This document shows, in pieces, positions 1 to 64,000 of a stretch of 64,000 nucleotides of DNA. The notes below the pieces were generated by a model, which saw nothing but the letters and a program-made list of their open reading frames with translations, had not been told where the DNA came from and did not search any database. Each line of letters starts with the position of its first letter. Position 1 is the first letter of the stretch. The stretch comes from Paracoccaceae bacterium. Its GTDB lineage: Bacteria; Pseudomonadota; Alphaproteobacteria; Rhodobacterales; Rhodobacteraceae. The stretch is taken from contig JANQRE010000007.1 of NCBI GenBank assembly GCA_028284705.1, positions 1 through 64,000 of the forward strand, in the 5' to 3' direction. A program made the translations under genes and the position numbers.

Positions 1-8
1 GGGTCGGT

Positions 9-98
9 GGAGACGTGGCCGAGTGGTCGAAGGCGCTCCCCTGCTAAGGGAGTAGGCGGGAAACCGTCTCGAGGGTTCGAATCCCTTCGTCTCCGCCA
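9..98 (+). tRNA. tRNA-Ser (anticodon GCU)
   Basis: A 90-nt serine tRNA including an encoded CCA. The acceptor arm GGAGACG (9-15) pairs with CGTCTCC (88-94), followed by discriminator G and CCA (96-98). The anticodon loop reads CTGCTAA between CCC and GGG, giving anticodon GCT, which reads AGC/AGU serine codons. The long variable arm and the GGTTCGAATCC T-arm are typical of class II tRNA-Ser. Such tRNA genes are common integration sites. An integrase remnant lies 5.3 kb downstream, but I saw no second copy of the tRNA 3' end that would define an attachment site. Confidence 0.97.
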
Positions 99-275
99 CT
101 TCCGGTATCCCTATGACCCGCCGCGTAGTCGCGCGGATGTTGTGGAGATTTCTTCAGGTTAAAGTCGTCCATGCAATGGTGAAACGTATGAGTGGCTCGT
201 GTCTGCCGGGAAATTGGCGGTCCATTCGCGGTTTTACGCCGAGCAGTTTGGCCAGGTGCTACAATACGATGATCA

Positions 276-360
276 TCTGCTTTGATTGTTGCAAATAGGA
301 TTCAACGTTTGAGTAATCCTTATTCGCTTCGTCGCTCTGTGGGAAGAGTGCCGTCGCTTT
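276..360 (-). pseudogene. Relic of the 5' end of a metallophosphatase gene
   Basis: Read leftward, this stretch encodes ATALFPQSDEANKD and, after a short divergent part, SYLQQSKQM, then MIIVL and a stop. It matches the N-terminus of the metallophosphatase at 51441-52253 (ATGRFPPSGVTNKD ... SYLQQSKQM). At DNA level 271-301 and 52149-52179 are identical at 30 of 31 bases, and 316-346 matches 52185-52215 closely. The spacing differs by 9 nt, so the reading frame is kept. No downstream phosphatase motifs follow. It is therefore a fragment of a duplicated gene, or a captured 5' end, left ahead of yjbH. The rest of 99-397 presumably holds the yjbH promoter. Confidence 0.6.
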
Positions 361-397
361 GGTAAAAACGCACAATATTTGGTGGTTCGAGGACTAA

Positions 398-2482
398 ATG
401 GTTCAACGCATTGGATTTTGCTTGAGCTTTGCGGCGATGCTTGTGGCGTCTCCCGCTTGGTCCGACAGGCCTTCTTTGACCACCTTTGGCACGCCTGGCC
501 TGATCGAAATGCCAACGGCCGAGGTCTTGGGCGATGGGGAACTGGCTTTCACGGCGAGTTCGTTTGGGCCGAACCAGCGGTATTCGGCGACGTTTCAAAT
601 CCTTCCTCGTCTCCATGGGACATTTCGCTACTCGATTATTGAGGGATTCAATCGTGGCGGAACCCAGGATCGCTTCGACCGAAGTTTCGATTTGCACTAT
701 CAACTCGTCGAGGAAACTGATCGCAGACCGGGTGTTGGGGTTGGACTGCGCGATTTCCTGGGGACCGGAATTTACAGCGGAGAATATGTCGTTGCGACCA
801 AGCGGTTTGGCCCGAAACTGACGGTTACGGGTGGACTTGGATGGGGACGCTTTGCTGGACGAGGCTCTTTTTCTAATCCGCTTGGGATATTCGCAGATTA
901 CTTCAAAAACCGCCCGCCCCGCGGTGGCACGCTTGGTGGCACAGTGAGAAGCGCGAATTGGTTTCGCGGGCCCGCATCGTTTTTCGGCGGAGTCAAATTG
1001 CAACTCACTGATCGGACCGCGTTCTTGGCAGAATTCTCGCCCGATCTCTACCCTGAAGAGAACCAGCGTATCGGCTTCCAGCCATCCTCTGGCTTCAACT
1101 TCGGCATCGATCACAGTTTTGAAAATGGTCTGAACATCAAGGCCTACACCGTTGGAGGCTCGAATTTCGGGCTGCAATTCTCCTACACGCTCAACCCAGC
1201 CAAGCGCCTGGTGCCAGGTGGCTACGAGAGTGCGCCGCAGCCGCTGGTGCCTAGATCAAGCCTGGCAAATGCCCGCCTTGACGGACGTGGCCTTGGCACC
1301 GTGCTCAAGACCAGGTTTGAAAATGAAGGGGTTAGGCTTCAATCGGTGCAGACGTCTGGAGACACAGTGACGGTTAAGGTCCAGAACCTCGATTGGGATG
1401 CCGAGGGCCAGGCGGTTGGGCGCGTGAACAGGATACTCGCCAATTCCATGCCGCCGCATGTAGAGACCTTTGTTGTGGTGTTTCAGGACAGCGGAGTGCC
1501 AATCACCTCTGTAACAACAAACCGCACCGACTTCGAAGAACTTCAGTTCGACTATGATGGCGCGTGGCGCACTCTGGCGAGAGCCCAAATCGCGGACTAT
1601 TCTGATCAGTCCCGCGACGGAGAACTTGCGGACGCATACCCAAGTTTCGATTGGAGGTTGCGTCCTTACACCGCTCAGTCCTTCTTTGATCCGGATGCCC
1701 CAATTCGGGTCGAGATTGGGCCTGAACTCAGTTTCGCACTTCGTCCGTCTCCTGGTCTCACATTCGGTGGCATTCTCCGCTATCCTGTGGCGGGCAATAT
1801 TGATACGGCCACGCGTCGATCAAACTCGGTGATCCAACGCGTACGTTCCGATGCGGTTCTTTATTCGATCCAGTCGGATCTCGAGATTAACGTTCTGACC
1901 GCGGAATACATGTGGCGTCCGGGTAAGGATCTGTTTGGCCGGGTGACAGCGGGTTACCTCGAAAACATGTATGGCGGCATTTCGACAGAGCTTTTGTGGT
2001 ACCCCGAGGGAAGCCGCTTGGCGCTGGGCGCGGAACTCAACTATGTCAAACAGCGCGATTTCGATATGCTGTTCGGCTTTCAGAACTACAGCGTCTTCAC
2101 CGGCCATGCGTCGCTCTACTACGCACTTCCGAACGACTATCGCATGCAGATTGATGTTGGCCGGTATCTGGCGGGCGACTGGGGTTTCACATTTGGCCTC
2201 GACCGCGAATTCAACAATGGCTTCAAGGTAGGTGGCTTCTTTACGCTCACCGACGTGCCTTTCGATCAATTCGGTGAAGGTTCGTTCGACAAAGGCGTGC
2301 GTTTCGAAATTCCGATCTCCTGGCTCACGGGTAGGCCGACGCGTCGGGTCATCTCGGAAACGATCCGTCCGGTCCTGAGAGACGGGGGTGCCCGTTTGAA
2401 CGTTTCAAACAGGCTTTTTGGCGTTGTCAAAGATTACCGGGGGAACAACATCTCGGATACGTGGGGAAGGTACTATCGATGA
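398..2482 (+). CDS. yjbH: YjbH-family exopolysaccharide outer-membrane protein
   Basis: A 694-residue protein with an N-terminal signal peptide ending near AWS-D (about residue 22). The motif TTFGTPGLIEMPTAE follows, diagnostic of the YjbH/DUF940 family. The remainder is rich in alternating aromatic/glycine segments, as expected for an outer-membrane beta-barrel, and the length is normal for YjbH. In enterobacteria YjbEFGH (and GfcABCD) support export of an extracellular polysaccharide. The start is backed by GAGGA five bases upstream. It overlaps the next gene by ATGA, so the two are translationally coupled. No yjbG/gfcC-type gene is visible; a Wza-like gene comes third instead. Role in polymer secretion is by family; the polymer is unknown. 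Confidence 0.9.
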   Translation: MVQRIGFCLSFAAMLVASPAWSDRPSLTTFGTPGLIEMPTAEVLGDGELAFTASSFGPNQRYSATFQILPRLHGTFRYSIIEGFNRGGTQDRFDRSFDLHYQLVEETDRRPGVGVGLRDFLGTGIYSGEYVVATKRFGPKLTVTGGLGWGRFAGRGSFSNPLGIFADYFKNRPPRGGTLGGTVRSANWFRGPASFFGGVKLQLTDRTAFLAEFSPDLYPEENQRIGFQPSSGFNFGIDHSFENGLNIKAYTVGGSNFGLQFSYTLNPAKRLVPGGYESAPQPLVPRSSLANARLDGRGLGTVLKTRFENEGVRLQSVQTSGDTVTVKVQNLDWDAEGQAVGRVNRILANSMPPHVETFVVVFQDSGVPITSVTTNRTDFEELQFDYDGAWRTLARAQIADYSDQSRDGELADAYPSFDWRLRPYTAQSFFDPDAPIRVEIGPELSFALRPSPGLTFGGILRYPVAGNIDTATRRSNSVIQRVRSDAVLYSIQSDLEINVLTAEYMWRPGKDLFGRVTAGYLENMYGGISTELLWYPEGSRLALGAELNYVKQRDFDMLFGFQNYSVFTGHASLYYALPNDYRMQIDVGRYLAGDWGFTFGLDREFNNGFKVGGFFTLTDVPFDQFGEGSFDKGVRFEIPISWLTGRPTRRVISETIRPVLRDGGARLNVSNRLFGVVKDYRGNNISDTWGRYYR

Positions 2483-3066
2483 AACAATTGATCGCAATCA
2501 TGTCTTTCGTGGCGCTGGCTGCTTGTGACCTAGGGGGACCCGAAGAATTTAACCCTCGCTTTGTGAGGCTTCTGAAGGACGGCGCTCCTGCTATGCAGTT
2601 CGGTGTCGTTGAGACCAAGCGAAACGGGACCATCCTGCTGGAGAAACGCTTTGGGCTGCATGAGATATGGCTCACGCCGGATGGCGGGACAATCACGACG
2701 GAGCGCGGACTTTTGCACAGTACCCGCGGCTTCGGCGAGGGATTGCTGGCCTCTGAACTCAACGAGCCGGTTGAGCTCGTTCTCGGCGGGCGGGAAGGTT
2801 TCTCTGATCGCTTTCACACCTATCTTGATGGTGATGACAAGGCCGTAAGTCGTACCTATCGCTGCAGCGTTACCGACAAAGGCCCGCGTGACATCAGGCT
2901 GAGGTCCGGCGTTGCAAAGACGCGCCTGATGGAAGAGGAATGTCGCAGCCTCAACCAGGAGTTCAAAAATCTCTATTGGGTCGAGCTGCGGACCAAAACG
3001 ATCGTGCAATCGCGACAATGGGCCGGGCCATTCGTAGGTGCCATTTCGACGCGGATTGTGCGATAA
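2479..3066 (+). CDS. yjbF: YjbF/GfcB-family lipoprotein
   Basis: A 195-residue predicted lipoprotein. The first residues MKQLIAIMSFVALAAC form a short hydrophobic signal ending in a lipobox (LAAC, Cys16), so the mature protein would be anchored by lipidated Cys. Length and its place directly after yjbH fit the YjbF/GfcB family (outer-membrane lipoproteins of polysaccharide secretion loci). A GTG 18 bases upstream is in frame, but the ATG overlapping the yjbH stop (ATGA) gives a clean lipoprotein signal and is preferred. It ends 45 bp before the next gene. Gene order is yjbH-yjbF-wza rather than the enterobacterial yjbEFGH order. Molecular function within the complex is not known. Confidence 0.82.
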   Translation: MKQLIAIMSFVALAACDLGGPEEFNPRFVRLLKDGAPAMQFGVVETKRNGTILLEKRFGLHEIWLTPDGGTITTERGLLHSTRGFGEGLLASELNEPVELVLGGREGFSDRFHTYLDGDDKAVSRTYRCSVTDKGPRDIRLRSGVAKTRLMEEECRSLNQEFKNLYWVELRTKTIVQSRQWAGPFVGAISTRIVR

Positions 3067-3111
3067 GTGTTTGAAAAGGGCGAAAACGCCCGAAAGACGG
3101 AGGGCCGAGCA

Positions 3112-4470
3112 ATGCGCCTGATCATAGCGACGATTGTCGGACTGGGGCTCGCGGGATGCGACACAGTCTACAAGAGCTCGGACGTCATTCCCGGCGTCGG
3201 CGACGGGACCAAGGTGCGCGTGGTACCGATCACCGCAGAAACAGTCGTTCAGGCCAACAGGTCCGTTTACAACCCGAAAACGCTGCCAGCCGTCTTTTCG
3301 GTTACAGCAGGCACGGGGTCCGGTTTGCGCGGGGCAGGGGCCTTGCCGCTCCCTCCGGCACAACCCGGCAACCGGCCAAACGCACTTGAACTGCGGTTGC
3401 CGCCGACGGTTGATCCCGGTCCCTACGAGATCGGTGTGGGAGACGTCGTCTTGCTGGCAACGCCATCCGCCGGGTCGACCGTCGAAGAGCTCTCCGGTAT
3501 TTTGGCCGCCCAGAATGCACGGCAAGGCTATACGGTCCAGGATGACGGCTCGATTAATATCCCCAATGTGGGCCGCGTGCGTATCGCTGGGCTGACCGTT
3601 GAGGACGCTGAGGCCGTTCTGTTTCAACGTTTGGTCGAAAATCAGATCGAGCCCACATTCAGCCTTGAGATATCCGAGTTCCGTTCGCGGCGTGTCTCTA
3701 TCGGCGGCGCTGTTGGCAACCCAACAGTCGTTCCCATCACTCTTACGCCGCTATACTTAGACGAGGCACTGGCTGCCGCTGGTGGGATCACAGCCGCCGA
3801 TCAGGATTTTGCTTCCGTGCGGCTCTATCGCGATGGACGTCTTTATCAGATCCCGCTCACCGAGCTTTACTCTCAACGTGGCCTCACACGCACACGTCTG
3901 ATCGAAGGCGACGCGATTTTCGTCGACACGCAATATGATTTGGCGGAAGCCGAGAGCTATTTCGCCCAACAGATTCAACTCGTTACGGCCCGCAACGCGA
4001 CGCGTCAGTCTGCCTTGAGCGAGCTTCAAACCGAGGTATCGCTCCGCCGTGCAAACCTGGATGAAGCACGGACCAACTATGAGACGCGCCTCACACTTGG
4101 CGCAGACAACCGGGACTACGTTTATCTGGCCGGGGAAGTCGGGAAACAAAGCCGCTTCGCACTGCCATACGAGCGCCGCGCGAAACTGGCTGATGCTTTC
4201 TTTGGCGAAGGGGCTGGCATCGACAACTCAACCGGCGATGTGTCGGAGATTTATGTCCTCCGTGCGTCCAGCGACCCACGCGAATTCGGAGCGGTGACTG
4301 CCTGGCATCTGAACGCCAAAAACGCGGCGAACTACTCGCTTATGACCGCGTTCGAACTTCGCCCGGATGACGTCGTCTTCGTGGCACAACAGCCGATCAC
4401 GAAGTGGGATCGGACAGTCAGCCAGATCCTTCCCAACCTCGTGAGCGTCGCACGCGTCGCAAACGATTGA
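3112..4470 (+). CDS. Wza-like polysaccharide export lipoprotein
   Basis: A 452-residue protein of the outer-membrane polysaccharide export (OPX/Wza) family. The chosen start gives MRLIIATIVGLGLAGCDT, a lipoprotein signal with lipobox LAGC; a longer reading from 3067 lacks this and was rejected. The segment PGPYEIGVGDVVLLATP (about residues 100-117) is the typical start of the Poly_export domain. The pattern DDGSINIPNVGRVRIAGLTVEDAE and later SLRB-type segments (VSIGGAVGNPTVVPIT; VYLAGEVGKQSRFALPY) follow. OPX proteins form the outer-membrane channel that works with the Wzc-type kinase, here encoded at 20428-22590. Third gene of the yjbH operon, with purine-rich RBS CGGAGGG upstream. Confidence 0.9.
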   Translation: MRLIIATIVGLGLAGCDTVYKSSDVIPGVGDGTKVRVVPITAETVVQANRSVYNPKTLPAVFSVTAGTGSGLRGAGALPLPPAQPGNRPNALELRLPPTVDPGPYEIGVGDVVLLATPSAGSTVEELSGILAAQNARQGYTVQDDGSINIPNVGRVRIAGLTVEDAEAVLFQRLVENQIEPTFSLEISEFRSRRVSIGGAVGNPTVVPITLTPLYLDEALAAAGGITAADQDFASVRLYRDGRLYQIPLTELYSQRGLTRTRLIEGDAIFVDTQYDLAEAESYFAQQIQLVTARNATRQSALSELQTEVSLRRANLDEARTNYETRLTLGADNRDYVYLAGEVGKQSRFALPYERRAKLADAFFGEGAGIDNSTGDVSEIYVLRASSDPREFGAVTAWHLNAKNAANYSLMTAFELRPDDVVFVAQQPITKWDRTVSQILPNLVSVARVAND

Positions 4471-4684
4471 CTTAAACTTCCTCGCATGGACTCGGCCCTC
4501 CGGACCAATCGGTCGGGCTGCACGTTATCGGGTGTTTGAGTCGTAGGGGGAGGGGGGTTAGAAATTAAATTCCGATTCAACCCCAAACACAGTAGAAAAT
4601 GAGCGAGTTTTCCCGCAGAAAATTGGCTTAGAACGTGGTATGCATGCGGAGACCCTCAATTACCTTAGTTTAAGAATGTCAAAC

Positions 4685-5284
4685 ATGACCAAGTCGACCA
4701 AAAAGGCAAAAACGGCCCGCATTGATCTGCCGGGGCACAAGCTGCTTCCGGCTAGAAATTACCAAAGTGTCGTCGGACTAACTGATCTCGACTATCAGAA
4801 TCACAAGCTTACAGAGATTGCGAAACTGCTTTGGCATCACGAAGACACACCTCAGGAGGAGAGTAATAAGCGGATTGTACGTGCCCTAGAGCTTTACGAG
4901 AGCCTTGAACCTGTGGATGGAGCAGAGGGTATGCTGGCGATGCAAATGGTCGGGACCCACGACGCGGCCTTGGAGTGTTTGCGGAGGGCAGCTCTTCCGA
5001 ACCAAACCTTCGAGGGACGGGATATGGCTCTAAAGCACGCCCAAAAACTGATGACGCTTTATACCCAGCAGCTTGCCACATTGAATAAACACCGCGGCAA
5101 GGGCCAGCAGAAAGTTACGGTCGAGCACGTAAATGTCGAAGCGGGCGGTCAAGCGATTGTCGGAAATGTTGACGCGCGGCGATCAGACGAGGCCGAGCAG
5201 CCTTCACCCAAAATGATTGAGAACAATCCATCCATTCCGCTGCCAGAGGTTCGCAAACGTAAGCGAGCGCCGAAGAAGGCATAA
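4685..5284 (+). CDS. Conserved hypothetical protein, probably mobile-element associated
   Basis: A 199-residue soluble, charged protein with no signal peptide or membrane segment. It begins MTKSTKKAKTARIDLPGHK; longer starts at 4640 and 4676 are possible because no clear ribosome site decides between them. The middle is predicted helical (KLTEIAKLLWHHEDTPQEE ... ALKHAQKLMTLYTQQLATL) and the C-terminus is a lysine/arginine-rich tail (RKRKRAPKKA). It ends 7 bp before an HGG-motif protein, a pairing I associate with phage-like or integrative elements in alphaproteobacteria. I do not recognise a function. The next genes are broken remains of mobile DNA, which supports the view that this belongs to a decayed island. 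Confidence 0.55.
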   Translation: MTKSTKKAKTARIDLPGHKLLPARNYQSVVGLTDLDYQNHKLTEIAKLLWHHEDTPQEESNKRIVRALELYESLEPVDGAEGMLAMQMVGTHDAALECLRRAALPNQTFEGRDMALKHAQKLMTLYTQQLATLNKHRGKGQQKVTVEHVNVEAGGQAIVGNVDARRSDEAEQPSPKMIENNPSIPLPEVRKRKRAPKKA

Positions 5285-5290
5285 CGCAAA

Positions 5291-5450
5291 ATGACCGGTA
5301 CTCATGAGCGCAATACAGGGCCGATGCGCGCAAGTCCGCGGTGCGGAGCAAAGACGCGTCGCGGCACGCCGTGCCAAGCACCCGCCGTGGCCGGAAAGAA
5401 GCGCTGCCGGATGCATGGTGGCGCAGCCGGATCAGGCGCCCCTAGCCTTC
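5291..5450 (+). pseudogene. Truncated HGG-motif (phage-associated) protein
   Basis: The N-terminus CGAKTRRGTPCQAPAVAGKK followed by RCRMHGGAAGSGAP is the hallmark of a small family often found in prophage-like islands. It carries four Cys/His positions (CG..PC..C.MHGG) that look like a metal-binding knot. In intact members the glycine motif is followed by an Asn/His-rich stretch and a helical tail. Here similarity stops straight after GSGAP near 5450, and the sequence changes to the end of a tyrosine recombinase gene in another frame. An open frame continues to 5626 by chance. I read this as a deletion junction, so the gene is broken. Confidence 0.6.
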
Positions 5451-5786
5451 ACTTCGCGCAAAACAGCCAGACTCGTTCGAGACTGGCTGGACTGGCGCGG
5501 GCCGCACATCACCTACCTGTTCTGTCCCATATATCAGGGCAAAGCCCTGCAGCGCAGCCTGAGCACGACCTCTGTCAAAAGCCTGATCAAGAGCTCAGCG
5601 AAAAGCGCTGGCTTGGACCCGGATGAGATTGACGGCTTCAGCGGACACTCGCTCAGGGTCGGCGCAGCCCAGGATTTGCTATGCGCGGGCTTTGACACTG
5701 CCGCCATCATGCGGGCTGGTGGTTGGAAATCGGTCAATATTCTCTCGCGTTATCTGGCATACGCCGAGCACAATGTTTGGAGATAA
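5444..5786 (+). pseudogene. Tyrosine recombinase, C-terminal fragment
   Basis: About 114 codons encode the C-terminal catalytic part of a tyrosine recombinase. FSGHSLRVGAAQDL carries the HxxR pair of active-site residues, and GGWKSVNILSRYLAYAE carries the downstream W/H-box position and the nucleophilic tyrosine (SRYL). The N-terminal core-binding domain and the first catalytic arginine are missing, because the reading frame joins the truncated HGG protein at about 5444-5450. A full enzyme would be about 300 residues or more. This is an inactive integrase remnant and marks the island as once mobile. 5787-6022 contains nothing I can identify. Confidence 0.75.
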
Positions 5787-6022
5787 ATTCCTAAAACAGT
5801 TCACTCCCGTGCTTAAACAACCTCAGAGCGAACGAAATCGCGTTCACCGAGGTAGGAGCCGGTCTGACCTTCTAAAAACCATCCGGACTTTCCCAGCGTT
5901 CCCGATCAGCCGCAGAGAAGAACAGAGGTAATCACGGAATCAAATTTAATCCGTTTTCCGCAGAAGTCTTCTTCGCTTTGTTTGAGAAACCAGTCGAATT
6001 AGTTACGAATGCTGTTCTCTAG

Positions 6023-6517
6023 TTAAATTGAGTAGGTCCAGGCAAGACGCGCCAAACGGCTGACATCAACCAGTTTACGCGGAGTGCCATCCGATTTCGA
6101 GCTATCGAAGGTCATCCGGCCCTCTAATCCGGTCACGCGCGCGACGGTTTCCGCCAATTCACAGATCGTTAGATCGGTGCCCGAGCCAACGTCGATATGG
6201 TTGAGAATCGAATCTGTCTACCGCTCGTAGATCTCCGTATCCAGGCCCATCAGCGTACCAAGCTTATAGACCTCGCCCCGCTGGACATCCTGGATGACAC
6301 GCGTAAGGTTCGAGTTGTCAGTCAGGTCGCCACAATGCAGCCTGAACCTCGCATGGTCCTTGTGGGGATCCTGATGGATGTGATCGACACCTTGCGTGTT
6401 GAACAACGAGGCGTGGTGCTTGATGCCTTGCACCTGGTAGCCCCTTTGTAACAGGATTTCTGCGAGATAAGAGCCGTCCTGCCCAGTGATGCCCGTGATG
6501 AGCGCCCGTATTGTCAT
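6023..6517 (-). pseudogene. gmd-fcl fusion relic (GDP-fucose pathway)
   Basis: Reading leftward from ATG 6517, the first part [20 protein letters not shown] ... GDLTDNSNL is the N-terminus of GDP-mannose 4,6-dehydratase (Gmd) with its GxxGxxG NAD site. After about 85 residues (near GEVYKLGT) it switches in frame to the C-terminal part of GDP-L-fucose synthase ([10 protein letters not shown], then ILNHIDVGSGTDLTICELAE and SKSDGTPRKLVDVSRLARL). One in-frame TAG (6218-6220) interrupts the fused frame. Both genes are normally adjacent, so a single deletion removing the end of gmd and the start of fcl explains the structure. The locus can no longer make GDP-fucose. Confidence 0.85.
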
Positions 6518-6565
6518 GGATCTGCGAAGTCCCACAAGAAAGAACTTCCTGTGCCCCAAGCGGCC

Positions 6566-7576
6566 TTATTCCGTGTCGAATGTCGAGAGATGCGAGTTCG
6601 TTTCAGTAAACTCAAACTTCACCGTCCGCTTGATCGCATCCGGAAGCGTGTAGGGCGGGGTAAAGTCGAATTTTTCGATGGATGCGGCATAGCTGGTTTC
6701 TGCTACGAATTTCTTGACGCGGATAGCACTGATCACGAACTGCTTGCCGGTGATGGCTGCGGCCACATCCAGAACGCGCCCTACGGTCATCGCAACCGGC
6801 ACCGGAAGCCGCAATCTGGTTGAATAACCGCGCCCCATCGCGTTGCAGACGAAACTGGCCAGCTCGTTCATCGTCAGATCCGGTTTGTCGGCGTAATTGC
6901 ACAGATGCACACCGGGCCCGGCGGTCAGCATATGTTCCAGAAACGCGGTAACATTGCCGACATAGGCCATGGATTTGCGGTTGGTGCCCGCGCCGACCAT
7001 CATGAATTTGCCAAAGGCGATCTGGCGGAACAGGTTAAAGACATTGCCCCGATTCCGCTCTCCAAACACAACAGTGGGGCGGATGATGACTAGCGAACGA
7101 GCCGGGTCTTTGGCCTGCCATTCACGGTAAACATCTTCGGCCAAATACTTGGTGCGGCCATACTCGTTGAACGGTGCGATGGCGCCTGTTTCATCGGTAT
7201 TCGCGGGTGCAAAGCCGTAGACGGCGACAGAGCTCGTAAAGACGATCGCTTGGGTGCCGATTTCCTCGGCCAAAGCACAGACGTTGCGGGCACCATCGAC
7301 ATTGACGTCGTCGTAAAGCGACAGGGGACGCACATCGTCTCGGTGCTCGGCGGCGAGGTTGACGATTACATTGGCGGCAGGAATGGTGCGGCGCAGGCTT
7401 TCGGGATCGCGCACATCGGCGCTGACACAAAGCTGCGGGAAATCGGGGCTGGGGTTTTTGTCGGCGATTCTGACAGCGTGCTTGTCCTTCAGCCGATAGC
7501 ACAACCGGGTTCCGATGAATCCAGAGCCACCGATCAAAACGATTTTGGACGTTTTCTGCTTAAGGTTACCTGTCAA
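6566..7576 (-). CDS. NAD-dependent epimerase/dehydratase (extended SDR)
   Basis: A 336-residue nucleotide-sugar epimerase/dehydratase. KIVLIGGSGFIGTRL near the N-terminus is the Rossmann GxxGxxG site. VFTSSVAVYG followed by NEYGRTKYLAED gives the catalytic Ser-Tyr-xxx-Lys set (YGRTK), and VVFGERNRGNVFNL is typical of sugar-nucleotide SDRs. No ATG precedes the Rossmann strand at a sensible distance. A TTG whose last two bases overlap the stop of the preceding glycosyltransferase (TTGA) gives the expected length and coupling, so that start was chosen. It would act on a nucleotide sugar feeding the exopolysaccharide; the exact substrate cannot be read from sequence. The downstream gene is the gmd-fcl relic. 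Confidence 0.85.
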   Translation of the reverse strand: MTGNLKQKTSKIVLIGGSGFIGTRLCYRLKDKHAVRIADKNPSPDFPQLCVSADVRDPESLRRTIPAANVIVNLAAEHRDDVRPLSLYDDVNVDGARNVCALAEEIGTQAIVFTSSVAVYGFAPANTDETGAIAPFNEYGRTKYLAEDVYREWQAKDPARSLVIIRPTVVFGERNRGNVFNLFRQIAFGKFMMVGAGTNRKSMAYVGNVTAFLEHMLTAGPGVHLCNYADKPDLTMNELASFVCNAMGRGYSTRLRLPVPVAMTVGRVLDVAAAITGKQFVISAIRVKKFVAETSYAASIEKFDFTPPYTLPDAIKRTVKFEFTETNSHLSTFDTE

Positions 7577-8376
7577 CTTCCGGTCCCTTCGTCGGGATTC
7601 CTGCGGCTCCGAATATGGGGCAGTTTCGCCAGGAATTTGCGGGCGACAAAACCCCAGCCCCAGGAGTTGTGGACTTCGTGGTAGGCGCGAGCGCATTCCT
7701 GCCAGCCCTTGAATACCGCCCTCGCGCTGGCAGAGCTTTCCCCACCAGAGCGCATGATCGTTAGGGTTTGCGGCACATGCTCGGCCCAAAGGCCCATCGT
7801 CTCGACTAGCAGGAGTTGCTGTTTGACATCAGCCGATATCCGGTAGCTGGCATCAAAGGGCAGTCCGAGTTTTTCCAGATGCTCGCGGCGCACGAAAACT
7901 GCCGGATGCGGCAGTTGTTTGCCGTTCAGCGAGCCGCGTTTGGGGCCGTCGCCGACCCAGTGGCGCAGAACCGTGCCGGCCTCGTCAATGATCTGGATGT
8001 CGCCATAGACGATGTCGCACCCAGTCTCGTCAAAGCGCGCCTTAACCGCGGCAAGAACATCGCCATGTGCGAAATAATCGTCAGAGTTCAGAAAGGCGAC
8101 GACATCGCCCTGGGCCAAGGCATAGCCCTGGTTCATCGCGTCATAGATCCCGGCGTCCTTCGAGACCTCGGCGCGGATCGCGGGGTTGATCGCCATCGCA
8201 GCCTCAACCGTGCCGTCGGTAGAACCTGCATCCTTCACGATATGCTCGAAAGTTACGCCCTGCTGGTTGACGACCGAACGGGCCGTGTCGGCAATTGTGT
8301 GCGCGTTGTTCCACGAAACCGTTACGATGCTGAAACCGGGCGGTAGGTCTCCGGTTTCTTGGGTTCGCTGGTTCAT
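7573..8376 (-). CDS. Glycosyltransferase family 2 (WcaE-like)
   Basis: A 267-residue GT2 enzyme of the type that transfers one sugar to a lipid-linked repeat unit at the cytoplasmic face. FSIVTVSWNNAHTIADTARS is the usual first strand and helix. KDAGSTDGT carries the nucleotide-binding Asp, EVSKDAGIYDAMNQGYALAQGD matches the WcaE/colanic-acid style subgroup, and FLNSDDYF holds the DxD-like metal site. The start at 8376 was preferred over an in-frame ATG 33 bp upstream because it overlaps, by ATGA, the stop of a relic GT2 reading frame. It is coupled to the epimerase downstream. Donor and acceptor are unknown. Confidence 0.88.
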   Translation of the reverse strand: MNQRTQETGDLPPGFSIVTVSWNNAHTIADTARSVVNQQGVTFEHIVKDAGSTDGTVEAAMAINPAIRAEVSKDAGIYDAMNQGYALAQGDVVAFLNSDDYFAHGDVLAAVKARFDETGCDIVYGDIQIIDEAGTVLRHWVGDGPKRGSLNGKQLPHPAVFVRREHLEKLGLPFDASYRISADVKQQLLLVETMGLWAEHVPQTLTIMRSGGESSASARAVFKGWQECARAYHEVHNSWGWGFVARKFLAKLPHIRSRRNPDEGTGS

Positions 8377-8504
8377 GAGTTTTGTCCTGGGCGGGACCGC
8401 ATACGGCATGTGTTCCTGGCCGGTCCCGGTGCCTTGATGCTCTCAATGGCCTCCCCGACAATTCGCTCACGATTGAAGACGGCAGGGAAGATGGAGATTC
8501 TCAT
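8373..8504 (-). pseudogene. N-terminal relic of a second glycosyltransferase family 2 gene
   Basis: A 43-codon frame starts MRISIFPAVFNRERIVGEAIESIKA. This is recognisable as the first strand-helix of a GT2 enzyme (consensus ISIVTAVFNRE.TV..AIESI). After about 25 residues the similarity ends and the frame continues as unrelated residues to a TGA that overlaps the next gene's start. The rest of the enzyme is absent. It looks like the 5' stub left by a deletion between two neighbouring GT2 genes, parallel to the gmd-fcl and ugd deletions in the same cluster. Confidence 0.55.
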
Positions 8505-8793
8505 TTGGTTCCAGAAAGGTTTTGCGTTTGAAGCATAGCTAGGGACTACTCAACCCGCCAGCGGATGCCAACCGCGTTTAGGCCTACCAATTCTTTGCGG
8601 AGATCTTTTTTGTGCTCCAAAGCCCCGATAGCGTCGGTTCACCCAATTCTATCATCAAACAGCAAAAGAGCCCCTTGAATAACAATGTAGCCAGACCGTG
8701 CCGATATAGCTCAATCCGATTTGGCAGGGCATAAACCGAAAAAACTGTGCCCCTATGGTTCTTAATGGAGAAGGGTCGAATTATCGCAACCCG
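8505..8793. other. Non-coding gap in EPS cluster
   Basis: About 290 bp of AT-richer sequence between the methyltransferase stop and the GT2 relic. I see no convincing reading frame, hairpin terminator or repeat here. It probably represents decayed coding DNA between two surviving genes. Confidence 0.4.
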
Positions 8794-9690
8794 TCACTTC
8801 TGCAACACCAAAAACAAGTTCGAAGGAGCAATTTTGTGTAACATCGAATGCCGATGATACTTATAGTTTCGAAATGACAATACTGAGCAGATCATTGAGT
8901 CGAGCCACGTCAAAAATGCACTATTGTAAATCGATCTTTTCGATCCAATGAGCCTAGCTATCCGCATGAGCGGCGCAAACATGCAATCGTGTTTGGAAAC
9001 AACTTCAAACCCTGCCTCGCGTGCAAAACCAACAAGCAAAGTATTTGGTATCCCTCTTTCTCGCTTTGTTAGACCAGACCTTGGCTTCCTCCAATCTCCC
9101 ATGGATGATGTTGGCTCTCTGAGGATCAACCTTCCACCCGGTTTCAAAACTCTATGAATCTCTTTGAGCACAAATTGCACATTGGGAATATGATGCAGCA
9201 CGCCTAGGCAAGTTACCAAATCAAAGGAATCTTCCGCAAAATCGATTTCCCCAGAAACATTGGGCTTTCGCCAAGATACATTTTTTACAATTGGCTCCTT
9301 AGTGAAAAAATGATCGGATGGATCAAGAATGCAAACTTGATCAATTGATTCTTTGATCGGAGCAAGCTCATCACCATATGCGGCCCCAAATGCAAGAACG
9401 CTTGCCTTCCTAGGTAATGCGGGGCTACTCAAAAAGCGGTAGCCGTGTCGAATGTTTAGAGCGTGATAGCCATAAGAATACGATGATCGATCCTTTGAAC
9501 CCAGAGCTGCGTAACCTTCTGACTCATCTTGAAACCATCTCTCAATTTCATCCATAGAAAAATCATTTCCATAGAGCCTCTCACCAGAAAAGTAACTACT
9601 ATATTCTTCGCTCATACATTGTCTCGCTTCTTTTAACATTCCAATTAGGGCTGGGAGCTTGTCACTGGGAATTATCAGGTGCACGTGCAA
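8794..9690 (-). CDS. SAM-dependent class I methyltransferase
   Basis: A 298-residue protein with a class I methyltransferase core in its central part. ASVLAFGAAYGDE is motif I (a variant, with AFGAAYG in place of the usual E/DxGxGxG). VCILDPSD ends in the acidic residue that should contact the SAM ribose. SFDLVTCLGVLHHIPN and EIHRVLKPGGRLILREP are the highly typical post-I and motif III segments. The first 80 residues are not recognised. Starts at 9639 or 9615 are alternatives. The gene is visibly AT-richer than the flanking chromosome, which suggests transfer. It probably methylates a sugar of the repeat unit or its precursor, which is inferred from location. Confidence 0.8.
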   Translation of the reverse strand: MHVHLIIPSDKLPALIGMLKEARQCMSEEYSSYFSGERLYGNDFSMDEIERWFQDESEGYAALGSKDRSSYSYGYHALNIRHGYRFLSSPALPRKASVLAFGAAYGDELAPIKESIDQVCILDPSDHFFTKEPIVKNVSWRKPNVSGEIDFAEDSFDLVTCLGVLHHIPNVQFVLKEIHRVLKPGGRLILREPTSSMGDWRKPRSGLTKRERGIPNTLLVGFAREAGFEVVSKHDCMFAPLMRIARLIGSKRSIYNSAFLTWLDSMICSVLSFRNYKYHRHSMLHKIAPSNLFLVLQK

Positions 9691-9723
9691 TCAAGAAATA
9701 GGATCCTGACGAGCTTCAAGCAA

Positions 9724-10821
9724 TTAAGAATGAATAGATTCATTCCGATTTTTGCAGAGAACTTGGCGTATTCTTGTATCGAAAGACTCCGGCGCGAACC
9801 TTTCTCGTGCCAGACTGATTTCCCGTTGGAGGTTTTCACAAGTCGATACTGTGCCAGCTGCGTAAGGGCGCAGTGCGTCGGCTATAGAGCGTGCGTTTCG
9901 ATCTACAAACAGAGCGGGATAGTTGCCGACTGTGGCATGGAGAGCATCAGTCGAAGCGACTAGAACGATACGACCAGCGAGCATAGCCTGCACAATCGCA
10001 AGAGGCTGGCATTCGCTAGGGTAGGTCGATGGCAGTGCGACCGCATCGCATACTTCAAGGTGGTCGGCGACCTCCTCGGGCGAAATCCTGCCCTTCACGT
10101 CGATCCAGTCGACCGATGCCAGCGATGCGACGAACGCAGACATCTGGTCCTTAGTTGCTTCGATATCCCCGATGGCCGTCCCGAGGACAACCAGCCTGAT
10201 CGCAAACCCCTCGTCGCGCAGTAGACGCAGCCCGTCCACGAGTTCCTTTATCCCCTTACTGGACATCAGGTTTGAATTCCAGAGTACCACAAAGCTCGCG
10301 TCACTCAACCGTCCGGCGCCTTGGATATCCTTCAAAGCAGTTGAAGACAAAGCGAAATTTTCACAGACTTCGAGGTGCCTAAAGCGGATGCCGCCCAATA
10401 GCGGGACCAAGTGCGACGAAGGCACTATGACATCACAATTTCTGTACAATAGACGCGCCAGTGGTCCGATGAAGCGACGTCTGAATAGTCCTGGAAAATC
10501 CGACCCGTGCACATGGACTATCACGCGGTGGCCGAAGAGCGACATGGCGAGGGGCGGGGCATCGCGAAGCAAGCCTAACGTTGACCGCGAACACACGAGG
10601 TAGATCCCGTCGTGCCGCTTTAAGAACGTGGCGAGACAGAGACGAATGGCAGACAGGATCGCACGCGGAATAGCGCGGCCACCGCCGGCGGGATATGCGT
10701 AGACACGTGCAATTTGCGCAACTTGACGTTGGACGACGCGCCGCGTTACCAGGTTCTGGCCGTTAACCTCGTCTAATGACGGCGTCCACACCGCAAGTGT
10801 CTTGCCTTTTGCTCGTGTCAT
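9724..10821 (-). CDS. Glycosyltransferase family 4
   Basis: A 365-residue GT-B fold enzyme. The N-terminal half has VIVHVHGSDFPGLFRRR and DVIVPSSHLVPLL, usual in the acceptor domain. The C-terminal half has NSNLMSSKGIKELVDGLRLL, the GT4 donor-side helix, and DAVALPSTYPSECQPLAIVQAMLAG, the ExxxxxxxE-like donor-binding segment. It starts with an ATGA overlap on the upstream GT4 gene, so the two are coupled. It should add a sugar to the lipid-linked oligosaccharide in the cytoplasm; donor and linkage cannot be told. Confidence 0.87.
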   Translation of the reverse strand: MTRAKGKTLAVWTPSLDEVNGQNLVTRRVVQRQVAQIARVYAYPAGGGRAIPRAILSAIRLCLATFLKRHDGIYLVCSRSTLGLLRDAPPLAMSLFGHRVIVHVHGSDFPGLFRRRFIGPLARLLYRNCDVIVPSSHLVPLLGGIRFRHLEVCENFALSSTALKDIQGAGRLSDASFVVLWNSNLMSSKGIKELVDGLRLLRDEGFAIRLVVLGTAIGDIEATKDQMSAFVASLASVDWIDVKGRISPEEVADHLEVCDAVALPSTYPSECQPLAIVQAMLAGRIVLVASTDALHATVGNYPALFVDRNARSIADALRPYAAGTVSTCENLQREISLARERFAPESFDTRIRQVLCKNRNESIHS

Positions 10822-11924
10822 TTCGTGACCGTGGCCTCCGTCTTATCGAGGCGTTCAAGGAAGGCTATAAACCGTGCCGCCATGCTCTCAGTTGTGTAGT
10901 CTGTCTCGACCTTCTCCCGACAGCGTTCTGCCATTCGAGTGGCTGCGTCCGGAGCATCCAGGACCGCTGACACTGCAGTAGCCAAAGCTGTTGCGTCATG
11001 TTCAGTGAATGTCGTTCCAGTCGCGCCGTCAACGAAGGCAGCAATCTCGGGCATGTGGTTGAGTGGCTGGTCATGGACGATACAGGGCAGCCCATAACCC
11101 ATTGCGTGGATCAGAGATAGTCCAACCTGTCCGGGATAGATGAACGCCGCGCAGCGGTTGGCGACCTTGGCGATGCGTGCCTCGTCCGTAGTGCCACCAT
11201 GCCAGGTGATGCGGCCAGCCACTCCGAGGTTATCAGCCTGGTCGCGCAGCGCGGCTTCCGTGGTGCCACCGCCTACAACATGAAGATGGGCGCTGTCGAG
11301 TGAGGGATCAGCTAGTGCATCGATAGCCAGATTCAGTTGCGCCTTCTCGGTCAGTCGTCCGATGAAGAGCAGGTTCCGCCCGCGCGCCGTAGGGTCGAAA
11401 GAACGGCGCAGGCGACGTACCTCTGTCAGATCGACACCGTTGTTTAGAGCACCGACGGGGCCGGGATGCGTCCAACCGTCTGCGTTGAAGCGATCAACCT
11501 CCGCGTCGGTATAAAATAATAGCGCATCAGCCAGCCGAGAGAGCTTCATGCGCAGGCGGTGACGGCGCGGATCAGTCGTCGCGCTCCAGTACTGCCCCCA
11601 CCAGATTGTCCGCGCACCCTTCAAACGGGCGCGTACAAGCAACAGGAGCATGCTGAGATTTCGCGGTGCGCCGCAGACAACCAGTGTATCGCCGCATTTA
11701 AAGGGCACAGAGAGAGCACCAGCCTGCCATTCAACGCCACGCATGATATTTCGCATGGGACCGATTGGATGCTCCCACAGAGCGCGGTCACGCGGTTCGG
11801 TCAGAGCGCCCAGGTCAACTGGCGAGTAGTAGACCCGCATGTCGTCGCCGTAATGCGCGGCGAGCCTGCGAAAAAAATCAAGCCGGTAGGCCGGCAGGGC
11901 GGGTTGGACTACACAAATGCGCAC
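10818..11924 (-). CDS. Glycosyltransferase family 4
   Basis: A 368-residue enzyme. MRICVVQPALPAYRLDFFRRLA is the N-terminal strand-helix common to GT4 enzymes acting on polysaccharide repeat units. NLLFIGRLTEKAQLNLAIDAL and AAFIYPGQVGLSLIHAMGYGLPCIVHD give the C-terminal donor domain, where GLS.I.AM.YG replaces the common E.FG...EAMA.G. It is the first intact gene after a 523-bp decayed gap and overlaps the following GT4 by ATGA. It is inferred to act in exopolysaccharide repeat-unit assembly from its place between the pyruvyl transferase and other glycosyltransferases. Confidence 0.87.
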   Translation of the reverse strand: MRICVVQPALPAYRLDFFRRLAAHYGDDMRVYYSPVDLGALTEPRDRALWEHPIGPMRNIMRGVEWQAGALSVPFKCGDTLVVCGAPRNLSMLLLLVRARLKGARTIWWGQYWSATTDPRRHRLRMKLSRLADALLFYTDAEVDRFNADGWTHPGPVGALNNGVDLTEVRRLRRSFDPTARGRNLLFIGRLTEKAQLNLAIDALADPSLDSAHLHVVGGGTTEAALRDQADNLGVAGRITWHGGTTDEARIAKVANRCAAFIYPGQVGLSLIHAMGYGLPCIVHDQPLNHMPEIAAFVDGATGTTFTEHDATALATAVSAVLDAPDAATRMAERCREKVETDYTTESMAARFIAFLERLDKTEATVTK

Positions 11925-11958
11925 TGATGTGGAGCTTTTCTCTTTTGTTTGGCTGCGG

Positions 11959-12391
11959 TCAACGGATCGCTGGCAGTGGTTCGTGGGCTTCCATGGAACT
12001 ACGTCGCGCCGGATCTCGCGCCAATAGTATGTTGAGGCATAAAAACACCGTCAATCCGCGAGCTACATAAAGCGCGCCTGAAGATTGGCCACCGCCTTTT
12101 TGAAGCGTAGGTAAACCTACGAGCGCATTTGGTCCAGGCCGAAGTGTTAGGCGCACCGCATCACGCCCAATGATCCATCGAAACGGTAAAGGGGCTAGCG
12201 ATTGCAATATAGACTAATGTCCCAGCAAACTCCATGGCTGTGGCAGGCGACCAAAAGAAATCGATCTGTTGCGTTTTGTGGCGTGACCACAAGATTGCTG
12301 GCCAGGGAAGGCGCAAACATCCCTGGCCCAATTCCAGTAGTGGGCCGGCGCATTCGATCCAGCGTTCGGAGAAGACGGCCCGGCCTGTCAT
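11959..12391 (-). pseudogene. Frameshifted remnant of an unidentified membrane protein (possible)
   Basis: Two overlapping leftward frames look like one broken coding region. The first (12391 to 12161) ends with WSPATAMEFAGTLVYIAIAS, a hydrophobic stretch. The second (12207 to 11959) continues with PLPFRWIIGRDAVRLTLRPG and ARGLTVFLCLNILLARDPARR. Joining them through one frameshift near 12190 gives a plausible basic membrane protein tail of the kind found in polymerase or acyltransferase genes, but I cannot assign the family. The remainder of the 523-bp gap (11925-12447) shows nothing else. Confidence 0.3.
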
Positions 12392-12447
12392 CGGCGAAAA
12401 CCGCGTATTGGGTTAGATCGTTGAGTCGTTATTGCGCTCTGTTCTAT

Positions 12448-13500
12448 CTAGCGTTTCAATGCATCGACCATCTCGTCAATTGCATCCAAAAGCTTCTGTT
12501 GTGCCGAATGGATCGCACAAATTCCCTTATCATGATCAAAATTCAAAAAGTCGTCTTGAGTAAGTGAAGACCCAACTTCAAAGACACGCTCAGTCATATC
12601 CAAATCCTTGAACAGACCCAAAATCTTTTGGTTTGCCTCAGTGACAAGCGCGAGTGGGGCGGCACCTGCCAGAAATGCAAACAACAGGACGTGAAGACGG
12701 TTTGAGATGGCACCGTTCATGGACTGATACGCTTCCGGACCTCCATGAACTTTCACCGGGCTCTCCAAATCCAATTGTGCCGCTAACCACCGCATGAAAT
12801 CGGCATCTCGATCAACTTGATATATCGGAAAAAGTTTGATTTGCTGGCTTTGCAGCAGAGAGCGTAGAGACTTCAGAATATCTTTTTCTGCTTTCGGATC
12901 ATTGGGATCACGAAATGAAACTGCAACCCTACAAAGTGAATCAGAAGTAGGTGTCCCTGCAGCTTGCGGGATTCTGAGAAACGCCAAATCTGAACCCAGA
13001 AAAAGCTTTCCACGAAACCGCTCGGCTGCTTGGTAGGATGCGCTGTCACGAACCACTCTTCCGAAAAACTGATTGGCAGCGAAACGGTCAAGGAAATTTC
13101 GTTGGAAATTATCAGTTCGCGTCGATATACCAATGGCGCAGATTTTCACTCCAATAAGTCGAAGACCAAAAAAAGAAAGGGCTTTTATTTCCCGTCTTGG
13201 TGGCAATATCTGGCTGACAAGTGCAATAACATCGCCAGGCTTGGTGACGAGCACAACGTTCTCCCTACGACGCAGGCTATTGAAGACCATAGTCAAGAAA
13301 AACGACAGCTTTGTTCCCTCGAAAACTTCTTCCTTCTCAACGCCGAGGCAAGACCAGAAATCAATTGGAATCCCACTCCTTAGAACGCGCAACTTTCCAT
13401 GCCCGCGCAGTTGCGCAAGAAGACGTTCGCTCAAGACTAAATCGCCGAGGTTTTCGAACTGCGTATAAGGGTGATAGTAAAAAACTGTCTCGGGCTTCAT
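12448..13500 (-). CDS. Polysaccharide pyruvyl transferase family protein
   Basis: A 350-residue protein. FYYHPYTQFENLGDLVLSE is the N-terminal motif of the polysaccharide pyruvyl transferase family (NxGD), and VHGGPEAYQSMNGAISNRLHVLLFAFLAGAAPLALV is its conserved C-terminal part (SNRLHVLLFAF, where bacterial enzymes read S.R.H...FA...G.P). Such enzymes move pyruvate from phosphoenolpyruvate to a sugar hydroxyl, giving acidic ketal groups on exopolysaccharides; some relatives are sulfate- or unknown-group transferases. It stands alone between two gaps (11925-12447 and 13501-13940), so its operon partners may have been lost. The region is AT-rich relative to the chromosome. Confidence 0.8.
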   Translation of the reverse strand: MKPETVFYYHPYTQFENLGDLVLSERLLAQLRGHGKLRVLRSGIPIDFWSCLGVEKEEVFEGTKLSFFLTMVFNSLRRRENVVLVTKPGDVIALVSQILPPRREIKALSFFGLRLIGVKICAIGISTRTDNFQRNFLDRFAANQFFGRVVRDSASYQAAERFRGKLFLGSDLAFLRIPQAAGTPTSDSLCRVAVSFRDPNDPKAEKDILKSLRSLLQSQQIKLFPIYQVDRDADFMRWLAAQLDLESPVKVHGGPEAYQSMNGAISNRLHVLLFAFLAGAAPLALVTEANQKILGLFKDLDMTERVFEVGSSLTQDDFLNFDHDKGICAIHSAQQKLLDAIDEMVDALKR

Positions 13501-13839
13501 TATGTCTTCGGCAACGACCGTAGTGTATTACAACTAGGACTACTTCGCATTTTGCGCCACAACCATTGGTTCCAATAGTAATGCATGCCAATCAATGCTG
13601 TGCAGCCACCAAATAGACCTGAAGTCAGCATAAACTCTAAGTTGAAAACACAACTTGTGAACGATGTAGCAACTAAATCGAAAAAGCAGCAAATTAATCA
13701 AAGGATATAATGATCAATGCACTTCTATCATTTAATGCTTGGTGGGATAACTAATATCAAAACGAACAATTATGATGGGGCAACCTCAGAACCGCAGAGA
13801 AAACCCAAATTTGGGTACAGTTAATTGCATCCAATGCAA

Positions 13840-13935
13840 TTAGAGATCGCCATTCTGTGGCTCAAAGTGCCGAAACGGACGTTGGCGAGGTCTACGCCTA
13901 CGACGTGACATAACCCAGAAATCGAACAACTTCAT
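13840..13935 (-). CDS. Very small basic reading frame after wzy (doubtful)
   Basis: A 31-codon frame begins MKLFDFWVMSRRRRRPRQRP 5 bases after the stop of the Wzy-like gene. It is strongly basic (about nine arginines). The short spacing would allow translational coupling, but nothing else supports expression. It might be the decayed start of a lost gene. The surrounding gap 13501-13940 (440 bp) is AT-rich and holds no other frame that I can support. Confidence 0.2.
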   Translation of the reverse strand: MKLFDFWVMSRRRRRPRQRPFRHFEPQNGDL

Positions 13936-13940
13936 GATCG

Positions 13941-15200
13941 CTACAACCCAACCTTGTTGTAAGCAGAGTGAAAGGCAATACCTGAGGGATTGCGAAGAAC
14001 ACGGCGCTCGCGACGTGGTCGAAGAAGCACCATTCCAATTATGAGCCAGACAGCTGAGTCATAGAAAAATGCTTTGTTAATGAAGAGTGGAAGCAACAAA
14101 AAGACGAATGCTAGTCCATATTCCTTGACCAATTTGTAGATCAGAGGCGCAAACAGGAAAACACTTAGAACGATGCCGATGTAGTAAATTAGATTGAATC
14201 CAAACCCAAGATCCTGAGGTGATATACACTGGGCGCAGAAAGCGTCCGAAAGCTGATGCGGTAGCATCATTTCGAGCCAAAGGTTGTCAAGCCATTGCTC
14301 GAGAGCTTCCGCCTTAAAACGGATGGATCCCGCGCCGTCAGAAAGGTCCAGCCGCGTCAAAAAATACTCTTGAATTGAAACTTGCTCGGGGCTCAGAATC
14401 CAGAACAGGCCTGCGAGAACTGTTACTAGGCAAGACAAAGAATAGAGAAGTCGTTTCTTTAAGCTCAAATTCGCGCTTCGCTGCATAGTAACTTCGATAA
14501 GAGATCCAAAAAGAAACGCGGAAACCGCGATCGGAGCCCACGCAGATAGAGTGGCAAGGGTCGAGAGCATTGCAACGAATTCATAAGCCCCGGAAATCTT
14601 CCGGCGTGCAAGCGAACTTATGACTACTGACAAATATACTACGTTTGCATAAGTCCCCGGTTCAACTTGAAGCCCGGAGAAGCGCGCGACTCCGATGAAA
14701 ACACCATTTCGAGCATCGCTCCATGGGAAAACAAGACCGTGAACGTTCAGAAAACCAAATCCAGCGAAGTAGAACGAAACCTCAATCAGAAGCGCAGCGA
14801 CATTCACTATCATGAACCCACGAACAAAGTGAACGACCCAGCCGCTCCGTCGCACAGTCGTCAATTCCGCTAGCAACAATCCTAAGAAGATGCTCAGGGA
14901 GGCCAAAATCGTGAACGGACGCAAGTCAGTCAGATTGATGCCCACGAAAACGAAAGTCGTGATCAGTGTGGCAAGTAAAACCCGCTTGCGTGGAGCGCCA
15001 TACTTAACCAAAATGAGAAAGACGAGGAGAGTACCGCTCAGAATTCTAAGAATCAACGACACCGCTGGCCCGTTTGAGCCAATGTTGAACTCCGTCCTCG
15101 TCAACATCATCGTGACGAGTAACACGCCAAATACACCGGCAACGTCGAAGCTCATGGAATTCTTACTCACCGGCCCGACAGTTACAGGGCTCTGTGTCAA
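13941..15200 (-). CDS. Wzy-like O-antigen/EPS polymerase, multipass membrane protein
   Basis: A 419-residue integral membrane protein with about ten to twelve hydrophobic segments. Early helices include FDVAGVFGVLLVTMML and LILRILSGTLLVFLILV. A long loop around residues 165-180 (VFPWSDARNGVFIGVARFSG, then LQVEPGTYANVV) resembles the periplasmic loop of Wzy/O-antigen ligase-like proteins. It overlaps the next glycosyltransferase start by ATGA. Wzy polymerases share little sequence, so the assignment rests on topology, the GLQVEPGTYA-type motif and its place beside Wzx and glycosyltransferases. It would polymerise flipped repeat units in the periplasm. Confidence 0.72.
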   Translation of the reverse strand: MTQSPVTVGPVSKNSMSFDVAGVFGVLLVTMMLTRTEFNIGSNGPAVSLILRILSGTLLVFLILVKYGAPRKRVLLATLITTFVFVGINLTDLRPFTILASLSIFLGLLLAELTTVRRSGWVVHFVRGFMIVNVAALLIEVSFYFAGFGFLNVHGLVFPWSDARNGVFIGVARFSGLQVEPGTYANVVYLSVVISSLARRKISGAYEFVAMLSTLATLSAWAPIAVSAFLFGSLIEVTMQRSANLSLKKRLLYSLSCLVTVLAGLFWILSPEQVSIQEYFLTRLDLSDGAGSIRFKAEALEQWLDNLWLEMMLPHQLSDAFCAQCISPQDLGFGFNLIYYIGIVLSVFLFAPLIYKLVKEYGLAFVFLLLPLFINKAFFYDSAVWLIIGMVLLRPRRERRVLRNPSGIAFHSAYNKVGL

Positions 15201-16498
15201 GCTGCGATCTCCCTAAGCATTTGGGCAAGTTCAATATAGTTTCGGTCAGCGTCGAACCTTCGGTGCCAGTACTTCTTGGGTTCCGACCGACCTAACATTC
15301 CACCAATTTCCAACGCTTCGACAACGCGTGCTGCGAGGCTCTCTGGGTCGTCTGGCTCTTGCGCATCGATGAGGAGACCACTGATACCACTGACAACGGC
15401 TTCCGAAGTCCCTCCGACATTGGTTGCCACCACCGGAATGTCGAACGACAAGGCTTCCATAATCGAAACCGGTACACCTTCTGAACTACTGAAATTTACG
15501 AAGAGGTCAACGTGGTTTCGAGTGTAAAACTCGATGAGGGATTGATGATCCACATGCCCCCAAAAAGTTACAGGAATGTTCTCACTCTTAAGCAAGTTGA
15601 CCTCAGCGCTGACTTCTGGAAGGTCAACCGACCTTCCACCGAAATGGTGCCAATGCAGCGAAACTGGAAGCAACTTGTTCAGCTCTCTTACAAAAGCAGC
15701 AATCTTCTCGACTTGTTTTATGGGAGCAACTCTTGAACAACTAGCGACAACAAATTCGTCCGCTAGTTTGGAAGGATTAGACCCGATGTCCTTTGTGCCC
15801 AGCCTGGAGATGTGGAACTTGCCCTGGCCACTCTTTGACGAAGCCCAAGTTTTCTCAAAGTAACGACGACCGTCTTCTGAAATGAATATGAGCAAGTCGG
15901 TCTGTCTCGTCATATCCCTAAACCATGGCATGTACTTAGCATACCCAATCCAGCGACCATTTTTTGCATTAGCATCAAGGTAGAGGTCTGTGCGATGGAA
16001 CCGAACTGCAATTGGCACCCCCGCATGGTTCAGCATCTTTCTTGCCATCGCAGGTGTGTGGCCCCAATAGGAGTAAGCAACTCTCGGTCCTTTCTTCCAA
16101 TTGATTGCGGTCGTCACGGACACGCTACGCTCGAGCGCAGCAGAATATGCGGCCCACATGAAAATCTTCGCAAACACTGACGGATGCCACTCTCCGCTTG
16201 AAGCCGCGTACGCGCTCTCCAACATCGAGCGCCACCAAACTAACGGATTGATCAAGGCCTTTAAATAGAATGTCTTCTTTCCGCTTTTTCCCGTTTCATT
16301 CGTCCAAAGCGGCTCGCAAACCGTACAGTTGTGGGGTAGTTGCCGGCACCCTCTAACGCCGAACATTGGTTGAATGAAGACATGATCAAATGCTCTGGAA
16401 AGATGTACAACTTCTTCGCATAAAAACTGTTCGCCATCACCAAATGGAAAACGCACGGTAAAGAGAAAAAGTGCTGAATCGCTATTTTTTGTTGTCAT
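15197..16498 (-). CDS. Glycosyltransferase family 4
   Basis: A 433-residue GT4 enzyme. The N-terminus ALFLFTVRFPFGDGEQFLCEEV is typical of EPS glycosyltransferases. The C-terminal half has VVASCSRVAPIKQVEKIAAF, and DLFVNFSSSEGVPVSIMEAL followed by SFDIPVVATNVGG, the canonical GT4 donor-binding segment with EG.P.SIMEA. An upstream in-frame methionine at 16567 would overlap the flippase gene and lacks homology-like sequence, so the ATG at 16498 is used. It lies 29 bp after wzx and is coupled by ATGA to the wzy-like gene. Donor unknown. Confidence 0.9.
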   Translation of the reverse strand: MTTKNSDSALFLFTVRFPFGDGEQFLCEEVVHLSRAFDHVFIQPMFGVRGCRQLPHNCTVCEPLWTNETGKSGKKTFYLKALINPLVWWRSMLESAYAASSGEWHPSVFAKIFMWAAYSAALERSVSVTTAINWKKGPRVAYSYWGHTPAMARKMLNHAGVPIAVRFHRTDLYLDANAKNGRWIGYAKYMPWFRDMTRQTDLLIFISEDGRRYFEKTWASSKSGQGKFHISRLGTKDIGSNPSKLADEFVVASCSRVAPIKQVEKIAAFVRELNKLLPVSLHWHHFGGRSVDLPEVSAEVNLLKSENIPVTFWGHVDHQSLIEFYTRNHVDLFVNFSSSEGVPVSIMEALSFDIPVVATNVGGTSEAVVSGISGLLIDAQEPDDPESLAARVVEALEIGGMLGRSEPKKYWHRRFDADRNYIELAQMLREIAA

Positions 16499-16527
16499 TG
16501 TAATCCCTGTCTGGTTCCGCGGTGCAA

Positions 16528-17799
16528 CTATGTTCGACCGCGTGCAAGCAGCCAGTACCAGCAGCAAACAGCAAGAAGAAATGGAACCACAAATTGGACA
16601 GCAGTGCCGAGCGCCAAGTCCAATGGCTTACCTTGGGATGCCCCGATGTAAAGAACGCCAACGAAAATCAGGTTCTGCCCGATTCCGACGAAAAGCATCG
16701 CTTTCTGGCGTCCAGCAACCAAGTTTGTGTTTCCTAGCGCCGATGCCATGAGATGTACCGCGGTAAACGGAGCGTAGACAGCCGCAAGCTGCCCGGCTTG
16801 CCCCCATTGGCTTCCTAGAGCGAACTCAAAGAGTGGCACAGCGAAAAACCAGAAAGTGCCAAGTATGCATGCTCCGAAAATCGCTGTTGGAACAATCGTA
16901 TTTAAGAAAGCTGAGCGAAAGTTCCCCAGTTCTCTGTACTCGAGAACGGCTGTTCTAAAATAGACCATCGCTAAGGAAGTTGATATAATATTTGCGGGAA
17001 GCATCGAAATCCGATGCATGATAAAGAACTCTCCAGCCCTTGAATTGGAATAAAAGGTTGTGATGATTGCAATTAGAACCAACGCGGCACCGTTGTTTAG
17101 CAACACATGCGGCAGGTTTAGTTTCGGATAGTCGGAATAGCGAAGTGCAGCCGCTTTCGCTGATCGTAATATCCGCGTTGGATTTCGAGCACTCTGGAGC
17201 CACTCCAATACCTGCTTCTGCAAGAAGACAATGAAAATCGCCACGGTCGCAGCTGTTGCGATCAATTCACCCATGACCATCGCCCATATTGTTGGACCGA
17301 TAAGTACAGCCAATCCTATCTGGCAGATTACCGAAACAGCCGCTTTGACGATCTTACCTGTTGAAACGGCAGTGTACTTATCGTAACGGATCGAGAGAAG
17401 GCTCGCTTGGATCTGCACGTTGAGTAGTGCGCCAAGAACCGCCACAATTGGCCAAAGAAACTGCAGCTGAGACCCAAGCAAGGCATCCAATGTCGGAGCC
17501 AGCAGAAGCATGGCGATCCCAGTAGCCGTTGCAGAGATCATTAAAATCACGGCGGCAAGCCACTGCACGGCAAATAAGCTGTTTTTGGTTAACGTCAACA
17601 CGATTGTCTGCTCATATCGACCCACTAGAGTGAGAGACAACAACTGAGCCCCTAGGAACGCCACAGCGTACTGACCGAACACATTTGGATCGTAGATCCG
17701 CGTCAAAACAGGATAGGCGGCCAAACCCACAACCTGGGCCACGATGGTCCCCGAGGCGACAATCGCTGCGCTCCCTCTGAAGTTGTCGCTCAATGACAA
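16528..17799 (-). CDS. Wzx-type polysaccharide flippase
   Basis: A 423-residue protein with about twelve hydrophobic helices and the start GSAAIVASGTIVAQVVGLAA, then YPVLTRIYDPNVFGQYAVAF. This is the signature of lipopolysaccharide/EPS flippases of the MATE-like PST family (LTR.Y.P..FG.Y). It moves the undecaprenyl-linked repeat unit from the cytoplasmic to the periplasmic leaflet. It is the first intact gene of the leftward cluster, 109 bp after the ugd relic. Composition is AT-richer than the flanks. Confidence 0.9.
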   Translation of the reverse strand: MSLSDNFRGSAAIVASGTIVAQVVGLAAYPVLTRIYDPNVFGQYAVAFLGAQLLSLTLVGRYEQTIVLTLTKNSLFAVQWLAAVILMISATATGIAMLLLAPTLDALLGSQLQFLWPIVAVLGALLNVQIQASLLSIRYDKYTAVSTGKIVKAAVSVICQIGLAVLIGPTIWAMVMGELIATAATVAIFIVFLQKQVLEWLQSARNPTRILRSAKAAALRYSDYPKLNLPHVLLNNGAALVLIAIITTFYSNSRAGEFFIMHRISMLPANIISTSLAMVYFRTAVLEYRELGNFRSAFLNTIVPTAIFGACILGTFWFFAVPLFEFALGSQWGQAGQLAAVYAPFTAVHLMASALGNTNLVAGRQKAMLFVGIGQNLIFVGVLYIGASQGKPLDLALGTAVQFVVPFLLAVCCWYWLLARGRT

Positions 17800-17908
17800 A
17801 GCTTGACGATCCTCTAGGTCTCAGGAACAAAAAATATGAAGTGAAAATTCAATTCGTGTGCGAATCTCATTGAAGAACCATCCTGTCTAGCCCCCTGTCT
17901 CTGGGCCA

Positions 17909-18171
17909 TTAGTCGGCGGCTTCTCTAAGGCGGTTTCTGGATTTCACTAAGACGTGTTCTGGATCTTTCTTTACAACAATTGAGACGTCTTCATCATTCA
18001 GAACCTGCTCCATAAATGGGTCAAATACCGTGAATTTTGGCGTTAACTTTGTCCACGCGTTTTTTTGTCGATGTCGAGCACTATAACGTGATGTGTGGGT
18101 CTTAGAGGCACGCTTAAGGACATTCCCACATAGCCCAGTCCAACGACCGCTATTTTCCTTCTTGTAGTCAA
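17909..18171 (-). pseudogene. ugd (UDP-glucose 6-dehydrogenase) deletion relic
   Basis: Leftward from about 18171 the sequence encodes RRKIAVVGLGYVGMSLSV followed by HHVIVLDIDKK, the NAD-binding N-terminus of UDP-glucose 6-dehydrogenase. A run of seven A residues then shifts frame; the other frame continues RVDKVNAK, as in intact enzymes. Soon after, a third frame reads PKFTVFDPFMEQVLNDEDV and VKSRNRLREAAD before a stop, which resembles the enzyme's extreme C-terminus. Roughly 300 internal codons are missing. The gene is dead and cannot supply UDP-glucuronate. Confidence 0.7.
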
Positions 18172-18206
18172 TTGATCGGATCTTCTTTCTTAAGCTTAGA
18201 AATCAC

Positions 18207-18359
18207 TTACTGGCGAGCTTGTATTGATCGTTGGAGGTCATTTGGGGTCCACTTATCGCAAGGACCACAAACAACAATCAAACCCCCGATAACGCAAATC
18301 TCGAGAACCAAGAGTCGGCGCAATGACCATTGGCATTTGTCCTTGCTAGGGTCAGCCAT
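18207..18359 (-). CDS. Small possible membrane protein (doubtful)
   Basis: A 50-codon frame overlapping the last 8 bases of the MarR-type regulator gene (start ATGGCTGA). It encodes a basic lead (KCQWSLRR), one hydrophobic helix (LLVLEICVIGGLIVV) and a short polar tail. The overlap would permit coupling to the regulator, but no homology is apparent. It may equally be the stub of a lost gene between the regulator and the ugd relic. Confidence 0.25.
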   Translation of the reverse strand: MADPSKDKCQWSLRRLLVLEICVIGGLIVVCGPCDKWTPNDLQRSIQARQ

Positions 18360-18732
18360 GCTCGGAAGACTTTCCCAACTCGCCCTCACTCGCCCCGGAG
18401 GCGAGCTCAGTTTCGAGTGCGTCAATTTCTGCGCGAAGGGCCTCGTATTCGGCCTTTTTCCTCTCGAGGAAACGCTTCGTCATTGCGGCCTTTTCGCTGA
18501 TCCCGCGGCGGGTCAGGATGTAAGCATACCGGCGCTTGTCGTTGGACGCTGTGAAATTCCCAAGCTTTATGAGCCCTTTTTCGGCCAAGGCCTGGATGAG
18601 GTAATTCAGTTTTCCCAGACTCACCCCAACCTCTTGTGCGAGCTGACGTTGCGAGAGTGAAGGGTTTTCGTTGAGGAGGCCTAGGATACGGAAGCGGACC
18701 TCATCACGCAGTTCGGCTTGGCTTTTTTTCAT
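18352..18732 (-). CDS. MarR-family EPS-associated transcriptional regulator
   Basis: A 126-residue winged-helix protein. After MKKSQAELRDEVRFRILGLL the HTH reads PSLSQRQLAQEVGVSLGKLN, then YLIQALAEKGLIKLGNF and the wing KRRYAYILTRRGISEKA. It ends in a coiled-coil-like helix (residues 85-115, LERKKAEYEALRAEIDALET). This combination is the MarR EPS-associated family found beside polysaccharide clusters, typically next to a NusG-like factor, as here in divergent orientation. The start at 18732 is chosen over 18903 because the family begins with KKSQAELRDE and the longer reading would cover the divergent promoter region. Likely controls the leftward EPS operon. Confidence 0.88.
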   Translation of the reverse strand: MKKSQAELRDEVRFRILGLLNENPSLSQRQLAQEVGVSLGKLNYLIQALAEKGLIKLGNFTASNDKRRYAYILTRRGISEKAAMTKRFLERKKAEYEALRAEIDALETELASGASEGELGKSSEHG

Positions 18733-18932
18733 TGGAGATTGGCCGCCAATAGCTACCGCACAAAGCGTCGCTTGGGCGCGCTCCGAGTCCGGGATAGCAA
18801 GCTTACGTTCAAGGGATAGCCATGATCGTTCAATTTTGAACGATAAGGGATTCTCTTTTTGAGTGCCATAGGTTATTAGCAAACACATTCGCGCGGCAAG
18901 CAATCGCCGGGCCCAAACTCAGAAAGACGACA
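18733..18932. promoter_or_regulatory. Divergent promoter region, marR-EPS / nusG-like
   Basis: A 200-bp region between the two divergent EPS regulators. It must carry the promoter for the NusG-like gene and that of the MarR-type gene. A palindromic patch GTTCAATTTTGAAC (18824-18837: GTTCAA over TTGAAC around a TT centre) is a candidate operator. No clear -35/-10 pair could be fixed by eye. Confidence 0.5.
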
Positions 18933-19451
18933 ATGGACGATGCCTCGATTGAGTGTGATTGGTTTGTCGCGCAACTCAAGCCGAACAGCCACAGGATTGC
19001 TGAGCGAAACCTCTTGCGACAAGGGTTCGATGTTTTTTGCCCGAAGGAGTCAATCACCAAACGCGCAGGATCGCGATTTCGTCCTGCGACACGTTTGCTC
19101 TTTCCAGGTTATCTTTTTGTGAGGATTGATTGGTCAAGGGGCGATTGGCGTCGCGTGAACTCCACGACCGGCGTCACTAAACTCGTGCAGTCTGGGGATC
19201 ATCCTGTTGCGACGCCGGTTGGGCTCGTTGATGCTCTTCGTGCGCATTGCAATGCGGAAGGAACTTGGAACGGGCTTGTCGATGTTCAACCCGGGGATCA
19301 TGTGCGGATGACGTCTGGCCCGTTTGCGGAGTTTTTGGCGGAAGTTGAAAATGTCGATGCTGCGGGCAGAGCCCATATTCTGATCACGCTGATGGAGAGA
19401 CAGATCAGATTGACGACTGAATCCGCAATTCTGCGCAGATCACAGGCCTGA
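18933..19451 (+). CDS. NusG-like transcription elongation factor (RfaH/UpxY type)
   Basis: A 172-residue NusG paralogue. DWFVAQLKPNSHRIAERNLL is the start of the NGN domain. FCPKESITKRAGSRFRPATRLLFPGYLFVRIDW is its RNAP-contact half (PGYLFVR). The C-terminal KOW domain begins at about residue 115 with VQPGDHVRMTSGPFAEFLAEV. Specialised NusG paralogues of this size sit in polysaccharide loci and help polymerase read long operons. It is divergent from the EPS MarR regulator and is followed by exoY, 281 bp further. It is expected to act on the long EPS transcripts; recruitment sequence unknown. Confidence 0.9.
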   Translation: MDDASIECDWFVAQLKPNSHRIAERNLLRQGFDVFCPKESITKRAGSRFRPATRLLFPGYLFVRIDWSRGDWRRVNSTTGVTKLVQSGDHPVATPVGLVDALRAHCNAEGTWNGLVDVQPGDHVRMTSGPFAEFLAEVENVDAAGRAHILITLMERQIRLTTESAILRRSQA

Positions 19452-19558
19452 GTGACCGTATCAGTGTACCTCATCCATCACATTGATTCGGTTGGGAAAT
19501 TTGGGAAAAGCAATTGACTCAACAACTTGTGTCGATTGATCGCCAATGCACAAGGGCG

Positions 19559-19635
19559 TTAACCAAGAAACTGCACAAATTTTATGCGATTTCCCAATCC
19601 TACCAGCAATTTAACAAGTGTTAAGAAACTATTAA
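19559..19635 (+). promoter_or_regulatory. Candidate CtrA-box cluster upstream of exoY
   Basis: The 281-bp region before exoY holds three TTAA-based elements. 19621-19635 reads TTAAGAAACTATTAA, an exact TTAA-N7-TTAA match to the CtrA consensus. 19611-19624 reads TTAACAAGTGTTAA, an inverted repeat. 19559-19566 reads TTAACCAA, one base from the TTAACCAT half-site form. The first lies 98 bp before the exoY start codon. CtrA is widespread in Rhodobacterales; control of exoY by it is my inference. Confidence 0.45.
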
Positions 19636-19732
19636 TTGCCCGACATGGGGCCGTAAGGTAATCGAATACTGGTTTAACTCGCTACGTTTTTCAGTCTTCA
19701 GAATATCGTGCGCGTACCTGTGGGGGGTTTTT

Positions 19733-20422
19733 GTGAAGCACGAGAATTTCAACACCGTCTCTACGCGGGGAGCGGACGCTGCCGTGGCCTATCTAGACTC
19801 CGAGTACGACCTACAAAATGCATCTGTGCAAAACTCTGTGCTGTTCGGTTTTTCCAAACGACTATTCGATTTGCTTGTTTGCGCTTTGTTGTTGCCCGTG
19901 ACGCTCCTGGTGGGTGCGGTTCTTCTGGTGCTCAATCCGACCCTGAACCGTGGTCCACTTTTCTTCGTTCAGGAAAGAATGGGGAAGGATTGTCGGCCAT
20001 TTCGTGCGCTCAAGTTCCGCTCGATGAACTGCGCGAAAGACAATCGTCGCGGGGCCGAAGATCCATTGGAAATTGACCGCATCACGCGTTTGGGGTCGGT
20101 CTTGCGTAAAGCCAGAATCGACGAGTTGCCGCAAATCTTCAATGTTCTTGCCGGTCAAATGAGCCTGATCGGACCACGGCCCGACAGTTTTGAACATGCC
20201 AAGGTTTTTCTCAAAGCAATCCCGGCGTACCGTCTCCGGCACGCGGTCCTGCCTGGCATCAGCGGATACGCTCAAACGGAAGTTGGATATGTTGAGGGTG
20301 TTGAGGCGACGCGCCGGAAAGTCGATGCCGACCTGTACTATATCGCAAACCGAAACCTCCGTATGGAGGTCTGGTTGGTCTGGCGCACGATCAAAACGAT
20401 GATCAGCCGTGCAGGGTCTTAA
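19733..20422 (+). CDS. exoY: Undecaprenyl-phosphate sugar phosphotransferase (priming transferase)
   Basis: A 229-residue ExoY/WcaJ-type bacterial sugar transferase. One membrane hairpin or helix (LLVCALLLPVTLLVGAVLLV) follows a 45-residue N-terminus. The catalytic region holds RGPLFFVQERMGKDCRPF, LKFRSMN, the acidic RKARIDELPQIFNVL and SLIGPRPDS, then PGISGYAQ. It moves a sugar-1-phosphate from a UDP-sugar to undecaprenyl phosphate and so starts the repeat unit. The start is GTG, with a purine run GGGGGG about 5 bases upstream. The gene converges on the tyrosine kinase gene with only 5 bp between stops. Confidence 0.92.
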   Translation: MKHENFNTVSTRGADAAVAYLDSEYDLQNASVQNSVLFGFSKRLFDLLVCALLLPVTLLVGAVLLVLNPTLNRGPLFFVQERMGKDCRPFRALKFRSMNCAKDNRRGAEDPLEIDRITRLGSVLRKARIDELPQIFNVLAGQMSLIGPRPDSFEHAKVFLKAIPAYRLRHAVLPGISGYAQTEVGYVEGVEATRRKVDADLYYIANRNLRMEVWLVWRTIKTMISRAGS

Positions 20423-20427
20423 GTGGC

Positions 20428-22590
20428 CTAATTCGAATAATAGCGAGCGCCATATCCTGAATAGGCTCCATAGCTGTCGTTGTAGCCATATTTCTTCATG
20501 CCGCGCGGGCTGATCTGGCTGAGAACCAGGCCGCTGACCCGCTGATTGGAGTTGTGGAACATGCGCAGCGCCTCGTCGACTTGAGCTTTACTTGTTTTGT
20601 CCCACTGGACAGTGAATAGAACTGCGTCGGCAACCTGCGAGATGATCCGCGCATCGGGAACGACCAGAACCGGCGGGGTGTCGATGACAATGATGTCATA
20701 GTTTTCGCGCATGTCTGCGATGAACGTCTTGAATTTGTCAGACGCAAAGAGGTCGGCCGCATTGGTGTCGGTTTTTTCGCCGGCCAAAATATCGGCACCG
20801 AATCCTGACGCTTTGAAGAGCGCTTCTTCCAGTTCAATATCGCCCGCCAGCAGAGAGACGAGACCTTTTTTCGGCATGTCTTTGAAATACTGAGCCATGG
20901 TCCTGCGGCGGATGTCGCCTTCGATCAGAAGCACCGATTTTCCAAGGCCGAGCAAGTTGTGCGCCAAAGCGAGAGAATTGGTTGTCTTGCCTTCTCCTGG
21001 GATCGATGACGTTGAGAGGATGACCTTGGGCGGATTATCGACATCCGACAGCATCACCGACGTGCGCAAGTTGCGGATTGCCTCGGCGGCTGCCGAGGTG
21101 GGTTTTTCCGAGAGGTAATTCAGAACCTTCGCCCGCTGACGAGCCGGGATCAAAGGGATCTGTCCAAGCACCGTATAACCGGTATGTGCTTCGAGATCCT
21201 TGGCCGTGCGGAAGCTATTGTTGCGCAGTTCGCGCAGGAGCACCAAGCCTGCGCCGAGCATCAGCCCAAGAATGGCCGACAGAGCGAGGATCAGAGATTT
21301 GCGCGGAAAGGAGGGTGTATTCGGGACGACAGCATTGGACAGAACGCGGCTGTCGGCTTGTTGAATACCCTGCTGCGCCGAGGTTTCTTGCATCCGGGTC
21401 AGGAAGTACTCGTAAAGCAGTCTGATCGCGTCGGCCTCGCGGGTCAGTTGCTGTAGGGTGATCAGGTCCTGACTTTGGGTTGCAAGTTGCGCATCGAGCT
21501 CGGCAGACGACTCCTGCAATGCCGCGAGTTGTTGTTCGTTTCGGCTCAGATCAAGGCGGGCGCGAGTGACAATCTGTTCAAAACGTGTGTCAAAGGATTG
21601 CCGGATCGCGGTATTCGTTTCCGCGCGTTGTGCGAAACGGTTTAGCTGCACATCATTTGCCGCGGCCAGCTTCTCTTCCAGGGTTTCAGCTGTCTCGAGC
21701 GCTGCAAGTGTCGTTTCGGTTGCGGCCCGCGCTTGCTCGACACCGTCGATCCGATCCCGCTGATCCTTGATCTGCCGCTCCAAGGCTTGCAGACCCTCGA
21801 CGGACACAAGTTGGGTAGACGCACTGAATTCAGCAACTTTGGACTGAGCGCTTTCCAGCTCTTGCTGCAGTTCGGCGACACGGTTGGTGAGCCAGATCGT
21901 CGCCTGTTCAGTTGCCTCGAATTTCACCTCGATCTGGTTGAGGATGTAGAGATCAACGATTGTGTCGGCGATCAGTGCCGACTTCTTGGGGTTCTCGGTT
22001 TCGACCGTGATCTGGAATACCAAGCTTTGCCGGATATTTTGGACCGTGACTTTGTTGAGAAGCGAACTGATTACCGCGTCGCGCGTACGCTCCTGTTCTT
22101 CCTCTGGCGAAAGGGTGATCACCGCGTCTTCAATGCCAGCAAATTCCTTAACCGCAGTGGTCACGGCGACCTTTGCCTGATCCACCACACCAGGAGATCG
22201 GAGTTTCGCATTGAATTCCGGATCAATTTCCAACCGAAGTCGGTCGACAACCTTGCCCATCAGGGAGCGCGCACGGAGGACTTCTACCTCAGAGTTAACT
22301 TCAGAAGTGTCTCCAGAAACTCCGCTTACCACGCTTTGCAGATCGACAACTTGGTCTTGGCGTGTTTCGAGAATTACCACCGCTGTCGAGCGATAGAGCG
22401 GCACTGCGGCGACATAGGCATAGTACCCACCAATGAGAATGGCCGCGATCGTTAAAAAAGCGATCAGCCACTTCCCCCGCCAAAGCGTGGCCAGAAGTGC
22501 ACCGAGATCAATCTCATCGTCCTCGGGTTCTGTCCGAGGCGGCGTCATCGGCGCAATCGAAAGTCGACCGGGTCTGGTGCTTGTATTCAT
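20428..22590 (-). CDS. Polysaccharide co-polymerase / BY-type tyrosine autokinase (Wzc/ExoP-like)
   Basis: A 720-residue inner-membrane protein. Residues about 25-45 hold the Wzz-type start (DDEIDLGALLATLWRGKWLI), with the first helix LIAFLTIAAILIGGYYA. A long periplasmic coiled coil follows (about 230-400), then a second helix (LILALSAILGLMLGAGLVLL). The cytoplasmic kinase has Walker A SSIPGEGKTTNSLAL near residue 530, Walker A' LLIEGDIRRR and IIVIDTPPVLVVPDA. The last 20 residues carry seven tyrosines, the autophosphorylation cluster. It regulates chain length and pairs with Wza. The ATG at 22590 is preferred to an upstream start at 22689, which adds an unrelated basic stretch. Confidence 0.93.
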   Translation of the reverse strand: MNTSTRPGRLSIAPMTPPRTEPEDDEIDLGALLATLWRGKWLIAFLTIAAILIGGYYAYVAAVPLYRSTAVVILETRQDQVVDLQSVVSGVSGDTSEVNSEVEVLRARSLMGKVVDRLRLEIDPEFNAKLRSPGVVDQAKVAVTTAVKEFAGIEDAVITLSPEEEQERTRDAVISSLLNKVTVQNIRQSLVFQITVETENPKKSALIADTIVDLYILNQIEVKFEATEQATIWLTNRVAELQQELESAQSKVAEFSASTQLVSVEGLQALERQIKDQRDRIDGVEQARAATETTLAALETAETLEEKLAAANDVQLNRFAQRAETNTAIRQSFDTRFEQIVTRARLDLSRNEQQLAALQESSAELDAQLATQSQDLITLQQLTREADAIRLLYEYFLTRMQETSAQQGIQQADSRVLSNAVVPNTPSFPRKSLILALSAILGLMLGAGLVLLRELRNNSFRTAKDLEAHTGYTVLGQIPLIPARQRAKVLNYLSEKPTSAAAEAIRNLRTSVMLSDVDNPPKVILSTSSIPGEGKTTNSLALAHNLLGLGKSVLLIEGDIRRRTMAQYFKDMPKKGLVSLLAGDIELEEALFKASGFGADILAGEKTDTNAADLFASDKFKTFIADMRENYDIIVIDTPPVLVVPDARIISQVADAVLFTVQWDKTSKAQVDEALRMFHNSNQRVSGLVLSQISPRGMKKYGYNDSYGAYSGYGARYYSN

Positions 22591-22793
22591 GGACGAAACA
22601 ATCTCACTGGTTCCCCTTCGAACGGAACGTCGCCGCTCGGGAGGCTGTTTATAGACCCGAGACGTGCTTATCCACTGGTCAGATTGCAAAGTATTGCGAT
22701 TTTTCTCGATTTTGACCCATCAAATTCGCGCTATTGGTTCTCTTTCCGCGAACCCTGTGCTAATTTGGCCCAAGTTGAATTGGAGATGATCTT
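22591..22793. promoter_or_regulatory. Divergent promoter region, tyrosine kinase / small secreted protein
   Basis: About 200 bp separate the divergent starts. For the rightward gene a possible promoter is TTGGTT (22734-22739) and TGCTAA (22758-22763) with 18 bp spacing, followed by ribosome site GGAG 8 bases ahead of the ATG. No operator could be recognised. Confidence 0.35.
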
Positions 22794-23066
22794 ATGCTGA
22801 CGCGATTGAGCCTTGCTGCTCTGCTGACTGCTGCGATGACACTTTCTGCGGTTGCACAGCAGAATGATGACGAAATTGATTGTGAAGATGAAGCAAACCA
22901 GGAGGAAGAGGCGTGCTTGGCGCTTCCCGATCCTGATGTAACAAACGTCGATCCGATTACTGGTGCCCTCGTAGGGGTCGTGGGTCTTTTGGGGCTTGCT
23001 GGCGGTGGCGGAGGCGGCGGAACGCCCTCCACGACAGGAACAACAGGCACCACTGGGACCAACTGA
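22794..23066 (+). CDS. Small secreted protein with acidic and Gly-rich segments
   Basis: A 90-residue protein. It has a clear signal peptide (MLTRLSLAALLTAAMTLSAVA, cleavage near AQQ), an acidic stretch (NDDEIDCEDEANQEEEAC, with two cysteines 14 apart that could pair), and a hydrophobic glycine segment (ALVGVVGLLGLAGGGGGGG). It ends in a Thr-Gly repeat (TGTTGTTGTN). A good ribosome site and a strong terminator 21 bp past the stop show a self-contained single-gene transcript. It lies divergent to the EPS tyrosine kinase. I know no assigned function. The layout (signal, acidic, membrane-spanning glycine segment) could suit an accessory envelope protein of the EPS machine. Confidence 0.8.
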   Translation: MLTRLSLAALLTAAMTLSAVAQQNDDEIDCEDEANQEEEACLALPDPDVTNVDPITGALVGVVGLLGLAGGGGGGGTPSTTGTTGTTGTN

Positions 23067-23087
23067 CCACCTTGCACGTTTCGAAAT

Positions 23088-23112
23088 GGGCTCCGTTTTC
23101 GGGGCCCTTTTT
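23088..23112 (+). terminator. Rho-independent terminator after the small secreted protein
   Basis: The stem GGGCTCCG (23088-23095) pairs with CGGGGCCC (23100-23107) through 8 bp including one T-G pair. It has a TTTT loop and is followed by five T residues (23108-23112). It ends the 22794-23066 transcript. From here to 23371 (about 260 bp) I see no gene. Confidence 0.92.
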
Positions 23113-23371
23113 CATGTTCCCGGATGCGGTTTGGCTGAATTTAGCCAATTGATCCGTGTTCCGTTTAGAACCGCAGCGTTCAACTGAGTTTGTCGTTTCT
23201 TATTGCGCCCTGTGTACCGGGGCAGGTGTGCGTTCCGACGACCAACCTGGTCGCCTGTCCCACTCTGGCTACAATTTGTGTTCAAATCCTTGTCTGCTCC
23301 GACATCATTGCGAGAGCCCAGGTGCCTTCCGGCAAACAGGGTTGGAACTCCTTTTGTGGGGCTTTAATCTC

Positions 23372-25198
23372 ATGAAAGTAACCGGAGCGAGGAGTCCAGA
23401 CAGCAAGATGCTGAAGATCATCGCTCTTTCAGTTCTGATGGCGCTATTGGCAGGCCCCATCGCTGCATTTGAGCTGCGGGTTACTTCTCCGGACGTCAAA
23501 GGGGCCTTGGCACAAGATCTGCTTGATGTGTCGCTCGTGGTTGGACTGAGGAGAGCCGACGAACTGCCCACCGGTCAGGACGTACTTGCGGCAGCGCGGG
23601 CGGATTACGCCCGTATGGTTGGGCTGTTCTACGAGCGCGGTTACTTCGCGCCGGAGATTTCCATTCGTCTCAATGGGCGAGAAGCTGCCGAGATACCCGG
23701 GATCGCACCGCCGCCGGTTGTCCAAACCGTGGATATCGGCGTGACGGCTGGTCCGCAATTTCGGTTTGGGCAAGCCCGCGTGGCGCCTTTAGCGCGAAGC
23801 ACAGACCTGCCGGAAGACTTTGCCGCCGATGAAATCGCCACGACCGAAGCCATGCGCGCCGCTCTGGATGCTGGCGTTACCGGGTGGCGGAAACAGGGCC
23901 ATGCCAAGGCGACCCTTTCCGCTCAATCCATCACCGCCCACCATGATCAGCGCAGGATCGATGCGGATATTCGCCTGGCACCGGGTCCGAAGCTGCGCTT
24001 TGGCGATCTGCGTATCGATGGGACATCGGCGGTGCGCCAAAACCGGATTAGAGACATTGCCGGCCTGCCCAGCGGAGCAGTCTTTGATCCCGACGAGTTG
24101 GAGCGCGTGACCGAACGGTTGCGCCGCACGGGGGCCTTCAGTGTGGTGGCTCTGAGCGAGGCGGAAACGCCAGCGGCGGATCAAACGCTCGACATCACGG
24201 CTCAACTCGTCGATGCCCCCCCGCGCCGTATCGGGTTTGGTGCAGAACTTTCCACGCAGGAAGGGCTGACGCTCTCTGGCTTTTGGCTGCATCGCAACCT
24301 GTTCGGCGGGGCGGAGCGGTTGCGGATCAGCGGCGAGGTGAGCGGGATCGAAGGAGAAACCGGCGGGGAAGACTATGAGCTGGGGCTTCGTTTCAGCCGC
24401 CCGGCGACTTTCAATGAAGACACGGATTTCTACACAACCTTGAACCTGTCCAGTCGCAACGAACCGAACTACTCATCCAAGCGCACTGCGATCGAAGCGG
24501 GCATCCGGCGTTATGCCTCCCCAGAACGCGAGTACACCTTTGGCATCGGGTTTGAAGCGGCGAATACAACAGATGCGTTTGGGTCCAACAGCTACCGCCT
24601 GCTCACCTTTCCGGCGAGTGCGGAGTTTGACTATCGCGATGATCCGCTCAATGCGACGTCCGGTTACTATGCGAAAGCCACCGTGACGCCATTCGTTAGT
24701 GTGAAAGGCACTGAAAATGGGGTTCGGACCACCCTCGATCTGCGTACCTATCGCAGCACCGGTCCAGACGATCGACTGACCTTCGCTCTACGCGGCCAAC
24801 TCGGCGCGGTCGCTGGCCCGTCGCTGGCAAACGCGCCGACTGATTTTCTGTTTTTCTCAGGCGGCGGCGGAACGGTTCGCGGCCATGACTATCAATCCTT
24901 GGGTGTGGCCCAAGCTGGCGGAGCAGTCAGCGGAGGTCGGTCGTTCCTTGCCTTGTCGACGGAGTTGCGTGTGAAAACCGGGGACAGGCTGAGCCTGGTT
25001 GGCTTCCTCGATGCGGGTTATATTGGCGCTGAGAGCTTCCCGGATGGGACATCCGGCAATTGGCATACCGGTGCGGGGCTTGGCCTTCGCTACGACACCG
25101 GCTTTGGACCGGTGCGGGTCGATTTGGGTGTTCCGGTGAGTGGCCCCGGAAATCCGACCGGCTTTCAGATTTACATCGGGATTGGACAAGCGTTTTGA
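23372..25198 (+). CDS. tamA: TamA, Omp85-family outer-membrane assembly protein
   Basis: A 608-residue outer-membrane protein. A signal peptide lies near the N-terminus (MLKIIALSVLMALLAGPIAA; cleavage before FELRV). POTRA-like segments follow to about residue 260 (RFGQARV; LRFGDLRIDGTSAVRQNRIRD). The barrel has the conserved FFSGGGGTVRGHDYQSLG near residue 500, where Omp85 proteins carry the VRGY/F motif, and ends in aromatic IGIGQAF. ATG 23372 is used; the internal ATG 23408, 16 bp after GAGGAG, is an equally good start. It overlaps tamB by one base. With TamB it forms the translocation and assembly module linking inner and outer membranes. Confidence 0.92.
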   Translation: MKVTGARSPDSKMLKIIALSVLMALLAGPIAAFELRVTSPDVKGALAQDLLDVSLVVGLRRADELPTGQDVLAAARADYARMVGLFYERGYFAPEISIRLNGREAAEIPGIAPPPVVQTVDIGVTAGPQFRFGQARVAPLARSTDLPEDFAADEIATTEAMRAALDAGVTGWRKQGHAKATLSAQSITAHHDQRRIDADIRLAPGPKLRFGDLRIDGTSAVRQNRIRDIAGLPSGAVFDPDELERVTERLRRTGAFSVVALSEAETPAADQTLDITAQLVDAPPRRIGFGAELSTQEGLTLSGFWLHRNLFGGAERLRISGEVSGIEGETGGEDYELGLRFSRPATFNEDTDFYTTLNLSSRNEPNYSSKRTAIEAGIRRYASPEREYTFGIGFEAANTTDAFGSNSYRLLTFPASAEFDYRDDPLNATSGYYAKATVTPFVSVKGTENGVRTTLDLRTYRSTGPDDRLTFALRGQLGAVAGPSLANAPTDFLFFSGGGGTVRGHDYQSLGVAQAGGAVSGGRSFLALSTELRVKTGDRLSLVGFLDAGYIGAESFPDGTSGNWHTGAGLGLRYDTGFGPVRVDLGVPVSGPGNPTGFQIYIGIGQAF

Positions 25199-28100
25199 TG
25201 TCGTGGTTTGGGCCGATATTGCGCATGTTCACGGTAGTGACCTTGTTCGCGGTGTCCCTTCCGGTTTTTGGTCAGACCCAATCCAACGCCTTGGCCGAGG
25301 ATTTGGCCGGTGAGGATGACCGGGGGTTTCTTACGCGGCTCCTTGAGGACAGCCTTGGTGGCGAGGGCCGCGTGGTGCGCATTGAGGGCTTTCAAGGCGC
25401 GCTGAGCCGACGCGCCACGATCACGCGCGCAACGGTGGCCGACGAACAAGGCGTTTGGCTGACCATGCGTGACATTGCCATGGAGTGGAACCGGGCGGCG
25501 CTACTGCGTGGGCGGGTAGAGATCACCTCGCTGCGTGCCGCGGAGATCTTGTTGGAACGGGCGCCAATGGCAGAGGATGACGGCTTGCCCGCGCCGGAGG
25601 CTCCTGGGTTTTCGCTTCCAGACCTGCCCGTCGCAGTGCTGATCGATAATGTCGTTGCGGAACGTATCGCCATCGGTGCCCCAATTCTGGGCGAGGCCGC
25701 CGAAATGTCGCTGACAGCCTCGGCGCGCCTTGAGAGTGGGGAAGCCGATCTCAAACTTGACGCCAAACGCACGGACGGCGCGACGGGGCGTTTTGTGATT
25801 GACGCAAGTTATGATGGAAGCGCGGAGACCGTCTCGCTGGCACTTGACTTGAGCGAAGCCGAGAATGGGATCGTCGCGCGCCTGTTGGATATTCGCGACC
25901 GGCCTGCGTTGCGGTTGGTTGTCGATGGAAATGGTCCCCTTAACAATCTGGTCACCGATATTCAGCTTCAAACCGATGGGCAGGATCGCCTTTCTGGAAG
26001 GATCACATTGCTCGATCAAACTGCCGGCCCGGACGAGCGTCCGGTCCGGAATTTCGATCTCGACTTCAGCGGCGACCTCGCGCCGCTATTTCCGGAACGA
26101 TACACTGAGTTCTTTGGCAATCGGGTTGAGTTGAAGGCGTCCGGATCGCGCGCTGCTGACGGCGCGCTTGATGTGTCGGATTTGGCAATCGCATCCGGTG
26201 CCTCAGAGCTGCGCGGCGCGGTGGCCTTATCCTCTGATCGCTTGCTTGAGCGCGTGGCTTTGGAGGGGGAGATCGCGTCTGAGGATGGCGAGCCTTTGTT
26301 GCTGCCGATCAGCGGCGGTAGCACACGCCTTACTTCAGCGACCATTGAGTTTGGGTATGACGTTGCAATCAGTGAGGATTGGACCGCCTCCATGTTGCTG
26401 AGCGGATTGTCCAGCGCAGAGTTCGGCTCGGATACAATTCGCCTGCTTGGCACAGGTGTGTTCAGAAACCAGACCGATCTGGCCGGGGAGGTCGAGTTTG
26501 AGGCCAACGGCCTGCGGTTCGCGTCGGAAGCGATTGGTGCAGCGGTCGGCAACGCCGTATCGGGTCGCTTCGATATCTCCAGACAGACGCGAGAAGACCT
26601 GCACATCCGCAACATTGAGATCGATGGAGAAGACTATAGCCTGTCCGGGGACGTATCTGTCGAAGGTGTCGAGCAGGAGTTTTCGTCCGATATCGACGTT
26701 CAATTGGAGGCGCAGGACTTGCAGCGTTTGGCGGCCCTCACGGGCGTTGATCTCGCGGGGCGAGCTGATCTCGGTATCAGGGGCACAGCCGATCTGGGCG
26801 GACGGTTTGACTTGGGTCTGCAAGGCACCGCGACTGATTTGACCTTTGGCGTGGACCGTGCCGACCCGTATTTCGATGGTCGCACGGTTTTGCGCCTTTC
26901 TGCGGTTCGGGACGGCACCGGCACACGTCTGACAGATGTGGTTTTGATCAACGATCAGATTGAATTCTCCGGCGATGTCGACCTTGTCACGGAGGCGTCC
27001 GAGGCCGCTTTTGATCTCCGCCTCAACGATGGAACATCCATTGATCCGGCGCTGAAAGGCCCCTTGAGCCTCGTCGGAACGGCGAACCAAACCGCGGATG
27101 GGTGGAGCATTGCCGCGCGTGCGGGCGGTCCCTATGACGCAACAGCGATGCTCGCGGGGATGGTGACCGGAACTTCGCCCAGCCTCACCTTTGCCGCATC
27201 AATCCCGGACATTCAAAAAGTCACGCCAGGCCTTTCCGGTGCCGCGCAAGCAAAAGGCACATTGGAACTGCGTGATGGCGCCTGGCACGTCGCAACGGAT
27301 TTCGAAGGCCCATATGGTGCAACCAGTGCTGTGAATGGGCGTGTGACCGGTGAGGCTGCACCGGACATCCGCTTTGAGTTCAACGTTCCGGATGTCAGTC
27401 TCGTTGCCCCGGGCGTCCGCGGTGCGCTTCGGATCGACGGTACGGCCCGACAGTCAGACGAAGGTATTCGTGTCGCGACCGATTTGCAGGGTCCGTATGG
27501 GGTCAATGGCACGGTGTCTGGAACCGTTACCGGTCAGGCTCCGCAACTCACCTACAGCTTGCGGCTTCCGAATGTGGCCTCGGTTGGAGCGCCGTTCAGT
27601 GGTCCACTGGCGCTTGACGGCACAGCGCGCGGGCAGGGCGGGGAATGGTTGGTGGACACGGAGGTTGCGGGCCCTGGCGGGATGACCATGCGCCTGAACG
27701 GCACGGTCAATAGTCGTTCGTCCGTCAACCTCGTGTCATCCGGATCGTTCCCCCTCGGGCTCGCCAATCCGTTTCTCCAACCCCGAAACTTGCAGGGAAA
27801 TGCGGAGTTCAGTCTGGCATTGCAAGGTCCGCCCGCGTTGAGCGCTCTCTCAGGCTCCATCACAACGAGCGGCGCATCGCTATCTGCGCCGACGCTGCAA
27901 AACCGGCTGTCCGGCATCGCGGCGCGCGTTGTTCTGGCGAATGGGCGCGCTGATGTGGAGGCGACTGGGGGCTTATCCTCGGGTGGCCGAGTCAGCGTGC
28001 ATGGATTTGTGAACCTCAACGGCGCCATGGACAGCGATATCGCCCTGCAACTGCAGGCAGTGCGCCTCATCGATCCAAATCTCTACACCACCTCCTTGAA

Positions 28101-29016
28101 TGGTAATTTGAGGCTGCAAGGGCCGGTGCGCGGTGGCGCTGCGATCACCGGTCGGATCGATATAGGGGAAACCGAAATCCAAATTCCGTCCTCCCAGGCA
28201 CCCGGCTTCACCATCATCCCTGAAATCGCCCATGTCGGTGCGTCACCAGCCGTGCGTCAAACACTTCGCCGGGCCGGGTTGGACGCGGCTTCGCGGACCT
28301 CCCGCACGAGTTCCAATGGTGGATTTGGCCTCGACATTCTGGTCAGCGCACCGGCGCGAGTTTTTGTGCGCGGTCGGGGGCTCGATGCAGAAGTGGGGGG
28401 CAGTTTGCGTCTTCAGGGCGATACGGGCAGGATCATTTCAACCGGCGGATTTGAGTTGATCCGAGGACGTCTGGACATTTTGGGCAAGCGCTTCGTCCTG
28501 GACCAAGGCCGGGTCGATTTTCAGGGCCAGGTCGAGCCCTTCATCCGGTTCGTTGCCACAACGTCAATCCCGTCGGGCTCGGCCAGTATCGAAATCCAAG
28601 GCCCGGCAACTCAGCCATCCGTCTCATTCTCATCGTCGCCTGCGGCGCCGGAAGACGAAATTCTCGCGCAAATCTTCTTCGGTCGGGGCATCTCGCAACT
28701 CTCCGCGTTTCAAGCCCTGCAACTCGCGAGCGCCGTGGCAACTCTGGCAGGCGGCAGCGGGGACACAATCCTTTCGAGATTGCGGAAAAGCTTCGGCGTC
28801 GACGATCTCGATGTCACGACGGATGAAGGCGGAAGCACAGCGCTGCGGGTCGGTAAGTACTTGTCAGACAACGTATATACTGACGTAACGGTTGGAGATC
28901 AGAACTCGTCCGGGGTTTCATTAAACGTTGATCTGACCCCAAATCTGAAGGCTCGGGGCACTTTGAATTCGGATGGAAACAGTTCTGTCGGAATATTCTT
29001 CGAGAGAGATTATTGA
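25198..29016 (+). CDS. tamB: TamB, translocation and assembly module protein
   Basis: A 1272-residue AsmA-like/DUF490 protein. A short N-terminal hydrophobic signal-anchor (MFTVVTLFAVSLPVFG) is followed by a long periplasmic beta-rich region. The conserved TamB C-terminus occupies about the last 330 residues (GFELIRGRLDILGKRFVLDQ, then GRVDFQG and EDEILAQIFFGRGISQL, ending in an aromatic FFERDY for outer-membrane interaction). The start codon overlaps the tamA stop (TGATG), the usual coupling. Residues roughly 635-830 contain tandem repeats of about 68 residues, described separately. The gene is followed by the convergent pgm gene with 78 bp between stops and no obvious terminator hairpin. 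Confidence 0.93.
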   Translation: MSWFGPILRMFTVVTLFAVSLPVFGQTQSNALAEDLAGEDDRGFLTRLLEDSLGGEGRVVRIEGFQGALSRRATITRATVADEQGVWLTMRDIAMEWNRAALLRGRVEITSLRAAEILLERAPMAEDDGLPAPEAPGFSLPDLPVAVLIDNVVAERIAIGAPILGEAAEMSLTASARLESGEADLKLDAKRTDGATGRFVIDASYDGSAETVSLALDLSEAENGIVARLLDIRDRPALRLVVDGNGPLNNLVTDIQLQTDGQDRLSGRITLLDQTAGPDERPVRNFDLDFSGDLAPLFPERYTEFFGNRVELKASGSRAADGALDVSDLAIASGASELRGAVALSSDRLLERVALEGEIASEDGEPLLLPISGGSTRLTSATIEFGYDVAISEDWTASMLLSGLSSAEFGSDTIRLLGTGVFRNQTDLAGEVEFEANGLRFASEAIGAAVGNAVSGRFDISRQTREDLHIRNIEIDGEDYSLSGDVSVEGVEQEFSSDIDVQLEAQDLQRLAALTGVDLAGRADLGIRGTADLGGRFDLGLQGTATDLTFGVDRADPYFDGRTVLRLSAVRDGTGTRLTDVVLINDQIEFSGDVDLVTEASEAAFDLRLNDGTSIDPALKGPLSLVGTANQTADGWSIAARAGGPYDATAMLAGMVTGTSPSLTFAASIPDIQKVTPGLSGAAQAKGTLELRDGAWHVATDFEGPYGATSAVNGRVTGEAAPDIRFEFNVPDVSLVAPGVRGALRIDGTARQSDEGIRVATDLQGPYGVNGTVSGTVTGQAPQLTYSLRLPNVASVGAPFSGPLALDGTARGQGGEWLVDTEVAGPGGMTMRLNGTVNSRSSVNLVSSGSFPLGLANPFLQPRNLQGNAEFSLALQGPPALSALSGSITTSGASLSAPTLQNRLSGIAARVVLANGRADVEATGGLSSGGRVSVHGFVNLNGAMDSDIALQLQAVRLIDPNLYTTSLNGNLRLQGPVRGGAAITGRIDIGETEIQIPSSQAPGFTIIPEIAHVGASPAVRQTLRRAGLDAASRTSRTSSNGGFGLDILVSAPARVFVRGRGLDAEVGGSLRLQGDTGRIISTGGFELIRGRLDILGKRFVLDQGRVDFQGQVEPFIRFVATTSIPSGSASIEIQGPATQPSVSFSSSPAAPEDEILAQIFFGRGISQLSAFQALQLASAVATLAGGSGDTILSRLRKSFGVDDLDVTTDEGGSTALRVGKYLSDNVYTDVTVGDQNSSGVSLNVDLTPNLKARGTLNSDGNSSVGIFFERDY
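27100..27690 (+). repeat. Tandem ~68-residue repeats inside tamB
   Basis: Three full units and a partial fourth repeat at protein level. Each has a pattern W.(A/V)(A/D)T...GPYG.....(G/S)G.VTG..P.(L/I).(F/Y)....P(D/N)....(A/T)PG..G...(A/I).GT. Examples are WHVATDFEGPYGATSAV, IRVATDLQGPYGVNGTV and WLVDTEVAGPGGMTMRL. The period is about 200 bp. The DNA has diverged, so the repeats are old. They probably extend the TamB beta-groove. Confidence 0.7.
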
Positions 29017-29094
29017 ACTTGGCCGCGCTATCGGATGCGCCGGCAGGCCACGACTGCAGCAAAGGGCTCTGGGCACGCGGCGCTCATTGTCGAT

Positions 29095-30726
29095 TTATGT
29101 CGTCACGTCGGGCTGCGTTCTGCCGATGAATGTCTCCATCTCGCTAATTTCCAGGGCTGCCTGCAGAACGTCTTTCAATGCGTCTTGAGTGTTCTGCTGG
29201 GTGTCCCCACCTTGCTCAACGGCTTGCTCGAGATACAGGCGGATCGTGGCACCTTGGGTGCCCGTTCCTGACAGCCGAAACACTGCGCGGGCGCCGCCCG
29301 AAAACGCGATCCGGAGGCCCTGGTTTTCACTCAGGGAGCCATCGACCGGATCGAGATAGGAGAACTCGTCCGCGGACACGACGGTGAGGCCCGCATGCTC
29401 CTGCCCAGCCAGATCGGTCAGTTTTGCGCGGATGCTGTCGATCATGGCATTCGCCTGATCGCTGGGCACGTCTTCGAAATCGAGGCGGGAATAGTAGTTG
29501 CGTCCGAAGCGATGCCAGTGATTCGTCACGATATCCGCGACAGACTCCTTGCGAACGGCAAGGATGTTCAACCAAAGCAGAACGGCCCACAGACCATCTT
29601 TTTCCCGGACATGGTTCGCACCGGTGCCTGCACTCTCCTCGCCGCAGATCGTCACGCGCCCCGCATCGAGGAGGTTGCCAAAAAACTTCCAGCCAGTCGG
29701 CGTCTCGAAACTCTCGATCCCGAGTTTTTCGGCGACGCGGTCAGAGGCGGCACTTGTCGGCATCGAACGTGCGATACCGGCGATGCCATCCTTGAAGGCG
29801 GGTGCCAGATGGGCGTTGGCGGCCAGGATCGCGAGGCTGTCCGAAGGCGTCACGTAGAGGCCGCGCCCAACGATCATGTTGCGGTCGCCATCCCCGTCGG
29901 ACGCCGCGCCCAAATCCGGTGCCTGGTTGGACATCATCAGGTCCATCAGCGATTTCGCCCAGATCGGATTGGGATCGGGATGACCTTTGCCAAAATCCTC
30001 AAGTGGCGTTCCGTTGACGACCGTTCCCGAAGGTGCCTCGAGTGTGTTTTCGAGAATTTCAGTCGCGTAAGGCCCCGTAACAGCATGCATCGCGTCGAAA
30101 CGCATGGTGAACCCACTGGCAAAGAGCGCTCGGATGGCATCGAAATCGAAAAGCGTTTCCATCAGGGCCTTGTAGCTCTCAACGGGGTCGACGATTTGAA
30201 TTGTCATCTCGCCAAGCGGGGTTTCACCTAGCGTCGAGAGATCAACGTCCCCGGCTTCGGCGATCTTGTAGTGATCAATCGTTGTCGTCGCGTCGAACAT
30301 CTTCGATGTAAGCTTTTCCGGTGCCGGTCCGCCATTCTCAGCATTGAACTTCACACCGAAATCCTCGTCGATCCCGCCGGGGTTGTGGCTGGCCGACAGG
30401 ATGAAACCACCATCAGTCCCGTTGAGCCGGATCAGATGCGAGGCGGCCGGGGTCGAAAGGATGCTGTTTTGTCCGACGATGACCTGACGGGCGCCGTTTG
30501 CGGCAGCCATCTTCAGGATCGTCTGGATTGCCTCGCGATTAAAATAGCGGCCATCGCCACCAACAACGAAGGTCTTGTCCTGAGCGCCGCCGATTGCGTT
30601 GAAAGTCGCCTGAATGAAGTTTTCCAGATAGCCCGGTTCCATGAATACCCGGGTTTTCTTGCGCAGGCCGGAGGTTCCGGGCTTTTGCCCGTTAATGGTT
30701 GCGGTGCGAACGGTCTCAACCTTCAT
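29095..30726 (-). CDS. pgm: Phosphoglucomutase, alpha-D-glucose specific
   Basis: A 543-residue enzyme interconverting glucose 1-phosphate and glucose 6-phosphate, the entry and exit point for glycogen. Motifs in order are the N-terminal NGQKPGTSGLRKKT, ILSASHNPGG with the phosphorylated serine (about residue 115), the metal loop SDGDGDRNMIVG (about 275), CGEESAGTGANHVREKDGLWAVL (about 360) and phosphate-binding RLSGTGTQGATIRLYLE near the end. The length is normal for this class. ATG 30726 sits behind a near-perfect AGGAGG site, within the last 11 bp of malQ, so pgm is the final coupled gene of the operon. Confidence 0.96.
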   Translation of the reverse strand: MKVETVRTATINGQKPGTSGLRKKTRVFMEPGYLENFIQATFNAIGGAQDKTFVVGGDGRYFNREAIQTILKMAAANGARQVIVGQNSILSTPAASHLIRLNGTDGGFILSASHNPGGIDEDFGVKFNAENGGPAPEKLTSKMFDATTTIDHYKIAEAGDVDLSTLGETPLGEMTIQIVDPVESYKALMETLFDFDAIRALFASGFTMRFDAMHAVTGPYATEILENTLEAPSGTVVNGTPLEDFGKGHPDPNPIWAKSLMDLMMSNQAPDLGAASDGDGDRNMIVGRGLYVTPSDSLAILAANAHLAPAFKDGIAGIARSMPTSAASDRVAEKLGIESFETPTGWKFFGNLLDAGRVTICGEESAGTGANHVREKDGLWAVLLWLNILAVRKESVADIVTNHWHRFGRNYYSRLDFEDVPSDQANAMIDSIRAKLTDLAGQEHAGLTVVSADEFSYLDPVDGSLSENQGLRIAFSGGARAVFRLSGTGTQGATIRLYLEQAVEQGGDTQQNTQDALKDVLQAALEISEMETFIGRTQPDVTT

Positions 30727-32698
30727 GTAACAAGTCCTCCTGCAACATAATCCTGTCAGCCTTTGCCATAATCTTCGCAGTATCCCGCAATCCGGTATCG
30801 GTCGGCAAATCCTCAAGTGTGACGTCGTATTTGCGCCGCCAATTAGGATGCTCATCGATCGTTCCGGGTAAGTTCTGCGCTTCGATGGTGTCGAGAACGT
30901 CGTCAAGTTGGACCGCCACAAGACCGGCTTTCGACTGCGCGAGGTGCGTATGAACCTTCACCTGAAAGTCGTCCTCTTGGCGAAACGTCGCGACTTCGTT
31001 CGCGCGCGTGTCGTGGAGGTCCGTAGCCGTTGCGGCATCGATCCAATCAAGCCTATGCCACCAGTCGATATCTCGACCTGTTTCGTAGCCGCGGACCGTG
31101 GGCGTGTCGTGGGTGGCGAAGCAGGACAACACCTGCTCGGGACCATCCTCTGGGCTTCGAAAAGCCCCCTGAGCATCTTTTTCGTACTGCATCACCGAAT
31201 AGCCGTAGAACCCATGGCTCCGCATCGTTTCGCGAAACCCGTCTGGCACAAGGCCCAAATCTTCGCCGATGACAGCGCAATTATAGCGTTCCGCTTCGAT
31301 CTTGATGATCGCCAGAAGAGCCTCAAATGGCTGACGGACATACCCCCCCGGGCTGCCATCGTCCGGAACCCAGAAGCTACGGTTCAGGCCCAAAACATGA
31401 TCAATTCGGATGATCCCGGCATGGCGCATGACCTGCCGCAGCACCCGGCGCAAAGGCGCATAGCGCAGCGACCTCAGTTTGCTTGGTGCGAAAGCCGCGA
31501 GGTTCCAGTTCTGGCCTGCTGGGCTAAGATGATCCGGTGGTGCGCCGAGCGAAACGCCACTGGCCACAGCCGCACGTTCTCGCCAGCATTCTGCACCATC
31601 ACGGCGGGGTCCGACGGCCAGATCGAGGTAGAGACCCAGGGGCATACCAGATGCCTTTGCCCGGGTCTGCGCCGCCTCCAACTGCGTGTCTGCGACCCAT
31701 TGCAACCACTTGTGAAACTTAGCGCGAGATGGGTCCGGATCGGCCGGATTGTCGGGCCAGCGACGCCAGTCGGGGCCGTAAAGTTCGCTGAGTGCTTCGA
31801 AGTGAGCGAAATCGATCAGTTCCGCGCCGCGCCGGGTTTTGAATTGCGCAAAATCGGCTCTGGCTTGTGCTGACGCTGCATCAAGGAACTGGGTGTAGTG
31901 GGTTTCGAGCAGCGCATTGTGCTTCGTTTTTTGGTCGCTGTACTGCACCGTTTCGGCATCTCGTATCGCCTGAAAAGCGCTCGGTTCAGGAGTTTTTTTC
32001 AGACCTGGTATCGCATCAGGAGCGATATAGGAGGTGTTGAGGAAGCCGCGATCGGATGGCGAGTAAGGGCTGATCGCTTGAGTGTCGCTGAAGCCCATGT
32101 TGTGTAGTGGATTTATGCCCACAAAGCCCGCGCCCGTCGCCGCAGCCGCCTCGGAAATGCGCGCAAGGTCCTCAAAATCCCCAAGCCCTGAATTGCGTTG
32201 CGACCGCAATCCGTAAAGCGCGAGGTTCAGCCCCCAAAGTCGATTGCGCCCGGTCAGTTCCCCGATTGTAGGCAGGCGCTTGGGGGCCGCCAGTACAACG
32301 GTTTTTTCCGTGCGGCCAGATGCGGATGCGGTCAGTTCATAGATGCCGGAGGGAAGCGCGGGCAGGGTGATTTGGTCGTCAGCTTGTCCCTCGGCGAAGA
32401 CCGCTTCTTCATCTTCTGCGCGGAGTTGCCACGCCGCGCCAAGGCCGAAACCTTGTCTGCTTGGGGAGTCACTTTCAACGATGATTTCGTCCGGGAACCA
32501 GCGGCTCTCATGCGCATCTCGAAGCGCAGCAAGGGCATCATGTGCCGTCGCTTCGGTAGAGATATCAATGCCGTTGGCCGCAAGAAGTGCCCTCCGGGTT
32601 TCCGGCGTTATCGGACGCTCCGCGCCCTGGAGGTCGTGATATTTTGGAACAATCCCGCACAGCTCTCCCAACTCTGCGAGAACTTCATCGGCGTTCAT
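30716..32698 (-). CDS. malQ: 4-alpha-glucanotransferase (amylomaltase)
   Basis: A 660-residue GH77 enzyme that transfers maltodextrin segments between glucan chains. Conserved GH77 segments are LWGLNLALYGLRSQRNSGLGDF, FVGINPLHNMGF (usual NPLHA), IIRIDHVLGLNRSFWVP with the nucleophile Asp, CAVIGEDLGLVPDG with the acid Glu, and FATHDTPTVRGYETGRDI. An N-terminal extension of about 140 residues, as in MalQ of proteobacteria, carries a beta-sandwich-like part. It starts with an ATGA overlap on glgX. It handles short glucans released by GlgP and GlgX. Confidence 0.95.
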   Translation of the reverse strand: MNADEVLAELGELCGIVPKYHDLQGAERPITPETRRALLAANGIDISTEATAHDALAALRDAHESRWFPDEIIVESDSPSRQGFGLGAAWQLRAEDEEAVFAEGQADDQITLPALPSGIYELTASASGRTEKTVVLAAPKRLPTIGELTGRNRLWGLNLALYGLRSQRNSGLGDFEDLARISEAAAATGAGFVGINPLHNMGFSDTQAISPYSPSDRGFLNTSYIAPDAIPGLKKTPEPSAFQAIRDAETVQYSDQKTKHNALLETHYTQFLDAASAQARADFAQFKTRRGAELIDFAHFEALSELYGPDWRRWPDNPADPDPSRAKFHKWLQWVADTQLEAAQTRAKASGMPLGLYLDLAVGPRRDGAECWRERAAVASGVSLGAPPDHLSPAGQNWNLAAFAPSKLRSLRYAPLRRVLRQVMRHAGIIRIDHVLGLNRSFWVPDDGSPGGYVRQPFEALLAIIKIEAERYNCAVIGEDLGLVPDGFRETMRSHGFYGYSVMQYEKDAQGAFRSPEDGPEQVLSCFATHDTPTVRGYETGRDIDWWHRLDWIDAATATDLHDTRANEVATFRQEDDFQVKVHTHLAQSKAGLVAVQLDDVLDTIEAQNLPGTIDEHPNWRRKYDVTLEDLPTDTGLRDTAKIMAKADRIMLQEDLLHEG

Positions 32699-34794
32699 GC
32701 ATCCGCTCCGGACTTCAGCACGAATGCCACGACTGACTGGCCCGCAACCATAGCGTTCTCGGTCTCAAGTTCGCAAAATGCGCCTTGCTCGGTTTGGTTG
32801 GTGTCGATCGCGCGGACCCAGTACTGGCCTTCCGGCGGTTTGGGCAGAATGACGCGGCCGGGTTTTGTCCCGCGGTTGAACGCGATGAAGACCACATCGC
32901 CGTCGGGTTCGTACTCCGGGGCCTCGGCCGAGCAGCGCAGCGTCAGGCACAGATTGGCCAGACCCGGATCACGCCATTCCAGCGGCTGACCTTCGAAGTC
33001 GGTCCAGTAGACATCCGCGTGGCCGTCCCGGGCGCGTTTTTCGCCATGCAGGAAGCGGCTTTGACGGACACAGAGATGATCTTGCCGGAACGCGGATAGG
33101 CTTTTGACAAAGGACAGCATCTCCGTGTCGGCCCTGTCCCAATTGACCCAACCGATCTCATTGTCCTGACAATAGGCGTTGTTGTTACCGGATTGTGAGT
33201 TGCTGAACTCGTCGCCTGCCAAAAGCATCGGTGTGCCTTGCGACAAAAACAGCGTCGCCAACATATTGCGCTGACGCCGGGCGCGGACCGCACGAATGGC
33301 CTTGTCATCCGTCTCACCCTCGACGCCGCAATTGTCGCTGAAATTCGAATGGTGGCCGTCGCGGTTGTTCTCGGTATTGGCTTCATTGTGTCGCTTGGAA
33401 TATCGGGTCACATCCGCCAGCGTGAAACCGTCATGGGAGGCGAGGAAATTGACCGAGGACCAACTGCGACGCCCGGCACGGTCGAACTTCTCCGCCGAGC
33501 CGAGGAGCCGCGCCCCAAGCTCCTGGGCACTATGGGCATCACCGCGCCAGTAGCGACGCACTGTGTCGCGATAGCTGTCGTTCCATTCGGAGAACTCAGG
33601 CGGAAACTCCCCGAGACGGTATCCGCCGGCGCCAATGTCCCATGGCTCAGCGATCATACGGACGCCGGACAGCAAGGGATCCTGCCGTAGGGCATCGAAG
33701 AAGCTGCCATTTTGGTCAAACCCGTGATCCTCTCGCCCCAGCGTCGTTGCCAGATCGAAACGGAACCCGTCGATACCCATGCATTCAGCCCAGAAGCGCA
33801 GACTGTCGAGCACCATGCGCAGCACATAGGGGTGGGACACGTTCATCGTGTTCCCGCAGCCGGTATCGTTGACGTAGTAGCGTGGCTGGCCAGCGGTCAG
33901 ACGATAGTAAGAGGCGTTATCGAGCCCCCGGAAGCACAAGGTCGGCCCCCGCTGATCACCCTCGGCTGTGTGGTTGTAAACGACATCGAGGATGACCTCC
34001 ATCCCGGCCTCGTGAAAGCGCTCTACCATGGTGCGAAAGCCTGTCAGGCCAGTAGCGCCAAAGTAACGCGGCTCAGTGGCAAAAAACCCGATGGAATTAT
34101 AGCCCCAGTAGTTGCGTAGCCCACGGTCCACCAGGAACTTGTCGTCAACGAAGCTATGCACTGGCAAGAGTTCGACGGCCCTTACGCCAAGCGCGTTGAG
34201 GTGGTCCAGCATCGGTTCGGAGGCCAGGCCCTCATAGGTCCCGCGCTGACGTTCGGGCACGTCCGGATTATCTTGAGTGAGGCCCTTGGGGTGCGCCTCG
34301 TAGATCAGGTCTCGGCCCGTATTCGGCAGATCGGGGCGCCGCAATGTGCCGAACAGTGCGGGGTCCGATACCACGGATTTCGGCATATGCGGGGCGCTGT
34401 CACGTGAATCGAAAGACAAATCCGCCGATGGTGCGCCCATGTCGTAGCCATAGGTTGCCGGATGATTGCTCCACGCCCCATGGGCCTCGCGGGTATAGGG
34501 ATCAATCAACAGCTTGTTGGCATTAAACCGGTGACCCCGTTCCGGCGCGTAGACGCCATGAGCGCGGTAGCCGTAGAGCGTGCCCACGGGAAGACCTTCG
34601 AGATACCCATGCCAGACCGGGCCTGTGCGTTCGGGCAAGACGACGCGCGCCTCCTCGCGGGTACCGTCACTTGAGAACAGGCACAGTTCGATCTTGCTGG
34701 CATGCTCCGAGAACACAGCAAAATTCACGCCAGCACCGTCATGATGTGCGCCGAGCCTGTGCGGGCTGCCGCTGGAAAGCCGAAAGTTACGCAT
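32695..34794 (-). CDS. glgX: Glycogen debranching enzyme
   Basis: A 699-residue GH13 isoamylase-type enzyme that cleaves alpha-1,6 branches from phosphorylase-limit dextrins. The N-terminal CBM48-like part (SSGSPHRLGAHHDGAGVNFAVFSEHA) precedes the barrel. Catalytic regions are ILDVVYNHTAEG (region I), IDGFRFDLATTLGRE with the nucleophile Asp (region II), VRMIAEPWDIG with the acid Glu (region III) and NFLASHDGFTLADV (region IV). It lies 9 bp after glgA and overlaps malQ by ATGA. No anomaly noticed. Confidence 0.96.
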   Translation of the reverse strand: MRNFRLSSGSPHRLGAHHDGAGVNFAVFSEHASKIELCLFSSDGTREEARVVLPERTGPVWHGYLEGLPVGTLYGYRAHGVYAPERGHRFNANKLLIDPYTREAHGAWSNHPATYGYDMGAPSADLSFDSRDSAPHMPKSVVSDPALFGTLRRPDLPNTGRDLIYEAHPKGLTQDNPDVPERQRGTYEGLASEPMLDHLNALGVRAVELLPVHSFVDDKFLVDRGLRNYWGYNSIGFFATEPRYFGATGLTGFRTMVERFHEAGMEVILDVVYNHTAEGDQRGPTLCFRGLDNASYYRLTAGQPRYYVNDTGCGNTMNVSHPYVLRMVLDSLRFWAECMGIDGFRFDLATTLGREDHGFDQNGSFFDALRQDPLLSGVRMIAEPWDIGAGGYRLGEFPPEFSEWNDSYRDTVRRYWRGDAHSAQELGARLLGSAEKFDRAGRRSWSSVNFLASHDGFTLADVTRYSKRHNEANTENNRDGHHSNFSDNCGVEGETDDKAIRAVRARRQRNMLATLFLSQGTPMLLAGDEFSNSQSGNNNAYCQDNEIGWVNWDRADTEMLSFVKSLSAFRQDHLCVRQSRFLHGEKRARDGHADVYWTDFEGQPLEWRDPGLANLCLTLRCSAEAPEYEPDGDVVFIAFNRGTKPGRVILPKPPEGQYWVRAIDTNQTEQGAFCELETENAMVAGQSVVAFVLKSGADA

Positions 34795-34803
34795 TCAGGT
34801 CTC

Positions 34804-36240
34804 TCAACGCTCCAACGCGGATTTGTAAACGTCGAGATACGCTGCCGCAGACAGGTCCCAACCGACCGGGTGGCGCATCGCACGGCGCATCATGGCCGCC
34901 CAAACCTTGGGTTGCGCGAAAAGCGCGCAGGTGCGTGCGATCGCATGACCAAGCATTGTCGCGGTCACGGGTGCGAATTGAACGCCTGTGGCGCAGTGAG
35001 CCAGCAGGGCAGCTTCGTTCGCGTCGATGACCGTGTCGGCCAGACCACCGGTACGCGCGACAACAGGCAAGGTGCCGTATCGCAGGCCGTAAAGCTGGGT
35101 CAGACCGCAGGGCTCGAACCGTGAAGGGATCAGGATCGCATCGCTGCCGCCTTGCAGCAGATGAGACATCTCCTCGTCATAGCCGATAATCGTGCCCACA
35201 GCGCCCGCGTAGCGGTTCGACGCATCGATGAAGGCGCGCTCGAGCTCCGGCTCACCGGAGCCCAGAAGCGCCAGCCTTCCGCCGTGACCCACAAGACCCG
35301 GCAGGCACTCCAGCAACATATCGAGCCCCTTTTGAGAGGTCAGACGGCTGACAACGCAAAACAGTGGTCCATCGCCGGGGGTCAAGCCAAACCGCGCCTC
35401 GATCTCAGCCTTGTTTTTCGCCTTGGCCTTGAGGCTGCGCGCCGAGTAATTGGCCACAAGTGCGTCATCGGTTCCCGGGTCCCAGGCGTCAAGGTCGATA
35501 CCGTTCAGGATACCGATCAGGTCAGCTTGGCGACCTCGCAAAAGGCCGTCGAGCCCCATCCCGAATTCCGGTGTCAGAAGCTCAGCGGCGTAAGTGGGCG
35601 AGACGGTTGTGATCTTTTCCGACAGAGCAAGCCCGGCTTTGAGGAAGCCGATTTTGCCGAAATACTCGATCCCGTGGGGCGTGAACAACTCAGCCTGAAG
35701 ACCCAGAGCCGCCAGACGTGTGGCGTCAAACAGTCCCTGAAAGGCGATGTTGTGAATGGTCATGACAACGGGCGGGGTGCGTCCGCCTTGCTGGCGCAGA
35801 TAGGCGGGCACCAGTCCGGCTTGCCAGTCATGGGCGTTGACGACATCCGGCGTCCAGCCTTCGATCCCCTCGGTCGCGATTTGCGCACCCGCATATGACA
35901 AAGCCGCGAAGCGCACATCATTGTCGGGCCAGTCCTGGCCGTTTGGTCCCAAATAAATACTGCCGGGGCGGTCGTAGAGATGTGGGGCGTCCAAGAGCAG
36001 CATCTGCAACCCCTCCGCCTCAACGGCTGCGATACGGGCAGGCCCGCCGAAAAGGTCGCCGAACTCCGCCACCGTTTTGCCGTTCGCGATAAGCTCCGCC
36101 AACGCGGGATATGCCGGGATCAGGACCCGAACGTCAGCGCCTTCGGACGCCAAGGCCTTTGGCACGGCACCGATTACATCCGCCAGACCGCCAGTCTTGA
36201 CGAAGGGCGCGCACTCCGAAGCGACGAAGAGCAGGTTCAT
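34804..36240 (-). CDS. glgA: Glycogen synthase (ADP-glucose)
   Basis: A 478-residue GT5 enzyme that adds glucose from ADP-glucose to the non-reducing end of glycogen. The N-terminal MNLLFVASECAPFVKTGGLA with DV after it carries the KTGGL ADP-glucose site. VNAHDWQAGLVPAYL, VMTIHNIAFQGLF and the C-terminal SRFEPCGLTQLYGLRYGTLP, with catalytic Glu and conserved Cys, are typical. It starts one base after the glgC stop. It is part of the seven-gene glycogen operon. Confidence 0.96.
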   Translation of the reverse strand: MNLLFVASECAPFVKTGGLADVIGAVPKALASEGADVRVLIPAYPALAELIANGKTVAEFGDLFGGPARIAAVEAEGLQMLLLDAPHLYDRPGSIYLGPNGQDWPDNDVRFAALSYAGAQIATEGIEGWTPDVVNAHDWQAGLVPAYLRQQGGRTPPVVMTIHNIAFQGLFDATRLAALGLQAELFTPHGIEYFGKIGFLKAGLALSEKITTVSPTYAAELLTPEFGMGLDGLLRGRQADLIGILNGIDLDAWDPGTDDALVANYSARSLKAKAKNKAEIEARFGLTPGDGPLFCVVSRLTSQKGLDMLLECLPGLVGHGGRLALLGSGEPELERAFIDASNRYAGAVGTIIGYDEEMSHLLQGGSDAILIPSRFEPCGLTQLYGLRYGTLPVVARTGGLADTVIDANEAALLAHCATGVQFAPVTATMLGHAIARTCALFAQPKVWAAMMRRAMRHPVGWDLSAAAYLDVYKSALER

Positions 36241-36241
36241 G

Positions 36242-37501
36242 TCAGAGGTCCAGTTTGTTAATCATCGGCTGAGTGATCAGGCAAACTCCGGCATCGGTCC
36301 GCCGGAAACGTTTCGCGTCGAGTTTCGCATCTTCTCCAACAACCAGACCTTCAGGGATGTCCACGCCGCGGTCGATGACGACCTTCTTCAGCCGGGCGTT
36401 GCGACCGATATTCACGTAAGGCATCGCCACGACGCCCTCAAGTTCCGCAAAGGAGTGGGTCCGCACCCCGGTGAACAACAGGCACTGATACAGCCGTGAG
36501 CCGGAGATGATGCATCCACCCGACACCATCGAAGAGATCGCGTGACCGCGCCGTCCTTCTTCATTGTGGATGAACTTTGCGGGCGGGGTCAGTTCTGAAT
36601 AGGTCCAGACCGGCCATTCGTTGTCGTAGAGGTCGAGTTCCGGCTTGAAATCGGTTAGATCGACATTGGCCTGCCAGAACGCATCCACCGTGCCGACATC
36701 ACGCCAATATGGGACTTCCTCCAGCCCCGTACGCACGCAGGAGCGGCTGAACGGATGTGCGACGGCTTTGCCGTTCTGAACGATTGAGGGGATGATATCG
36801 CCACCGAAATCGTGGTTGGAATTGGGATCGACGGCGTCTTTCTCCAGAAGATCATAGAGATACTCCGCCTCGAAAACGTATATCCCCATGCTCGCCAAGG
36901 CCTGATCGGGATTACCGGGCATTGCTGGTGGGTCGGCAGGCTTCTCCACAAATTCTAGGATGCGGTCGCTTTCATCGACCTTCATGACGCCGAAAGCCGA
37001 GGCCTCCATGCGGGGGACTTCTATACATCCAACGGTCACATCCGCGCCACTTGCGACGTGATGCTCGAGCATCACTGAATAGTCCTGTTTGTAGATATGA
37101 TCGCCGGCCAGAATGATGATGTATTTGGGTCCGTAGCCGCGGATGATGTTGATGTTTTGGGTGACCGCATCAGCGGTGCCCTTGTACCAGTTCTCGTTGT
37201 CGAGCTGTTGCGAGGCAGGCAGAATGTCGAGGGACTCGTTGCGCTCGGCGCGGAAGAAGCTCCAGCCGCGTTGTAGATGCCTGATAAGAGAGTGCGCTTT
37301 GTATTGCGTGGCTACACCGATCCGCCTGATCCCGGAGTTCACAGCGTTGGACAGGGCGAAGTCGATGATCCGGCTCTTGCCGCCGAAATACATCGCCGGT
37401 TTGGCGCGGATATCCGTCAGTTCATAGAGCCTGCTGCCGCGCCCCCCGGCCAGTACAAAGGCCATGGAACTCTGCGCAAGTCGCTGCGATCCTCTGTCCA
37501 T
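36242..37501 (-). CDS. glgC: Glucose-1-phosphate adenylyltransferase
   Basis: A 419-residue enzyme making ADP-glucose from ATP and glucose 1-phosphate, the committed step. [23 protein letters not shown] is the nucleotide-binding signature with the allosteric/catalytic region. [14 protein letters not shown] holds the metal Asp, FVEKPADPP and [12 protein letters not shown] are the sugar-phosphate sites, and a C-terminal left-handed beta-helix follows (about residues 300-410). The N-terminal arginine/lysine pattern [11 protein letters not shown] is the fructose-bisphosphate-type activator site in homologues. GGAGGAC stands 6 bases ahead of the ATG; glgB ends 35 bp upstream. Confidence 0.97.
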
Positions 37502-37536
37502 CGGTAGTCCTCCCTAGTTTATGTCTGTCTTTCGGG

Positions 37537-39744
37537 CTACGCACCCTCTTGTAATTCAAAGAAAATTGTTGAAAGCGGCGGCAGGGTGAGCGAGATCGAA
37601 TGCGCGCGCCCTGATGCGGCGACATGCTCGCTATCCGCAAATCCCATATTGCCCCGATCCCCGCCGCCATAAAGCTTCGCGTCGGTGTTGAGTTTCTCAA
37701 CCCAGCGTCCTGCATACGGGACGCCGATCCGCCGCGCACTGCGCTCAACCGGTGTGAAATTACTTACGACCAGAACAGGCGGGCTGTCTGCAGTGCCCTT
37801 GCGAACCCACGCAAAGATGGATTCGTCGGCGGCGCCTTCTTCGACCCACTCGAAGCCCTCCGGCTTGCAGTCCAACTGGTGCAGCGCTGGGGTGTCACGA
37901 TAGAGCGCGTTGAGGTCGCGGATCAGGTTCTGCACGCCCGCATGATGCGGCTGATCGAGCAGATGCCAGTCCAGGCTGCTGTCGTGGTTCCACTCCATCC
38001 CTTGCGCAAACTCGCAGCCCATGAACAAAAGCTTCTTGCCCGGATGCCCCCACATGAAACCATAATATGCTCGAAGATTGGCAAATTTGTCCTCGCCCAA
38101 GCCAGGCATCTTGTCGATCATCGAGCCCTTGCCATGCACGACCTCGTCATGGCTGATCGGCAAAACGAAATTCTCCGAAAACGCGTAATGCAACCCGAAG
38201 GTCATCTTGTGGTGATGATATTTGCGGTGAACCGGATCCTCTGAGATGTAGGACAGCGTGTCGTTCATCCAGCCCATGTTCCATTTGAAGCCAAAACCTA
38301 ACCCGCCGGTATCAACAGGCGCGCTCACCCCTGGAAAAGCGGTGGATTCCTCTGCCACGGTCATGATCCCGGGCACTTCACCATAGGCAACGGTGTTGGC
38401 ACGTTGCATGAAGTCGATCGCTTCAAGGTTTTCTCGACCGCCGAAGCGGTTTGGCACCCATTCGCCCTCTTTTCGAGAATAGTCGCGGTAAAGCATCGAG
38501 GCGACGGCGTCGACACGTAGGCCGTCGATGTGATGTTCGCGAAACCAGTAAAGAGCGTTGGCGACCAGAAAGTTCGACACCTCGCGCCGCCCGTAATTGT
38601 AGACAAGCGTGTTCCAATCAGGGTGAAATCCCTCCTTGGGGTCGGCATGTTCATAGAGCGGTGTGCCGTCGAAGCGGCCAAGCCCGTGCTGATCTTCCGG
38701 GAAATGGCCCGGCACCCAGTCGAGGATCAGGCCAAGATTAGCGGCGTGGCAGGCCTCAACCAGGGCGCGGAATTCCTCAAGCGTGCCATGTCGGATCGTG
38801 GGTGCATAAAGCCCCACCGGCTGGTAACCCCAAGAGCCGTCGAACGGGAATTCTGAGACCGGCATCAACTCGATATGAGTGAAACCCATATCCTTGGCAT
38901 AGGCCACGAGTTGTTCGGCATGTTCGAGATAGGAGAGGGGGCGATTGCCCTCTTCCGGCACACGTTTCCAAGAGCCCAGATGCACTTCGTAGATCGAGAT
39001 TGGCTGGTCTATCCGGTGGCGCGCCTCGCGCTTGGTCATCCAGGCCATGTCGGTCCATTGGTGGCCATTGATTTTACGAACGACGGACGCCGTTTTCGGC
39101 GGATGTTCCGCGCCGAACCCAAACGGGTCGGCCTTTTGCGGCAGCAGGTTGCCGCCCGCATCGAGAAGTTCGTATTTATAGGCCTCGCCGTCACCCAAAC
39201 CGGGCATGAAGATTTCCCAGACCCCGGTTGCCCCACGTCCGCGCATTGGATTGCGACGCCCGTCCCAGCCGTTGAAATCACCGACCACAGACACCCGCTG
39301 CGCATTTGGCGCCCAGACGGCGAAGTGGGTCCCGGACACACCGCCATGCTCCATCACATGGGCCCCAAGCACCTGCCAGAGATTGAGATGCGCGCCCTCG
39401 GCGATTAGATGCTCGTCCATCTCGCCCAGCACGGGGCCAAATCGGTAAGGATCATCGGCTTCCCAGACATGTTCGCCCTTTGTGAAGTGCAGGCGGTAGT
39501 CAAACGGCGCCTTGCGCCGGGATGCGGTCCCAGTGAAGAGGTCGGGATGATCTGGTAGACGGGACAGAGACAGTGCCTTTCGGCCCGTCTTGGCGTCGAG
39601 CACATCCACCGCGCTGACATCGGGGCGATACACGCGGATCGTCGGTTTCCCGCCGACCATGTGCAATCCGAGAACTGAGAATGGGTCGGAATGCGTGCCC
39701 GCACTGATCTTTTCTGCGTCGTCAGTACCGATCACGTCCCTCAT
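37537..39744 (-). CDS. glgB: 1,4-alpha-glucan branching enzyme
   Basis: A 735-residue GH13 branching enzyme. An N-terminal domain of about 120 residues and a CBM48 (GTHFAVWAPNAQRVSVVGDFNG) precede the catalytic barrel. YEVHLGSWKR and THIELMPVSEFPFDGSWGYQP start the barrel. HIDGLRVDAVASMLY has the nucleophile Asp, GIMTVAEESTAFPGVS the acid Glu, and VLPISHDEVVHGKGS the transition-state His-Asp. It makes alpha-1,6 branches in glycogen. It lies 32 bp after glgP in the same operon. Confidence 0.97.
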   Translation of the reverse strand: MRDVIGTDDAEKISAGTHSDPFSVLGLHMVGGKPTIRVYRPDVSAVDVLDAKTGRKALSLSRLPDHPDLFTGTASRRKAPFDYRLHFTKGEHVWEADDPYRFGPVLGEMDEHLIAEGAHLNLWQVLGAHVMEHGGVSGTHFAVWAPNAQRVSVVGDFNGWDGRRNPMRGRGATGVWEIFMPGLGDGEAYKYELLDAGGNLLPQKADPFGFGAEHPPKTASVVRKINGHQWTDMAWMTKREARHRIDQPISIYEVHLGSWKRVPEEGNRPLSYLEHAEQLVAYAKDMGFTHIELMPVSEFPFDGSWGYQPVGLYAPTIRHGTLEEFRALVEACHAANLGLILDWVPGHFPEDQHGLGRFDGTPLYEHADPKEGFHPDWNTLVYNYGRREVSNFLVANALYWFREHHIDGLRVDAVASMLYRDYSRKEGEWVPNRFGGRENLEAIDFMQRANTVAYGEVPGIMTVAEESTAFPGVSAPVDTGGLGFGFKWNMGWMNDTLSYISEDPVHRKYHHHKMTFGLHYAFSENFVLPISHDEVVHGKGSMIDKMPGLGEDKFANLRAYYGFMWGHPGKKLLFMGCEFAQGMEWNHDSSLDWHLLDQPHHAGVQNLIRDLNALYRDTPALHQLDCKPEGFEWVEEGAADESIFAWVRKGTADSPPVLVVSNFTPVERSARRIGVPYAGRWVEKLNTDAKLYGGGDRGNMGFADSEHVAASGRAHSISLTLPPLSTIFFELQEGA

Positions 39745-39776
39745 CCTTTTGGTCCAATGGGCCGTAGCCCGAGGGG

Positions 39777-42170
39777 CTAACTCACCGATTGAGCCCCCCA
39801 GATATCACGCGCGTATCCCCGAATGGTGCGGTCTGACGAAAACCAACCCATATTGGCGGTATTGGCCGCCGCCATCCGAGTCCATCGCGTAACATCCTGA
39901 TATACTGCATCAACTTCGCGTTGTTTTGCAAAGTAGTCGTCGAAATCGCAGGTCACGAGAAAGTAGTCGTGTTCGTAGAGGTTTTGCAGGATATCGGCAT
40001 AGCGATGCTGATCGCCTTCTGAGAAAATCCCTGCGCCGATCTGACCAAGCGCCCGTTCGAGCCGAGGGCTGGCCTCTATCGCGCGGCGGGCATATCCCGG
40101 CTCAGCCCGTTTGATCTGCGCCTCGGCGGCGGTCAGACCGAAGAGGAAGAAATTGTCGGGTCCGACATGTTCCCGGATTTCGACATTCGCCCCATCAAGC
40201 GTTCCGATGGTCGGACTGCCATTCAGGGACAGCTTCATATTGCCAGTGCCGGACGCTTCCTTACCCGCCGTTGAAATCTGCTCTGACAGATCGGAAGCTG
40301 GGATCAGAAGCTCCGCCATCGAGACATTGTAGTTTTCGGGATAGACCACTTGAAGGACGTCCCGGGTCACCGGGTCTGCATTGATCGTTCGGGCCACGTC
40401 GTTGATCAGCCGGATGATCGATTTTGCAAAGACATATCCTGGGGCCGCTTTGCCGCCGAACAGTTTGACCCGAGGCGTCCAGTCTCCGGTCGGATTATCA
40501 CGAATGTCATTCCAAAGCGCGATGGTCTCCAGAATATTCATGTGCTGGCGCTTGTATTCGTGAATGCGCTTGATCTGCACATCAAAGAGCGCCGAAGTAT
40601 CCACGGTCACGTCGTGGCGGTCCTTCAACCACTTTGCCAGATGCTTCTTGTTGGCGGTTTTCGCAGCGCGGAAAGCTTCCTTAAAACCGGCATCGTCCAG
40701 ATGCGCGTTCAAATCCTGAAGTTTTTCAAGGTCCTGCTGCCAATCCGTGCCGATGGTGTCGTTGATCAGATTGCGCAAGGCCGGGTTGCAGGAATAAAGC
40801 CAGCGACGCGGAGTGATCCCGTTGGTCTGGTTCAGAATCCGGTTCGGATAGGTCTTGTGCAGATCAGCAAAGACGGTCTCCTTCACCAGTTCCGAATGCA
40901 GTGCTGAGACCCCGTTGACCTTATGGGCCATGATGAAGGCCAGCTCGCCCATCTTCACACTGCCGTTGTCGATGATGCGAATATCCGATCCGGTGGCCTT
41001 CTGGTGGCGCGCCTGGATCGCTTCGATGATCTGGAAGTGGCGCGGAAGAATGCGCGCAAACAGCCCTTCGGGCCATGCTTCAAGGGCTTCGGGCAGCAGC
41101 GTGTGGTTGGTATAGGCGAGACAATCCCGGGCCAGATCAATGGCTTGGTGTATCGAGACACCATGTTCGTCGACCAAGATGCGTACCAATTCGGGCCCAG
41201 CGATGGCCGGGTGGGTGTCGTTCAACTGAATGGCGACATGGGCGTCGAGCGCGTCGATTTTGTGCCCCTCGGACAGAAACCGGCGTACCAGGTCCTGGAT
41301 CGAGGCTGAGGTGAAGAAGTATTCCTGCTTGAGACGCAGTTCCTTGCCGCTCTCGGTTGTGTCGTCGGGGTAGAGTACCCGGGTAATCGTGCGTGCCAGC
41401 CGTTCAGGCGTGTTCGCGCCGACATAATCGCCTCGGTTGAAGCTGGCCAGATCGAACAACTCGACCGGTTTGGCGTCCCACAGCCGCAGAGTGTTGGCCC
41501 ATTTGCCCTTCCATCCGACCGTCGGCGTGTCATAGGCGGTTGCCATCACCGTCTCATCCGGTGTCCAGACCGCCTGGCCGACTGCCTCGGTCACATGGCC
41601 GCCAAAGCCAACCTTGTAGGCAACCTCTGGCCGTTCGAATTCCCACGGGTGGCGTTGCTCGAGCCACCGTTCGGCAGTCTCAATCTGCTGGCTGTCCTTG
41701 AAATGCTGCTCGAACAGCCCGTGTTCGTAGCGGATGCCATAACCATAGGCGGGGATTTCAAGGGTCGAGAGACTGTCCATGAAACATGCCGCCAACCGAC
41801 CCAACCCGCCATTTCCCAGCGCTGCATCAGGCTCGTCGGCAACAACGGCCTCGTAGTCTTGACCCAGTGAAGTGAGCGCCTCTCGAATCTGGCCCTCAAT
41901 GCCGAGATTGATTGTGACATCCTCGATCATTCGTCCGATCAGGAACTCCATCGAGAGGTAATAGACGCGCTTGTGCTTGCCCTCATATGTCTTGCGGGTA
42001 GAGGCAAACCATGGCTCCACCACGCGATCTCGCAAGGCAAGCGACAGGGACATGCGCCAGTCATAGACGCCGGCATGTTCAGGGTCCTTACCGAGCGAAA
42101 ACTTCAGGTGCCTCGTGATATCGTTTTGCAGCGCTCCGGCCTGCATTGCGGTCTGGTTCAGTTCAAGCAT
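39777..42170 (-). CDS. glgP: Glycogen phosphorylase
   Basis: A 797-residue GT35 enzyme releasing glucose 1-phosphate from glycogen using pyridoxal phosphate. YYLSMEFLIGRMIEDVTINLG and GNGGLGRLAACFMDSL are N-terminal hallmarks. KRIHEYKRQHMNILE and the PLP site EASGTGNMKLSLNGSPTIGT, with the Schiff-base lysine in GNMK, confirm an active enzyme. The start at MLELNQTAM gives the normal length; in-frame methionines at 42200 and 42233 would add unrelated residues. It is the first gene of the leftward glycogen operon, so the promoter should lie at about 42171-42320. Confidence 0.95.
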   Translation of the reverse strand: MLELNQTAMQAGALQNDITRHLKFSLGKDPEHAGVYDWRMSLSLALRDRVVEPWFASTRKTYEGKHKRVYYLSMEFLIGRMIEDVTINLGIEGQIREALTSLGQDYEAVVADEPDAALGNGGLGRLAACFMDSLSTLEIPAYGYGIRYEHGLFEQHFKDSQQIETAERWLEQRHPWEFERPEVAYKVGFGGHVTEAVGQAVWTPDETVMATAYDTPTVGWKGKWANTLRLWDAKPVELFDLASFNRGDYVGANTPERLARTITRVLYPDDTTESGKELRLKQEYFFTSASIQDLVRRFLSEGHKIDALDAHVAIQLNDTHPAIAGPELVRILVDEHGVSIHQAIDLARDCLAYTNHTLLPEALEAWPEGLFARILPRHFQIIEAIQARHQKATGSDIRIIDNGSVKMGELAFIMAHKVNGVSALHSELVKETVFADLHKTYPNRILNQTNGITPRRWLYSCNPALRNLINDTIGTDWQQDLEKLQDLNAHLDDAGFKEAFRAAKTANKKHLAKWLKDRHDVTVDTSALFDVQIKRIHEYKRQHMNILETIALWNDIRDNPTGDWTPRVKLFGGKAAPGYVFAKSIIRLINDVARTINADPVTRDVLQVVYPENYNVSMAELLIPASDLSEQISTAGKEASGTGNMKLSLNGSPTIGTLDGANVEIREHVGPDNFFLFGLTAAEAQIKRAEPGYARRAIEASPRLERALGQIGAGIFSEGDQHRYADILQNLYEHDYFLVTCDFDDYFAKQREVDAVYQDVTRWTRMAAANTANMGWFSSDRTIRGYARDIWGAQSVS

Positions 42171-42301
42171 GTTTTCTTTTTCGTTTTGGCGGAACACCAT
42201 GAGAGAGCATGCACTGGACACGGTTCCAGACACGGGCGCAAGACCGGATTTCCAAAGTCACGTTAAGGCACCTGAAGTGAGTGTCGAACGCCACTTTTAC
42301 G

Positions 42302-42319
42302 TCTGCCGCCGAAGGCAGA
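42302..42319. terminator. Hairpin between the DUF2934-like gene and glgP
   Basis: TCTGCC (42302-42307) pairs with GGCAGA (42314-42319) around a 6-base loop, just past the stop of the small gene at 42323. On the leftward transcript no T-run follows, so termination there is uncertain. On the opposite strand an ATTTT follows. Confidence 0.35.
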
Positions 42320-42322
42320 ATT

Positions 42323-42568
42323 TTACTTCGCGGCGGTTTTTGTTTTGGCGGTCGACTTTGGCTTCGCCGTCCGTTTTGGTGCGGTTTTGGTCGCGCGCGG
42401 CTTCGCCGCCGCTTTCCGAGCGGGCTTACGCTTGGGCGTTGCCGGGGTCAGAGCATCGATGGCCTTGAGCCAGTGCTCCTCATCACGTCCAACTGGTTGA
42501 CCGTCTTCCAGCCACAGGTAGTAGGCGGTTTCTCGGATTTGCCCTTCGTCAAGATTTAGATGCGCCAT
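42323..42568 (-). CDS. DUF2934-like small protein with Lys/Ala-rich tail
   Basis: An 81-residue protein. The first half, EGQIRETAYYLWLEDGQPVG followed by RDEEHWLKA, fits the DUF2934 pattern (IRE.AYYLWL..G.P.G.D..HW). The second half is a low-complexity basic tail of Lys, Ala, Pro and Thr (PKRKPARKAAAKPRATKTAP onward), like histone H1-type tails. The start follows GAGGAC and excludes an unrelated upstream extension to 42676. It sits 152 bp ahead of glgP on the same strand. Proteins with this domain are often linked with glycogen or stress loci. A nucleic-acid-binding tail is inferred from charge only. Confidence 0.8.
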   Translation of the reverse strand: MAHLNLDEGQIRETAYYLWLEDGQPVGRDEEHWLKAIDALTPATPKRKPARKAAAKPRATKTAPKRTAKPKSTAKTKTAAK

Positions 42569-42916
42569 GACACAGTCCTCAGCTAATTCAGATCCAGCAA
42601 TGATAGCGCTAACATCTAGCGTAAATGCTGCACCCGCACAATGCGAAGGCCCTTGCCGGTTCAGCGGGTGAAACAATATCGCATCACCACTAAAAGTGCC
42701 CGGCGCATTCCCATTGAAAATCAGTCGTTTAGTGAATCTGATATTGCCCTTGATCCAGACCTGAAAATTGGGCCAGTCGAAGTTTTCGCTGAGCTGGTGT
42801 TGGGAATTGCTCTGCCTGGCGCAGATTTCTTGAAACGATTCGTGCCTGCGTTGGGAGCATCTTCACGGGCCCTGAGACCTGAAGAAGTCTCTTCCCATCT
42901 CTTCCGCAACGCCCCG
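42569..42916. other. Intergenic region, no gene identified
   Basis: About 350 bp between the start of the DUF2934-like gene and the stop of the FAD oxidoreductase gene. It must contain the promoter of the small gene. Rightward frames crossing it continue into the antisense of the oxidoreductase and look non-coding. No clear repeat or RNA was seen. Confidence 0.4.
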
Positions 42917-44224
42917 TTATCTGAAGCTTCCAAGAACCTGATTTGCAGTGAAGGCCAGATCGTAAATCTTCGACTTAAGCGCCGCCTGTGGTGCTGCGGC
43001 CAGATCGGTTATAGGCAGAGGCAGGTCCTCGACCGGCATGCCCGTCAAGAGATCGGCCATCGCTTGGCCGAACAGCGTTCCGGTTGTGATCCCCCGGCCA
43101 TTGTAACCAATGGCGGTCCAGAGGCCCTCATCCAGTTGATGGATGCGGGGCAGATGATCGGGTGTCATCGCGATCTGGCCATGCCATGCTTCTTCAAACG
43201 AGACATCGCCGATGTCAGGAAAGACACGCGCGATTTGCTTGCGTGCCCAGCGTTGGGTCAAACCGCGGTCCTTATTGCCAAATATCCGGCCCATCGTACC
43301 GATCAACAGTCGGTCCCGCACATCGCGACGATAATTGAACATGATCGGCCCGGTGTCCCACAACCCCTGTCTCTCGGGCAGGATATGCCCTGCCTCTGGT
43401 CCCATCGGCGTGGTCGCGAATTGTAAGTAGTGGATCATCGTGAATACGCTTTTGAGGCCAGGCCAAAGCGTATCAGTGTAAGCGTTGGTGCCGAGCACCA
43501 CTGTATTGGCCGTCATCGCGCCCTTGTCGGTTGTGACCCGCCAGATGCCGTCTTCACGAGCGAGCCTTGAGACATGCACCCCGGTGCTGATCTCCGCACC
43601 TGCGCCCAGTGCTGCGCGTGCTAGCCCGCGACAATATCCCATCGGGTTAATCGTTCCGGCCCGGTGATCCAGCAAGCCGCCATAGAACGCGTTTGAGCCG
43701 ACAAGGCCTGCCACATCCTCTCGGCTTATCAAATCGACAGGCTCGCCCATCCGCTGCCATTCCGCATGACGTTCCTTCAGGTCCTGAAACCCCGATGGCG
43801 AATGGGCGGCGTGGACCGTTCCGGTTCTTGTCGCCTCGCACCGAATCTGATGCTTCTCAATGAGATCGAACACCGTTCGGGGGCCGTTGCAGAATCGGTC
43901 CAGAAAGCGAGGCCCATAGGTCTTTCCAAGTTTGGCCCGGACCTTGGCTGGCGGCAACCAGAGCGCGGCATTGACCAGACCGACATTGCGGCCCGACCCG
44001 CCAAAGCCGATATGCTCGGCCTCAAGCACTTGCGCAGATAGGCCGTTCTCTGCGCAATGTAATGCTGTGGACAATCCCGTGAACCCGCCGCCAACGATGG
44101 CGACATCCACGTGTCGATCCGGCACGAAGGACGCGTTGTGGTCGGGCTCTTCTGCGGTCGCATCCCAAAGTGATATCGGATTGTTTCGGGTCATTGGAGC
44201 AGGGCGGACGGGGAGATTTTGCAT
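42917..44224 (-). CDS. FAD-dependent amine/amino-acid oxidoreductase (DadA/PuuB-like)
   Basis: A 435-residue flavoprotein of the DAO family. VDVAIVGGGFTGLSTALHCAENG (residues 39-61) is the Rossmann FAD site, and HIGFGGSGRNVGLVNAALWLP matches the gamma-glutamylputrescine oxidase-like subgroup (GAS.RN.G). C-terminal IGYNGRGITTGTLFGQAMAD closes the FAD site. ATG 44224 is used; ATG 44194 is possible. It probably oxidises a primary or secondary amine or an amino acid, producing an imine and passing electrons to oxygen or a carrier. It is divergent from the rhodanese gene, with the shared operator at 44275-44293 between them, linking it to the IclR-controlled island. Substrate unknown. Confidence 0.87.
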   Translation of the reverse strand: MQNLPVRPAPMTRNNPISLWDATAEEPDHNASFVPDRHVDVAIVGGGFTGLSTALHCAENGLSAQVLEAEHIGFGGSGRNVGLVNAALWLPPAKVRAKLGKTYGPRFLDRFCNGPRTVFDLIEKHQIRCEATRTGTVHAAHSPSGFQDLKERHAEWQRMGEPVDLISREDVAGLVGSNAFYGGLLDHRAGTINPMGYCRGLARAALGAGAEISTGVHVSRLAREDGIWRVTTDKGAMTANTVVLGTNAYTDTLWPGLKSVFTMIHYLQFATTPMGPEAGHILPERQGLWDTGPIMFNYRRDVRDRLLIGTMGRIFGNKDRGLTQRWARKQIARVFPDIGDVSFEEAWHGQIAMTPDHLPRIHQLDEGLWTAIGYNGRGITTGTLFGQAMADLLTGMPVEDLPLPITDLAAAPQAALKSKIYDLAFTANQVLGSFR

Positions 44225-44274
44225 GCGACGCGAGCTTGCGAGGAATTCTTGATTGTGTCAATATATTGAAAGAC

Positions 44275-44293
44275 TGTTCCGTATATAAGAACA
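44275..44293. promoter_or_regulatory. Candidate IclR operator, FAD oxidase/rhodanese intergenic region
   Basis: TGTTCCGTATATAAGAACA has 5-bp inverted arms (TGTTC/GAACA). It matches the element at 51241-51259 in 15 of 19 positions, with the shared form TGTnCnGTATATnAGnACA. It lies between two divergent genes and directly abuts the first possible rhodanese start codon. An IclR gene lies 430 bp away, and these regulators bind such near-palindromes. Binding is inferred. Confidence 0.6.
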
Positions 44294-44719
44294 ATGGAGA
44301 TGGTGTTGGCGAGCCTCAGAAAACCCTCATCTCAGATGGTCGCAGAAGCACGCGACCGCATTGAAGAGATCGAAACAGCCGATCTCATTGCGATGGTTGA
44401 AGACCCAAATGTGGTCATCGTGGACATTCGCGATATCCGCGAGCGGCAACGATCAGGCTACATACCCGGCAGCGTTCACGCGCCACGCGGCATGGTGGAG
44501 TTTTGGGTCGACCCCGAGAGCCCGTATTACAAAGAAGTCTTTGGACAGAATAAGAAGTACATCTTTCATTGTGCCAGCGGGTGGCGGTCTGCTCTGACAG
44601 TTGCGACGCTACAGGACATGGGATTTGAAGCGGCTCATCTGCGTGAAGGCTTCTCCACCTGGGCTACGCAGGGTGGTCCGGTTGAGTTGCCGGATCAGAA
44701 AGACGCGCCCAAAGGTTGA
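44294..44719 (+). CDS. Rhodanese-like sulfurtransferase
   Basis: A 141-residue single-domain rhodanese. VVIVDIRDIRERQRSGYIPG and SVHAPRGMVEFW are the CH2A/B regions. YIFHCASGWRSALTVATLQD (Cys93 in the active-site loop CASGWRS) is the catalytic site, and the GF.TWA..GGPV end is typical. It would carry a persulfide sulfur on Cys93. Alternative starts are 44300 and 44336; the first ATG touches the operator, so a later one is quite possible. It converges on the iclR gene with 2 bp between stops. Context (IclR, molybdoenzyme, amino-acid transporter) suggests sulfur handling in the same pathway. Confidence 0.9.
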   Translation: MEMVLASLRKPSSQMVAEARDRIEEIETADLIAMVEDPNVVIVDIRDIRERQRSGYIPGSVHAPRGMVEFWVDPESPYYKEVFGQNKKYIFHCASGWRSALTVATLQDMGFEAAHLREGFSTWATQGGPVELPDQKDAPKG

Positions 44720-44721
44720 GC

Positions 44722-45486
44722 TTACAACCTTGCGAGAGCCTGTGAGACCGATTGGGCGGCGAGCTGGACCAGGGTGCCATAGCGCTCAACGTCACCCGCA
44801 TTCAGATTGACGTCTGGGACTGAAATCCCAAGCGCTCCGATAACCTCGCCATCGGGGAGCAGAATAGCTGCACCAAGACTATGAATATTGACGCGGAACT
44901 CACCTGAATCGATTGCATATCCGCGCAGGCGGGTCGCTTCCATATCCTTGTCCAACACTGCAGCCTCCGTGATGGTCTGATCGGTAAAGGCCTCAAGTCG
45001 ACCGATCATGGCTTCGCGCAATTGGCTGTAGTTTGCAGCAAGGATTGCCTTGCCGGTGCCAACGCAATGAAGCGGCGCGGTTCCACCGATAGGGTTCCAG
45101 GATCGTATCGGCTGGAGGCTTTCGACTTTGTCGATATAGACGACCCGCAGACCGTCTCGAACCGCGAGGTAAATCGTCTCTTTGGTTTCCTGCGACAGGT
45201 GGTTCATCATTGGCTCGGCCGCAGAGCGCAGGTTCATGTTCTCAACCACCGAACGTCCGACCTGCCAGGTCTTCAACGTGGCGCTGTAGGTTTTGTCCGG
45301 CTCGTGACGCACATATCCCAGAACCGAGAGGGTTTTTAGCAAACGGAACGTATTTGACTTGGTCAGCCCCAGTTGCCGTGAAAGGTCCGAGACGCCGACG
45401 CTGCCGTTTGCTGCGGTAAGCGCCTCAAGGATCATGAGCCCCTTGGAGAGGGTTGAATCGACGCGCGGTTCAGTGTCGTTGCTCAT
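44722..45486 (-). CDS. IclR-family transcriptional regulator
   Basis: A 254-residue regulator. The N-terminal winged helix (residues 10-75) includes TLSKGLMILEALTAANGSVG and the HTH VSDLSRQLGLTKSNTFRLLK. The C-terminal effector-binding domain has LSQETKETIYLAVRDGLRVV, PLHCVGTGKAILA and RLRGYAIDSGEFRVNIHSLG, all family hallmarks. Its start overlaps the molybdoenzyme stop by ATGA, making it the last gene of the transporter operon and probably autoregulated through the operator at 51241-51259. The effector should be the transported compound or a product. IclR proteins may repress or activate. Confidence 0.93.
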   Translation of the reverse strand: MSNDTEPRVDSTLSKGLMILEALTAANGSVGVSDLSRQLGLTKSNTFRLLKTLSVLGYVRHEPDKTYSATLKTWQVGRSVVENMNLRSAAEPMMNHLSQETKETIYLAVRDGLRVVYIDKVESLQPIRSWNPIGGTAPLHCVGTGKAILAANYSQLREAMIGRLEAFTDQTITEAAVLDKDMEATRLRGYAIDSGEFRVNIHSLGAAILLPDGEVIGALGISVPDVNLNAGDVERYGTLVQLAAQSVSQALARL

Positions 45487-47798
45487 GCTTTCCCTTGGGT
45501 CCGGGGGTCTTCCGAAAAGGTCGGAGTGTCATGTGCCGTGATCTTTGGCAAAGGTCCATCGAATTTTTGAACTTCGACCTGAGCAGAATGGGCAGCCGGG
45601 CTTTGGCTGAACTCTGACGTGCGCCTGTCATGGGTCAAAACATTGGGGTTGCCATGGCGGTCCCGATGATCTGGAGCGTCGAAGTCCGGATCATACCAGG
45701 CGCCCGTCCAAAGGAAGACGGCGCCCGGCGAAATGTTCTCAGTGACCAGTGCTCCTGCGAGGCATCGCCCGCGATCGTTGAATAGCTCAACGATATCGCC
45801 ATCAGAGATATCGCGCACCGCGGCGTCGTCTGGATGGATCAATACAGGTTCACGCCCGGCGATTTTGTCTCCAAGACTGACCGCTCCGTTATCGTACTGG
45901 CTGTGCAGGCGCGTGCCCGGCTGACCTGATACAAGGGCCAGCGGGAACTTAGAACTGCTACGGTCACGTGGAGAATTCCACGTGGCGTGCCCTGTACAAT
46001 CTGGGAGGTCAAATCCGGCGACGGTCTCGGAGAACAGCTCAATGCGGCCAGACGGGGTGGGGCGGGGATGTGCGGACGGGTCCGCCCGAAACTCTGACAA
46101 AAAGACCTGCTCAGGATTTGGATCGGGCAACTCGATGATATCACCGGCGAGGAAGTCGTCCCAATCGGGCAATGGCGCGCCGAAGTTTTGTGCAGCCTGT
46201 TGTGTCTTTGCCCAGAGATGGCGCAGCCAATCTTCCTCGCTGCGGTTTTCGGTGAAGGCCTCAAAGGTGCCGAGGCGTTTGGCCAGATCTGTGTAGATGT
46301 CATATTCGACCCGCGCTTCCCCCGGCGCATCGACCGCCTTGGGCATCGGGACCAGGATATTGTCTGATCGCCCGGCCCCGAAATCCGTCCGCTCTTGCGC
46401 TGCGGCGACAGGCAGCACGATATCGGCATGACGCGCCGTCGCAGTCCAGTTGATCTCGTTGACGATCACGGTTTTTGGGCGTTGAAAGGCCCGTCGCAGG
46501 CGGTTGAGATTCTGGTGGTGATGAAATGGATTTCCGCCCGCCCACCAGACCAGTCGTGCGTGCGGAAGCGTTCGGGTCTGCCCATTGTACCGGTAGGTTG
46601 CGCCCGGGGTCAGCAACATGTCCGAGATCATCGCAACGGGGATAAAGTCGTCGACCGGGTTTGCGCCCTGAGGGAGTGCTCCCCATCGAAAAGGCCGCGT
46701 GATGTTGCCGATGTGGCCATTGACGCCATAGCCGATTGTGTAGCCGCCGCCCGGCAAACCGATCTGCCCGAGCATTGATGCAAGTGTTACGCAGGCCCAG
46801 AGCGTTTGTTCTCCCCAATCGGCGCGCTGCAGTCCGGCGGCACATGCAATCATGGTCCGATGTGTGGCCATATCCGCCGCCAGATTAACGATCTCCTCGG
46901 CGTCCACCCCGCTGATCTCCGCCGCCCAGTCGGCGGATTTCGGGGTGCCGTCTGACGCGCCACGCAGATAGGCGGCGACGCGCTCGAACCCTACGGTGTA
47001 GCGGTCGAGAAACTCCTGATCGTGAAGCCCGCGTTCCAAAAGAGAATGTGCCAATGCGAGCATGATGGCGGTGTCTGATCCCGGTTTCGGTGCGATCCAT
47101 TTTGCATTTAGACCTTCGCTGACATCGGTGCGCAGCGGGCTCAGGCTCACAAATCGCACACCGTTCTTGGCGCATTGCTCCAGATGTCCCGCCATACGAT
47201 GCTTGGACGCGCCGCCATCGCAGATCTGCGTATTGCGCATCGCCATGCCGCCAAAGAGCACGACAAGCTCGCTGTGCTCTGCAATGACGGACCATCGAGT
47301 GGCCTCGGCAATGTGACGACGGAAATCCCCGCCCACGATATGCGGCATGGCGACGAGTGCGGCATTGTAACTGTAGTTGCCCTCAGATCGCACGAAGCCG
47401 CCGAATGTGTTCAGAAACCGTTTGAGCTGGCTTTGCGCGTGGTGAAATCTGCCAGCACTCGCCCAGCCATAGGAGCCCGCAAATATGGCGTCGTTCCCAT
47501 AGGCCGCTCGGACGCGCCTTAGGTCCGCAGCAATCAGATCAAGCGCCTTCTCCCAAGACACTTCAACATAGGTGTCCCGCCCGCGTTCGGTGTCCTCTCC
47601 GGTCAGCCAGCCCTTGCGGATTGCTGGACGCAAAACGCGGGCGCGTCCGGTCAAACCGCCCACCATATTGTCGTTGAGCGGCGACGGGTCGGGATCGCTG
47701 GAATGGCTCCGCACAGCCGCAATCTGACCGCCTCTCGTGTGCACGACGCCGATGCCCCAATGTGATGAGGTCAGGGTCTTCGTGATCTCAGAGGTCAT
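45483..47798 (-). CDS. Cytoplasmic molybdopterin S-/N-oxide reductase (BisC/TMAO reductase-like)
   Basis: A 771-residue DMSO-reductase-family enzyme. It starts SSHWGIGVV without a Tat signal and has no cysteine in the first 80 residues, so it lacks an N-terminal iron-sulfur cluster. AGSYGWASAGRFHHAQSQLK includes Ser114, the expected molybdenum ligand of biotin-sulfoxide/DMSO/TMAO reductases. NEINWTATARHADIVLPVAA and NPNVLTHDRRTSEFSQ complete the bis-MGD site. The family reduces sulfoxides (biotin or methionine sulfoxide) or amine N-oxides. Linkage to an amino-acid ABC transporter suggests a substrate such as methionine sulfoxide, an inference. It is separated by 97 bp from the permease gene upstream. 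Confidence 0.9.
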   Translation of the reverse strand: MTSEITKTLTSSHWGIGVVHTRGGQIAAVRSHSSDPDPSPLNDNMVGGLTGRARVLRPAIRKGWLTGEDTERGRDTYVEVSWEKALDLIAADLRRVRAAYGNDAIFAGSYGWASAGRFHHAQSQLKRFLNTFGGFVRSEGNYSYNAALVAMPHIVGGDFRRHIAEATRWSVIAEHSELVVLFGGMAMRNTQICDGGASKHRMAGHLEQCAKNGVRFVSLSPLRTDVSEGLNAKWIAPKPGSDTAIMLALAHSLLERGLHDQEFLDRYTVGFERVAAYLRGASDGTPKSADWAAEISGVDAEEIVNLAADMATHRTMIACAAGLQRADWGEQTLWACVTLASMLGQIGLPGGGYTIGYGVNGHIGNITRPFRWGALPQGANPVDDFIPVAMISDMLLTPGATYRYNGQTRTLPHARLVWWAGGNPFHHHQNLNRLRRAFQRPKTVIVNEINWTATARHADIVLPVAAAQERTDFGAGRSDNILVPMPKAVDAPGEARVEYDIYTDLAKRLGTFEAFTENRSEEDWLRHLWAKTQQAAQNFGAPLPDWDDFLAGDIIELPDPNPEQVFLSEFRADPSAHPRPTPSGRIELFSETVAGFDLPDCTGHATWNSPRDRSSSKFPLALVSGQPGTRLHSQYDNGAVSLGDKIAGREPVLIHPDDAAVRDISDGDIVELFNDRGRCLAGALVTENISPGAVFLWTGAWYDPDFDAPDHRDRHGNPNVLTHDRRTSEFSQSPAAHSAQVEVQKFDGPLPKITAHDTPTFSEDPRTQGKA

Positions 47799-47895
47799 CT
47801 TTGTTTCGGCATCCGAAAGTCATATTCTGATAACTGGCATAGTCGCTTTGGGCTGTCATCGGGATTTTTTGATCGCGTTGCAGGTGATGTCTTGA

Positions 47896-48963
47896 TCAAT
47901 GCTCTTCCTGACGCATCCGGTCCTTGAGGTATTCGCCATAGCGACCCAGCGATGTGATGAACGCCCAGTAGATGAATGCCACGAACAGATAGGTTTCCAT
48001 ATAATAGGCCACCCAGTCGCCGGTTCCGAACGCTGCGGAGGCTGATGCAAGCAGATCGAAGAACCCGATGATGATCACAACCGCCGTCTCCTTGAAGGTC
48101 ACGACGACCATATTGATCGTGGCGGGTAGGGCATGGCGAAACACTTGCGGCAGGATAATCGCGATCAGGATTTGCCACTTTCCAAGCCCAAGCGCGCGTC
48201 CGGCCTCATATTGGCCATCCGGAATGGCCTGAAATCCGCCACGAAAAACCTCCGCCTGGTAGCAAGCAAAAAACAGCGCGAAGGCAATGATGACTCGCCA
48301 GATCTTGTCGCCTTGAAGCCAGTCCGGCAACAGGATTGGCAGCACCACCGCTGCGGTGAACAGCGTTGTCAGCAACGGCAGGGATCGAATGAAATCGATG
48401 ATCAGGGTCGCGACCAATCGCAAAAGCGGCAAACGCGAGCGCCGCATCAGCGCCAGTCCCAGACCCATCGGCATGCCAAGAAGGACGACCGAGGAGAATA
48501 GGAACAGAACCAGAGACAAGCCACCCCACTTGTCAGTGGTAACCTGCGGAAGGCCCAGGATGCTGCCTTCCATCAACAGGTAATAGGCCGCAAAGCCGGA
48601 CACCCAGGTGGCCGTGATGCGGGTTGCGGTCCAAAACCAAGGGATGCAAGACAGCACAACTGTGCCGATGATTGCCGCAGCCGCCAACGTCGAACGCCAG
48701 TGCTCGTCGTAAGGGTAGAGACCGAACAGGATCAACCGGTGGCGGGCATCAATGACCGACCAGCAGGCACCGGCATTGGCCTCTTTGCAAAGTGCGACAT
48801 CCTCGGCGCGAAATACTGCGCGCAACAAAGCCCAATCCAACGCGATCCATGCCAGCCAGGCCAAAATCAGACCCACACCGATGGTCAGAGCCGTATCAAG
48901 CGGCGTGGCAAAGGCGCGGCGTTGCCAGTCCGTGAGCCAGGTCTTGGTCGCGGCGCCAGTCAT
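47896..48963 (-). CDS. Amino-acid ABC transporter permease (AapM-like)
   Basis: A 355-residue inner-membrane permease with an N-terminal helix (ALTIGVGLILAWLAWIALDW), a cysteine-containing periplasmic loop (LCKEANAGACWSVIDARHRL), two further helices, then the core permease domain from about residue 165. The coupling loop reads EVFRGGFQAIPDGQYEAGRALGLGKWQ, the EAA motif of His/Glu/Gln-type permeases. This architecture (long extra N-terminal part) is that of AapM. It overlaps the AapQ-like gene by ATGA. It would pair with AapQ and an ATPase; no ATPase is encoded in the cluster. Confidence 0.92.
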   Translation of the reverse strand: MTGAATKTWLTDWQRRAFATPLDTALTIGVGLILAWLAWIALDWALLRAVFRAEDVALCKEANAGACWSVIDARHRLILFGLYPYDEHWRSTLAAAAIIGTVVLSCIPWFWTATRITATWVSGFAAYYLLMEGSILGLPQVTTDKWGGLSLVLFLFSSVVLLGMPMGLGLALMRRSRLPLLRLVATLIIDFIRSLPLLTTLFTAAVVLPILLPDWLQGDKIWRVIIAFALFFACYQAEVFRGGFQAIPDGQYEAGRALGLGKWQILIAIILPQVFRHALPATINMVVVTFKETAVVIIIGFFDLLASASAAFGTGDWVAYYMETYLFVAFIYWAFITSLGRYGEYLKDRMRQEEH

Positions 48964-50099
48964 GATCCGTAGCCCTTCAGAGCAAGTCGGGCGTTCAGTA
49001 GAGTGACGAACTGTGCAACCGCAAAGTTCACGGCCAGAAAGCCGCCCATCAGGATAGCAATCAGTTCAAGGGTCTGGCCCGACTGGGTGATCGAGGTCGA
49101 CACAATGTAAAACAAGTCGGAAAAACCGATTGCGACACCCACGGTGGTGGCTTTCATCGTGAAAATCCATTGATTGCCCAGGGGCGGAATCATCGACCTC
49201 AGCGCCATGGGCATTTTGATGGTCCACCAGATGCCGAAGCGGCCCAGCCCAAGGCTTTCCCCGGCTTCGGTCAGTCCCTTGGGCACCTCATCCAGCCCGC
49301 CGCGAACGACCTCTCCGATATAGGCTGCACTATAGAGAACGATCCCAACGATCATGGCGACGAGTTCAACTGAAAGTGTCAGCCCTTCGCGAAACCTGAG
49401 GCCCTTGAGATAGGGAATTGATATCGCGCTACTGCCCTCGGGTGTGAAGATCAGGACCGCGAGGCCGGTCATAGCAACCACCCCGACCAACCAAAGCGCG
49501 AGCGCCTTCAAGATGCTGATGCCGGAGCGGCTCAAAACCACGCCCAAGGCGAGGCAGGCCACCACGATCGCTGCGACAGACCATAGTGGGAGCGTCAAAA
49601 TCGGAACCATTATTCCGCGGTTGGACATGAAAATCATGTCGCCGATGGAGATGGCCTGCTTTGGACCGGGAAAATGGATCAGGATCGAATAAAGAAAGAC
49701 AATTTGCAGGATCAGGGGGATATTCCGGAAAATCTGGACGTAAACGCTTGATATGGTTTTTAGACCCGGGTTGGCGCTGTCGCGCATTGTGCCGATGATA
49801 AATCCCAGGATGGTCGCAAAGAAAATCGATATGAAACCGACAAACAGCGTGTTGAGAAATCCGATCAGAAGCGTCTTGCGATAGGTGTCGTCAATGCTTC
49901 GTTCGATCAGGGAGAAGGAATAGCTCCAGCCCGTATCGCGCTCCAGAAAACTGAAACCCGAGGTAATCCCGAGCTCTGCCAGATTGATGCGTGCACTGAA
50001 ATAGGCGCTCAGAACAACCACAACCAATACCAGGAGAACGCAGATCTGAAGCGCGATCTCCCCGGTCGTCATGCGTCTGAAGTCACGCCATCCGAGCAT
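48960..50099 (-). CDS. Amino-acid ABC transporter permease (AapQ-like)
   Basis: A 379-residue permease. A first helix (IALQICVLLVLVVVVLSAYF) and a periplasmic stretch SGFSFLERDTGWSY characterise AapQ/YhdX. The core has FVGFISIFFATILGFIIGTMRD, IFRNIPLILQIVFLY, and the EAA loop GEVVRGGLDEVPKGLTEAGESLGLG. It is separated from the binding-protein gene by 69 bp carrying a strong hairpin, and is coupled to the AapM-like gene. Transports polar or general L-amino acids in characterised relatives. Confidence 0.92.
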   Translation of the reverse strand: MLGWRDFRRMTTGEIALQICVLLVLVVVVLSAYFSARINLAELGITSGFSFLERDTGWSYSFSLIERSIDDTYRKTLLIGFLNTLFVGFISIFFATILGFIIGTMRDSANPGLKTISSVYVQIFRNIPLILQIVFLYSILIHFPGPKQAISIGDMIFMSNRGIMVPILTLPLWSVAAIVVACLALGVVLSRSGISILKALALWLVGVVAMTGLAVLIFTPEGSSAISIPYLKGLRFREGLTLSVELVAMIVGIVLYSAAYIGEVVRGGLDEVPKGLTEAGESLGLGRFGIWWTIKMPMALRSMIPPLGNQWIFTMKATTVGVAIGFSDLFYIVSTSITQSGQTLELIAILMGGFLAVNFAVAQFVTLLNARLALKGYGS

Positions 50100-50118
50100 C
50101 TTTGACCCTTGTTACGAA

Positions 50119-50152
50119 CGAGGGCCGCTCCGACAGTGCGGAGTAGCCCTCG
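50119..50152 (-). terminator. Hairpin between binding-protein and permease genes
   Basis: CGAGGGC (50119-50125) pairs with GCCCTCG (50146-50152), and an inner CTCCG/CGGAG stem closes a 6-base loop. It lies 17 bp after the binding-protein stop. There is no T-run, so it probably protects the upstream mRNA or attenuates, giving more binding protein than permease. Confidence 0.65.
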
Positions 50153-50168
50153 GTGCGGTCAAGCGGTG

Positions 50169-51209
50169 TTAGTCGAGGATAGGCGTGTAGAGAACGCCGC
50201 CATTGCTCCACAGATTGTTCAGGCCACGCTCAAGCTTATAGGGCGATCCTTCACCGAGATTGCGATCATAGATCTCCGCGAAGTTGCCCATCGCGGCGAT
50301 CATCTCACGCGCCCAGGTTTCGCGCAGGCCCAGACGTTCGCCCATGCCGGGATTGACGCCAAGCAAACGCGCCACCGTCGGATTTGGAGGATTGGCCGCC
50401 ATCTCGGCGACATTGGCTTGCGTGACACCTTCTTCCTCGGCCTTGAGCAGCGCGGCGAGCATCCAGTTGACGACGTCCACCCATTCGTCGTCGCCCTGCC
50501 GCATGGCAGCAGAGATCGGTTCCGCGGACAGCTTGTCTTCGAGGATCACATGGTCGCCGGCGTCTTCAAACTGATTGGCCAGAAGTACGGCGATGGATGG
50601 GCCCCAGGCGGCATACGCGTCGCAGCGGCCGGACTTGTAAGCGCCTATGACTTCGGCCGTTTTTTCGAAGCTGACCATGGTATGCTCGACATTCTCGGAT
50701 TTCAGGTGGTCGGCCACGATCCGCTCAATCGTCGTACCAGCCGCGACGCAAATGGTGCCGCCATCAAGATCGGTCGCGGTTTGTGCGCCGAGGTCCTTGC
50801 GCACCATCAGTTGCGCGCCACCAAAGAAATAGGGGTTTGAAAATTGCAGACCCAGTTCCGTATCACGGCCCATGGTCCAGCCCGTGGCCTTGATTACGAC
50901 ATCCACATCCCCTGATTGCAGGGCAGGAAAGCGCTGCGCCCAGCTCAGCGGCACTATCTGGTTTTTGTCTTTGTCGCCCAGGATCGCCACGGTCAATGCG
51001 CGGCAAAGATCGATATCCAGACCCTTCCACTCGTTCTTGTCGTTCACTTCAACAAAACCAAAATAGCTGCCGTTGTGACCGGAGCACAAAAGCGTTCCTC
51101 GTTCTTGAACGGCCTTGAGCGTCGGGCTCTCCGCAAGCGCGGCGCCTCCTGACACTGACAGGCCCGTGACTGCGACCGCCGCCGACAGCGCGCTGCGAAG
51201 TATCGACAT
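50169..51209 (-). CDS. Amino-acid ABC transporter periplasmic binding protein (AapJ-like)
   Basis: A 346-residue solute-binding protein of family 3. A signal peptide (SALSAAVAVTGLSVSGGAALA, cut before ESP) precedes the start TLKAVQERGTLLCSGHNGSY. EWKGLDIDLCRALTVAILGD and DVVIKATGWTMGRDTELGLQF are the AapJ pattern. GTICVAAGTTIERIVADHL and CDAYAAWGPSIAVLLA are C-lobe segments. The nearest known functions are general L-amino-acid binding proteins, but the associated molybdoenzyme hints at a modified amino acid. It is the first gene of the operon; the operator 51241-51259 lies 31 bp upstream of its start. Confidence 0.92.
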   Translation of the reverse strand: MSILRSALSAAVAVTGLSVSGGAALAESPTLKAVQERGTLLCSGHNGSYFGFVEVNDKNEWKGLDIDLCRALTVAILGDKDKNQIVPLSWAQRFPALQSGDVDVVIKATGWTMGRDTELGLQFSNPYFFGGAQLMVRKDLGAQTATDLDGGTICVAAGTTIERIVADHLKSENVEHTMVSFEKTAEVIGAYKSGRCDAYAAWGPSIAVLLANQFEDAGDHVILEDKLSAEPISAAMRQGDDEWVDVVNWMLAALLKAEEEGVTQANVAEMAANPPNPTVARLLGVNPGMGERLGLRETWAREMIAAMGNFAEIYDRNLGEGSPYKLERGLNNLWSNGGVLYTPILD

Positions 51210-51239
51210 GGTATTCTCCCAGATTGTTGCAGAGCATAT

Positions 51240-51260
51240 GTGTGCTGTATATCAGCACAC
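51240..51260. promoter_or_regulatory. Candidate IclR operator upstream of the aapJ-like gene
   Basis: GTGTGCTG (51240-51247) and CAGCACAC (51253-51260) form a perfect 8-bp inverted repeat around TATAT. The inner 19 bases fit the same TGTnCnGTATATnAGnACA form as 44275-44293. It is 30 bp upstream of the binding-protein start. A T-run (51262-51267) follows on the plus strand, so read rightward it could also resemble a terminator. No rightward gene ends here, so an operator is more likely. Confidence 0.6.
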
Positions 51261-51440
51261 GTTTTTTATATATCGAGATTGCCAGCCGAGATATGTTGAG
51301 TCAAGAAATATGCCGGACTGATCCGACGGGGTCTCGCGATCAGAACGGGAAGTGCGGTCTCGGCGCTGTCTTGGTCTACAAGAGCGTTCGCGAGGATGAA
51401 TCTCGTCAAGACGAAAGCTTATGGGTGCGACTTGTGTCGG

Positions 51441-52253
51441 CTAGGCGGTTGAGAACTGAACGCCAGCCTCACTGATATATGCGAGCGTCAATCGATCCGT
51501 TGCATAGGCACCCGTATCGATTGAAATTACGCCGCTCTCCGCGATTGGCTCCTCAACAACCGTATGTCCATGGACGATCCAAATGCCATCGGAACGAGGA
51601 ACCTTTCGAAAGTCTGAATGACCCCATTTCAGCGTTTTGTCGGATTGATTTGGCATTGAGACCGACGGATCGGCACCGGCATGCACAACGGCGATATTGC
51701 CGGAGCGCCACTGGGTCGGCAACTGCCGGAGCCAGGTGTGCAAGTCTTCTCCCATGGCGGAGAGCAGGGTATCGCGCGTGTATCTCAGCCGGGACGGCTC
51801 CGCGCTTTCCGTAAGGCCGGAGATACCAAAACTCGCCAATGTCTGAAGCCCACCATACCGCAGCCACCGCGGCCCGTGGTGCTCCGGAGCATCGACGAAT
51901 TTCAGCATCATCTCTTCGTGGTTGCCAATCAGACAGGTGATCTCTGGACGGCTCTGCAACAGACGCAACACGTCCGCGCTCGCATGTCCACGGTCGATAT
52001 AATCGCCGACGCAGACGATCTGATCACTCGCCCGCGTTAAGGCGCGCTCCAGCAGATCGACACGCCCATGAATGTCTCCAATAGCGGTAAATGGCCGATC
52101 CGGCGCGGGGTCCGACCACTTGACTTGATTGCGACGAAAAAGCTTGCCGATCATCTGCTTTGATTGCTGCAAATAGGATGGGTCATCCTTATTCGTTACG
52201 CCGCTCGGTGGGAAGCGCCCTGTGGCTAGGTCATTTTCTGATCTCAATTTCAT
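51441..52253 (-). CDS. Calcineurin-like metallophosphatase (serine/threonine phosphatase family)
   Basis: A 270-residue enzyme with the metallophosphoesterase motifs in order. These are GDIHGR (about residue 58), GDYIDRG (about 83), GNHEEM (about 109), and HAGADPS and VHGHTVVEEP for the later metal histidines. It resembles PrpA/ApaH-type bacterial phosphatases. Two starts compete. 52154 gives a compact protein; 52253 adds 33 residues. The longer form is favoured because the extra segment (FPPSGVTNKD ... YLQQSKQ) is conserved in frame in the relic at 276-360. Target unknown; a role beside EPS tyrosine phosphorylation is possible but the family acts mostly on Ser/Thr or nucleotides. Confidence 0.88.
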   Translation of the reverse strand: MKLRSENDLATGRFPPSGVTNKDDPSYLQQSKQMIGKLFRRNQVKWSDPAPDRPFTAIGDIHGRVDLLERALTRASDQIVCVGDYIDRGHASADVLRLLQSRPEITCLIGNHEEMMLKFVDAPEHHGPRWLRYGGLQTLASFGISGLTESAEPSRLRYTRDTLLSAMGEDLHTWLRQLPTQWRSGNIAVVHAGADPSVSMPNQSDKTLKWGHSDFRKVPRSDGIWIVHGHTVVEEPIAESGVISIDTGAYATDRLTLAYISEAGVQFSTA

Positions 52254-52395
52254 TTCGAGTTTAGAAAAATCGGCGATGTTTCGTCACCCTTTTCAAACCC
52301 GTCCTTAATCCTCTCCAGCTCAAATCCACTTTGCGTGCGGGGGCACGTTGGGTGCGGTCAATTCCGGGTGCGCCCATGCGAGTGGAGTGGGTGCA

Positions 52396-52881
52396 ATGTG
52401 GGGTCAGAGGACCGAGGGTGTGCGGCTGTTTTTGGGAGCCGCTTTTTGTGTTGTGTTGAGTCTCGCCGGAGTGGTGGCAACTGAGGCGCAGGCGCAGGAG
52501 TATCAGCGTTCGGTCAAACCCTTAGTGGTTAAAAATGATCGCGGCGGGGTGGTTCGTAAGCGGGTTCTAGAGATCTCGCGACTGAGACGCTCAGGGCGTC
52601 AGGTTCGTATCACCGGCGCGGTCTGTATGTCGTCTTGCACGATGTATCTGGGGCTGCCACAAACCTGTGTCTCGCCGCGAACAACGTTCGGTTTCCACGG
52701 CCCAAGCAGTTATGGCCGCAGCCTCGACCCGGAAGAGTTTGAAAAGGCGTCGCGGATCATTTCCAGGCATTACCCACCCGCGTTGCGCCAATGGTACATG
52801 CAAACGGGGCGCTACAAGATCAGGACGTTCTATAGAATGCGCGGTGCGCAACTTATCAAACTGGGCGTTCAAGAATGCTGA
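52396..52881 (+). CDS. Secreted ClpP-fold-like protein (COG3904-type)
   Basis: A 161-residue protein with a signal peptide (LFLGAAFCVVLSLAGVVA, cut near AQA-QEY). The core reads LRRSGRQVRITGAVCMSSCTMYLGLPQTCVSPRTTFGFHGP. That pattern (CxSSCTxYL followed by FGFHGPS) resembles periplasmic proteins related to the ClpP/crotonase fold, in which the Ser of the SSC segment may be a nucleophile. Three cysteines lie close and could pair. An in-frame GTG at 52348 would add 16 residues. It stands alone between the phosphatase and nasT, with no operon partner. Activity not established. Confidence 0.7.
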   Translation: MWGQRTEGVRLFLGAAFCVVLSLAGVVATEAQAQEYQRSVKPLVVKNDRGGVVRKRVLEISRLRRSGRQVRITGAVCMSSCTMYLGLPQTCVSPRTTFGFHGPSSYGRSLDPEEFEKASRIISRHYPPALRQWYMQTGRYKIRTFYRMRGAQLIKLGVQEC

Positions 52882-53100
52882 AATTTCGCAGCGCGCCGGC
52901 GCTTGGTCTGCTCAACGCCAATCTGTGAACTGGTGTCGCACCGGGAAACGGATGATTGCTGATCCTCCGCGCCCGAACTCTGACTGTTTTTTCATCAAAC
53001 GGATCCAAAATATGCGCAGTCTTCGCGCAGAGTAGGAAATGTCGATCAGGTTTAGGTCAGAGACTCGAGTCTCGATCAAATCCGCCTAGAGATCGGCCAT

Positions 53101-53685
53101 GTGAAAAATGATCTTAAGATTGTTGTTGTCGAGGCTGATCGGGATCGCGCGTTGGCGATTGTCGATACGCTGAAAGACGAAGGTTGGAATTCTGTCACCG
53201 TTCTCGGGGATGCCACAGGACTGGCGCGCAAAATCGCGGCACTGGACCCCGACCTCGTTCTCATCGACCTCGCAGATCCAAGTCGTGATGCTTTGGAGCA
53301 AGTCAGTTTGGCCTCATCGGCGGATGCGCGCGCGGTCGCGATGTTCGTTGACCGATCCGACGACGAAATGACATATGCCGCGATGGCCGCCGGGTTGAGC
53401 GCCTATGTGGTGGGTGCACCTGAGCCGGAGAGGATAAAGTCCGTGCTCAAAACCGCAATCGCGCGGTTCCAAGTGACCAGTCAGATGCGCCGTGAATTGC
53501 AAGTGGCCAAGCAAGCTCTGGAGGATCGCAAAACGATTGATCGAGCAAAGGGCCTCGTCATGCGGGCCAAAGGGGTCTCGGAGGAGGAAGCTTACGGCCT
53601 GATGCGCAAGACTGCCATGTCGCAAAACCGTAAGGTGATCGACGTTGCCCAGGCCCTTTTGACGGCATCGGATTTGCTCGAATGA
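53101..53685 (+). CDS. nasT: NasT, ANTAR-domain antitermination regulator
   Basis: A 194-residue two-domain protein. The receiver-like domain (residues 1-120; KIVVVEADRDRALAIVDTL, DPDLVLIDLADP) is followed by a C-terminal ANTAR domain (about 135-190; KTIDRAKGLVMRAKGVSEEE, AYGLMRKTAMSQNRKVIDVA). The ANTAR helix bundle binds paired hexaloop hairpins in RNA and blocks terminator formation. It starts with GTG just inside the window of an ATG that is at once followed by a stop. It overlaps nasS by ATGA. Its target is the leader at 54960-55065. Confidence 0.93.
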   Translation: MKNDLKIVVVEADRDRALAIVDTLKDEGWNSVTVLGDATGLARKIAALDPDLVLIDLADPSRDALEQVSLASSADARAVAMFVDRSDDEMTYAAMAAGLSAYVVGAPEPERIKSVLKTAIARFQVTSQMRRELQVAKQALEDRKTIDRAKGLVMRAKGVSEEEAYGLMRKTAMSQNRKVIDVAQALLTASDLLE

Positions 53686-54860
53686 CCCATCCCATCCTCA
53701 ATTGCGGCTACGTACCTTTGGTCGACTGCGCGCCCCTGATTATCGCCAAGGAGCTTGGCTTTGCCGAGGACGAAGGGCTGAAGCTGAACCTCCTGCGCCA
53801 ACCGTCTTGGAGTGCTTTGCGAGACCTCCTGGCCTTGGGACACCTGGATGCTGCCCACATGTTGTCGCCCATGCCGCTAGCCATGCGGTTGGGTCTGAGC
53901 GGCCAAACGACCGAGGTGGACGCGCCTCTCGTGCTTTCGACCAACGGGACGGTTGTTGGGGTCTCCACTGATCTTGCAGCCAAGATGCGGGCGAGTGGTT
54001 GGATACCGGACATCGGTAAGCCAAAGGCCTTCACCGATACATTGAGCAAGGCCACCGATCGGCCTTTGCGTGTTGGCGTGCCGTTCCCGTTTTCGATGCA
54101 TCGACTGCTTTTTGAATATTTGGTTGCCGATCTCGACGCCGCGACGGCGCCCAGTTTCGAGATTGTTCCTACACCACCGCCTTTGATGTCGCAGGCAGTT
54201 GCGGACGGAGAGATCGACATCTTCTGCGTCGGGGAACCTTGGGGGTCGGTCGCCGTGACATCGGGTGTTGCTGAACTGATCATGCCGGGGGCTGCGATTT
54301 GGGCCAGTGCGCCGGAAAAAGTTCTGGGACTGCGGCGGGACTGGATAGAGGCGAATGATGCTCTGTGTGGTGCGCTGATCCGATCAATCTATCGCGCGGC
54401 AAAATGGCTGGGCCAGACGGAAAACGGCCCCTTGGCAAGTGAAATTCTCGCCCGCAGCGAGCATCTGGATTTATCGGATCAACTTATTGACCCCGCACTG
54501 ACTGGACGGCTTGTGATGCGTAGCGGGCGCGCGCCCATGCAAATTGACGGGTTTTTGAAGTTCCACGCTGGGGCCTCGACATTCCCTTGGCGCAGTCTGG
54601 GGGCGTGGATAGGGCAGCAGATCAGTGAGCTACACGGGCTCGATCGCGAAAGAACCATGATCGAAGGCTCGAATTGCTGGCGGTCGGACCTCTACCGTCG
54701 GCATTTGGCGAGCAGTCACGTAGATATGCCCGGCGCGTCAGCGAAGATTGAGGGGGCGATGGTGCACCGCACGGCGGTGGCCTCCACCCGTGGACAGATG
54801 ATTCTCGGACCCGATGCCTTTTTTGACAGCAAAACCTTCGAATTCCCTGAGCTGAATTGA
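53682..54860 (+). CDS. nasS: NasS, nitrate-sensing NrtA-like protein
   Basis: A 392-residue protein related to nitrate/bicarbonate binding proteins (NrtA/CmpA) but with no signal peptide. It begins MTHPILNCGYVPLVDCAPLI, so it is cytoplasmic. LGFAEDEGLKLNLLRQPSW, AAHMLSPMPLAMRLG and EIDIFCVGEPWGSVAV are the family's ligand-fold segments. In Paracoccus and Azotobacter, NasS holds NasT inactive until nitrate or nitrite binds. The translational overlap with nasT fits a fixed ratio of the two. The same segments recur in NrtA encoded downstream ([23 protein letters not shown]). Confidence 0.93.
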   Translation: MTHPILNCGYVPLVDCAPLIIAKELGFAEDEGLKLNLLRQPSWSALRDLLALGHLDAAHMLSPMPLAMRLGLSGQTTEVDAPLVLSTNGTVVGVSTDLAAKMRASGWIPDIGKPKAFTDTLSKATDRPLRVGVPFPFSMHRLLFEYLVADLDAATAPSFEIVPTPPPLMSQAVADGEIDIFCVGEPWGSVAVTSGVAELIMPGAAIWASAPEKVLGLRRDWIEANDALCGALIRSIYRAAKWLGQTENGPLASEILARSEHLDLSDQLIDPALTGRLVMRSGRAPMQIDGFLKFHAGASTFPWRSLGAWIGQQISELHGLDRERTMIEGSNCWRSDLYRRHLASSHVDMPGASAKIEGAMVHRTAVASTRGQMILGPDAFFDSKTFEFPELN

Positions 54861-54959
54861 TCACTTTTTAGGCGTTTTCTGCATCGCAGCATTATTCTCG
54901 ACATTCAGAGCACATCGCGCTTGCGCACTTTCTGCTGTGCAGCATAGGATTTAGTTAAC

Positions 54960-55018
54960 GAAGCAAAGTTGCTTCTTTGCCGCCGCTGCTGGGGGCAAGA
55001 ACAAGAGCAAAGCCGCTC
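54960..55018 (+). ncRNA. ANTAR (NasT) RNA target, two hexaloop hairpins
   Basis: Hairpin P1 is GAAGC-AAAGTT-GCTTC (54960-54975). Hairpin P2 is GAGC-AAAGCC-GCTC (55005-55018). Both have six-base loops with A at position 1 and G at position 4, the known ANTAR-recognition pattern. The linker is 29 nt. P2 shares bases 55012-55018 with the 5' arm of the terminator, so only one of the two can form. This is the expected design for NasT antitermination in the nrtA leader. Confidence 0.88.
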
Positions 55019-55065
55019 ATTCGTGTGTCGCACCCTCCCTCGCGTCACGAATGGGCGGCTTTTTT
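55012..55065 (+). terminator. Conditional intrinsic terminator in the nrtA leader
   Basis: GCCGCTCATTCGTG (55012-55025) pairs with CACGAATGGGCGGC (55046-55059) over 14 bp with one T-G pair and a 20-nt loop, followed by six T residues (55060-55065). It lies 20 bp ahead of nrtA and overlaps ANTAR hairpin P2. It should stop transcription unless NasT holds P2 in place. Confidence 0.93.
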
Positions 55066-55085
55066 ATTCGGAAAGGAAAAAACCG

Positions 55086-56456
55086 ATGAAATACTTCCTC
55101 GCCGCCACGTCGGTCTGCGTCTCGCTTGTGGGATCAGCCGCTTGGGCCGAATTGCTGGACCTTGAAAAAGATGAGCTGAAATTCGGGTTCATTAAGCTGA
55201 CCGATATGGCACCGCTCGCGGTGGCCTATGAGAATGGCTATTTCGAAGACGAAGGCCTGTTTGTGACGCTGGAGGCGCAAGCGAACTGGAAAGTGCTGCT
55301 GGATGGCGTGATCGACGGCCAGCTCGACGGCGCGCATATGCTGGCGGGTCAGCCGCTGGCGGCCACAATCGGATACGGGACCGAAGCGCATATCATTACG
55401 CCGTTCTCCATGGACCTCAACGGCAATGGCATCACTGTCTCCAATGAGATTTGGGAGCAGATGAAACCGCATGTGCCCCTAATGGACGACGGTCGTCCGC
55501 AACACCCGATTTCAGCCGCTTCGCTGAAGCCGGTCGTTGAAGACTACAAAGACCAAGGCATCCCGTTCAACATGGGCATGGTCTTCCCGGTTTCGACCCA
55601 CAATTACGAACTGCGCTACTGGTTGGCGGCTGGCGGGCTGGAGCCCGGGTATTACTCGCCTGAGAACATCTCCGGCCAGATCGGCGCAGATGTTTTGCTC
55701 TCTGTGACCCCACCACCGCAAATGCCTGCGACGATGGAAGCCGGCACGATCTTTGGCTACTGCGTCGGTGAGCCTTGGAACCAGCAAGCGGTGTTCAAAG
55801 GCATCGGTGTTCCGGTGATCACCGACTATCAGCTCTGGAAAAACAACCCGGAGAAGGTCTTCGGCCTGTCGGCGGAATTCGCCGAAGAAAACCCCAACAC
55901 GACGCTCGCCATCACCAAAGCGCTGATCCGCGCAGCGATCTGGCTGGATGAGAACGACAACGCCAACCGGCCCGAAGCGGTAGAAATCCTGTCACGCTCT
56001 GAATATGTCGGCGCTGATTACGATGTGATCGCCAACTCCATGACCGGCACCTTCGAGTTCGAGAAGGGCGACAAACGTGAAATCCCCGATTTCAACGTCT
56101 TCTTCCGCTACAACGCGACCTATCCCTTCTACTCCGACGCCATCTGGTATCTGACGCAGATGCGGCGGTGGGGCCAAATCCCCGAGGCGAAGCCCGATGA
56201 GTGGTATTTCGACGTTGCGAAGGAAGTCTACAAGCCCGCTATCTATCTGCAAGCTGCGCGGATGCTGGTCGATGAGGGCTTCGCCAATGAAGAAGATTTC
56301 CCCTGGGACAGCGATGGTTTCAAGGCCCCGACCCCTGCAGAAGATATCATCGACGGCATTGCCTATGACGGTCGCACCCCGAATGCCTATCTCGACAGCC
56401 TGCCCATCGGGTTGAAGGGTGATCAGAAAGTCATCGGAAACGAAGTGCAGGGATAG
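55086..56456 (+). CDS. nrtA: NrtA, nitrate ABC transporter binding protein
   Basis: A 456-residue periplasmic nitrate-binding protein. A signal peptide ([21 protein letters not shown]) precedes [20 protein letters not shown], then [23 protein letters not shown] and [37 protein letters not shown] is the nitrate/bicarbonate site region. A longer reading from 54969 would run through the leader terminator and is rejected. GGAAAGGA precedes the ATG. It delivers nitrate (possibly nitrite) to NrtB/NrtCD. Confidence 0.95.
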
Positions 56457-56482
56457 GTGCGCCGTAAAGGCACACCCTACAG

Positions 56483-56505
56483 GGTGCGCGGTTGTCCCGC
56501 GCACC
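56483..56505 (+). terminator. Hairpin between nrtA and nrtB
   Basis: GGTGCGCGG (56483-56491) pairs with CCGCGCACC (56497-56505) over 9 perfect bp with a 5-base loop and no T-run. It probably stabilises the nrtA part of the mRNA so that binding protein exceeds membrane components, as at 50119-50152. Confidence 0.7.
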
Positions 56506-56537
56506 GCAACACCCCAACGGAACATGAGGTCTGAGCA

Positions 56538-57620
56538 ATGACTGCCATTGATCCCGAAAGTCTCGATATCGATGCCGAGAAAGAAGCCCGCAAACAACGG
56601 CTTTTCACGCGCATCAACAAAGCCGACAGCTGGTTCCAGGTTCTGGGCCTGAGCTGGCTGACTCCGGTTCTGAAAGCCGCAGCAGGCGATAATCCTAAAG
56701 CGCAGATGTCGGAGATCTGGCGTCTTTTGGGTGTGCCGCTCGTCGCGATTTTCCTTTTCCTCGGAGCTTGGGCGACGCTTGCACCGCAAGTGCAGACATC
56801 GCTTGGAGCGATCCCCGGACCGGCACAAGTTTGGGAACAGGCGCAGAACTTGCATGCTGACGCGCAGCGCGAGGCGGAGAAGGAGATTGCCTTCTACGAG
56901 CGCCAGGAAGAGCGCAACGCCAAGCTGATCGCGGAAGGCAAGGAAGATCGCGTGAAAGAGCGGGTCTATACCGGCAAGCCCACCTATTACGACCAGATCT
57001 GGACTTCGATCAAAACGGTGTTCTTTGGTTTCCTTCTGGCCTCCATCGTTGCCATCCCGCTCGGTATCGCCGCGGGTCTCAGCCCGACCGTGAACGCTGC
57101 GATCAACCCGCTCATTCAAATCTTCAAACCCGTGTCACCGCTCGCGTGGCTGCCCATCGTGACGATGGTTGTCTCCGCGACCTACGCCTCTGACGGCTGG
57201 TTCGCGAAAAGCTTCCTGAACTCGGCGATTACCGTGACGCTCTGCTCGCTATGGCCGACGCTGATCAACACCGCGTTGGGCGTGTCCTCCATAGACAAGG
57301 ACCTGGTGAGCGTCTCCAAGGTTCTGAAAATGAATACCTGGACGAAGATCACGAAACTGGTTTTGCCCTCGTCTCTGCCGCTGATTTTCACCGGTTTGCG
57401 CCTGTCCCTCGGTGTGGGCTGGATGGTTCTGATCGCGGCAGAGATGCTGGCGCAGAACCCTGGTTTGGGCAAATTCGTTTGGGACGAGTTCCAGAATGGC
57501 TCCAGCCAGTCGCTCGCCAAGATCATGGTCGCGGTCTTCACGATCGGCATCATCGGCTTCCTTCTGGACCGGCTGATGTACGCGATCCAGTCCATGTTCA
57601 CCTTTACGAACAATCGGTGA
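56538..57620 (+). CDS. nrtB: NrtB, nitrate ABC transporter permease
   Basis: A 360-residue permease. A cytoplasmic N-terminus of about 70 residues precedes helix 1 (LLGVPLVAIFLFLGAWATLA). A charged coiled-coil-like segment (EAEKEIAFYERQEERNAKLI, about residues 112-140) precedes the core of five helices. The EAA-type loop is in VSVSKVLKMNTWTKITKLVLPSSLP. Length is greater than typical cyanobacterial NrtB because of the N-terminal extension and the charged insert. It lies 81 bp after nrtA and 6 bp before the ATPase gene. Confidence 0.93.
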   Translation: MTAIDPESLDIDAEKEARKQRLFTRINKADSWFQVLGLSWLTPVLKAAAGDNPKAQMSEIWRLLGVPLVAIFLFLGAWATLAPQVQTSLGAIPGPAQVWEQAQNLHADAQREAEKEIAFYERQEERNAKLIAEGKEDRVKERVYTGKPTYYDQIWTSIKTVFFGFLLASIVAIPLGIAAGLSPTVNAAINPLIQIFKPVSPLAWLPIVTMVVSATYASDGWFAKSFLNSAITVTLCSLWPTLINTALGVSSIDKDLVSVSKVLKMNTWTKITKLVLPSSLPLIFTGLRLSLGVGWMVLIAAEMLAQNPGLGKFVWDEFQNGSSQSLAKIMVAVFTIGIIGFLLDRLMYAIQSMFTFTNNR

Positions 57621-57626
57621 TCCGCG

Positions 57627-59312
57627 ATGTCAGTTCTCGAATTCAAAAACGTCTCGAAATCCTTCGGTAAAGGCACTGATGCCACGAATGTCCTGAAAGA
57701 CATCTCACTGAAATTGGAGGAGGGCGAATTTCTCGTGCTCCTCGGGTTCTCCGGCACGGGCAAGACGACGCTGATCAATCTGATGGCAGGTCTGGAGCAG
57801 CCTTCGAAAGGTGAGGTCACGTTCAAAGGTGCACCGATCACGGGGCCGGGTCCTGAACGCGGTGTGATCTTTCAAAGCTACTCCCTGATGCCTTGGCTGA
57901 CAGTGAACGGGAATGTTGGCCTCGCGGTCGACACGATGTTCCCCAAGATGCCGAAGGCGGAACGGACCGAGAAGGTCGCGCACTACGTGGACATGGTGGG
58001 GTTGTCCCACGCAACGATGCGGCGTCCGGCGGAATTGTCGGGCGGAATGCGTCAGCGTGTGAATGTGGCGCGTGCCTTGGCAATGGACCCCGAAGTTTTG
58101 TTGCTGGACGAGCCGTTGAGCGCTTTGGATGCGCTGACCCGGGCCAATCTCGCTGACGAGATCGAACATATCTGGGAGGCGGACAAGAAGACCTGTGTAC
58201 TCATCACCAATGACGTCGATGAAGCGATCATCCTGGCCGATCGGATCATCGCGCTGAACCCTGACGGGACGCTGGGCGAAGAGTTCAAAGTCACCATCCC
58301 GCGTCCACGCGACCGGATGGACATGAACCACAATGACGAGTTCAAACGCCTGCGTGCGGATGTCACGAAATACCTGATGGATGTAGGCATCGAAGCGAAA
58401 GTGGAAGGGTCCCGGATTCTACCCGATGTGACCCCGATCCATAGTGTACCTGCTGCTGTCGCCAAGGCGCAGGAAGGCATGATCGAGAACCGCTTTCTCG
58501 ATTTCTCCCAACTCGACAAGGTCTATCCGACGCCAAAAGGGCCTCTGACGGTGGTTGAGAATTTCGATCTGAAGATCAATAAAGGTGAGTTCATCTCGCT
58601 CATCGGTCACTCTGGCTGTGGCAAGTCAACCGTGCTGACGATGGCAGCTGGCTTGAACGAGATTTCTGGCGGAGCGATCAAGCTGGACGGTCGTCACGTA
58701 GAAGGCGCTGATCCCGAACGTGCCGTGGTATTCCAATCGCCGAACCTGTTCCCGTGGCTCACCGCGAAAGAGAACGTCGCGATCGGTGTGGACAAGGTCT
58801 ACCCGAAAGCGTCACGGGCCGAGCGGCAGGATGTCGTTGAATACTACCTTGAGCGCGTCGGTCTGGCCGATGCGATGGATAAAGGTGCTGTTGATTTGTC
58901 CAACGGAATGAAGCAGCGCGTCGGCATCGCGCGCGCCTTTGCGCTCAGCCCGAAACTGCTCTTGCTCGATGAACCCTTCGGTATGCTCGACAGTCTCACG
59001 CGTTGGGAGTTGCAGGAAGTGTTGATGGAGGTCTGGTCGCGCACGAAAGTCACCGCAATCTGCGTCACGCATGATGTGGACGAGGCGATCCTGTTGGCCG
59101 ACCGCGTGGTCATGATGACCAACGGTCCGCGCGCCACAATTGGCAAGATTGTCGATGTCGACTTGTCGCGCCCGCGTTCGCGCAAGGCGCTGCTCGAACA
59201 CCCCGACTACTACAACTACCGGCAAGACGTGCTCGATTTCCTTGAGGAATATGAACACGGCAACACCTCAAAAAAAGCAGCGCCCAAGGCGGCTGCGATT
59301 GCGGCGGAGTAG
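57627..59312 (+). CDS. nrtC: Nitrate ABC transporter ATP-binding protein, two fused nucleotide-binding domains
   Basis: A 561-residue protein made of two ATPase domains. Domain 1 (about 1-260) has Walker [10 protein letters not shown], signature [15 protein letters not shown] and Walker [12 protein letters not shown]. Domain 2 (about 290-545) has Walker [10 protein letters not shown], signature [15 protein letters not shown] and Walker [12 protein letters not shown], with H-loops LITNDVDEA (Asn in place of His) in domain 1 and VTHDVDEA in domain 2. It thus corresponds to NrtC and NrtD joined, without the binding-protein domain of cyanobacterial NrtC. Domain 1 departs from consensus at two catalytic places, so domain 2 probably does most hydrolysis. 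Confidence 0.93.
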
Positions 59313-59316
59313 GGCG

Positions 59317-61752
59317 ATGGTGGAGAAACTCATTGTCATAGGCGCGGGTATGGCCACGGGCCGCGCGCTGGAACAGCTATTCAAGGCGGGTAGCGATTAT
59401 GAGGTCACGCTGTTCAATGCGGAGCCGCGCGGGAACTACGACCGGATCATGCTCTCGCCCGTGCTAGCGGGGGACAAGACCTACGAGGAGATCGTGATCC
59501 ACGATAGTGCTTGGTACGAGGAACACGGCGTGACCTGCCGGTTTGGCGAGAAGGTCGTGAGCGTCGACCGCGAGGCCAAGACCGTAACGGCTGAGAATGG
59601 CGACGTGCTGAAATATGACAAGCTGCTCCTCGGCACCGGCTCCAACCCCTTCATGATCCCGCTTCCCGGTCATGATCTGGAAGGAGTTATCACTTACCGC
59701 GACCTCGAAGACACACAACGCATGATGTCGCTTGGCGAAGGGAACAAGGTCGTCGTCATCGGTGGCGGTCTGCTGGGACTTGAGGCGGCCGCTGGCATGG
59801 CCGCGCGGGGCGTGGACGTCACGGTGGTGCATATCATGGGCCACCTGATGGAGCGTCAGTTGGACGAGGCTGCCGGATACCTTCTACGCAAGGCTTTGGT
59901 CGATAAGGGCATCACGGTGCTCTGCCAGGCGAACTCGAAGGAGATCCTTGGGCAGGACGGTCATGTGAAGGCGTTGCTGCTAGACGATGGCACGGAACTG
60001 CCTTGCGATCTGCTGGTGATGGCCGTGGGCATCCGCCCGAACGTCGCGCTTGCGCAAGAGGCGGGGCTAGCTATCGGCAAGGGCATCCATGTCGATGATC
60101 AGATGATGACCTCGGACGCGGACATCCTCGCGGTTGGTGAATGCGTCGAGCATAACGGCGCACTCTTTGGCCTCGTGGCCCCGCTTTATGATCAGGCGAA
60201 AGTCGTAGCCAAGACGCTGATGGGCGAAGAGGACACCTTCGTTCAGAAGGAACTGTCGACCAAACTGAAAGTCACAGGATGTGACCTCTTCAGCGCAGGT
60301 GATTTCGCGGATGGCGACGGGCGCGAAGATATCGTTTTCCGCGATCCGGCAAGGGGCGTCTATCGAAGGCTCGTGCTGGAAGACAACAAGGTCGTTGGCG
60401 CGGTCATGTATGGCGACACGGCCGACAGTGGCTGGTTCTTCGGCCTCATCCGCGACAAAACCGATATATCCGACATGCGCGAGACCGTGATCTTTGGACC
60501 GGCCTATCAGGGAGGTGCCCCCCTGGACCCTTTAGCAGCCGTTGCAGCCTTACCGCTTGATGCGGAGATCTGCGGCTGTAACGGCATTTGCAAAGGCGAG
60601 ATCGTCGAAGCGATTGAGGCGGGCGCGGCTGATCTGGGTGCCGTTCGCGCGGTGACAAAGGCCTCTGGCTCCTGTGGGACGTGCACGGGATTGGTGGAGC
60701 AGGTTCTGGCCACCACGCTCGGCGACGCGTTCGTGCTGCCGGGCGTGGAATCAATATGCGGCTGCACTGACCTGACCCATGAGGACCTGCGCCGGATCAT
60801 CAAAAGCCAGGAACTGAAATCCATGGCCGCCGTCTGGCAGGAATGCGGATGGAAAACCGTCGATGGCTGCGCCAAATGCCGCCCGGCGCTGAATTTCTAC
60901 CTGCTCGCCGACTGGCCGGTAGACTATTTGGACGACCCGCAATCGCGCTTCATTAACGAACGCAAGCACGCCAATATCCAGAAAGACGGCACCTTCTCCG
61001 TAGTGCCACGCATGTGGGGCGGGATCACCAATGCTGGTGAGTTGCGCGCCATCGCTGATGCCGCCGATAAGTACAACGTGCCGACCGTGAAGGTCACGGG
61101 CGGTCAGCGGATCGATCTGTTGGGCGTGAAGTCCGAAGATCTGCCCGCGATCTGGGCCGATCTGAACAAGGCTGGCCTGGTTTCGGGCCACGCCTATGCG
61201 AAGGGTTTGCGTACGGTGAAAACCTGTGTGGGCACCGATCATTGTCGGTTCGGCACGCAGGATTCGACCGGGCTCGGCGTCAAGCTGGAGAAAGCCCTCT
61301 GGGGGTCCTGGACCCCGCATAAGGTGAAGATGGCGGTCTCGGGCTGCCCGCGAAACTGTGCCGAGGCGACCTGCAAGGATGTGGGGATCGTCTGCGTCGA
61401 TAGCGGCTATCAGATTGGTGTCGGTGGTGCTGCGGGGATGGACCTCAAGGAGATCGAGCCGCTCGCCCAGGTTGCCACCGAAGAGGAGGCGCTGGAGCTG
61501 ACGCTGGCTTTCGTTCAGCTCTATCGGGAGCACGCCAAATATCTCGATCGGCCTTACAAGTTCATCGCCAAGGTTGGCATGGACTGGGTGAAGGAGCGGG
61601 TGGTGGACGACCTGGCAGAACGACGCGCGCTTGTGGAGCGGTTCCGGTTGAGCCAGAGCATCTACCAGAAAGACCCCTGGGCCGAACACGCCAAGGAGAA
61701 GGCAGAGAGTTATCAGCCTGTGGCGAACCTGACGCTGGAGGCTGCGGAATGA
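59317..61752 (+). CDS. nirB: Nitrite reductase [NAD(P)H] large subunit
   Basis: An 811-residue assimilatory nitrite reductase subunit converting nitrite to ammonium. The FAD/NAD(P)H module (1-390) starts KLIVIGAGMATGRALEQLF and has VVVIGGGLLGLEAAAGMA. Two BFD-type [2Fe-2S]-like segments follow (CGCNGICKGEIVEAIEAG with CGTCTGLVEQV, then CGCTDLTHEDL with CAKCRPAL). The siroheme/[4Fe-4S] domain carries Cys637, Cys643, Cys677 and Cys681 (TCVGTDHC; SGCPRNCAEATC). A start at 59140 within nrtC is rejected; ATG 59317 follows the nrtC stop by 4 bp. It overlaps nirD by ATGA. Confidence 0.96.
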   Translation: MVEKLIVIGAGMATGRALEQLFKAGSDYEVTLFNAEPRGNYDRIMLSPVLAGDKTYEEIVIHDSAWYEEHGVTCRFGEKVVSVDREAKTVTAENGDVLKYDKLLLGTGSNPFMIPLPGHDLEGVITYRDLEDTQRMMSLGEGNKVVVIGGGLLGLEAAAGMAARGVDVTVVHIMGHLMERQLDEAAGYLLRKALVDKGITVLCQANSKEILGQDGHVKALLLDDGTELPCDLLVMAVGIRPNVALAQEAGLAIGKGIHVDDQMMTSDADILAVGECVEHNGALFGLVAPLYDQAKVVAKTLMGEEDTFVQKELSTKLKVTGCDLFSAGDFADGDGREDIVFRDPARGVYRRLVLEDNKVVGAVMYGDTADSGWFFGLIRDKTDISDMRETVIFGPAYQGGAPLDPLAAVAALPLDAEICGCNGICKGEIVEAIEAGAADLGAVRAVTKASGSCGTCTGLVEQVLATTLGDAFVLPGVESICGCTDLTHEDLRRIIKSQELKSMAAVWQECGWKTVDGCAKCRPALNFYLLADWPVDYLDDPQSRFINERKHANIQKDGTFSVVPRMWGGITNAGELRAIADAADKYNVPTVKVTGGQRIDLLGVKSEDLPAIWADLNKAGLVSGHAYAKGLRTVKTCVGTDHCRFGTQDSTGLGVKLEKALWGSWTPHKVKMAVSGCPRNCAEATCKDVGIVCVDSGYQIGVGGAAGMDLKEIEPLAQVATEEEALELTLAFVQLYREHAKYLDRPYKFIAKVGMDWVKERVVDDLAERRALVERFRLSQSIYQKDPWAEHAKEKAESYQPVANLTLEAAE

Positions 61753-62096
61753 ACGCGCAAGCAACGGAATGGATCGATATCGCGAGCCTGGAAGACATCC
61801 CGGCCCGGGGCGCGCGCATGGTCAAAACCCGGGAAGGCTGTGTGGCGGTGTTCCGCACCGCGGCGGATGAGGTGTTCGCCCTCGACAATGCCTGCCCGCA
61901 CAAGAAGGGGCCGCTGGCAGAGGGGATCGTGCATGGCGCTTCCGTTACCTGCCCGTTGCACAATTGGGTGATCTCCCTGGAGACAGGTGAGGTGCAAGGC
62001 CCCGATGACGGTCAGGTCGCGACCTATCCCGCGCGCGTTGAAAATGGACGCATCCTGCTCGATGCGGCATTCCTTGCGTCACGCTCGGCGGCATGA
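61749..62096 (+). CDS. nirD: Nitrite reductase [NAD(P)H] small subunit, Rieske-type
   Basis: A 115-residue protein with a Rieske fold. ACPHKKGPLAEGIVHG and VTCPLHNWVISLETGEVQGP provide the CPH...CPLH positions for a [2Fe-2S] cluster (both Cys-His pairs present). It pairs with NirB in the cytoplasm. It overlaps nirB at its start and nasA at its end, each by ATGA, so the three are translated together. Confidence 0.95.
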   Translation: MNAQATEWIDIASLEDIPARGARMVKTREGCVAVFRTAADEVFALDNACPHKKGPLAEGIVHGASVTCPLHNWVISLETGEVQGPDDGQVATYPARVENGRILLDAAFLASRSAA

Positions 62097-64000
62097 GCAC
62101 CAAGACCACATGCCCCTATTGTGGTGTCGGCTGCGGGGTGCTGGCCTCCCCGGACGGCAAGATCAAAGGCGATCCCGATCACCCGGCGAATTACGGCAGG
62201 CTGTGTTCCAAGGGATCGGCGCTTGGCGAGACCATCGGCCTCGAAGGCCGACTTCTCAATCCGCAGATCGCGGGTCGTGATACCAGTTGGGATGACGCCC
62301 TCGATCTGGTCTCAACCCGGTTTTCCGAGGCGATCCGCGAACACGGGCCGGACAGCGTGGCTTTCTACGTTTCGGGACAGCTTCTGACCGAAGACTACTA
62401 CGTTGCGAACAAGCTGATGAAGGGCTTCATCGGCTCGGCGAATATTGACACGAATTCAAGGCTTTGCATGGCATCCTCGGTCGCTGGGCATAAGCGCGCC
62501 TTTGGCACGGATACTGTTCCGGGCACCTATGAGGACCTCGAAGAGGCGGATCTGATTGTGCTCGTCGGGTCCAATCTCGCCTGGTGTCATCCGGTCTTGT
62601 CTCAACGTATCGCGGCGGCGAAAGAGGCCCGACCGGCGATGCGTGTGATAAACATTGACCCGCGCCGCACGGCGACGTCTCATCTGGCGGATACGCATCT
62701 GCAGATTGCCCCAGACGGCGATATCGCGCTTTTCAATGGGCTGCTTGCGTATCTTGCCGATACGGGCGCCATCGATCTGGAATATGTGGGAGCTCATGTA
62801 TCCGGGTGCCGCGAGGCGATTGACGCAGCACGGGCCTCAGATGCGCTGAGCTGTGGTCTCAGCGTTGTGGAACTGCAAGCGTTCTACCGTCTCTGGGCGG
62901 GTTCCGAGAAGGTCGTCACGGTCTATTCCCAAGGCGTCAACCAGTCGATCTGTGGTACTGACAAAGTCAACGCAATTTTGAATTGCCATCTTGCCACGGG
63001 TCGTATCGGCAAACCCGGATGTGGCCCCTTCAGTGTCACCGGTCAGCCCAACGCCATGGGCGGGCGCGAGGTTGGTGGTCTGGCCAACATGCTTGCCAAC
63101 CATCTCGACATTGAAAACGCTGATCATCGCGCGGTCGTTCAGGAGTTCTGGCAAAGCCCGACAATCTGCAGGAAGGCCGGTCTGAAAGCAGTCGATCTCT
63201 TCAAGGCCTGCTCTGATGGTCAGATCAAGGCCCTTTGGGTGATTTCAACAAACCCGGCGGTCAGTCTGCCGAATGCCAGCGAGGTCGCCGCGGGTATTTC
63301 AAATGTTCCATTCGTGGTTGTCTCCGACATCATGGCGGATACCGATACCGGCGCATTGGCCGACGTGCTTTTGCCCGCGACGGCATGGGGCGAAAAGGAC
63401 GGCACGGTCACAAATTCAGAGCGTCGCGTGTCACGGCAACGCGCGTTTCTGACCGCGCCGGGTGCGGCCCGACCTGATTGGAAAATTATCTGCGATGCCG
63501 CAGAGCGGATGGGTTGGGGGTCGTCATTTGATTACAAGAATCCCGCTGAGATTTTTGCCGAATATGTCACTCTGTCAGCGGCCGCCGGTGAGTTTGAGCG
63601 CGATCTCGATCTGAGCGTCTTCGCGGATGTTGATTACGCGGAACTCCTGCCAACCCAATGGCCGGAAACCGGCAAACGCTTTTTTGCGGATGGCGGTTTT
63701 TTCCACCCGGACGGCAAGGCCAAGATGATCAAAGTTGCGGTACCGGCTGGGCGGGAGGCCATCGGGTATCGCCTCAATACGGGGCGTATTCGTGATCAAT
63801 GGCACACTATGACGCGCACCGGAAAGTCTGCGCGTCTGTCACGCCATTTGGCTGAGCCATTTGTCGAGATACATCCCTCGGATGCGGACAGAATTGGAAT
63901 CGGAACCGCGGAGCTCGTCGAACTTTCGGCAGGTGGCGAGGGCACAGTTTTTCGTTCTCTGGTCACCGAAAATGTCGCTCGCGGCAATCTCTTTGCGCCG
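62093..64000 (+). CDS. nasA: Assimilatory nitrate reductase catalytic subunit, partial at window end
   Basis: 636 codons are visible and the frame is open at the window edge; complete enzymes are about 850-900 residues. The N-terminus MSTKTTCPYCGVGCGVLA, with Cys7, Cys10, Cys14 and Cys38 (LCSKGSALGET), binds a [4Fe-4S] cluster. NSRLCMASSVAGHKRAFGTD contains Cys125, the expected molybdenum ligand of nitrate reductases. No Tat signal, so it is cytoplasmic. PFSVTGQPNAMGGREVGGLA is typical of NasA/NarB. It reduces nitrate to nitrite for NirBD. The ATG overlaps the nirD stop. Confidence 0.95.
   Translation, partial: MSTKTTCPYCGVGCGVLASPDGKIKGDPDHPANYGRLCSKGSALGETIGLEGRLLNPQIAGRDTSWDDALDLVSTRFSEAIREHGPDSVAFYVSGQLLTEDYYVANKLMKGFIGSANIDTNSRLCMASSVAGHKRAFGTDTVPGTYEDLEEADLIVLVGSNLAWCHPVLSQRIAAAKEARPAMRVINIDPRRTATSHLADTHLQIAPDGDIALFNGLLAYLADTGAIDLEYVGAHVSGCREAIDAARASDALSCGLSVVELQAFYRLWAGSEKVVTVYSQGVNQSICGTDKVNAILNCHLATGRIGKPGCGPFSVTGQPNAMGGREVGGLANMLANHLDIENADHRAVVQEFWQSPTICRKAGLKAVDLFKACSDGQIKALWVISTNPAVSLPNASEVAAGISNVPFVVVSDIMADTDTGALADVLLPATAWGEKDGTVTNSERRVSRQRAFLTAPGAARPDWKIICDAAERMGWGSSFDYKNPAEIFAEYVTLSAAAGEFERDLDLSVFADVDYAELLPTQWPETGKRFFADGGFFHPDGKAKMIKVAVPAGREAIGYRLNTGRIRDQWHTMTRTGKSARLSRHLAEPFVEIHPSDADRIGIGTAELVELSAGGEGTVFRSLVTENVARGNLFAP

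Follow-up and report, generated by a model that had tools for sequence, protein, structure and literature searches.

Within a 64,000-nucleotide stretch of DNA from a Paracoccaceae bacterium (the window), two copies of a 19-bp near-palindrome lie between divergent FAD oxidase and rhodanese genes and upstream of an operon encoding a transporter, a molybdoenzyme, and an IclR-family protein. Do these elements place both transcription units under the control of that protein, as an initial annotation proposed? We find that they are very probably control sites through which a single regulator governs an uptake system and a number of sulfur-related enzymes. The proposal of a single IclR regulon draws support from conservation of the sites, their co-occurrence with the IclR gene, and their fit to the family consensus, and we assign a probability of about 0.88 to a putative IclR regulon with double operators.

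The operon, on the minus strand, begins with a predicted periplasmic amino acid binding protein (SBP; 50,169–51,209), whose closest solved relative is 4z9n, a structure with a ligand that we take to be glutathione. It continues with two polar amino acid type ABC permeases (PermQ, 48,960–50,099; PermM, 47,896–48,963), a BisC-like molybdenum (MGD) S/N-oxide reductase (45,483–47,798), and the IclR-family regulator (44,722–45,486). The BisC-like protein matches TIGR00509 (bisC_fam) over nearly its whole length at 889.7 bits, below the cut-off of 1017.55, and it probably works as an S/N-oxide reductase of this family. The regulator belongs to the IclR family by its domains PF09339 (60.9; cut-off 22) and PF01614 (127.5; cut-off 24). 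The rhodanese-domain protein is encoded at 44,294–44,719 on the plus strand, and the FAD-dependent amine oxidase (DAO family, L-pipecolate-oxidase-like) at 42,917–44,224 on the minus strand. The latter scores 435 bits against the AmaA model NF050086, for which the cut-off is 600, and its start may lie at 44,194 instead of 44,224, since many relatives align only from residue 11 onward.

Strong sites in the window and in relatives

The pattern TGTNCNGTATATNAGNACA matches exactly at 44,275–44,293 (operator 1, plus strand) and 51,241–51,259 (operator 2, minus strand), where the two elements had been annotated. As described earlier, the copies are identical at 15 of 19 positions (mismatches at 4, 6, 13, and 16) and have inverted arms (TGTTC/GAACA and TGTGCTG/CAGCACA). 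Operator 1, which is conserved in relatives, extends up to the first ATG of the rhodanese ORF, and 31 bp separate the end of operator 2 from the SBP start. At up to three mismatches, the window holds four matches to TGTNCNGTATATNAGNACA against 0.48 expected, a count reached in 0 of 100 shuffles, with two of the four present by construction since the pattern was built from both window sites. Independently of these sites, a position weight matrix (PWM) derived from relatives only placed operator 2 (25.2 bits) and operator 1 (24.2 bits) at ranks 1 and 2 of the 64 kb; in 60 shuffled 64-kb sequences, the mean maximum was 10.7 bits and the highest 16.6.

The initial annotation saw no third copy in the window. 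This needs qualifying: a further match adjoins operator 1 and a weak one precedes the molybdoenzyme gene. The relatives-only PWM, which is oriented, located these at 44,253–44,275 (18.1 bits) and 47,822–47,844 (8.4 bits), and a symmetrised PWM at 44,254–44,272 (11.5 bits) and 47,823–47,841 (13.3 bits). Where the window has the degenerate third operator (47,823–47,841, minus strand), with a partner at 47,802–47,820 of 2.3 bits, relatives carry a double operator; the window copy may be a relic.

De novo motif training on 37 upstream regions of relatives, with the window sequence excluded, recovered the window element, and a rerun gave a log-likelihood of 380 compared with 85–98 in 10 shuffled sets. 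The training set left out the IclR regions and the rhodanese regions, the latter being the same intergenic region as that of the FAD oxidase; L033, a near-duplicate of L032, was omitted from training, strong-site counts, and gene tallies, and L021/G146 and L025/G130 were each counted once. Conservation ahead of the orthologous genes for SBP and FAD oxidase, which had been proposed as a check, was found. At least seven of the eight framework bases of the window sites occur in all 7 SBP regions (shuffled mean 0.57; the L037 region, at a contig end, was left out) and in 13 of 15 FAD oxidase regions (shuffled mean 1.23). Just 5 of 15 BisC regions contain the framework (shuffled mean 1.01); the 15 include two distant paralogs, L034 (38%) and L036 (43%), and L036 is among the five despite lacking PWM support. 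The regions ahead of iclR show no general signal (2/18, shuffled mean 1.3). Sites do precede iclR in L037 (23.0 bits) and L039 (26.2 bits), and weaker ones in L028 (13.0) and L035 (13.9); in L034 and L036, where no BisC gene precedes iclR, the site is absent. A Paracoccus seriniphilus plasmid outside the training set carries sites in the metC–iclR and rhodanese–FAD oxidase intergenic regions.

A partner at 21 bp and the mode of control

Computed directly from the sequences, the motif has a conserved partner at a fixed distance. Using a cut-off of 5 bits for counting partners, we found 29 of the 46 strong sites to be the leading member of a pair; a further 5 form the weaker half of a pair, and the other 12 stand unpaired. 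All 29 pairs are spaced exactly 21 bp centre to centre, with none at other offsets from 12 to 60 and 0.03 expected per offset. The weaker partner of operator 1 is the adjoining match at 44,254–44,272 (plus strand). For operator 2, a very weak partner at the same spacing (51,262–51,280, minus strand; 2.5 bits) falls under the cut, and the operator is counted among the 12 unpaired sites; this partner is plainer in relatives. A double-site profile, of which operator 2 is itself part, matches at 51,241–51,278 with an E value of 6.3e-5. Neither the 21-bp partner nor the degenerate copy ahead of the molybdoenzyme gene figured in the initial annotation.

Both the palindrome and its spacing resemble those of known IclR operators. 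According to the main text of Suvorova and Gelfand (2021, PMC8222616), group 1 operators are palindromes of the type GKTYCRYW3-4RYGRAMC, tandem sites lie 18–22 nt apart (mainly 19–21), and most site centres lie 20–80 nt ahead of the gene start. Our sites match this consensus at a mean of 13.9 of 17 positions over 35 sites, compared with 7.2 when shuffled (35 of 36 sites were aligned, omitting the second of two overlapping L024 sites). The window sites match at 14 and 12 of 17 in the better of two orientations, and no site reaches 17. The 21-bp spacing falls within the published range; within the window, the second palindrome is clear at operator 1 and practically absent at operator 2.

Promoter positions, which we infer by eye, relate the sites to transcription. 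The predicted rhodanese promoter (TTGCGA-N17-CAATAT; 44,236–44,264, plus strand) has the same place and spacing in aligned relatives. The FAD oxidase promoter would be TTGACA-N17-CAAGCT (44,233–44,261, minus strand), with TTGAC 12–13 nt from the strong site in 16/16 rows shown, and the SBP promoter TTGACT-N18-AATCTC (51,275–51,304, minus strand), with TTGACW in 9/9 aligned rows. A consensus promoter scan of the operator regions did not recover these candidates, and in the promoter alignment the L039 site start, placed manually, is off by two bases. The putative −10 lies 10 nt before the strong site at BisC (10/10 rows) and at rhodanese (9 nt in L036), and about 15 nt before it at SBP. The operator 1 partner overlaps the predicted rhodanese −10 and FAD oxidase −35. 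Because the partner overlaps −10 and −35 hexamers, a portion of its conservation may reflect promoter sequence.

The aligned promoters suggest repression, which we consider the likely mode of control. Each of the two elements would be the stronger half of a double operator recognised by the protein encoded at 44,722–45,486, with one dimer on the strong 19-bp palindrome and a second, probably of the same tetramer, 21 bp (two helical turns) away on the weaker partner, over the core promoter. In the absence of inducer, three promoters would be blocked: those of the rhodanese gene, the FAD oxidase gene, and the SBP-PermQ-PermM-BisC-iclR operon. As iclR lies inside the last of these, the regulator would hold down its own production. 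It would be released by a metabolite related to the imported substrate, and import, reduction of S/N-oxides, oxidation of amines, and transfer of sulfur would be induced together.

Within the same regulon, IclR could instead act on these operators as an activator, or activate the FAD oxidase gene while repressing the others. The strong site lies upstream of the predicted FAD oxidase −35, about 58 bp upstream of the putative start, a position that would also suit an activator, and BhcR, the nearest named family, is argued to have a dual role in the text available from PMC11323563. At rhodanese, SBP, and BisC, however, the strong site lies downstream of the by-eye −10 with the partner on it, an arrangement that suits blocking, and we regard activation as rather unlikely.

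Co-occurrence with the regulator gene

The checks proposed with the initial annotation that could be computed mostly bore it out. One was a whole-genome scan, in which many unrelated matches would have counted against the regulon; such matches are not numerous. In the 4.04-Mb genome, a 23-bp profile that includes both window sites returned only those two at E ≤ 10 (150 of 493 first-look candidates were scored), and the profile searches yielded no further comparable copy. Genome-wide, TGTNCNGTATATNAGNACA at up to two mismatches has three matches, the two window sites and one at 5,523, compared with one for the reversed-pattern control. The match at 5,523 (two mismatches) lies inside ORFs and, at 13.3 bits, within the shuffled range; we treated it as chance.

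Among 394 family genomes, 17 have an IclR ortholog. The double-site profile produced 23 matches at E ≤ 1e-4, which are confined to 15 of these 17, and the 377 genomes without the ortholog gave none; most matches of the profiles (R1 and R2) stem from genomes whose sites trained them. The site is thus conserved with the regulator gene, with two exceptions: G130 (L025) has IclR (66%) and BisC yet no site of at least 9 bits in 21 kb (best genome match E 2.36), and the G027 cluster has a single-site match alone, with no double-site match at E ≤ 0.1. In G288 the genes are split among three chromosomal loci, each preceded by the site; two of these sites lay outside the training set. Off-cluster matches were inspected at seven places, of which two concern regulon genes (both in G288) and five do not. 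One non-regulon match inside an ORF (G220:C23) has an R1 E value of 0.084, better than the 0.137 of the true G288 transporter site. Conservation in related strains, also proposed as a check, is seen at the family level but not within the genus: at E ≤ 1e-60, none of 20 genus-mates sampled, 17 with a completeness of 90% or more, has the IclR protein, making the cluster accessory.

These data bear on whether the sites belong to another regulator, with the IclR gene merely neighbouring. In favour of this, G130 carries the protein without a site, and sites of at least 5 bits are missing from 15 of the 19 regions upstream of iclR. Against it, the double site goes with the IclR ortholog across the 394 genomes and across dispersed units, the element fits the IclR family consensus, and weaker matches in the own genome, G223, and G212 adjoin other IclR genes; another regulator is therefore improbable. 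Among IclR orthologs, 32 of 75 columns in the HTH region are invariant, as are 37 of 181 in the remainder.

Scans, shuffles, and conservation led us to reject three further readings. Operator 2 might be an intrinsic terminator or RNA hairpin, as plus-strand positions 51,238–51,262 read as a stem of 10 bp with a T run behind it, but this is very improbable: operator 1 has no terminator-like site, the nearest listed plus-strand ORF to the left (50,109–50,840) is antisense to the SBP gene, and the palindrome is kept in relatives' SBP promoter despite different flanks. Chance resemblance or a dispersed repeat, which a short motif with four loose window matches might suggest, is scarcely credible given conservation at matching promoters of relatives, the fixed 21-bp partner, and the lack of other comparable genomic copies in our searches.

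Known systems and a candidate substrate

Returning to the putative IclR regulon, the regulator shares HTH and ligand-binding domains with IclR, AllR, KdgR, and PcaR/PcaU/PobR and scores under all family cut-offs. Its best NCBIfam match is BhcR (167.5 bits; cut-off 350). For BhcR of Paracoccus denitrificans, likewise an IclR protein, the available text of PMC11323563 proposes a palindromic site near the target promoter; the regulated genes differ. The main text of PMC8222616 contains neither "molybd" nor "rhodanese", and its supplementary tables may list this group. In the accessible text of PMC5343134, HmgR is the sole IclR regulator named, and "sulfoxide" and "rhodanese" are absent. A literature search, judged partly by titles, found no paper on this regulon. 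Relative to these sources, the tandem arrangement of IclR sites is known already (PMC8222616), and the regulon itself is new.

Judged by gene families, the regulon looks like one for taking up and degrading an amino compound of the sulfoxide type. As a specific assignment, the S-oxide of a cyclic thioether amino acid (for example, chondrine or thioproline S-oxide) is a long shot. Chondrine (thiomorpholine-3-carboxylate S-oxide) is a seaweed compound. The amino acid type transporter would import such a substrate, the BisC-like enzyme would reduce the S-oxide, and the pipecolate-oxidase-like enzyme would oxidise the amine in the ring. Relatives could open the resulting lactam with a 5-oxoprolinase-like HyuA/HyuB pair, cleave the C-S bond with a cystathionine beta-lyase-like enzyme, and handle the released sulfur with a persulfide-dioxygenase-like protein together with the rhodanese; IclR would sense a product of the route. 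In the own genome, the route would be shortened or dependent on genes elsewhere. The HyuA/HyuB genes in relatives also led us to consider ergothioneine degradation.

Two look-alike elements have become a well-supported predicted regulon, for which a likely regulator, exact double operators, and a set of genes open to testing can be named. Since one type of site connects transporter, S/N-oxide reductase, amine oxidase, and sulfur-transfer genes, to which relatives add enzymes that cleave lactams and C-S bonds, the search for an uncharacterised substrate, organosulfur or amine oxide, becomes narrower, and the operators could serve as a reporter for finding the inducer.

Two probable operators and their distribution

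Pattern matching in the window located both 19-bp elements reported in the initial annotation, identical at 15 of 19 positions: one (operator 1, 44275-44293) in the gap that separates the FAD oxidase gene from the divergent rhodanese gene, the other (operator 2, 51241-51259) 31 bp before the gene for a periplasmic amino acid binding protein (SBP). The gene names given there are valid at the family level. The oxidase belongs to the DAO family and is closest to L-pipecolate oxidase, and the other cluster genes encode a rhodanese, an IclR regulator (44722-45486), a BisC-like molybdenum reductase, two permeases of polar amino acid type (PermQ and PermM) and the binding protein. SBP, PermQ, PermM, BisC and iclR all lie on one strand and either overlap or are less than 100 bp apart, so the five likely form one operon. 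Taken overall, we put the probability that these genes constitute a regulon with a double operator at roughly 0.88. The ABC transporter genes (47896-51209) have no ATPase gene beside them in their operon, where the gaps are too small for one. At up to two mismatches, the 19-bp pattern matches three places in the genome, namely both elements and 5523; the ORF around the latter (5304-5786) resembles, by eye, a piece of a tyrosine recombinase. On the + strand, the sequence of operator 2 (51238-51262) also resembles a terminator, with a hairpin and a T run.

The cluster is accessory, since an IclR ortholog was absent at E ≤ 1e-60 from 20 sampled genus-mates and present at E ≤ 1e-70 in 17 of 394 family genomes (own genome counted), as well as in five loci from genome_contigs, two of which match contigs of family genomes G146 and G130 in length. 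Our set of relatives comprised 18 distinct loci of 14-21 kb each (L033, a near-duplicate, was left out), with named records from Rhodobacter and Sulfitobacter MAGs, a Paracoccaceae MAG, a Rhizobiaceae MAG and Jhaorihella thermophila. FAD oxidase occurs in 15 of the 18, BisC (at least 58% identity) in 13 and the HyuA/HyuB pair in 12; rhodanese is present in 11 loci, with fragments in L026 besides, and SBP in 8.

An EM search with random starts over 37 upstream regions of relatives, window sequence excluded, returned TTGTGCTGATATATAGAACAAAT; a rerun gave a log-likelihood of 380, a value inflated by the promoters' common descent, versus 85-98 in 10 shuffled sets. The relatives-only PWM ranked 51238-51260 first (25.2 bits) and 44272-44294 second (24.2) in the window; 60 shuffled windows gave a maximum of 16.6 bits (mean 10.7). 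In a PWM-free framework test, which takes the eight bases that are fixed in the window sites and asks for 7 or 8 matches, the anticipated conservation was found upstream of SBP orthologs in 7/7 regions (shuffled mean 0.57) and of FAD oxidase orthologs in 13/15 (1.23). The BisC signal is weak, with 5/15 regions passing (1.01), one of them, L036, belonging to a distant paralog that the PWM does not support. Upstream of iclR, mostly situated behind BisC, the test gave no signal (2/18 regions; shuffled mean 1.3).

A partner palindrome and the putative promoters it overlies

Applied to 38 strong sites, an oriented PWM from relatives only found a second match (at least 9 bits) at offset 19 in 19 cases, 23 in 4 and 21 in 1, two L024 pairs being entered twice, and none at other offsets from 7 to 60. 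This mixture stems from orientation: with a symmetrised 19-bp PWM, all 29 pairs (weaker member at least 5 bits) lie exactly 21 bp apart, centre to centre, and every other distance between 12 and 60 is empty (0.03 expected per offset). Among 46 strong sites (at least 14 bits), 29 are the stronger half of a pair, 5 the weaker half, and 12 have no partner. Operator 1 has a clear partner at 44254-44272 (11.5 bits), and that of operator 2, at 51262-51280 (2.5 bits), is practically absent. A candidate third operator at 47823-47841 (13.3 bits) occupies the position of the relatives' BisC double operator; position supports it and score does not, because a match within an ORF at 59604 reaches 13.7 bits. 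The remark in the initial annotation that no third copy was noticed in the window needs some correction, given the weaker ones at 44254-44272 and 47823-47841.

Promoter hexamers were read by eye, at fixed places, from aligned relatives. The inferred rhodanese promoter has TTGC in 14/17 rows and CAAYAT in 17/17, with the strong site 10 nt on (9 in L036); that of BisC has NTGACA in 7/10 and CAAYAT in 6/10, again 10 nt before the strong site. SBP has TTGACW in 9/9 rows and a variable -10, with the strong site about 15 nt on, and FAD oxidase, on the opposite strand, TTGAC in 16/16, 12-13 nt off the strong site. A scan with a simple promoter consensus missed all four. The partner lies on the putative -10 in three cases (rhodanese, BisC and SBP) and on the putative -35 in that of FAD oxidase, and repression is the probable mode. 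Palindromes of this type, and such tandem spacing, have been described before for IclR-family regulators (PMC8222616), so the switch is one more case of a described operator type and not new in kind. For the regulon itself, a search restricted to open-licence papers found no publication.

Specificity across genomes and sites outside training

A scan of the own genome, of the kind proposed in the initial annotation, was made with a 23-bp single-site profile (R1, 35 sites, both window sites included); among the 150 of 493 initial candidates that were scored, it returned at E ≤ 10 nothing but the two window sites; in 20 genus-mates R1 found nothing at 15 bits (best 14.0). A double-site profile of 40 bp, built from 32 sites (R2), was run on the 394 genomes under stricter filters, with 16 candidates scored per listed genome. 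It matched 62 genomes at E ≤ 0.1, 46 of them without IclR, which is near chance expectation for 377 genomes. At E ≤ 1e-4 all 23 matches fell within 15 of the 17 IclR-bearing genomes, most of these 15 having supplied training sites; the best match in an IclR-less genome was 7.3e-4 (G223). The two exceptions are G130, which has IclR but no good site at all, and G027: the cluster site of G027 was detected by R1 and missed by R2. The next own-genome R2 match (contig C5, E 0.16) adjoins a different IclR gene, as do those in G223 and G212:C17, these genes being 26-30% identical to the cluster IclR. The C5 match, a weaker double site (G000:C5 21599-21635, L112) beside an IclR gene of 30% identity and an ABC ATPase-looking ORF, is perhaps that paralog's own operator.

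Two of seven off-cluster match places fetched are regulon genes, both in G288. The match at 2,745,998 (R2 E 7.9e-7) is the rhodanese-FAD oxidase promoter, adjoining lyase, VOC, dioxygenase and HyuA/HyuB genes; that at 1,759,785 (E 0.019 by R2, 0.137 by R1) precedes SBP-PermQ-PermM. With IclR and BisC at 2.187 Mb and a site of their own, the G288 regulon (L109, L110) is divided over three chromosomal places with an operator at each. The other five are not regulon: three lie beside other IclR genes, one in an ORF (G220:C23) and one near unrelated ORFs (G361:C67). A Paracoccus seriniphilus plasmid with IclR carries a metC-iclR intergenic site (E 2.9e-5; 16.7 bits symmetrised) and a rhodanese-oxidase intergenic site (E 0.02; 15.7 bits symmetrised). 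The SC52 plasmid (L119 11482-13987) has FAD oxidase and rhodanese, HyuB-similar fragments only and a weakish operator; IclR was not found in the fetched 25 kb. Its site scores 7.5 bits symmetrised, and decay is only a possibility because R2 rates it (13.3 bits, E 0.03) nearly equal to the second Paracoccus site (14.4).

Candidate pathway genes and possible substrate

In G027 (L034 10589-15125) a double site precedes multihaem cytochrome-, chaperone- and DMSO/TMAO reductase-looking ORFs (named by eye, except for a 38% BisC match) where BisC usually stands, as though one reductase had replaced another under the same regulator; this supports an S- or N-oxide theme. Relatives also encode a Glyoxalase_3 protein and a cystathionine beta-lyase-like enzyme, which at 412 bits exceeds the TIGR01324 cut-off. 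In addition they have a persulfide-dioxygenase-like protein, scoring 357 bits with Blh (cut-off 625), and HyuA/HyuB of the hydantoinase/oxoprolinase families. In the own genome no close lyase was found (best 31%), a dioxygenase at 61% identity lies outside the cluster, and HyuA-like pieces (54% and 60% identity) occupy two contigs (G000:C35 103833-105107; G000:C22 3-878), one at a contig end, perhaps a single gene divided by assembly. A cyclic sulfoxide as substrate is our boldest reading, offered as an idea. The Paracoccus seriniphilus plasmid (L120 7149-19736) is annotated with hypotaurine-pyruvate aminotransferase, VOC, metC, IclR, rhodanese, FAD oxidase, HyuA/HyuB, SDR and propionyl-CoA synthetase, a gene content that hints at the substrate.
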